Made by a program: the position numbers and the translations under genes. This document shows, piece after piece, positions 1 through 24,870 of a stretch of DNA of 24,870 bases (positions within the stretch are counted from its first letter, which is position 1; each line of letters begins with the position of its first letter). The stretch spans positions 1-24,870 of the IMG/VR virus record IMGVR_UViG_3300042507_005102. The stretch is one strand, 5' to 3'. This DNA is from a virus. The notes under the pieces were generated by a model. It worked only from the letters and a program-made list of their open reading frames with translations, was not told the DNA's origin and ran no database searches.

Positions 1-693
1 CACGCCGTAGGGTACCGCGTCCACGAATAGCGTCCGGGACCAGAGTTGCGCGCCCGCCGCCGTGTAACCACGGTACAATACCGCCGTTTGCCCGCCGTCG
101 GATATGCAGTCTTTAGACGATATGAACGAGAGGAAGGCGGCTTCGTCCACGCCGATAAGTTGCCGCTGGGGGCAATTCGTCAGGAACCGCGCCGCCGCCA
201 CCGTGTTCGGGTCGAATGCGTTGAGCGATGTCACCTCATCGAACTGGGTCGAGGCGTTAATGTAGGTCTTCTGGTTGCTCACGTCGGTCAACCCCGCCGC
301 CACTTCGTGGTTGTTGCCGTCGATGCTGTAATACGTCGCTTTGCATTCCACCAACGCGTAGCTATCGACCAAGTCCGACAGCCCGTTCCAGCCGTTCAGA
401 TCCCCCTGGAAGGCCAACGGCAGGGGCCCGGCGTTGCGTTGCTCACGCGCGAACCAGTCGCGTAATATCGACGACGCATCCCAGCGGAATTCCGACGTGT
501 AAAAATCCAGCTGCTCCGCATCCGCCACCAAATACGCCGTTTGTCCGTTGGCGGCATAGGTCGTGCCGTTGAAGTTGAGCGATATTTTGGCGCGGTAAAC
601 GCCAGGGTACAGCGATGCGTCAATCTCCGTCCAGAACGGTTGCGGGTCGCACCCGGCGTTGACAAAATCGGTGGGTTGTAGTGTGTATGCCAT
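1..693 (-). CDS. Probable tail protein following the tape measure (partial, runs off left edge)
   Basis: The reading frame starts at ATG 693, one base after the tape-measure stop codon, and stays open for 231 codons to the first base of the window, so the C terminus is missing. The protein begins MAYTLQPTDFVNAG and is a mixed, beta-rich sequence without a signal peptide or membrane segment. I do not recognise a domain. Its position right after the tape measure is where siphophages usually encode the distal tail or baseplate-hub proteins, so a tail-tip role is inferred from context alone. The frame was read by hand and contains no stop. Confidence 0.8.
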   Translation of the reverse strand, partial: MAYTLQPTDFVNAGCDPQPFWTEIDASLYPGVYRAKISLNFNGTTYAANGQTAYLVADAEQLDFYTSEFRWDASSILRDWFAREQRNAGPLPLAFQGDLNGWNGLSDLVDSYALVECKATYYSIDGNNHEVAAGLTDVSNQKTYINASTQFDEVTSLNAFDPNTVAAARFLTNCPQRQLIGVDEAAFLSFISSKDCISDGGQTAVLYRGYTAAGAQLWSRTLFVDAVPYGV

Positions 694-694
694 G

Positions 695-3600
695 TTACAG
701 ACCTTGAAGGGTTTTGACTTGGGTTGCGCGGCTGTTCACCGTGTCGAAAGATTGCAGGGTCAGCACCGGCACCCGGTTGGAGAGTTTGTCCAGAGCCAGC
801 CCCAACAGCTCCATTTGGGCCGTGGATTGCGCGCCGCCGCCTGCCATCGGAGTCACGATGCCGCCCGTGGCCATCAGCGGAACGCCGCCGCCGTACTGGT
901 TGATTGCCGACAGCGTGGACAATTTGCCGGGGTAGTTACGCCCGGCCTGCGCCAACAACGCGCGTTTGAACGCCGATGTGGATTTCTTGTTGACAACTAT
1001 GGAAGAGCCGTCCGCCAGCCGTTCGAAGAACTCGCCCCCCTCCACGTTTACGCGCCGACCCGATAGCCGCGTGTTGATGCCGCCGCCGGAGTGTGACGGC
1101 CCGACGAAGATACCGTGCTCGGCTTTGGGAGCGTCAAAGCCGTCGCCGATGCGGCCACCGAGGGCGAACTCCTGCGCGGCAATTGTAGCGACCTGAATAG
1201 CCGTTTGCGCGCCCACTAATGCAGCCGCGATAAGCGAAGCCGGGAACGGGGTCGAGGCAAAAGCTTGCGTAATGGCCAACGCCGCGTTCATAATCGCCTG
1301 CGCTATATCGCGTTGCTTTTTCTTTTCAAAAGCCTCGCGTTCCAACTGCTCACGTTGCGCCGCGAACTCTTCGCGCACCTGCTGTTCGGCCTGCGCGTTA
1401 CCCTCCACGAGGGCCAGCTGTTGCGCCTCCTGTTCGTCGAGCTGTTCGAGCTGTTTGTCCAGTCGCCGTTGCGCGTTTTCCTCTTCCAACTTAAACAGGG
1501 CGTCGGCCGCATCTTCGGCCAGCTTAAAAGCCGCGTCGCGTATTTGCGCCCGTATCTTGCCCTTTTCCTCTTCGGTCTTTTTAAAGTCGGCCAAATCCGC
1601 GTCGTTGTTCGCCTCGACACGCTTTCTTAGCTCCTCTAATCCCTTAATCGGCTGGTCCAAATTGGTTTTTGGCAGCTCGATTTCGGGCGATGTGGGGCCA
1701 ACTGTTTTTTCCAGATAATCGCGTAAAGTATCAAGCGCTTTTGCTATGCTCTGATTAACTTCACGAAGGTCGATGGGTTTTTTAAAAGCTTCCTTTAAGT
1801 CCTTTTCCAGCCCGGCGATTTCGTTCCGCAGGCTTTTCTGTTTGCCGATTAATTCGGTGGGCACCAGTTCCGGGTCGCTAAATTTGGCCAGTTCCGCCTC
1901 GACCTTTGCCAGTTCGGCCCGCAAAGTGGTCAGATTTTCCACGCGGTCTTGGTCGCGTTTTTTGCGGTCATCGTCGCGCTTCTTATCTTTTTCGTCCTGC
2001 TCTTTCTTTTTCTTTTCTTCCTCTTGCAGTTTTTTGATAAGGTCGTCCGCTGCCGCCTGCTCAGTCTGCGATGCCGCCGCCGCTTGGTCGGCCGCTGCCT
2101 TTGATGCCGCCGCCTGTTCGTCCTTTACGCGCTGGTACGCCGCGCCGGCCTTTTTGAATAAATCGATGTCGTCCAGTTGCTGGATTTTTAGCTGCACGCG
2201 CAAAGCGGACGCCTCATCGAGCAGCTCCTGCCCGCCGTTAGCGTAGCCAAATGTTATAAACTCGGCCGCATTTTTAAACGCCGCCTTGGCCTCAAGGGTA
2301 AAAATCTGAATTTTCGTTATGCCGCTTTGCAGGGTTTGCGACAAAAACTCCGGGAACGCCCTAACAACTTCGGTCAAAAATGCCCAAACGGCCGGGATTT
2401 CGCGGATGCCAGCTGTCAAAGTTTTGATGCCGAACAAGAGCGGGCCCAAAATAATCCGGTTGAGCTTAAGCGAAAAGTCGGCCCACGCTTGGCCGGCCTC
2501 CGAAGCGTCGCCGAAACCGCCAGTAATTTCCCCAATCGCCGCGCCGAGGTCCCCGAACACCGCGCCGACCTCTTGAACACGGGTAAAAATCGCCTCGATT
2601 ACGGGCAAAAAGAACTGCCCTATGATCGTTAGCGCGTTGTTGAACTGGTTAGTCAGGTTCTCAATACGGGCCGACAGCGTGGCCTGCTTTACCGATGCTT
2701 GGTCGTAGGCGACGTTCGTTCCGCTAATCGCATCGGTCAACCTTGGAAACTCATCCGCATATTTGGTCAGCGATATGGCCGCGTTGATGTTTTCTGTTCC
2801 GAAAATCGCCGTCAGGCCCGCCGTGTCGCCCGTTAGTTTGTTCAGTTCGTTTAGCTTTTCACTTAACGGCACGGTCGTATCTCGCAATTTTTCCAACGAG
2901 ACGCCGCCGCGCTCGAACGCCGCCAGCGCATCAGCCGATAGCGTGTCTTCGGATGCCGTGCCGATTTTCAAAAGCACGTTCCGCAATGCAGTGCCCGCTT
3001 CGCTGCCCTTTATACTATCTTTTGCCAGTAACTGAATGGCCGCCGTTGTTTCTTCTAACGACACGCCCGTAATTCTGGCCGCGCCGCCAGCCTTTTCCAG
3101 AGCCTCGGCCGCCTCTAATGTCGTCGCGCTACCTTCCTTTTCACCAGCCGCCAGCGTGTTGATAACCCGGCTTGCTTCGGATGCCTCAAGGCCGAACAGG
3201 TTAATGGCCCCGGTCACAACCTTAGCCGCGCCCGCCAGGTCAGTTCCGGCGGATTTCGAGAAGACAATTACCTCTTTTGTGACCGCCTGAAGGGCCGCTT
3301 GGTTGTCGAGTAGCTGCGGGGCCGCGCTACCTACAATTGTGAACGCATCGGCGATTTCCGTGCCCGTTGAAACGATAGCCGCGCCGCCGGATAGGGCGAT
3401 GTTTTGCAGCCCCTCGATCCGGTCTTTCAGCGCATCGGCTTCAGCACCGGAAACGCCAAGCGTCGCCGACAATTGCGCGAACGCATCCTCGAACTCCATA
3501 GCGTTTTGCACGCCCTTGCCGACCACCAACGCCGCCGCCGCCACGCCAGCACTCGCCGCGACTGCTCCGGCACCCAATCCACCCATTGCCATGCCAGCCG

Positions 3601-4216
3601 AGCCAGCCGCGCCGCTTAATCCCTCAACGCCAGCCGTGGCCGCTTGGATGGGCGCGCCGCCCATACCTTTGAATGCGCCAAAAACGTCTTGCAAGGGCGA
3701 CATAAGGCCTTGCACCTGCCCAACGAAGTTACCAAGCGGACCGCCCAGGCCCTGAATGCCCTGTGCGAACTGGCCGAACCCGCCGCCGGGATAGTTACCA
3801 ACGTTGCGCTGAAACTGGCCCATGGTCGCGTCCAGTTGCTTCAGCTCGTTATCGAGGGCTTGGATGCGCTTTAGGCTTTCAGCACCGCCGGGACCCTCGC
3901 GTTCAGCCTGCGATAACTCCTTATAGGACCGCCGAAGCCGCGCCAGTTCCGCGTCCAGTTTGCGATAGGACCCCTCGGCAAACGCGGTGGTTTCCCGTGT
4001 GGCCTTTTGTTGGTCACGGATGGTTTCATTAATCGCCTTTTGCTGCCGACGGTTGTTTTCCAGTTCCCGGTTGAGCTTCACGTATTCCGCCGGATCGGTA
4101 GCCTTGCGCATGTCCTTCTGCAGGCTGGTAGCCTCGCGACGGAGTAGCCCCAACTGGTCCACGAGGTCGCCGACACCCTCGGCTTCAACCCTGAAAAATA
4201 TTACCTGTTCGGCCAT
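695..4216 (-). CDS. Phage tail tape measure protein
   Basis: This 1173-residue protein is the longest gene here and has the usual build of a tape measure, which sets tail length and occupies the tail lumen until DNA ejection. Residues about 20-120 are charged and coiled-coil-like. Residues about 235-545 resemble the TP901-type tape-measure core, with Ala/Gly-rich helices (for example FEDAFAQLSATLGVSG). A highly charged Lys/Glu/Asp/Arg helix follows near 725-790. A second coiled coil covers about 890-985 and a hydrophobic stretch lies near 985-1035. The last 120 residues are Gly-rich. It starts at ATG 4216, two bases after the gp10-like gene, and is followed by another tail gene. Assignment is by length, composition and context; the TP901 match is from memory of the family. 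Confidence 0.93.
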   Translation of the reverse strand: MAEQVIFFRVEAEGVGDLVDQLGLLRREATSLQKDMRKATDPAEYVKLNRELENNRRQQKAINETIRDQQKATRETTAFAEGSYRKLDAELARLRRSYKELSQAEREGPGGAESLKRIQALDNELKQLDATMGQFQRNVGNYPGGGFGQFAQGIQGLGGPLGNFVGQVQGLMSPLQDVFGAFKGMGGAPIQAATAGVEGLSGAAGSAGMAMGGLGAGAVAASAGVAAAALVVGKGVQNAMEFEDAFAQLSATLGVSGAEADALKDRIEGLQNIALSGGAAIVSTGTEIADAFTIVGSAAPQLLDNQAALQAVTKEVIVFSKSAGTDLAGAAKVVTGAINLFGLEASEASRVINTLAAGEKEGSATTLEAAEALEKAGGAARITGVSLEETTAAIQLLAKDSIKGSEAGTALRNVLLKIGTASEDTLSADALAAFERGGVSLEKLRDTTVPLSEKLNELNKLTGDTAGLTAIFGTENINAAISLTKYADEFPRLTDAISGTNVAYDQASVKQATLSARIENLTNQFNNALTIIGQFFLPVIEAIFTRVQEVGAVFGDLGAAIGEITGGFGDASEAGQAWADFSLKLNRIILGPLLFGIKTLTAGIREIPAVWAFLTEVVRAFPEFLSQTLQSGITKIQIFTLEAKAAFKNAAEFITFGYANGGQELLDEASALRVQLKIQQLDDIDLFKKAGAAYQRVKDEQAAASKAAADQAAAASQTEQAAADDLIKKLQEEEKKKKEQDEKDKKRDDDRKKRDQDRVENLTTLRAELAKVEAELAKFSDPELVPTELIGKQKSLRNEIAGLEKDLKEAFKKPIDLREVNQSIAKALDTLRDYLEKTVGPTSPEIELPKTNLDQPIKGLEELRKRVEANNDADLADFKKTEEEKGKIRAQIRDAAFKLAEDAADALFKLEEENAQRRLDKQLEQLDEQEAQQLALVEGNAQAEQQVREEFAAQREQLEREAFEKKKQRDIAQAIMNAALAITQAFASTPFPASLIAAALVGAQTAIQVATIAAQEFALGGRIGDGFDAPKAEHGIFVGPSHSGGGINTRLSGRRVNVEGGEFFERLADGSSIVVNKKSTSAFKRALLAQAGRNYPGKLSTLSAINQYGGGVPLMATGGIVTPMAGGGAQSTAQMELLGLALDKLSNRVPVLTLQSFDTVNSRATQVKTLQGL

Positions 4217-4218
4217 GA

Positions 4219-4725
4219 TTAGCTGTTTTTGATTTCGCGATTGAGCTGGGGCGTGAAGTTAGCACTTATCGAGGTGGCCACCGCCGCCGATAGAACATTT
4301 CCGATGTCTGTTAACACGTTTGAAAACGCGGCTTCTACGGCACCCGTCCGTTTGCCGTTGGAGGAAAAGCGGAACGCGCCCGGCGTGGGCGACCCATACT
4401 TGACTTGGTTCACGGCGACGGCGAACGCGGCCCCGCGGGCTTGTTTGTCGTCCAGGCCTTTGCTTTTCCACCATTGATACAGCCCGGCGACCTGCGCACC
4501 GGTTACGCGCGTGTGCGTCGTCCGGCGGTTGACGTAGTCCAAATAGTCCAGCCCGGACACCTCGCCGACTATGCGGGCGCCTTCCGTGCGGATGTCCACG
4601 ACAAATGACGCCGCCAGCCGCCCGGTATTGCGGTGGCCTTGCGCTTCCAATTCCTGAATAAGCGACCGCGTGGCCCCTTGCAGGGCAGCATCCAAGGCTT
4701 CAATATAGTCGGAGGCTAAGTTCAT
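4219..4725 (-). CDS. HK97 gp10-like tail/neck protein (probable)
   Basis: A 168-residue protein starting MNLASDYIEALDAAL. I chose ATG 4725 because it overlaps the stop of the upstream 63-residue gene as ATGA (4722-4725), the junction style used throughout this region. The N-terminal helix is followed by RNTGRLAASF and a beta-rich middle. This resembles gp10-type head-tail or tail-completion proteins, which commonly carry an NTGRLxxS-like segment after the first helix. A conserved-looking KYGSPTPGAFRFSSNGKRTG segment sits near residues 110-130. It lies immediately before the tape measure. The family assignment is moderate; placement in the tail module is firmer. Confidence 0.65.
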   Translation of the reverse strand: MNLASDYIEALDAALQGATRSLIQELEAQGHRNTGRLAASFVVDIRTEGARIVGEVSGLDYLDYVNRRTTHTRVTGAQVAGLYQWWKSKGLDDKQARGAAFAVAVNQVKYGSPTPGAFRFSSNGKRTGAVEAAFSNVLTDIGNVLSAAVATSISANFTPQLNREIKNS

Positions 4726-4913
4726 TGTTCGGCAGGTTGTTCGGTCAAGTCGTCCGGCGGCGCGGGGGTCGGCGGATACATGGCATTCCACCAGCGGGAA
4801 AACTCGGCTTCGTCATCGAATAGCCATAGGGTTGTGCCGTCGAATAGCGTCGGGCGCGGGGGAACGATAGGCGTAAGCGGCTGCCCGTCGGGGCCATGTG
4901 GTATTGCGGTCAT
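4722..4913 (-). CDS. Small hypothetical protein in tail module
   Basis: A 63-residue Pro-rich protein beginning MTAIPHGPDGQPL, with a short aromatic/acidic centre (LWLFDDEAEFSRWWNAMYP). No known domain is recognised. Support for it being real comes from its two junctions: its ATG overlaps the stop of the fibre-like gene as ATGA (4910-4913), and its stop overlaps the next ATG the same way (4722-4725). That fits translational coupling inside a late operon. Its function is unknown. Confidence 0.65.
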   Translation of the reverse strand: MTAIPHGPDGQPLTPIVPPRPTLFDGTTLWLFDDEAEFSRWWNAMYPPTPAPPDDLTEQPAEQ

Positions 4914-7018
4914 TGCTCGGTCAAAAGGATGAAGTTAGAAGTAACGGTGTCCCCGGCGTTAGCCAGCGCGCACGCGGTAAAAAAGTACTGGTCGATGGTC
5001 CAGTTGATGTTCAGCGAAGATACCGCCGTGGCCGTTAGCACGGTGTCCGACGGGACGGTTGATGCCGTGCTGGTCATTTGGGTATTCGTGGCCGATATGA
5101 TGTTCATCGTCCGCTCCGCTTGCCAGTACGCCGTGGCCGCCGCCGCGTTCTGCTGCACAATTTGTTGCGCGCCGATCAGGTCCACCGCCGTGTTGAGGTA
5201 CAAACGGAACGTTGCCGAACCAGCCGTGCCAGCCTTCACGCCGCGAAAACGAATAGTTACAAGGGTCCCCGGCGCATAGGTTCCAGCGGGCACCATAAGC
5301 GACTGCAAGATCGTGTTCGCCGTCGTGCCCGTGACCGATTGCAGCGTGGCGTTCTTGAGCAGCACGGGCGTGTAGGGTAAATCGCGGAACTCGCCGTAGC
5401 CGCCCGCCGTCCACGTCATTACCTGCCCCGTCTGCTCCGTGCCCGTTTCGTTCATATTGTGCAGGTCGTCGAACCCGATAGCCTCGCCGACCCGAACGAA
5501 GATTTTTCCGTGGTTCTGGTGCGCATATTCGACGTAACCGACCGATACCTTGAAGTTTGGAGCCGACGGCCGCACGTTCGTGAGCCCGCCCGGCGTAGTG
5601 ACCGACAACCAAAGTTCGTCGCCGTCGTTCCATGTCTGGCCCTGTAATGCTCCGGTGGTGTTGATTTCGCGCACCTGCCCGACCAGCGTAATGAAGCCCT
5701 CTTGATTGTTGGCGATGTTTTCCGTGACCACGCCGAGCGTGCCGCGGGCATTTAGGGCCGTGTCGGCTTGGGCAAAGTCCACCGCCAGCCGCTGCCCTTG
5801 CGCATCGTCCACCCGCACGACAGCATAGCCGGCTTCCGTTAGGTTCGTGCCCGTCTTATTGACCACGCGGCTAACAATTTCCTGCCCTATTTGGAGCGTT
5901 ACGCCGCCACCCTTAAGGCCAAGGTCCAGCGTGCCGTCGGTATTGTTCCATTGCATTCTGGCCACGGCCCCGGCGTTTGCGGGCGTGGTGTCGAAATCAA
6001 TGCTGCCCACGTTCGTCAGGTCGTTTTGGTCCATGTTGATATCCAAACACGCGGTGTTGCCGACAGTCAGGATGTCGCATAGCGGCACCGTTGGGCCGGG
6101 AGGGCCGGGAGGGCCGGGGTCGCCCTGCGGACCTTGCGGACCGGGGTCGCCTTGAATACCCTGCGGCCCCTCCGGTATCTCAAAATCGAAAATAGCATCC
6201 GTGTCCGTGCCCACGTTCGTCACCGTCGCCGGGTCGCCGTTGGGCACCGTCGTAACCGTGCCGACCTCAATGGTAGCCGCGTCACCCGGTTCGCCCTGCG
6301 GCCCCTGCGGCCCGGTAATGTCGGCCAGCGCAACCAAATCTATCCAGTCAACCTCGCCAACGTATCGGTATTGTATGTAGGTTCCATCGTTGCGCAACTC
6401 GATTTCGCGGCAACACGGCGGATAACTCGGCGGGTCCACTTGAGCGGGTGCCGAATAGTCGCCGCACGGTGCCATCAGCGGAACCTCAAAGCGGAACGAT
6501 GCGCCCACATGACGCTGCACGGTGCCATTTGTGAGCGGGGTCACGGTGACGGCAGTGAATGGCGGGATGTAACGGTCAAGCGGCACGCCGTTGATTGTCG
6601 TAGCCCGTGCCACGTTCAGCGTGTTGTACCCAATCTGAATGCAGTCGGCCACGATCTGGTCAACCGTGCGCGGTGCCGTTTGCGTCGTCGCGTCGTAGGG
6701 CAGGATAACATCCAACACCGATATAGCGAACGCCAGGCGGTACTGCTGCATGGTGCCCGACCCTTGCGTCACTTCCATAAGCACCAGCGGATGGGCGAGG
6801 GTCAATTCGGATCCCGCGTAACCGCTTTCCGCATAAGGGCGCGAAAAAAACGTGCCCGCCTCCGCGTCAACCTGCGTTTTGCCGCCGTTGTTCGACTGCA
6901 ATTCCGACGCAAAATTCACGGTCGCAAACGTGTTGGGCCGGAGGTTCTGCCCCTCCAAATAGAGCGGTGCATTCTCGACGGCCAGCGCAAAGGCCCGGTA
7001 AATGTCAATTATCGTCAT
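4910..7018 (-). CDS. Tail fibre-like structural protein with collagen-type repeats
   Basis: This 702-residue protein has three recognisable parts. Residues 1 to about 200 form a compact alpha/beta region (MTIIDIYRAFALAVENAPLY) that looks like a tail-completion or virion-attachment domain. Gly-X-Y tracts of the collagen type occur near 235-250 and 280-310 (GPQGPQGEPG, GPPGPPGPT). The remaining 390 residues are beta-rich and Thr/Asn/Gly-rich, as in trimeric fibre shafts and receptor-binding tips. Collagen-like repeats are well known in phage fibres, where they trimerise. The start at 7018 overlaps the stop of the preceding frameshifted reading frame as ATGA, and the stop overlaps the next gene. 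A host-binding role is inferred. Confidence 0.8.
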   Translation of the reverse strand: MTIIDIYRAFALAVENAPLYLEGQNLRPNTFATVNFASELQSNNGGKTQVDAEAGTFFSRPYAESGYAGSELTLAHPLVLMEVTQGSGTMQQYRLAFAISVLDVILPYDATTQTAPRTVDQIVADCIQIGYNTLNVARATTINGVPLDRYIPPFTAVTVTPLTNGTVQRHVGASFRFEVPLMAPCGDYSAPAQVDPPSYPPCCREIELRNDGTYIQYRYVGEVDWIDLVALADITGPQGPQGEPGDAATIEVGTVTTVPNGDPATVTNVGTDTDAIFDFEIPEGPQGIQGDPGPQGPQGDPGPPGPPGPTVPLCDILTVGNTACLDINMDQNDLTNVGSIDFDTTPANAGAVARMQWNNTDGTLDLGLKGGGVTLQIGQEIVSRVVNKTGTNLTEAGYAVVRVDDAQGQRLAVDFAQADTALNARGTLGVVTENIANNQEGFITLVGQVREINTTGALQGQTWNDGDELWLSVTTPGGLTNVRPSAPNFKVSVGYVEYAHQNHGKIFVRVGEAIGFDDLHNMNETGTEQTGQVMTWTAGGYGEFRDLPYTPVLLKNATLQSVTGTTANTILQSLMVPAGTYAPGTLVTIRFRGVKAGTAGSATFRLYLNTAVDLIGAQQIVQQNAAAATAYWQAERTMNIISATNTQMTSTASTVPSDTVLTATAVSSLNINWTIDQYFFTACALANAGDTVTSNFILLTEQ

Positions 7019-7269
7019 GGGTATTCAGTTGCGATTGCGATTTGTATTGCGTCAAAGAACGGAGCATCGAGCATCAGCCGCCAGTTTTGCCACGCCCCGG
7101 TTTTCCAGAGCCGCCCGTAGATAGAGAGGTGCCGCCCTTTGCCGTCTTCGTGCCTTTCCCGCCAGTTCCGGACCCGAATTTGGTCGGGGCTTTCTTTGAA
7201 GGTTGGGGCGCGGGGTGGCTTGAACCAGTTGCTGAAGATGGGGTCTTCTGCCAAGGCATTGAGGTAAGA
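7015..7269 (-). CDS. -1 frame extension of the 7991 gene (frameshift product C terminus)
   Basis: After the T9 run the -1 frame continues as SYLNALAEDPIFSNWFKPP and reads on without a stop to TGA at 7017-7015. This segment has normal protein composition, unlike the repetitive Gly/Lys zero-frame tail. Its stop overlaps the ATG of the fibre-like gene (7018) as ATGA, the same coupling seen at many other junctions here, while the zero-frame stop leaves a 55-base gap. A -1 slip would give a fusion of about 325 residues. The alternative is a one-base homopolymer error in the assembly, in which case the long form would be the only product. Confidence 0.6.
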   Translation of the reverse strand, partial: SYLNALAEDPIFSNWFKPPRAPTFKESPDQIRVRNWRERHEDGKGRHLSIYGRLWKTGAWQNWRLMLDAPFFDAIQIAIATEYP

Positions 7270-7991
7270 AAAAAAAAGTTGCGAATATCGAGCGCGACCG
7301 ACAGCGGCATGTGTTCGACTTCCTTTATCCGCTCCGCGTGCCAATGGTCGAACGCTTCTTGCGACGTCGGCAAAGCTTCGTCTGCGCTTTTTCGGAGGAA
7401 CAGGGCCATTTGGGCGAGGAAAATCCGCGTCGGCGTGACGTACAACTCGGAGGCGTTGATTGCCGCGCGCTCCTCGATTACCCGCTCGACTTCCTTTGCC
7501 AGCTTAAACTCGATAAAGTTGTTGTAATATTCTTCCAACAACAGCGTTTGGGCGACCTGCTCAACGGAGAAGCCGGGGCCACGCTTGTTGCGATAGTTCA
7601 CCGCCTGTTGGCAGAGGTACCAGGTCTCACCCGCCCACTCGAACGTGTTGGCTGGGGGCACGGCTTCGTAGGTAGCCATGCACGACGCGATGCCCTCAAC
7701 GGCACCCATTAGCATGGTCGCGATGTCCTGCTCGTTATCGCCTTGCAGCACCATTTTCAGCGGATCCTGCCCCTTCGTGAACGGGCGCAAAGAAAACGCC
7801 AGCGCATTAAGGTAGGCACCTATCGGCATGCCCAACGCTTTACCGTCAGCCTCGGCCCGGAGGGCTTGCATAAAGGCATGGTAAGCGATATGGCACTCGA
7901 AGTAATTGCCAATCGTGACCTCGCTTGCGTGGTCTGGGATGTCGAAGGTCAGCACCGAACCCTCGGGGCTTACAGCCTTAAGCACTCGCAT
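7074..7991 (-). CDS. Tail-module protein, zero-frame product (possible tail assembly chaperone)
   Basis: A 305-residue protein starting MRVLKAVSPEGSVLTFDIP; its start overlaps the upstream gene by 14 bases. Residues 1 to about 240 are alpha-helical and end in the hydrophobic segment IRNFFFLTS. The last 60 residues in this frame are low-complexity Gly/Ser/Lys (for example KFGSGTGGKGTKTAKGG). The FFF codons are a run of nine T (7277-7269 on the minus strand), an obvious slippery site, and a second open frame continues past it to 7015. Siphophage tail-assembly chaperones are commonly made as two products by frameshifting, which suggests that role, but no family motif is clear to me and the gene is not directly next to the tape measure. 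Confidence 0.7.
   Translation of the reverse strand: MRVLKAVSPEGSVLTFDIPDHASEVTIGNYFECHIAYHAFMQALRAEADGKALGMPIGAYLNALAFSLRPFTKGQDPLKMVLQGDNEQDIATMLMGAVEGIASCMATYEAVPPANTFEWAGETWYLCQQAVNYRNKRGPGFSVEQVAQTLLLEEYYNNFIEFKLAKEVERVIEERAAINASELYVTPTRIFLAQMALFLRKSADEALPTSQEAFDHWHAERIKEVEHMPLSVALDIRNFFFLTSMPWQKTPSSATGSSHPAPQPSKKAPTKFGSGTGGKGTKTAKGGTSLSTGGSGKPGRGKTGG
7269..7277 (-). other. Slippery T9 run, candidate -1 ribosomal frameshift site
   Basis: On the minus strand the codons AAC TTT TTT TTT CTT form a T9 run that allows tandem -1 slippage with full re-pairing. A small hairpin (stem GAAGA/TCTTC, loop CCCCA, 7248-7234) begins 20 bases downstream. The two frames around the run are consistent only with a -1 shift (or +2). 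Confidence 0.55.
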
Positions 7992-8445
7992 AAGCCTCGA
8001 CGATTTTGGCGATGATTGTAGCGGGTTTGCTGTTCGGGCCGACGGTCACGCCCAACTCGCGGGCCATCGTGCGGAGGCGGTCGGATTGCTCCGGCGTAAT
8101 GCCGTCCACGGTTTCCGCGCCGATTTCGGCCAGCACATCGGCCTCGGTGTACTCGGGTACGGCCTTCAGCTGGTCAGCGACCGCCGCAGGTTCCGCATCG
8201 TTTTTTTTTACGGGCTCCGCCTCGGCCATTTGCGCGATTGGGGCCACGCGCGCCACCTGCACGGTCTTAGGCGGCACGAAGTCGAACGCCCCGGCATAGC
8301 CGCAGGGCTTCGCATATTGGGGCAGGTACACGCGCATAAGCCGGATAAGCTGGTTAGCGTAGTCAACGCGGATTTCGCGGCTTTGGACCATCGCGTCCAA
8401 TGCGTCTTTGAAGTTCTTTACAGCTTCAATGTGGTTCAGTTCCAT
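7978..8445 (-). CDS. Hypothetical protein after large terminase
   Basis: A 155-residue protein starting MELNHIEAVKNFKDALD. Residues 1-50 are helical. Residues 65-100 form an Ala/Pro/Glu linker. The last 50 residues (LRTMARELGVTVGPNSKPATIIAKIVEAY) resemble the small helix-extended-loop-helix or SAP-like folds that bind nucleic acid, which is a suggestion only. It lies 20 bases downstream of the large terminase and overlaps the next gene by 14 bases. A structural or packaging-related role is inferred from context; no function is established. Confidence 0.65.
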   Translation of the reverse strand: MELNHIEAVKNFKDALDAMVQSREIRVDYANQLIRLMRVYLPQYAKPCGYAGAFDFVPPKTVQVARVAPIAQMAEAEPVKKNDAEPAAVADQLKAVPEYTEADVLAEIGAETVDGITPEQSDRLRTMARELGVTVGPNSKPATIIAKIVEAYASA

Positions 8446-8465
8446 AAAACAAAGATATTAAGAGG

Positions 8466-9683
8466 TTAAATAGATACGATAGAGTTGTGGCGCGGCCTTG
8501 CGGCTAAATTCATAACCGCCCAATAGCGCACCGCGTCAAGGGCGTGATCGTCGCTACTGCTCGGCTCCTGAATGGTCTTACCCGTGGCGCTATGCAGCTT
8601 CCATTTGTACTGCCGAAACTCGCGGTTCAGGTTGTAGCCGATTGCCCGAATAGGGTATTGGGCCAGCGTTTGGATGCCGTACAGCACGGAACTCGGCCCC
8701 TTCTTAGCGGCCGCGACGTTAAAGCCATTGCGCCGCAGTTCGGTAATCATTTCGGGCCGGGCCGCGTCGGCCCAAATAGGCAGCCGCCGGGATACGTTCA
8801 GGTCTTTCATTTTAGCCGTAAGCGCGGCCATGGTTAGCCCGCTTTCGTAAATCAGTTCCTTGCAATAAATCGTTTCACCGTGTTCGCAGCACTCCACCAA
8901 AGCCAGCGGGTCGGTGTAACCAAAGTCCAGCCCATAGCCTAAACGGCGGCCACCGTCGGGGAATTCCACCCACGGCTCGACGCGCTGGTAAATCAGGTTC
9001 TCGGTGCCCCCCGTGCGCCCTTCAGCGTACACGCGGCGGAAGTTTTCGTCACGCGCGGCGCGCTCTTCGATGGATGCGCGGACCTGCTCCGGCAAATATG
9101 GGTTGTCAAGGTATGTGGTCCGGCAGAATGTCCCGTCGGCCAACGCTTGCGCCCGATAAAATTCGTGCGCCCAGAACGGCGTATCAGGGTTGTAGTCGAT
9201 AATCGACACGACAGACGTGCGCATCTTCAGTTGGCTAAAAATCTCGTGCCCGATGCCCTGTGCTTCGTTGACAAAGAGAATGTCGCGTTTCCCAGCCTTT
9301 GCGTCTTGCGCCGTTTCGTATGATGTGAACTGGATTTTGGCCCCGTTCGTGAACAGGTATTCTTTATCGGTCCGATGGTAGCGTTCGATATGCCGCTCGA
9401 AGGCCTCGGCGATGCGCTCCGCATCCAACAGCGCCCCCTTCTTAAGGTTCGGCACGTCCTGCCCCACCACCGTGACCACCGTGGGCTTCTTATTCACGGT
9501 CGGGTTCAGCACGCAAAAAGCGAACAGGGCTTGGATAGTCGAATAGGTTTTGCCAGACGATGTACCGCCCTGCAGTATCAGCACCGGGACGCGCGCATAA
9601 CCGCCGCGCACGGCCTTATCCATGCGCTCCCATACCCACGCAAAGATGGGCGATGTATTGATTTCAAGGGCGGCGGCACTCAT
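8466..9683 (-). CDS. terL: Phage terminase large subunit
   Basis: The packaging motor ATPase and nuclease, 405 residues from ATG 9683, which overlaps the DUF3310 stop as ATGA. A longer in-frame start at 9716 exists but would run into that gene. Visible motifs are Walker A GGTSSGKT (residues 39-46), Walker B-like DILFVNEA (about 134-141), the nuclease acidic motif GLDFGYTDP (about 251-259), and the C-terminal DDHALDAVRY with its conserved aspartates. The C-terminal half has the ordered blocks (IWADAARPEMITELRR, then the Lys-rich segment) of the PBSX/Terminase_3 family RNase H-like nuclease. It acts with the small subunit to cut and load concatemeric DNA into proheads. Confidence 0.95.
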   Translation of the reverse strand: MSAAALEINTSPIFAWVWERMDKAVRGGYARVPVLILQGGTSSGKTYSTIQALFAFCVLNPTVNKKPTVVTVVGQDVPNLKKGALLDAERIAEAFERHIERYHRTDKEYLFTNGAKIQFTSYETAQDAKAGKRDILFVNEAQGIGHEIFSQLKMRTSVVSIIDYNPDTPFWAHEFYRAQALADGTFCRTTYLDNPYLPEQVRASIEERAARDENFRRVYAEGRTGGTENLIYQRVEPWVEFPDGGRRLGYGLDFGYTDPLALVECCEHGETIYCKELIYESGLTMAALTAKMKDLNVSRRLPIWADAARPEMITELRRNGFNVAAAKKGPSSVLYGIQTLAQYPIRAIGYNLNREFRQYKWKLHSATGKTIQEPSSSDDHALDAVRYWAVMNLAARPRHNSIVSI

Positions 9684-9892
9684 GGCAGGGTATCGATGTG
9701 GTGTTGGATGTACCAAATGGCTTTTTGCAGGTCTTCCCGCTCCTTTGCCGGGTCTTTCTTCCCGGCCCTGGCGATGTACTTGACAGCGTTACCAAGGGCA
9801 AAGCCCAGCCGCCAGGCGTCGATTACCTTAATCGCCTCGTATGCGTTGGCAGAACCGCCGTAGTGCGGGGGATTGTTCACCGGGTCAGTCAT
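9680..9892 (-). CDS. DUF3310 domain protein
   Basis: A 70-residue protein starting MTDPVNNPPHYGG. The pattern of NPPHY near the N terminus, then LGFALGNAVKYIARAGKK, then EREDLQKAIWYI is characteristic of DUF3310, a small domain found in many phages and sometimes annotated as a nucleotide-kinase-like protein; its biochemical role is not settled. It overlaps the upstream small-terminase-like gene by 8 bases and the downstream terL by 4, so it is embedded in the packaging operon, an unusual place for a protein usually grouped with nucleotide-metabolism genes. Confidence 0.88.
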   Translation of the reverse strand: MTDPVNNPPHYGGSANAYEAIKVIDAWRLGFALGNAVKYIARAGKKDPAKEREDLQKAIWYIQHHIDTLP

Positions 9893-10295
9893 CGGATGGC
9901 AGTTCAGCGGATGGGGCTTTGATGACGATTTGCAGCGGTACGGCGTTGTTTTCGCCGTCCACTCCGGCCACCTTTTGCGTGGCTTTGCCGTGGGCGCGGT
10001 CGAGCAGGGTCTGGATAGCGGCGAACCCTTTTTTGCCGTCCAGTATCTCCTTTGCCGTCACCTGCATGACGATGGGCCGGGTCGGGTCCTTGCTTATGGT
10101 CACCAGTTCGTCGCGGTCAAGGCTTAACAGGTATTCGATCGTGGCCGTAATATCCACAGCCTTAACGGGTTCGTACCCGGCGGCCTTCATTTCGTCGAGC
10201 AAAGCGCGCACGGTCTTTTTTGGCGGCCCAGCTGGGTTGCCTGATTGCCCCTTTTTAAAGGGTTTAAGCGACGATGGATTACCTTTTGGGTTCAT
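9885..10295 (-). CDS. Probable terminase small subunit / DUF5681-like
   Basis: A 136-residue basic protein starting MNPKGNPSSLKPF. The N-terminal FKKGQSGNPAGPPKK matches the DUF5681-type motif (GQSGNPAGRP) that frequently sits just before phage large terminases. A predominantly helical middle follows (residues 25-110). ATG 10295 is preferred to an in-frame TTG six bases upstream. It precedes DUF3310 and terL in one operon, so a DNA-recognition role in packaging is inferred. A promoter-like site and a hairpin lie upstream (10302-10423). Confidence 0.65.
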   Translation of the reverse strand: MNPKGNPSSLKPFKKGQSGNPAGPPKKTVRALLDEMKAAGYEPVKAVDITATIEYLLSLDRDELVTISKDPTRPIVMQVTAKEILDGKKGFAAIQTLLDRAHGKATQKVAGVDGENNAVPLQIVIKAPSAELPSDD

Positions 10296-10322
10296 TGCCA
10301 AACACTGCTACATTTTAACAAA

Positions 10323-10354
10323 ACAGCCGCCGCGGGCATTCACCCACAGCGGCC
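10323..10354 (-). other. Hairpin in leader of the packaging operon
   Basis: On the minus strand GCCGC (10353-10349) pairs with GCGGC (10330-10326), and an inner GGG/CCC stem encloses a TGAATG loop. It is followed by TGTTTTGTT and lies about 30 bases before the small-terminase start. It could be a weak terminator, a leader structure, or part of a packaging recognition site; the sequence does not decide. Confidence 0.4.
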
Positions 10355-10410
10355 AAAAAAGAAAAAATCTCAAACGTAGTGCGTTCATTTGTCCACGGCG
10401 GGAATTGTTA

Positions 10411-10418
10411 CAAAGATA
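10411..10418 (-). promoter_or_regulatory. Candidate late promoter, -7 element TATCTTTG
   Basis: The minus strand reads TATCTTTG, a match to the Bacteroidota -7 consensus TAnnTTTG, about 115 bases upstream of the packaging operon. The upstream -33 element is weak (TTTT about 18 bases away, no TTG). Confidence 0.4.
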
Positions 10419-10423
10419 CGCTT

Positions 10424-10786
10424 TTAATACACACCTAAAATCTCACGGCACTTATCAATTATAAATTTAACATCCTCATTAGCCTCGCCTTGAATTAAGC
10501 CAACAGCTTTTTTGTGGCTAACTTGAATAACTGCAAACGGATAGTGGTCCCATTTGCCCTTAAAAAAATTGCCTATTTCAATAATCATTTGATTGGTATT
10601 TCTTTCAATAAGTATATCAGGCCTTATCGCTTTTCCATTGCCGCCATTTAATGCAGCCGACATCCATCCTTCATCTGCTATGCAAAGGTAAGATTCTGTT
10701 TTATCATCAATCGCCATTGCATTTGCAAGCCCAAATCTAAGGGCATCAAGAATGCTTTCGTGTTCAATTCCGTTTCTGTTTGGCAT
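10424..10786 (-). CDS. AT-rich hypothetical protein, possibly nuclease-like
   Basis: A 120-residue protein starting MPNRNGIEHESILDALRFGL. I do not recognise the family. The segment IRPDILIERNTNQMIIEIGNF (residues about 54-74) has a spacing of Asp and Glu between two strands reminiscent of PD-(D/E)xK folds, but the usual Lys is Gly-Asn, so this is weak. Base composition stands out: a hand count of 10441-10500 gives 22 G+C in 60, against 38 in 60 at 11161-11220. It is flanked by AT-rich spacers and breaks the tight overlaps of its neighbours, which suggests a recently acquired insertion (moron). Confidence 0.7.
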   Translation of the reverse strand: MPNRNGIEHESILDALRFGLANAMAIDDKTESYLCIADEGWMSAALNGGNGKAIRPDILIERNTNQMIIEIGNFFKGKWDHYPFAVIQVSHKKAVGLIQGEANEDVKFIIDKCREILGVY

Positions 10787-10803
10787 AAAAAAAAATTAAG
10801 AGA

Positions 10804-11331
10804 TTAAGAGGTTACAACTTTCAAGGCCTTAGCCAGCCGATAGTTGGCCTTTGCGCGCATCAGCATCATCAGGGCGCTCCGGCAGTCTTCCGATTTTAGC
10901 GCATCGGATACGCGGGCGGTCGCCTTTGCCCCGGTCAATTCGTACACGTCCACAAGGGCAATGCGCCTTTCGTACACTTTGCCGCCTTTTTTGTTGGGCG
11001 CGATTTCGTGCACGTGGTTCGTCGTGTACTTTGCCCGGAGCATGTCCACGGCCAGTTGGCTAACGGCTTGGTTTTTCCCGACGGCCAACCCAACGGCGGC
11101 GGCTTGGCGTATCGTCATGCGGCCATTCAGGTGATACACGGCGTGGTCAAGGTTGGAGTTTTCCACGCACGCATGGGCCACGGTCGGCGCGTCGTTTTGC
11201 ACCCATCCGATAAACGCCAGCACGTTCCGGAAGACGATAAACCGGAGCGGCTCGCTGGTGTCCGCCGGGTCGTAAATCGCGGCGGCAAAGCCGTTATCCC
11301 GGAAAGCGGGGTCAATGCCAATCAGTATCAT
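10804..11331 (-). CDS. RuvC-like Holliday junction resolvase
   Basis: A 175-residue protein starting MILIGIDPAFRDNGF. The opening beta strand with Asp7 in GIDPAFRDNG is the first catalytic motif of RuvC/RNase H-fold resolvases. Glu57 (HACVENSN) and Glu138/Asp139 near SEDCRSALMML fit the remaining acidic ligands, and a KKGGKVYERR basic stretch precedes the last motif, as in other phage RuvC-like enzymes. It would cut branched DNA before packaging. The first 20 bases overlap the end of the methyltransferase gene. Start ATG 11331 is chosen because upstream codons lie in another frame of that gene. The last catalytic motif is less canonical than in RuvC. Confidence 0.82.
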   Translation of the reverse strand: MILIGIDPAFRDNGFAAAIYDPADTSEPLRFIVFRNVLAFIGWVQNDAPTVAHACVENSNLDHAVYHLNGRMTIRQAAAVGLAVGKNQAVSQLAVDMLRAKYTTNHVHEIAPNKKGGKVYERRIALVDVYELTGAKATARVSDALKSEDCRSALMMLMRAKANYRLAKALKVVTS

Positions 11332-12382
11332 TTTCGATGCGGTTTTTGGAGGTTTGGAAATAGGCGGCCTCGCGTTCCATGCCGATAAAGTCGAAGCCCT
11401 CGCGACGGCACGCCAACCCAGTGGTACCGCTGCCCATGAAAGGGTCCAGCACCACGCCGCCGGGAGGCGTAACGAGGCGAACAAGGTACTGCATTAGCAA
11501 AAGCGGTTTTACCGTCGGATGGGCGTTCGGGTTGTCCGGGTCGAGGTTGGCGTTACGGTCGCGGCCTCCAGCCTTTGCCGTGTAGAAAAAGCGGGCCGCG
11601 CTTTTAAGTTCTTTCACCACGTCGAGGCCGCCATCGTGGATTAGGTTTGCGGGCCAGCGGCCAGCAGGGTCCGCCGATGATTTGTTGTTATTTGTGGCAT
11701 TATACACGCCGTAGGCATTGCCTTTATTCATTCCATTTTCTAAATTACCAGTTCTTTTACAAAGCTGAAGAGGCTCATTGTGCGCCACCCTACACCCATC
11801 CACATTTATCGCCCCCGTACCGTGTTGCAGGACGTTTTCGGCTATGGTTCCGATTAGCGGTTTGCGGGCCACGGTTATCGGCTCCAATGCGGGCTTAAGC
11901 GCACTCCCCCAGCCCTGCCACTGGCGCGCGGCCTCGGTTGCGGGTGTTGGAGAAATGTGCGTTGTTGCGTTATAATCGCCATAGGCATTTGTTCGAATAG
12001 ACGCCGTTTGTTTAGCGGCAAGCGGATTTGTAATTATTTCCCGCTCCGCGCCAGCCGCCTTATCAATCGCTTTGCTTACGTCGTGCGATTTCGGAAACCC
12101 CGACCCGTACACCCACGCTATCATGTCGCGGATTTCAAAGCCCGCATCCTCAATCCGCACGGCCATGCGGTGTTGCGTCCGGGTTCCGGCAAAGGCCAGC
12201 AGGTGGCCGCCGGGCTTGAGCACTCGGAGGCACTCGGCCCAAAGTTCAACCGTGGGCACGTCGTAATCCCATTTTTTGCCCATGAACGAAAGGCCGTAGG
12301 GCGGGTCGGTCACGACCGCGTGGACGCAGTTGTCGGGCAGGTCGCGCAATAGGTCCATATTGTCGCCGTGTAGTAACGTCAT
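11312..12382 (-). CDS. DNA methyltransferase (N6/N4 amino, DPPY type)
   Basis: A 356-residue S-adenosylmethionine-dependent enzyme of the N6_N4_Mtase family. Motif IV DPPY is at residues 26-29, followed by PGGHLLAFAGTRT near 78-91. The AdoMet-binding motif DPFMGSGTTG lies at 313-322, giving the beta-class order of motifs. The central 110-270 region is probably the target-recognition part. No partner restriction endonuclease is next to it, so it is probably a solitary phage methyltransferase that protects the phage DNA or alters regulation. Whether it methylates adenine or cytosine-N4 cannot be told from DPPY. Its start overlaps the upstream gene by 4 bases (12379-12382). Confidence 0.92.
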   Translation of the reverse strand: MTLLHGDNMDLLRDLPDNCVHAVVTDPPYGLSFMGKKWDYDVPTVELWAECLRVLKPGGHLLAFAGTRTQHRMAVRIEDAGFEIRDMIAWVYGSGFPKSHDVSKAIDKAAGAEREIITNPLAAKQTASIRTNAYGDYNATTHISPTPATEAARQWQGWGSALKPALEPITVARKPLIGTIAENVLQHGTGAINVDGCRVAHNEPLQLCKRTGNLENGMNKGNAYGVYNATNNNKSSADPAGRWPANLIHDGGLDVVKELKSAARFFYTAKAGGRDRNANLDPDNPNAHPTVKPLLLMQYLVRLVTPPGGVVLDPFMGSGTTGLACRREGFDFIGMEREAAYFQTSKNRIENDTDWH

Positions 12383-12630
12383 TTTTTACGGGTTTTTGGC
12401 ACTGGCGGCGCGGTCAGCTCGGTTATCTCGCGCTCAATCAGTTTCCGGATGCTCGCAATTTGGTTACACCGCTCATCGTATGCGGCGCGAAAGCGTGCGA
12501 CGGCTTCGTTTTCACTGCACACCATGAATGTGCAATAGTCGACCAGCAGTTCGCCGGTTGGGGGAGTGAACGGCGGCAGCGCTTCGAGGTCGGCCAGCCG
12601 CTGTTTGAGGGTTTGGATTTTGTCAATCAT
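12379..12630 (-). CDS. Small coiled-coil hypothetical protein
   Basis: An 83-residue protein starting MIDKIQTLKQRLADLEALPP. Two helical heptad-like segments (about 1-18 and 45-70) flank a central hydrophobic patch with YCTFMVC. The C terminus is basic (PKTRKK). It overlaps its upstream neighbour by 4 bases as ATGA and the methyltransferase by 4, so it is co-translated with the replication/modification genes. No function can be assigned. Confidence 0.65.
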   Translation of the reverse strand: MIDKIQTLKQRLADLEALPPFTPPTGELLVDYCTFMVCSENEAVARFRAAYDERCNQIASIRKLIEREITELTAPPVPKTRKK

Positions 12631-13046
12631 AGTCCACGGTCGCGTAAAAAGTTGATAAAATCGCGTGCCCGGACGGTCGCCGCATTGACCTTTTCCCGCT
12701 GGTATTTGGTCAAGTTGTCGGTTTGTCGCGTGTACTCGTTACAAATCAGATTGATGTACGCCCCGCATGCGCTTCGGCTTTGGTAGGTGAGCGTGCGCTC
12801 GATTGTGTAGGCAGCCATAATCTTCAGCGACGGGTGGGCAGCATCACCGAATAGGTCGCTGGGCTGCATTTCGTAAAGTTCGCACAGGCAAAGGGCGCAT
12901 ATTGCAAAGTTCACACGCTCGGTGCGTTCGCCTTGCTTTTTCGTCATCAGTTGGTGTAACCGCTCGAACTCCCACCGCCATTGCGATGGGATGAGCGGAA
13001 GCAAGGTCGCGTCGAGGACGGGCAGGTCGTTGGTATTCTCAATCAT
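12627..13046 (-). CDS. Hypothetical protein downstream of SSB
   Basis: A 139-residue helical protein starting MIENTNDLPVLDATLLPL. ATG 13046 overlaps the SSB stop as TGATG. A longer in-frame extension to 13475 exists but runs antiparallel in meaning through the SSB gene and is low-complexity Arg/Pro, so it is rejected. The middle (QGERTERVNFAICALCLCELYEMQPSDLF) is helical with several Cys; the C-terminal part is basic. The family is not recognised. Its place between ssb and the methyltransferase suggests a replication or recombination role, by context only. Confidence 0.65.
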   Translation of the reverse strand: MIENTNDLPVLDATLLPLIPSQWRWEFERLHQLMTKKQGERTERVNFAICALCLCELYEMQPSDLFGDAAHPSLKIMAAYTIERTLTYQSRSACGAYINLICNEYTRQTDNLTKYQREKVNAATVRARDFINFLRDRGL

Positions 13047-13483
13047 CAGAAAGGCAGTTCTTCGTCGTGACCAAATGGAGCGGAGGGAGCAGGTGCCGGG
13101 GCAGCAGGCCGGGAAGCGGGCGCGGGCACCACAACAGGCGGGGCCATCTCCGTCCCCTTCTCGGGCCAGTCCAGGATTTCGGCTGACGAAAGGCGGAACT
13201 CGTGGCTGTACGCCTTGTTGCCGTTTTTGTCTTGGTATTCGCGATGTTCGTAGGATCCGGCGACGGCAACGCGGTTGCCCTTGCGCGCCCATTTGGCCAG
13301 CGTGTCGGCCAGCGGGCTGTAAGCAATGCACGTCGCCCATGTCGTGGCCTCTTTCATTTCGCCGCTTTTGTCCTTCCACTTTTTGGACATGGCTAAGCGA
13401 ATGCGGCAGACGTTGCTGCCGTCGGCCAATTGGCGGGTTTCGGGTTCGGCACCGAGGCGGCCGATAAAAATGCAATGGTTCAT
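13046..13483 (-). CDS. ssb: Single-stranded DNA-binding protein
   Basis: A 145-residue SSB. Residues 1 to about 108 form the OB fold (IGRLGAEPETRQL, AMSKKWKDKSG, WARKGNRVAVAGSYEHREYQDKNGNKA). A flexible Pro/Ala linker (about 112-137) leads to the acidic tip DEELPF, which in SSB proteins docks replication and repair partners. It would coat ssDNA during phage replication and RecT-dependent recombination. It starts at ATG 13483 after an A/C-rich leader containing CACCTCAAA, and its stop overlaps the next start by one base. It is shorter than E. coli SSB (178), as is common for phage SSBs. Confidence 0.96.
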   Translation of the reverse strand: MNHCIFIGRLGAEPETRQLADGSNVCRIRLAMSKKWKDKSGEMKEATTWATCIAYSPLADTLAKWARKGNRVAVAGSYEHREYQDKNGNKAYSHEFRLSSAEILDWPEKGTEMAPPVVVPAPASRPAAPAPAPSAPFGHDEELPF

Positions 13484-13509
13484 CTTGGTTATGGTTTGAG
13501 GTGAAAAAA

Positions 13510-13887
13510 TTAGTATGCTTTGCCGTGGCGGGTTCCGCGCGTAGAGTTAAAGGCCAGCTTTGCGCGAATGTGGCTATCGATGTCGATTTCCATGTAACCG
13601 GCGAGGTCCAACAGGCGGATTATCGCGTCGGCCAGTTCGTCCTCAACGGTGTCTTTGACTTTCTCCCGGAAGAACCCGGCAAAAGTGACCATGTCCATTT
13701 CGGCCATCTTGCAGGCCTGGTACACGTCCCCTTTTTCGGTCGTGTCGCCGTTGCGGTGCGCCTCGACAGCCTCGGCGATTTCGGACACGATCAGCATGCA
13801 TCGGTCGGGAAAGGTCGCCGGGTGGTCGTAAAAGCCGCGCGCCTTGTTGCCCGCGTGTATTGACTGGGATAATTCGGTGAGGTTCAT
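13510..13887 (-). CDS. MazG-like nucleotide pyrophosphohydrolase
   Basis: A 125-residue all-helical protein. It carries the MazG metal-binding pattern: EIAEAVEA (Glu36, Glu39) in the first helix and EDELADAIIR (Glu84, Asp87) in the second. MazG-type enzymes hydrolyse (d)NTPs to the monophosphates and pyrophosphate, and in phages may adjust nucleotide pools or lower (p)ppGpp. It starts at 13887 behind a leader with CTAACCTCC and lies between the replication genes and ssb. The substrate cannot be told from sequence. Confidence 0.9.
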   Translation of the reverse strand: MNLTELSQSIHAGNKARGFYDHPATFPDRCMLIVSEIAEAVEAHRNGDTTEKGDVYQACKMAEMDMVTFAGFFREKVKDTVEDELADAIIRLLDLAGYMEIDIDSHIRAKLAFNSTRGTRHGKAY

Positions 13888-13905
13888 TTTTGGAGATTTA
13901 GGAGG

Positions 13906-14757
13906 TTAGTTTTGTTCGGGTTCAATCGGTGGCCGCTGGTCAAAGGTCTGGAAAAACGCGCGGTTTTTGGCAATAAGCGCAATCGCGTAAAGCCGTTTAT
14001 AGTGCTTATCCACGTCGCCGGGGTTGGTATTCATCGCGTCCATTAACGACGTGAACCCAAGCGTGTTTTTGTCGCGTTGATACTCCAATTCTTCGGCCCG
14101 TGCCTCGCCCGTCGCCTTATTGCGAAGGTCGGTTTTTTCCTCCGCTGTTATGTCGGCAATCATTTGGCGGCGCAAAAGTGGCGTCATGAACTCCAGCCAC
14201 CACCAGTGTGCCCGGCGGCCCTTCGGATTTAGTGCATACTGGGTAATATTCCAGCGGCTAAATTGCTTTTCCTTCGGCTTCCATTCGAGCGGATTGTGGT
14301 TTTGCCCGGCAGAGGCCTCTTCCAACTGGCCCAAAAATTCCACGTTGTTGATTTCCCGGTCTCGGGCTGCGATAATAGCCACGCGCTGGGTTTGCTGGTA
14401 GGCGGTCAGAACCCGGCTAAAAATTTGCGGTGTTGGGCTTTGCCCCAGCGTCACCTCGGGCAGGTCGCCGTTCGAGGCGAACCCAAACGCCGAAATAACC
14501 TCATCGCACGAAAGGCGGTAGAACTTATCGCGTAAAACCTGAACAATAGCGTTCTGCATGCCGAGGGCCACGTCCGGGAACTGGAAGAACGAGCTGCACA
14601 CTTGGCTAACAATTTTGACCAGCACCATGTCGGGCTGTTCTTCGATTTTTTGCCCGGGACGTGAGGCCAAAGCGTAGGCCTTGACGGCGTTAACGGGCAC
14701 CCGTGCGCCCTGTGCGACATTGCGGACGAAACTGTCCTTAAATTTGTAAGTACTCAT
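13906..14757 (-). CDS. Replication-module hypothetical protein
   Basis: A 283-residue protein starting MSTYKFKDSFVRNVAQGAR; its ATG overlaps the replisome organiser stop as ATGA (14754-14757). It is mostly helical, with a basic Trp-rich block near residues 170-200 (KQFSRWNITQYALNPKGRRAHWWW) and a charged helix near 210-235. There is no Walker A motif, so it is not a DnaC-type ATPase loader. The tight coupling to the organiser suggests a partner role in initiation such as helicase loading, an inference from context. Confidence 0.75.
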   Translation of the reverse strand: MSTYKFKDSFVRNVAQGARVPVNAVKAYALASRPGQKIEEQPDMVLVKIVSQVCSSFFQFPDVALGMQNAIVQVLRDKFYRLSCDEVISAFGFASNGDLPEVTLGQSPTPQIFSRVLTAYQQTQRVAIIAARDREINNVEFLGQLEEASAGQNHNPLEWKPKEKQFSRWNITQYALNPKGRRAHWWWLEFMTPLLRRQMIADITAEEKTDLRNKATGEARAEELEYQRDKNTLGFTSLMDAMNTNPGDVDKHYKRLYAIALIAKNRAFFQTFDQRPPIEPEQN

Positions 14758-15896
14758 ATTCCAAAATAGGGTTTATAATTAATGACTTGGTGAATATTTC
14801 GGGCTGTTCGAAGCTCGTTTTGCAGGTCAATTTCGCGAAGGGCCGAAAGGTAGGCAGGATCCGCTAATTGCGGGTTCAGATGTTGCTCCATGCCGGGATG
14901 CGCGATTAGCTGCGCTTTTATCATGTCGATTTTGCGTTGGTCTTTTTTTTCGTACCAGCTCCCAAACTGCTGGCCGTTCGGCAAAATGATCTGAAGACCG
15001 TCGGACTGGCTTTGCGGAACCAGTGCGGCCGACATATCGCCCGACGCATTTGCGGCCAACTGAAGGCTTTTTTGTGCGCTATACGCCTTCTCAAGATAGC
15101 CGGGAAACTTGTTAGGCCGCGATAGGGTCTCCGGGTTTAGGTATTTGTGCATTTCTGGGTTGTTTTTCCAGTCGGCGGCGCGGTGTTCGATTACCATTCT
15201 GAACTCCTCCTCCGTCCCTTCTTTTGTTTCCAGCACCCGGGAAATGTATCTGATGTTCGTTTTGACGTGGCGGAACGCGGTACCAGCGACGGCGTTTAGG
15301 TGGTCGATTAGCCGACAGGCAGCCTCGGAAAAATCTGGCTTTTCCTTTTTTGGTTTTTGAGAAGGCGCGCTTTCTTTTTCTTCTATCTCTCTTCCTTCTA
15401 TCTCTGTATTTTCTATCTCTTTATATTCTATCTCTATATTGCTGGCATGGTTTGTACCACCTAACTGGTCTTTTTCATGCACCTTAACTGGTACATTTTG
15501 TGCCACCTGACTGGCTTTTTTTATGCCACCTAACTGGCTTTTTTTATACACCTTAACTGGTACATTTTGTGCCACCTGCTCGGCAGAAAGGGCAACCAAA
15601 ACATCGGCCGTCAGCGGTGCCAACCGGAAGTGTTTGCGGTAAAACGCGCCGCGAATATCCACCATTACCAGCTCGGCCGCTTGCAACTTATCAATGGCCG
15701 CCTGAATAGCCGTCCGGCTCAATCCGGTTATGGCCTCCAGCATCTCGCGCGTGGCGTAAAACCAGCCGTCCGCATCTTCGTGCATCTCGGCGATGTTTGC
15801 CAGTTCGCTGTAAATCCACATGGCATTAGCACCGAACGCGCGACCGATTTCCGGCCGAACAATGCGAAAACCCGCGATGTTTTTTGCGTCCTTCAT
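14754..15896 (-). CDS. Replisome organiser / replication initiation protein
   Basis: A 380-residue protein from ATG 15896 (MKDAKNIAGFRIVRPEIG). Residues about 20-90 form a winged-helix DNA-binding domain with the turn ITGLSRTAIQAAIDKLQ. Residues about 102-172 are a low-complexity linker encoded by DNA repeats: QVAQNVPVKV twice, then EIExx pentapeptides. Residues about 185-265 match the conserved phage C-terminal domain Phg_2220_C (LIDHLNAVAGTAFRH, KYLNPETLSRPNKFPGYLEK), typical of replisome organisers that recruit the host helicase. The in-frame extension to 16037 is rejected because it crosses a promoter and leader hairpins. The gene itself appears to contain the origin, as in lambda O. Confidence 0.88.
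   Translation of the reverse strand: MKDAKNIAGFRIVRPEIGRAFGANAMWIYSELANIAEMHEDADGWFYATREMLEAITGLSRTAIQAAIDKLQAAELVMVDIRGAFYRKHFRLAPLTADVLVALSAEQVAQNVPVKVYKKSQLGGIKKASQVAQNVPVKVHEKDQLGGTNHASNIEIEYKEIENTEIEGREIEEKESAPSQKPKKEKPDFSEAACRLIDHLNAVAGTAFRHVKTNIRYISRVLETKEGTEEEFRMVIEHRAADWKNNPEMHKYLNPETLSRPNKFPGYLEKAYSAQKSLQLAANASGDMSAALVPQSQSDGLQIILPNGQQFGSWYEKKDQRKIDMIKAQLIAHPGMEQHLNPQLADPAYLSALREIDLQNELRTARNIHQVINYKPYFGI
15381..15435 (-). repeat. Four 15-bp AT-rich repeats (candidate DNA-unwinding element)
   Basis: TTCTATCTCT (plus strand) starts at 15381, 15396, 15411 and 15426, an exact 15-base period. The five-base spacers vary. The stretch is strongly pyrimidine on the plus strand and purine on the minus strand (AGAGATAGAA). 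It directly follows the 23-bp repeats in the direction of transcription, as the AT-rich region follows the iterons in lambda ori. Confidence 0.8.
15434..15583 (-). repeat. 23-bp iterons inside the replisome organiser gene (candidate origin)
   Basis: Units begin at 15457, 15480, 15503, 15526 and 15549, each 23 bases; a degenerate unit begins at 15572 and a more degenerate one at 15434. The shared core is CCACCT(A/G)ACTGG or CACCTTAACTGG followed by an 11-base T-rich arm. Units 15480 and 15549 are identical. The period of 23 is not a multiple of three, so the repeat is kept at DNA level while the encoded peptide repeats only every 69 bases. Iterons next to an AT-rich region in the initiator gene are the hallmark of lambdoid-type origins. 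Confidence 0.78.
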
Positions 15897-15902
15897 GGAA
15901 AT

Positions 15903-15935
15903 AAAAAAGGGGCCAACGCTCCTACACGTGGCCCC
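15903..15935 (-). terminator. Terminator-like hairpin just before the replisome organiser start
   Basis: On the minus strand GGGGCCA (15935-15929) pairs with TGGCCCC (15915-15909), with a 13-base loop, and is followed by TTTTTT (15908-15903). The ATG at 15896 comes only six bases after the T run. A terminator here would stop transcription before the initiator gene unless prevented, so it may be an attenuator. Confidence 0.6.
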
Positions 15936-15938
15936 ATT

Positions 15939-15993
15939 ACAGAGTTGGGGGGTAACCCTGTGGGATGTCGTAGGTAGGAGGCAACGACGTCCC
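15939..15993 (-). other. Two leader hairpins upstream of the replisome organiser
   Basis: Hairpin 1: GGGACGTCGT (15993-15984) with ACGACATCCC (15971-15962), ten positions with one C-A mismatch on the minus strand (a G-U pair if read from the plus strand), loop TGCCTCCTACCT. Hairpin 2: ACAGGGTT (15961-15954) with AACTCTGT (15946-15939), including one G-U pair, loop ACCCCCC. CTCCTAC in the hairpin 1 loop is complementary to GTAGGAG in the terminator loop. Confidence 0.5.
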
Positions 15994-16004
15994 GGATGAG
16001 ATGA

Positions 16005-16037
16005 CAAAGATAATAAAAAAGGGCGACCAATTTGCAA
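16005..16037 (-). promoter_or_regulatory. Candidate promoter for the replication operon
   Basis: On the minus strand TTG (16037-16035) and TATCTTTG (16012-16005) are separated by 22 bases, slightly longer than the usual 19-21 of Bacteroidota promoters. Its upstream half overlaps the preceding terminator. The predicted start, near 15998, would give a leader of about 100 bases containing the hairpins described at 15903-15993. Confidence 0.5.
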
Positions 16038-16047
16038 CTAATCGCCC
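16015..16047 (-). terminator. Terminator after the recombination genes and tRNA-like sequence
   Basis: On the minus strand GGGCGA (16047-16042) pairs with TCGCCC (16026-16021), then TTTTTT (16020-16015). It lies downstream of the exonuclease gene and tRNA-like sequence and overlaps the start of the next promoter. Confidence 0.6.
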
Positions 16048-16084
16048 CCTAATACCAAAAATTTACAGTCAAACTACTTCTTAG

Positions 16085-16152
16085 TGAGGGGGGAGGGACT
16101 TGAACCCCCAAGAGCGGCCATAGCCGAACGCTACCTATACGTGTCCCCCTTC
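16085..16152 (-). tRNA. tRNA-like sequence with shortened anticodon arm
   Basis: The T arm is canonical: stem GGGGG/CCCTC with loop TTCAAGT (16109-16093). The acceptor 3' strand CCCCCTC (16092-16086) is followed by A (16085), with no encoded CCA. It pairs with a 5' strand GAAGGGGG (16152-16145) that has one extra A, to be read as a bulge or mismatch. A short D-arm-like hairpin ACG-TATAGGTAG-CGT follows. Only 18 bases then remain before the T stem, enough for CGGC-TATG-GCCG but not for a 5-bp stem with a seven-base anticodon loop. The U8 position is not T. No anticodon can be assigned. It may be a degenerate tRNA, a tRNA mimic, or an attachment-site remnant. Confidence 0.55.
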
Positions 16153-16157
16153 ATAAA

Positions 16158-16183
16158 CCGCCGCAAATTTACACCTACGGCGG
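16158..16183 (-). other. Hairpin after the exonuclease stop codon
   Basis: On the minus strand CCGCCG (16183-16178) pairs with CGGCGG (16163-16158) and is followed by TTTATG. It begins 8 bases after the exonuclease stop and ends 5 bases before the tRNA-like sequence. The T run is too short for a confident terminator. Confidence 0.35.
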
Positions 16184-16191
16184 CATTAACT

Positions 16192-16869
16192 CTACACCTT
16201 GTCTTTCAGTTCGCAAATATACGCCCGGCAGGCCTCAACTCGGTCGCGTATTGACTGGATAGCCGCTTCGTCCCGTTCGACCGGGAAGGCCTTAAACCGG
16301 AGGTGAACGGGCACGTCGTCGTAGGTCATTTGGCGGTGAGCCTCGGCCCAAGTTTCCTCGGTGTTGCCACCCAGCCCACGGGCATAGGACATACGCCGGG
16401 CTTCCTCAAACACCATTTCGTCGGGCGCGTTCATCAGGCAATACAGCACGGCGGCGCGGTCGCAGCCCGTTAGGGCCATGTAGCCCTGTAATTGCCACCA
16501 GTAGGCCTTATCGGGTTCGGTCTCGAACAGCGGAAACGTAGTCCAGGACCACGGGCTTTTAATGTCGTACACGGCGGTGCCGACGATTAGGTCGGGCGTG
16601 CCTTTCATGTGGTCGTCAGCAAATGCAGTTTCGTTTTTAAACCAGATGCCGTCGGGTTCCATGATGCCTTGGGCAAAGTCAATCGCGGCGGCTTCCACCG
16701 CGTTACCCTTGCGCATGTGAACCGACGACACTTCGGCCCGGCGGTCGTATAACCGTTCCTTGAGCCACGTCTCGCAGTAGGTTTTGGCGGTCTCGGAAAG
16801 AGCAGCCCCCTTTGTGCGGGGGCTGGTCATGATCTGGCCAATGGCCGAGCAGCGAATTTTGAATTCCAT
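16192..16869 (-). CDS. YqaJ-type recombination exonuclease
   Basis: A 225-residue PD-(D/E)xK nuclease related to YqaJ and lambda exonuclease. The active-site set is visible: Glu59 in KGNAVE, Asp93 in KGTPDLI, Asp102-Ile-Lys104 in VYDIKSPWSW, then the QLQGYMALTG helix near 126-135. Such enzymes resect one strand of dsDNA ends 5' to 3' and pass the 3' overhang to a partner annealase. The gene begins 2 bases after the RecT gene stop, matching the usual exonuclease-annealase pairing. Length and motif order fit the family. Confidence 0.93.
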   Translation of the reverse strand: MEFKIRCSAIGQIMTSPRTKGAALSETAKTYCETWLKERLYDRRAEVSSVHMRKGNAVEAAAIDFAQGIMEPDGIWFKNETAFADDHMKGTPDLIVGTAVYDIKSPWSWTTFPLFETEPDKAYWWQLQGYMALTGCDRAAVLYCLMNAPDEMVFEEARRMSYARGLGGNTEETWAEAHRQMTYDDVPVHLRFKAFPVERDEAAIQSIRDRVEACRAYICELKDKV

Positions 16870-16871
16870 GA

Positions 16872-17645
16872 TTAGACGGTTTGGATAGTGAAGTCGGCGA
16901 CAGCCTGAACGATAGCCGCCTCAACTTCGGCGTTGAATGCGAATTTGGTCCAGACTTGGGGCAGCGTCGCGCGGTTGGTAGCAATGGCCCGGACAACCTG
17001 CTGGAACTTTTCGGAACCCAATTCCAGCTCCGGCAGCTCTGGCGCGGTCGGTATGCCCGTCGCAATCTCGCGGGCCACGTCCAGTTCGCTTTCGGTCAAA
17101 ATGCCGTTGCTTACCTCCGGGAAGGCCATGCGCAAAGCGTGGGCCTCGGCGACCTTGCTAATCATTTGGAAGGGCATCAATTCCCAGTTGCTGGGGCCCT
17201 GATTTTCGTATTTGCGCGGCTTATAGAACTCGGCCATTACGACCGTCACCGTGAAGGGGCAGCGGTTGCCCTTTACAATGCGGTAAACGGTGGCCGTAGC
17301 AGTGGCCGGCATTTGCCCTTTTGCGTATTGAACGGCCGTTTTGTGCGATCCGTCCGGCAGCAGGTCGAACTTAATTGGGTCGATGCCCGCGAACTCGCCC
17401 GTGCGTGCGGCAATTTTGCGCAGCCCGTCCTTGCGGACGTAAGGGCCGTATTTGCCCCCGCCAAGTGGTATCAGCTCGATCTCCTTAAGCCGAGGATCGA
17501 GGCCGACCGAAGCGCAAACCCCGGCAAAGATAGCTATTTGTGCCGGGGGGCACTTTTCGGGAATGATACCGGCCGCGGCCAGTTCTTGGATTTCGGCATC
17601 CGACAGGCGCGCGGCGGTGGTTGTGGTGGTGAGTTGATTGGACAT
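16872..17645 (-). CDS. RecT/Bet family single-strand annealing protein
   Basis: A 257-residue annealase, close in size to lambda Bet (261). It starts MSNQLTTTTTAARLSD at 17645; an in-frame start at 17693 would enter the upstream gene. Recognisable family blocks are ASVGLDPRLKEIELIPLGGGKYGPYVRKDGLRKIA (about 60-95), a strand-rich middle with YKPRKYE, and AEAHALRMAFPEVSNGILTESELD (about 170-195). It would anneal complementary ssDNA made by the exonuclease and, with SSB, support recombination-dependent replication. The leader contains CTAACCTAC about 20 bases before the ATG. Confidence 0.94.
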   Translation of the reverse strand: MSNQLTTTTTAARLSDAEIQELAAAGIIPEKCPPAQIAIFAGVCASVGLDPRLKEIELIPLGGGKYGPYVRKDGLRKIAARTGEFAGIDPIKFDLLPDGSHKTAVQYAKGQMPATATATVYRIVKGNRCPFTVTVVMAEFYKPRKYENQGPSNWELMPFQMISKVAEAHALRMAFPEVSNGILTESELDVAREIATGIPTAPELPELELGSEKFQQVVRAIATNRATLPQVWTKFAFNAEVEAAIVQAVADFTIQTV

Positions 17646-17664
17646 TGTGTGTAAAATTTGTAGG

Positions 17665-18090
17665 TTAGAAAATTGGTTCGGCATTGTCATCATAATGGCG
17701 TTCGTAACTTTCTTTGCTTATGACGCCAAAAATAAAATCACACCCAAGCAAATGAATAAATTCGGCGGTTAATTGAATACCATCCGAAATAATGCAATCA
17801 TCAATCAATCGCTCATTAGGTAGATACATTTCAAAGCTCCAAGTCCAAGCATCTTTGTTTTGCACGAAAGAGCGAGCGGTAACTAATACGCATTTGGCAG
17901 CCATAAATTGATTGATAGCGGTATAAAGCTTGCGGATAATAAACTCTAAGTTGCGGAACTCAAACTTATGAGTAAATGGGTGATAATAGCCTTTTACAGC
18001 GGAAATAGACACAATGAAAAGGTTGTGCGTAGGCCTATCTTTATCATTGCTTTTAAAAAGTTGGCTGGGGGAGGTGATAATTTGAGGCAT
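17665..18090 (-). CDS. ITSPSQLF-family hypothetical protein, AT-rich copy
   Basis: A 141-residue protein starting MPQIITSPSQLFKSND. It is clearly a paralogue of the next gene upstream (18109-18468): the N termini share ITSPSQLF(K/R)xND followed by PTH, both carry a strand ending in an xxYLP(N/K)E segment, and both end in a SxExYxRxxxxN motif. This copy is AT-rich (hand count 23 G+C in 60 at 17761-17820) whereas its sister is about half G+C. Function is unknown; no membrane segment or enzymatic motif is visible. The pair sits in front of recT among early accessory genes. Confidence 0.75.
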   Translation of the reverse strand: MPQIITSPSQLFKSNDKDRPTHNLFIVSISAVKGYYHPFTHKFEFRNLEFIIRKLYTAINQFMAAKCVLVTARSFVQNKDAWTWSFEMYLPNERLIDDCIISDGIQLTAEFIHLLGCDFIFGVISKESYERHYDDNAEPIF

Positions 18091-18108
18091 TATAATAATG
18101 ATTAAAGA

Positions 18109-18468
18109 TTAGAAGTAGCATTCATCTTCGTCTGTGTTTTCGCTGTGGTAACGGGAGTAGTCTTCAACGCTGACCAATCGAACGGCGTAAGCGTGGCCAG
18201 CCCAGCCAACCAATTCAGTCGTAACAGCCACGGCCAGCCATTGCGGATTGCTGTACTCGGGCGACCCTTCTTTTGGCAGATACAGTTCGCAGGTATAAAC
18301 GTTATCGGCGTAACTCCGCACCCGGAACAGCGTACCGCTAAAAGAGCAGTCAAATTTTGGAGGTTCAAAATGCGCTGGGGCCTTGAACCGAAAGACAAAA
18401 CAAGTGTGCGTTGGGTCCCGGCGGTCATTGTACCGGAACAGTTGGGAGGGGGAAGTGATGACTGGCAT
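18109..18468 (-). CDS. ITSPSQLF-family hypothetical protein, GC-richer copy
   Basis: A 119-residue protein starting MPVITSPSQLFRYNDRRDP at ATG 18468; this start aligns exactly with the start of its paralogue at 18090, so the longer in-frame start at 18510 is rejected. A leader motif CACCTCAAA precedes the ATG. The protein has beta-rich character (HTCFVFRFKAPAHF, YTCELYLPKEG) and an acidic tail (SENTDEDECYF). Two tandem divergent copies suggest duplication or independent acquisition of the same family. Function is unknown. Confidence 0.7.
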   Translation of the reverse strand: MPVITSPSQLFRYNDRRDPTHTCFVFRFKAPAHFEPPKFDCSFSGTLFRVRSYADNVYTCELYLPKEGSPEYSNPQWLAVAVTTELVGWAGHAYAVRLVSVEDYSRYHSENTDEDECYF

Positions 18469-18493
18469 TGTAGTAAATTTTTGAGGTGAAATA

Positions 18494-18862
18494 TTAAGCG
18501 GTCCAATCAAAGTTGCAGAAGTCCATCGGAATAGCCGCGCCGCACTCGTACTCGTCCGAATAGTCGTCTAAGTCGCAGTCGTCGTAATCGGAGTAGTCGT
18601 TATGCTCGGCCAGCTCGGCGGTGAAAATGGTCTCCAGGTCTTTGCCCGGGTGGCCCTCCAGTACTTCGGCCAAAACAATGTCGGCGAAGTGTTCGCACGG
18701 TCCGATGACGTGCCACTCAACGTCGGTAAAATGCGCCGGGTCGCCCGGTTCGTCGCGAGTGCTGTAGGTTTCGGGGTGGTAAGTGCCGGTAATGCGAATG
18801 ATAGCCTCGATAGGCACTCCGCTAAGTTCGGTTTCGTGGAAATACGTGGATGTTACTTGCAT
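18494..18862 (-). CDS. Highly acidic hypothetical protein
   Basis: A 122-residue protein starting MQVTSTYFHETELSG. It has 29 Asp/Glu against 3 Lys/Arg, with a dense acidic stretch NDYSDYDDCDLDDYSDEYE near residues 88-106. It is the first gene after the promoter at 18914-18944, the position of an immediate-early gene. Small, strongly acidic early phage proteins are often DNA mimics that block restriction or nucleases, but no known mimic family is recognised, so this is an idea from composition and place only. Confidence 0.72.
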   Translation of the reverse strand: MQVTSTYFHETELSGVPIEAIIRITGTYHPETYSTRDEPGDPAHFTDVEWHVIGPCEHFADIVLAEVLEGHPGKDLETIFTAELAEHNDYSDYDDCDLDDYSDEYECGAAIPMDFCNFDWTA

Positions 18863-18913
18863 GGCTGTAAAATTTGGTTGTGAATACTGGTATCGCTTGC
18901 GCCCGAAGGCAAA

Positions 18914-18944
18914 GCAAAGATAAAGGTTTTATTTATCGTGTCAA
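18914..18944 (-). promoter_or_regulatory. Strong leftward promoter P1
   Basis: On the minus strand TTG (18944-18942, in TTGACA) and TATCTTTG (18922-18915) are separated by exactly 19 bases, matching the Bacteroidota TTG-N19-TAnnTTTG pattern. The spacer contains ATAAATAAAAC. It is nearly identical to the promoter at 21281-21311 and would drive the acidic gene, the paralogue pair, recT and the exonuclease. Confidence 0.78.
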
Positions 18945-18946
18945 GC

Positions 18947-18980
18947 ATTTTGCAAAATATTTTTGCAAAATATTTTTGCA
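18947..18980. promoter_or_regulatory. Tandem palindromes, candidate operator next to P1
   Basis: A 13-base unit TTTTGCAAAATAT occurs at 18948 and 18961, and a half unit TTTTGCA at 18974. Each centre is a palindrome; ATTTTGCAAAAT (18947-18958) is perfect over 12 bases. The array abuts the -33 element of P1 on its upstream side. A related site is found at the same spacing beside the promoter at 21281-21311. Confidence 0.6.
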
Positions 18981-18987
18981 CGGGCAC

Positions 18988-19014
18988 AAAAAAGCCCCGC
19001 CGGTTGGCAGGGCT
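18988..19014 (-). terminator. Rho-independent terminator of the early accessory operon
   Basis: On the minus strand AGCCC (19014-19010) pairs with GGGCT (18997-18993), with an inner GCC/GGC stem and four-base loop separated by one mismatch. TTTTTT follows (18993-18988). It sits 7 bases after the stop of the 88-residue gene and insulates it from P1. Confidence 0.75.
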
Positions 19015-19020
19015 GGGTGG

Positions 19021-19287
19021 TCATCGCGGCAGCGGTCGTAGGATGCAGTGCGGTACGCCGTGTTCAATGTAGATTTCCGCTTGGCAAAGGTCGCGCTGGT
19101 CGCCGTACATGGATTTTGCTGGATAGTGGCATGTGCCGACAATAGGCTGCTCTTTGCCGCGACGTGCTTGAATTTGCAGCGTGTCGGCTGTTACGCGGTA
19201 AATGCTTACACGCTCGCCCGTGGTGGCTTTGCAGGCTTTGATGTCGCCGACCTTGGGCATTTCGCCCGCTTTGATTACAACTTTCAT
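19021..19287 (-). CDS. Hypothetical protein after XRE regulator
   Basis: An 88-residue protein starting MKVVIKAGEMPKVGDIKACK, chosen because ATG 19287 lies one base after the XRE gene stop; longer in-frame starts would overlap that gene. The sequence is beta-rich with four Cys/His positions in the C-terminal half (CHYPAKSMYGDQRDLCQ), which could bind metal, though no known zinc motif is clear. It is the last gene before the terminator. Function is unknown. Confidence 0.65.
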   Translation of the reverse strand: MKVVIKAGEMPKVGDIKACKATTGERVSIYRVTADTLQIQARRGKEQPIVGTCHYPAKSMYGDQRDLCQAEIYIEHGVPHCILRPLPR

Positions 19288-19288
19288 G

Positions 19289-19510
19289 TTATGGTTGGAT
19301 TGGTGGTTTGAAAAACTCGCCCGGGTCGATGCCCCAGGCTTGGGATAGTAGCCAGATGTGGTACACGCTAAAGCAGTGTTTCCCGGTTTCGAGGTTCGAG
19401 TAGCCGCCACCGGTCATTTCAAGCAGCTTGGCCATTTGCTTGCCAGTTAGCTTTTGATTGGTGCGTCGGATGCGGATATTCAGCCTGACGACATCGTTGA
19501 TGTATTGCAT
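19289..19510 (-). CDS. XRE-family helix-turn-helix regulator
   Basis: A 73-residue protein starting MQYINDVVRLNIRIRRTNQ. Residues about 8-65 form a HTH_XRE/Cro-CI domain: LNIRIRRTNQKLTGKQMAKLL (helices 1-2), the recognition-helix region TGGGYSNLETGK, then LLSQAWGIDPGEFF, the usual closing helix. ATG 19510 is preferred over an upstream ATG that lies inside the lipoprotein gene. It could act on the TTTTGCAAAA operators near both early promoters, by analogy with phage repressors; this is untested. It has no C-terminal dimerisation or protease domain. Confidence 0.82.
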   Translation of the reverse strand: MQYINDVVRLNIRIRRTNQKLTGKQMAKLLEMTGGGYSNLETGKHCFSVYHIWLLSQAWGIDPGEFFKPPIQP

Positions 19511-19520
19511 GGTGCTGGGT

Positions 19521-19772
19521 TTAAATGCCGTACATGTACGGCTGCCAAAAGGTGCGCCCGTGCATGCGGCCAATCTGATACATTGGCTCTGCATAAAAGG
19601 CCGTATCGCTGACGTGTACTCGGTCCTGAAAACGACACATGCAATCGGTTTTGTCGGTTCGGTCCGGCTGAACGGTGACGCAAGGGACGAAGACTGTGGG
19701 CTTGGTGCGCTTGGGCGCGCAGCTGGCGGCGAAAGTGAGGATAACGGCGGTGAAAATGAATGCTTTTTTCAT
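19521..19772 (-). CDS. Small predicted lipoprotein
   Basis: An 83-residue protein starting MKKAFIFTAVILTFAASC. A short basic N terminus, a hydrophobic core and the AASC lipobox (Cys18) indicate a signal-peptidase II substrate, so the mature 66-residue peptide would be tethered to a membrane. The mature part is Lys/Thr/Pro-rich at first, then contains three further Cys and an aromatic C terminus (FWQPYMYGI). Phage-encoded lipoproteins are often superinfection-exclusion factors, which is a plausible but unproven role here. Confidence 0.72.
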   Translation of the reverse strand: MKKAFIFTAVILTFAASCAPKRTKPTVFVPCVTVQPDRTDKTDCMCRFQDRVHVSDTAFYAEPMYQIGRMHGRTFWQPYMYGI

Positions 19773-19800
19773 GTGGATATGGGGTTAAAAAGTGAAAAAA

Positions 19801-20097
19801 TTAAAGCAGCTCGAACTCGGTAATGGCTTTTTGACCGTCCTCGGTCAACAGGTTTTTAAGAATATGCAATTGGTTGTGTTCGTTGCAGGCTCTTTCGGCT
19901 TCTGCTTTATTGTCGTAGCGGCCTACCACCTGAACAGCTCGGGCCATTTCCAAATCGTGCAAATATGAAATAGCTTCCCAGCAAGCTGGCCTTATACCTT
20001 CAATAGCTATCATTTTTTGAACAAAGTACTTATTTGCGCCTATTGACACGCCATTTTCATTGAATTTGAGCGGCTTAATAATTCTGTCAAGGTTCAT
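19801..20097 (-). CDS. Hypothetical protein, early accessory region
   Basis: A 98-residue protein starting MNLDRIIKPLKFNENGVSIG. It appears to be alpha/beta, with a helical second half (DNKAEAERACNEHNQLHILKN). No domain is recognised. The DNA is more AT-rich than its neighbours. Spacers of about 28-32 bases separate it from adjacent genes, and both carry AT-rich (GTGAAAAAATTA-like) sequence on the plus strand. Confidence 0.65.
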   Translation of the reverse strand: MNLDRIIKPLKFNENGVSIGANKYFVQKMIAIEGIRPACWEAISYLHDLEMARAVQVVGRYDNKAEAERACNEHNQLHILKNLLTEDGQKAITEFELL

Positions 20098-20129
20098 AAT
20101 GGTAGAGTTGGGAGTTAAAAATGAAAAAA

Positions 20130-20210
20130 TTAGTCGCGTTTGAAGATCATCAGCAGCACGGCGGCGACAAGCCCGACGGCGGCGATGGTGTTGGGTAATT
20201 GGTCGAGCAT
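20130..20210 (-). CDS. 26-residue single-span membrane peptide
   Basis: The start ATG at 20210 shares its A with the stop codon of the upstream gene (TGATG). The peptide is MLDQLPNTIAAVGLVAAVLL then MIFKRD. One hydrophobic helix (residues about 8-22) ends in positive residues, so a single membrane span with a cytoplasmic C terminus is expected. The start-stop overlap supports real translation; function is unknown. Confidence 0.5.
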   Translation of the reverse strand: MLDQLPNTIAAVGLVAAVLLMIFKRD

Positions 20211-20476
20211 CAGAATGGAAGGTTTGGGTCGAAGTATTGCAGTTGCGGCGGCAGGCCCGTGGCCAGATTGATGAGGATGTAGCATTGTTCCAGTGGGTGC
20301 CCGTCGTAGTCGGTTTCCGGCAGTTGGTAGTCGTGCGTTACCCAGCCGCGGCCGGATTTTACGGTGACGGTGAGGGCGGTGCCGTTGCGGGTCAGCGTGA
20401 CAGGCGTGCGGCAGGCGGTCTGCTGCTGGACAATTTCGCCGTTAGGAAGGTCTTCGGCGTGGATACGGATTAGCAT
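20210..20476 (-). CDS. Hypothetical protein, early accessory region
   Basis: An 88-residue, mostly beta protein starting MLIRIHAEDLPNGEIVQQQ; its start overlaps the upstream gene by 7 bases. The sequence has alternating hydrophobic strands (TPVTLTRNGTALTVTVKSG, then CYILINLATGLPP). No family is recognised and there is no signal peptide or catalytic motif. It belongs to the operon read from the promoter at 21281-21311. Confidence 0.65.
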   Translation of the reverse strand: MLIRIHAEDLPNGEIVQQQTACRTPVTLTRNGTALTVTVKSGRGWVTHDYQLPETDYDGHPLEQCYILINLATGLPPQLQYFDPNLPF

Positions 20477-20799
20477 GTGGCGGGGGTTTTTTCGTATTGA
20501 GCAATAACATCGGCGACAACGTCAGCGCGCTGGGCGCAAAGGGCAAATTGTGGCCGACCCTTGAAAAACTCTTGGTAATCCCACTTAAGAGTGGCCACCA
20601 CAAGTTCGCCGATACGGTCAAGCTCGGCCTCGGTGTACGGGTGCGAAATGGGCAGGCAGATGTATTCGCTTTCGCAGTTGGCATTATAGCCCACCCAGCG
20701 GTTTTTTTGCTCATCGAACCGGGGGCCGATGTGGTTGAGGTTAACGACCGCGTTACGGTTGCGGGAAAACGGGAGCCAGAGGAAGTTCTGCTGTTGCAT
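20470..20799 (-). CDS. Hypothetical protein, early accessory region
   Basis: A 109-residue protein starting MQQQNFLWLPFSRNRNAV. It looks alpha/beta: a strand-rich N-terminal half (VVNLNHIGPRFDEQKNRWVGY) and a helical second half (YTEAELDRIGELVVATLKWDYQEFF). Its leader carries CTAACCTAAAA about 15 bases before the ATG. No domain is recognised. Confidence 0.68.
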   Translation of the reverse strand: MQQQNFLWLPFSRNRNAVVNLNHIGPRFDEQKNRWVGYNANCESEYICLPISHPYTEAELDRIGELVVATLKWDYQEFFKGRPQFALCAQRADVVADVIAQYEKTPATC

Positions 20800-20824
20800 G
20801 GTTGTAAAAATTTTAGGTTAGGAA

Positions 20825-21235
20825 TTAGGCGGAGTAAATCATTTCGGCGTAACGAGCAGCGTTGCCGCAGTTGGCCTGCACCGCTTTGGCGATGTGCCAA
20901 GCCTGCTTGCTGCTGCACTTGTTGTACTTAATAACGCTTTCGGCAATTTCGCGAGCCAAGCCTTCGGCGGCTTCGGTGACGGAAAAAACCAAAAAAAACG
21001 CCTCTTGCTTTTTGGTGTTGTTGTGATATTGGCCAAAGCCAAATACCAGCGCGTCGGCCAGTTTCTGGATTTGTACAGCGTCCGGCAGCTTGGCCAGCAT
21101 TTCGACCGTGACCACCACGCCCTGCCATGCTTTGCGGAGGGCATCGCCGATGTACTGGCGGGCGGTGCCGCCTTTGACGGTGGCGAAGTTGCGGGCAGAG
21201 GTCCAAGCGTTGCGGAAAATTTCGGAGCGGTTCAT
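20825..21235 (-). CDS. First gene of the leftward early operon, hypothetical
   Basis: A 136-residue, largely helical protein starting MNRSEIFRNAWTSARNFATVKGG. The opening block resembles the short RSEIxxxAWxxAR helical module seen at the start of many small phage proteins of unknown function. The remainder (KLADALVFGFGQYHNN, AEGLAREIAESVIKYNKCSSKQAWHIAKA) is helical and slightly basic. It is the gene closest to promoter P2, so it should be among the earliest expressed from it. Function is unknown. Confidence 0.7.
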   Translation of the reverse strand: MNRSEIFRNAWTSARNFATVKGGTARQYIGDALRKAWQGVVVTVEMLAKLPDAVQIQKLADALVFGFGQYHNNTKKQEAFFLVFSVTEAAEGLAREIAESVIKYNKCSSKQAWHIAKAVQANCGNAARYAEMIYSA

Positions 21236-21280
21236 GACTGAGATTTTTTTTGGTTGTGACTGATTGGTGTCGATTGTGAT

Positions 21281-21311
21281 GCAAAAGTAAACGTTTTATT
21301 TATTCTGTCAA
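21281..21311 (-). promoter_or_regulatory. Strong leftward promoter P2
   Basis: On the minus strand TTG (21311-21309, in TTGACA) and TACTTTTG (21289-21282) are 19 bases apart, with ATAAATAAAAC in the spacer. It differs from P1 at only a few positions over about 44 bases, including the flanking TTTGCAAAA block. It would drive the operon starting at 21235. Confidence 0.78.
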
Positions 21312-21314
21312 TAC

Positions 21315-21341
21315 TTTTGCAAACTTTTTTTTCAAAAATTT
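21315..21341. promoter_or_regulatory. Operator-like TTTTGCAAA site in the divergent region
   Basis: TTTTGCAAA (21315-21323) lies at the same distance upstream of P2 as the first palindrome lies from P1. A degraded second unit (TTTTTCAAAAA, centred 13 bases further) follows. The site is between P2 and the rightward promoter, so one protein bound here could affect both directions. Confidence 0.5.
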
Positions 21342-21361
21342 TTTACTGTCATTAATCCGCG

Positions 21362-21369
21362 TACATTTG
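21362..21369 (+). promoter_or_regulatory. Candidate rightward promoter, -7 element TACATTTG
   Basis: TACATTTG fits TAnnTTTG and lies 28 bases before the first plus-strand gene. The -33 element is poor (TTT about 19 bases upstream, no TTG), so it may need an activator or be weak. A leader motif TAACCTTAAA follows before the ATG. Confidence 0.5.
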
Positions 21370-21396
21370 CGCTATCGTTAACCTTAAAAAAATGAC

Positions 21397-21588
21397 ATGA
21401 TACACGAGGAAATCAAAGCCGTAATCGCCGAAATCACGGCTAATCAGTCCTACGAACGGGCCGCTAATTCCGGCCACTACACGCGCACCAGCCTGCGGAA
21501 CCTTGTTGCCCGGCTGCCGAACTCTATTATCAAGTTGGACCAGCTGCTCAACGCCCACGGGTACCGGCTAACGATTGTCAAAAAATGA
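21397..21588 (+). CDS. Small basic protein, possible DNA-binding regulator
   Basis: A 63-residue protein starting MIHEEIKAVIAEITANQSYE. The C-terminal half, YTRTSLRNLVARLPNSIIKL then DQLLNAHGYRLTIVKK, resembles the last helices and closing strand of XRE-type regulators and antitoxins, in which a recognition helix is followed by LLxALGYRLxI. It is too short for certainty. It is the first gene of the plus-strand operon and is divergent from P2, a usual place for a regulator. Its stop overlaps the next start as ATGA. Confidence 0.65.
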   Translation: MIHEEIKAVIAEITANQSYERAANSGHYTRTSLRNLVARLPNSIIKLDQLLNAHGYRLTIVKK

Positions 21589-21728
21589 TTTGGGTGGCCT
21601 TACTGGTGACATGGCTTCTGGCCCGGCTTTGCGCCGACCTGGTGGCCGACCTGCCCGACCCTCCCCCGGCGCCCGAACCGGACGACCGCCGCGCTGAGAT
21701 TGACGGCGAAAATGTCTTTTACTTCTAA
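21585..21728 (+). CDS. 47-residue membrane peptide with acidic tail
   Basis: ATG 21585 overlaps the previous stop as ATGA. The peptide has a hydrophobic N-terminal helix (MIWVALLVTWLLARLCADL) and a hydrophilic Pro/Asp/Glu-rich tail (PDPPPAPEPDDRR). A single membrane span with an exposed acidic tail is expected. The stop is followed by CCTCAAAA, the leader of the next gene. Its function is unknown; it may work with the large membrane protein that follows. Confidence 0.6.
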   Translation: MIWVALLVTWLLARLCADLVADLPDPPPAPEPDDRRAEIDGENVFYF

Positions 21729-21746
21729 CCTCAAAACTCACAGCAG

Positions 21747-23195
21747 ATGAAAAAGTATTACCGCATTACGGCCTACGGCTGCTCCCTTTACGGGGCCATC
21801 GATAGCGCATTCGTCGTGTTCTTTGCCGTGTACACGACCTTTGCCCAGTACGTGCCCCAGTACGCCGCCGCCGGGGTCGGGCTATTCGCCGTGGCTATTA
21901 TCGCCTTTGCCATTGATTACGGCCTGATGAATGGCTTGCAGACCTTTTTCGGCCGGTATTACGACGGCCGGGAGGGCACCTTCAAACGTCTGGTCATGTC
22001 GTGGTCGCTCCTATTCCTTATCGCCCAGGTGTCGGGCACGCTGGGCCTAACGATTTACGGCAGGCATTACGTTACGGATGCCGTGGTGGCCACGCCAAAA
22101 CTGGAAAAAGTGGACATGACGGAAGCCATAAAGCTTCACGAAATCAACAAAGGGCTGGGCGACCAACTGGCCCGGCTCAAGTCCGCCGAGCGGAAGGAAC
22201 TGGCGGCCGCCGTGGTCAATCCCGAACTGGCGGCAATGGCTAAGGACGGCAACAATTGGGCAGCAACCGAAGTGAACAAAAAGAAAAAGGCCGTGCTGGA
22301 TCGTTACGCCGGGGAAAAGCTAAAGTTGGAGCAACAGATTGCAACAAATCTCGAAGCGCAACAGGCTGCAACAGCGGCCGCCGGGCGTTTGCGCGTTGCG
22401 GATTACGAACAGCAACTGGCAAAATACGACACCGCAACAAATACGCTCAATTCGTTGCAGCTCTATCTAAGTGTTGCGGCAACAGTGTTGCTAATCCTGT
22501 CGTCGCTGCTTTACGCCCTTGAGGAAGTGTACCAGCAGGGCGAAGCCGAAACGCCAGACGATAAGGTTTACGAAGGCGTGCAGCGGTCGCCGTTCGGGTT
22601 CTTTACCCGGCCGGAGGGTACGAAATACGTCCGCCGCTCAAAGGCTGCACCGGCCCCGCTGGCCGCCCCGGTGCATACGGCCAGCGTGCGCCCCGAGCGG
22701 CCGCCGTTTTCGGCCAACTTTACGACCCAGACCAAACCCGCCGCCGTCGTTCGTCCTGCCCCTGCTCCGGTAGTCGAACTGGCCCCGGTTGTGACCGCTG
22801 CCCCGGCACCGCGTCCCGCTCCGGTCCGCCGTAACGAGGTCGTTTTTGAGGGCCGGGAGGTGGCCCCCAGCACGCCGCGCGCGGTGGATGTCGCAACCTT
22901 TGGTATCTTCGATTGCCATATCCCCCTTGGAAGCCCCGGAGCGGTCGTATATTCGACGAAAACCAACGGACTGCCCACGCGGTCGATGTACGAAATTGAA
23001 GCCCTTAGAAAGCAATTGCGGGCGTACTGGTCTGACCTCGACAGGGCGAACCGTGGCGAACCGATTAAACGGAGCATCGCGACCGCCGTTAAAAGCATTG
23101 AGCGCATTGAGGCTATCCTCCACGCCGCTGGCGTACAAACGCGCACCCGTTCCCGCTTGGTCGGGGTCACTTCCAAAACCGATAACCATGATTGA
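21747..23195 (+). CDS. Multi-span membrane protein with coiled coil and Pro/Ala-rich tail
   Basis: A 482-residue protein starting MKKYYRITAYGCSLYGAID. Three membrane segments are visible near residues 14-36, 40-62 and 85-108. A long charged coiled coil covers about 115-235 (LARLKSAERKELAAAV, AGEKLKLEQQIATNLE). A fourth span lies at about 238-262 (LYLSVAATVLLILSSLLYAL). A Pro/Ala-rich region follows (about 300-375) and then a helical C terminus rich in basic residues. I do not recognise the family. The topology, a coiled coil between two membrane anchors, could suit a cell-envelope or superinfection-exclusion role. It is co-operonic with a regulator-like gene and ThyX. Confidence 0.8.
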   Translation: MKKYYRITAYGCSLYGAIDSAFVVFFAVYTTFAQYVPQYAAAGVGLFAVAIIAFAIDYGLMNGLQTFFGRYYDGREGTFKRLVMSWSLLFLIAQVSGTLGLTIYGRHYVTDAVVATPKLEKVDMTEAIKLHEINKGLGDQLARLKSAERKELAAAVVNPELAAMAKDGNNWAATEVNKKKKAVLDRYAGEKLKLEQQIATNLEAQQAATAAAGRLRVADYEQQLAKYDTATNTLNSLQLYLSVAATVLLILSSLLYALEEVYQQGEAETPDDKVYEGVQRSPFGFFTRPEGTKYVRRSKAAPAPLAAPVHTASVRPERPPFSANFTTQTKPAAVVRPAPAPVVELAPVVTAAPAPRPAPVRRNEVVFEGREVAPSTPRAVDVATFGIFDCHIPLGSPGAVVYSTKTNGLPTRSMYEIEALRKQLRAYWSDLDRANRGEPIKRSIATAVKSIERIEAILHAAGVQTRTRSRLVGVTSKTDNHD

Positions 23196-23271
23196 GATTT
23201 TGGCCGTCGCTCTTATCTGTTACACTCTTTCTGCGCCCTGCAAACCCCGCAACCATGACAAACAAAGTTGA
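23188..23271 (+). CDS. 27-residue hydrophobic peptide overlapping thyX
   Basis: An ATG at 23188 overlaps the preceding gene by 8 bases and the reading frame ends at TGA 23271, 17 bases inside thyX. The peptide MIEILAVALICYTLSAP with a basic tail could span the membrane once. Overlap at both ends fits translational coupling, but the frame is short and could simply be the spacer between the two larger genes. Confidence 0.4.
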   Translation: MIEILAVALICYTLSAPCKPRNHDKQS

Positions 23272-23875
23272 ACTCATAGGCTATTACGGCGGAGACCTTA
23301 CACACGCCCTATCCGCATGGACCAGCACGTCCCGCGAACTGACCCCGGAGAAGGTCGCGCGCATCCCGTCCCTGCTCAAATTTCTGGCGGATAACGGGCA
23401 CGAAACGCCTTTCGAGAAATCGACCCTGCATTTCCTGCTAACGGTTGACCAAGCGACCCATATCCACCTGCTGAAACACCGGATCGGAGTGTCAATCAAC
23501 GCCGAAAGCGCACGATACAAGGAACTCAAGGAAGATAACTTCATGCTCCCCCAAGACTGGCCCATTGAATGGCAGCACCGCCTAATTCACCACACCGCCG
23601 ACGGGTTGAACTTCTACAAACAGGCCTTGGAAGAACTGACCCAAACGCTGGGCCGCAAGCGGGCAAAGGAAACGGCGCGGTATTTCCGCACGTTCAACAC
23701 CCAGATAACGATGGATGTGAGCTTTAATTTTCGATCGTTCGTGCATTTCCTCCGGCTCCGGCGTAGCGATTACGCACAACGCGAAATTTGCGCCCTCGCG
23801 GACGAAATGGTACGGCAGGTAGCCGACATTCACGGCGCGCACTTTCAGCACTCGTTAGCGGCTTTTGGCCTTTAG
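23255..23875 (+). CDS. thyX: Flavin-dependent thymidylate synthase ThyX
   Basis: A 206-residue enzyme from ATG 23255 (MTNKVELIGYYGGDLTHAL). An upstream in-frame start at 23192 would add a poor leader and is rejected. The ThyX signature is present as KHRIGVSINAESARY (residues about 76-90), corresponding to RHRxxSxNxxSxRY, with Lys in the first position. A His-containing segment NGHETPFEKSTLHF precedes it, and the C-terminal NFRSFVHFLRLRRSDYAQREI supplies dUMP- and FAD-contact residues of the family. It makes dTMP from dUMP with methylene-tetrahydrofolate and FAD, independent of ThyA, supplying thymidine for phage replication. Confidence 0.95.
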   Translation: MTNKVELIGYYGGDLTHALSAWTSTSRELTPEKVARIPSLLKFLADNGHETPFEKSTLHFLLTVDQATHIHLLKHRIGVSINAESARYKELKEDNFMLPQDWPIEWQHRLIHHTADGLNFYKQALEELTQTLGRKRAKETARYFRTFNTQITMDVSFNFRSFVHFLRLRRSDYAQREICALADEMVRQVADIHGAHFQHSLAAFGL

Positions 23876-23879
23876 TGCC

Positions 23880-23972
23880 TATCTTTGCTCCGTGGATAAT
23901 GCTTGCTTAAGGATTTAAGGTTAGTGAAAGAAGCAAGGCCCCGCAGTCGAACGATTGCGGGGCCTATTTTTT
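23880..23972 (+). ncRNA. Candidate small RNA ending at the operon terminator
   Basis: Just after thyX, TATCTTTG (23880-23887) matches the -7 element but has no good -33 element. A transcript from near 23894 would fold into CTTGCTT (23902-23908) with AAGCAAG (23931-23937), then the strong terminator stem. The first loop holds TTTAAGGTTAG, complementary to the CTAACCTTAAA-type leader motif found before several genes. No protein gene is present between thyX and the terminator. Confidence 0.35.
23937..23972 (+). terminator. Strong terminator between convergent thyX and endolysin genes
   Basis: GGCCCCGCAGTC (23937-23948) pairs with GATTGCGGGGCC (23953-23964) around the tetraloop GAAC, with one G-T pair, and is followed by TATTTTTT. 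Read from the minus strand the stem is equally good but the T tract is poor, so it mainly serves the plus operon. Confidence 0.88.
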
Positions 23973-23985
23973 CCACCTTTTAACC

Positions 23986-24405
23986 TCAAAGTCTTGCTAT
24001 CAGGGCCAACGAACCGAGGGCCGACCAGTCCGAAGCCCCGGTATTGTTGTACCTCCACACGGCGGGCGATTTGTCGGGGTCGTTATCGACATGTATTGCG
24101 GTGGCCATGATGCCGAACCGCCTAAATCCGACCTCGTATAAGGCTTTTAGGATTACTTTTTTGTCCGCAAAAGTGGGGGCGGCAATGTCCACGCCGTAGC
24201 CGGTCAGGTGGCTGGACGATTGCGCGCCACCCACGGCGGCGTTGCGTTCCGGCGTGCGGAACCCGGACGTTATTTTGAACGGACGACCGAGGCGGTGCCG
24301 TGCTTCGTCGAGCATGCCGACGGTTGAGCATTGCATGTTCTCGCCGCTTCCGGGCTTGGTGCGGTCGTCGAACTCGGCCATATCGAAATACCGCGGTGGT
24401 TTCAC
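23986..24405 (-). CDS. M15 family peptidase, probable endolysin
   Basis: A 139-residue protein starting MKPPRYFDMAEFDDRTKPG. It matches the Peptidase_M15 / VanY-like zinc carboxypeptidase fold. Zinc ligands are His66 and Asp73 in SSHLTGYGVDIA and His105 in AIHVDND; FKITSGFRTPERNAAVGG (residues about 43-60) is the substrate-proximal block. It would cleave peptide cross-links of peptidoglycan for host lysis. There is no signal peptide, so a holin or other export route is expected. Its start overlaps the upstream gene stop as ATGA. Confidence 0.92.
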   Translation of the reverse strand: MKPPRYFDMAEFDDRTKPGSGENMQCSTVGMLDEARHRLGRPFKITSGFRTPERNAAVGGAQSSSHLTGYGVDIAAPTFADKKVILKALYEVGFRRFGIMATAIHVDNDPDKSPAVWRYNNTGASDWSALGSLALIARL

Positions 24406-24689
24406 AGCTGGCGGCGATTTTCCTTTTTGCGGAAAAGGTTGGCGATCCAGCGGCCGAATTTAACCAGCGGCTCAATCAGGCCGACGGCAAGCACGACGAC
24501 GTTGGCGACCTCGACAAAATCGACGCGGCCGTCCTCGCGGATTACTTTTACGGTGCGAATGACGTTCGACGTACCGGAAACGATTTCTTGAACGGTGCCG
24601 TATATGGGTTCGCCCGTAATCGGGTCGGCAAATTTAACCCTTTGCCCGATCGTTACTTTCAGGCTCGGGTCGGTCTGTACATGGTTCAT
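24402..24689 (-). CDS. Small protein with C-terminal hydrophobic helix, lysis cluster
   Basis: A 95-residue protein starting MNHVQTDPSLKVTIGQRVKF. The first 60 residues look like a small beta barrel (VTIGQRVKFADPITGEPIYGTVQEI). Residues about 60-84 form a hydrophobic helix followed by a strongly basic end (LFRKKENRRQL), suggesting membrane association. It lies immediately before the endolysin with a 4-base overlap, so a lysis-accessory or holin-like role is possible but unproven. Its start overlaps the upstream frame by 56 bases. Confidence 0.65.
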   Translation of the reverse strand: MNHVQTDPSLKVTIGQRVKFADPITGEPIYGTVQEIVSGTSNVIRTVKVIREDGRVDFVEVANVVVLAVGLIEPLVKFGRWIANLFRKKENRRQL

Positions 24690-24858
24690 TTGGTTCTGGT
24701 TTTTGCGGTGACTTAATCTCTATTCGCAGCCCATTTTTCCGATCCAAGGACAGCGTTATGGCGCGGCTGCTCTTCACGGCCAGCCGGGCAATTTCCCCGG
24801 CGTTCCAGAGGATGCAAAGGTTGAGGATTAAGTCCTTGTTGCTGGACAGGAACTCCAT
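24634..24858 (-). CDS. Small hypothetical protein at right edge
   Basis: A 74-residue protein from ATG 24858 (MEFLSSNKDLILNLCILW). A hydrophobic/helical N-terminal half is followed by a Pro/Glu-rich, charged tail. The reading frame has no stop in the 12 bases between this ATG and the edge, so the true start could lie outside the window. It overlaps the next gene by 56 bases. Its function is unknown; its place suggests the lysis cluster. Confidence 0.5.
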   Translation of the reverse strand: MEFLSSNKDLILNLCILWNAGEIARLAVKSSRAITLSLDRKNGLRIEIKSPQKPEPNEPCTDRPEPESNDRAKG

Positions 24859-24870
24859 AGGGCTTTTTGT

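Follow-up and report, generated by a model that had tools for sequence, protein, structure and literature searches.

Six phased 23-bp direct repeats followed by an AT-rich tract lie within the coding sequence of a phage replication initiator gene. In our view, this stretch is very probably the replication origin and is bound by the product of the gene that contains it, with the 23-bp repeats serving as iterons and the AT-rich repeats as unwinding element. Selection at the DNA level was found in relatives of the gene, and sister phages carry a module of like build outside the gene. The window, i.e. the whole stretch of DNA that was analysed, is an IMG/VR virus record of 24,870 bases. Within the window, the initiator gene belongs to an operon-like run with genes for RecT, an exonuclease, a MazG-like protein and SSB (Pfam/PHROG), and the SSB, RecT and exonuclease neighbours were counted as support for an origin. 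The features discussed here are the following:

13906-14757, minus strand: next gene, 283 aa, overlapping the initiator stop by 4 bp; candidate helicase loader
14754-15896, minus strand: initiator (replisome organiser) gene, 380 aa (PF09524, phrog_428, AlphaFold model)
15093-15308, minus strand: Phg_2220_C C-terminal domain, residues 197-268 (PF09524; high-confidence helical model)
15379-15440, minus strand: AT-rich tract of four 15-bp repeats (AGAGATAGAANNNNN; TRF); candidate DNA unwinding element
15441-15578, minus strand: six 23-bp putative iterons, consensus TARGTGGCAYAAAAWRTRCCAGT; five strong and one, beside the AT-rich tract, weaker
15556-15578, 15533-15555, 15510-15532, 15487-15509, 15464-15486 and 15441-15463, minus strand: the individual 23-bp units, in codon phases 0, 2, 1, 0, 2, 1
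15621-15854, minus strand: winged-helix N-terminal domain, residues 15-92 (AlphaFold, weak HTH_36 match); presumed iteron reader
15897-15950, minus strand: leader with a GGGGCC...GGCCCC hairpin and a T-run (these two at 15897-15939), ending directly at the initiator ATG

The repeat array and the protein encoded around it

A sequence-only reading of the window had proposed seven phased 23-bp iterons without drift. The phased repeats are real and the absence of drift was confirmed, with direct repeats in fixed phase at spacings of 23, 23 and 23 bp and a TRF call at 15457-15577 (period 23, 5.3 copies). Their number is six, five strong and one weaker, since the earlier count had cut the same units in another register, in which the rows at 15434 and 15572 are partial. 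A two-unit pattern matched four times in the window and never in 100 dinucleotide shuffles. With a profile built from the five strong units, these scored 31-35 bits and the sixth unit 19 bits, compared to 12 bits for the next-best site in the window. The strong units are 57-83% identical to their neighbours, while units 1 and 4 are identical throughout. Significant dyad symmetry was not found in the units of the window; among the arrays tested, p ≤ 0.01 was reached only for those of loci L017 and L043. The iteron pattern was absent from all other viral contigs scanned. The GC skew of the window has no clear inflection at 15.4 kb, which counts neither for nor against an origin there.

The six units make up 138 bp, or 46 codons, and encode the linker between the winged-helix and Phg_2220_C domains. 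As the sequence-only reading had stated, the period is out of step with the codons; successive units fall in phases 0, 2 and 1 and the encoded peptide (AQNVPVKVxxKxQLGGxxxAS) recurs with every third unit, hence every 69 bp. Adjacent strong units, which are always read in different frames, share 63 of 92 positions (p about 1e-16). A tandem duplication at the protein level, yielding two 23-aa repeats devoid of DNA function, would agree with the higher similarity of the 69-bp copies (82%) compared to the 23-bp copies (64%). Yet the units inside each 69-bp copy resemble one another across three frames, which selection on the protein cannot yield, the linker is predicted to be disordered, and relatives hold a like DNA array outside the gene. 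A duplication of this kind is already contradicted and we assign it almost no probability.

The AT-rich neighbour of the array, likewise noted before, consists of the four 15-bp units at 15379-15440 and abuts the array on the gene's 3′ side. According to nearest-neighbour stability, positions 15380-15439 rank as the least stable 60-bp segment among all 24,870 bp of the window, and the tract also provides its least stable 40-bp stretch. Phased direct repeats and an adjoining, easily melted AT-rich tract constitute the layout of an iteron-type origin, and both are present here. Among the coding homologues inspected, the reading frame did not separate the AT-rich motif from its peptide; the DNA-level argument for this motif therefore rests on the out-of-gene copies in two relatives (L009 and L011, see below) and on synonymous constraint.

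The initiator matches PF09524 (Phg_2220_C) above the gathering score (3.5e-17; 62.7 bits vs a cut-off of 27) as well as phrog_428, replication initiation protein (1e-24), and misses the TIGR02220 cut-off (41.6 bits vs 66.65, E 1.2e-10). In the AlphaFold model, residues 11-90 have pLDDT values mostly of 86-97 and the order H-H-H-H-E-E. Linker residues 112-176, encoded by the array and the AT-rich DNA, are predicted to be disordered (pLDDT about 36-44). The Phg_2220_C domain is presumed to be the replisome-recruiting part. The 283-aa product of the next gene, conserved at 44-46% in L009 and L011, had no Pfam, PHROG or NCBIfam match and its structure model was too poor to interpret (pLDDT 40); judged by gene order and position, it could be a helicase loader.

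Taken together, we infer a mechanism in which the winged-helix domain would bind the six units, phased at intervals of about 2.2 turns, and the bound complex would stress and open the AT-rich tract. The C-terminal domain and the product of the next gene might then bring in the replicative helicase, and the linker peptide would be mostly a by-product of the DNA.

The leader hairpin has a DNA fold z of -3.0, is conserved in the relatives (L009 2890-2952, L011 2885-2934; alignment) and, together with the T-run, looks like a terminator or attenuator. A fitting Rfam family was not found for it, and Rfam gave 0 matches at the gathering threshold. A tRNA-like sequence at 16085-16151 on the minus strand of the window reaches 26 bits on the Rfam tRNA model (cut-off 29) and is missed by ARAGORN, which called tRNA genes upstream of the initiator in L009 and L011. 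Two similar 13-bp tandem repeats, at 18948-18980 and 21315-21344 (TTTTGCAAAATAT, TTTTGCAAAAATT), are partly palindromic, each situated in a gap between larger open frames, and are possibly regulator sites.

A like module outside the gene in the closest relatives

Among independent relatives, L009 (which has a near twin, L010) and L011 are the closest to the window. Their initiators are about 45% identical to that of the window along most of the length, and the gene order is the same. The linkers are shorter and lack repeats. Instead, arrays of about six 23-bp units each were found upstream of the initiator gene by TRF, at 2583-2714 in L009 and 2586-2698 in L011, ending 111-188 bp short of the initiator open frame. 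As in the window, the repeats are followed by an AT-rich tract, here the least stable 60 bp of each 7-kb locus, and then by GCGCG. The upstream stretch contains stops in every plus-strand frame and no recognisable gene; long minus-strand frames in both loci are spurious. The units of L011 and the window have the core CACAAAAYGTA in common and differ in the remaining sequence, and the 9-mer ATAGAGATA occurs in the AT-rich tracts of both. Two of the six units at 2558-2698 of L011 have, in place of the inner ACAAAACGT, the exact reverse complement ACGTTTTGT between unchanged flanks.

Between the window and these relatives, the architecture of the module is kept, but neither its position nor the linker peptide is, which we read as a sign of DNA function. 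It is quite possible, if somewhat short of probable, that the origin is a portable cassette, made up of six 23-bp iterons, AT-rich repeats of about 65 bp and GCGCG, which has moved between upstream non-coding DNA and the coding linker, in a PF09524 family in which linker-embedded iteron origins appear usual. A single cassette may have changed place, or two may have arisen independently.

Initiators often repress their own genes, and the array might mainly provide initiator-binding sites for autoregulation or copy control, as an operator or incompatibility array, with replication starting elsewhere. The upstream arrays, ending so close to the initiator open frame in L009 and L011, would suit such a role. 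We regard it as unlikely for the window, where more than 300 bp of the gene precede the array and the adjoining AT-rich tract is the least stable DNA of the locus, which fits an origin and not an operator.

Linker arrays and synonymous constraint in the family

Profile-guided scans yielded 126 loci, phages and the window included, of which 69 remained without near duplicates; these 69 genes do not all stand for separate lineages. No relatives were found when viral contigs were scanned with a single protein, one scan of genome contigs returned distant relatives only, and the first alignment, of eight members, was too diverse for use as a search query. Arrays were detected by self-comparison at periods of 9-26. 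In the 69 non-redundant loci, 42 arrays were located in 20.4 kb of linker zones, compared to five in the 378 kb elsewhere, two of which are the upstream arrays of L009 and L011. The array density in initiator linkers is thus about 150-fold that of the rest of the loci. Dinucleotide shuffles gave 0.025 arrays on average, and there were none in codon shuffles.

Half of the linker arrays have a period that is not a multiple of 3, so that periods out of codon step recur in homologous linkers. Periods of 22 or 23 bp occurred ten times (never in shuffles) and 11 bp four times, near whole helical turns. Other linker arrays keep the frame, with periods of 12 and 15 bp, and include some of the AT-rich tracts; with multiple-of-3 periods in about half of the linker arrays, linker repeats are not in all cases iterons. 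Of 60 genes, 46 had their least stable 45 bp in the 200 bp that precede the C-domain, while 14 were expected. In L091 and L121-L124 (Chryseobacterium and other Flavobacteriaceae), Phg_2220_C starts a short separate open frame that does not include the winged-helix part, and no linker array was found.

Tandem repeats also mark packaging, partition and recombination or transposase sites, so the array could have another DNA function as a packaging start, partition site, or recombination or transposase site. This appears very unlikely given the concentration of arrays in initiator linkers, the distance of 5.7 kb between the array and the terminase gene (8466-9716), and the lack of partition genes noticed nearby. 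An origin inside the initiator gene remains the preferred reading.

The sequence-only reading had further predicted that homologues should keep the DNA of the linker repeats while the linker amino acids vary, and the outcome was mostly favourable. In two well-sampled clusters, one of which holds enterobacterial phage mEp390, codon columns with synonymous variation were depleted in the array plus AT-rich zone (cluster 1, 13/66 vs 163/233 outside, p 2e-13; cluster 2, 10/63 vs 156/249, p 1e-11); these p-values are somewhat optimistic because the hand-drawn zones followed the arrays and were fixed once the profile along the gene had first been viewed. Amino-acid-variable columns were commoner in the zone (29/67 vs 44/244 in cluster 1; 20/63 vs 50/257 in cluster 2). 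Two smaller clusters were depleted in synonymous variation too (p 2e-5 and 0.01, obtained with the same kind of hand-set zones). The constraint stems from homologue clusters that do not include the array of the window itself, since none of the close relatives found has iterons in that linker.

The PF09524 domain is widespread among phages and provides a set of predicted, testable pairs of origin and initiator. One phage has its module within the gene and the relatives have a like one outside, a natural control for asking why so many initiators contain an origin of their own. Caution is advised with alignments of such linkers at the protein level, as they reflect DNA constraints.

Comparison with known origins inside initiator genes

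An origin within the initiator gene is of a known kind. What may be new, judged by the open literature searched, is that the position of the module differs between close relatives and that the arrangement extends broadly across PF09524, a domain described as 'functions unknown' (PMC4490491); no paper on iterons in PF09524 genes was found in that literature.

In pLS32-type RepN plasmids, the origin consists of iterons inside repN (PMC4490491). According to the same review, this family is without the AT-rich region that the window has. In the case of P1 RepL, oriL is located inside repL and synonymous changes in an A/T-rich stretch harm replication (PMC9948254). Both P1 and the window have the origin, presumptive in the latter, in the initiator gene; the two are not known to be homologous, and the passages of that source consulted report no P1 iterons.

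The sequence-only reading had likened the layout to lambda ori in O. This holds for the anatomy, with iterons and then AT-rich DNA inside the linker and the next gene overlapping by 4 bp, and fails for the protein, which falls outside the lambda O family. In lambda, four iterons in the middle of the gene precede an AT-rich tract on the gene's 3′ side, the same order as in the window (PMC7466680, PMC5043065). When the same measures were applied to lambda O, the annotated iterons fell in the linker and were immediately followed by the least stable 45 bp. O and P overlap by 4 bp, as do the initiator and the next gene here. The lambda iterons start 20, 24 and 23 bp apart and are inverted repeats for dimers, whereas the six units of the window keep a strict 23 bp and lack significant dyads. 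The initiator had no match to Phage_rep_O (PF04492), to which lambda O itself scores 6e-36, and no BLAST similarity to lambda O; a PHROG named O-like matches it weakly (3e-7).

The gene for pSK41 Rep, a RepA_N protein, contains four Rep boxes centrally and its linker is encoded by the origin (PMC5703833). The protein is built like that of the window, with an N-terminal winged helix, an origin-encoded linker and a C-terminal recruiting domain (PMC5703833), the last presumed in our case. The best PDB fold matches of the N-domain are RepA_N initiator N-domains (4pql, 5kbj and 4pt7), a resemblance that is suggestive only at E about 2e-3. Pfam detected no RepA_N domain in the initiator, and PDB profile matches stayed at E 0.05-0.065. 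Unlike pSK41 Rep, the initiator of the window combines this weak fold match with the lack of a RepA_N family match and a C-terminal Phg_2220_C domain, and it belongs to a phage and not a plasmid. With no sequence membership in lambda O or RepA_N, the initiator is, as far as sequence comparison indicates, like lambda O and pSK41 Rep in anatomy, yet part of a separate initiator family.
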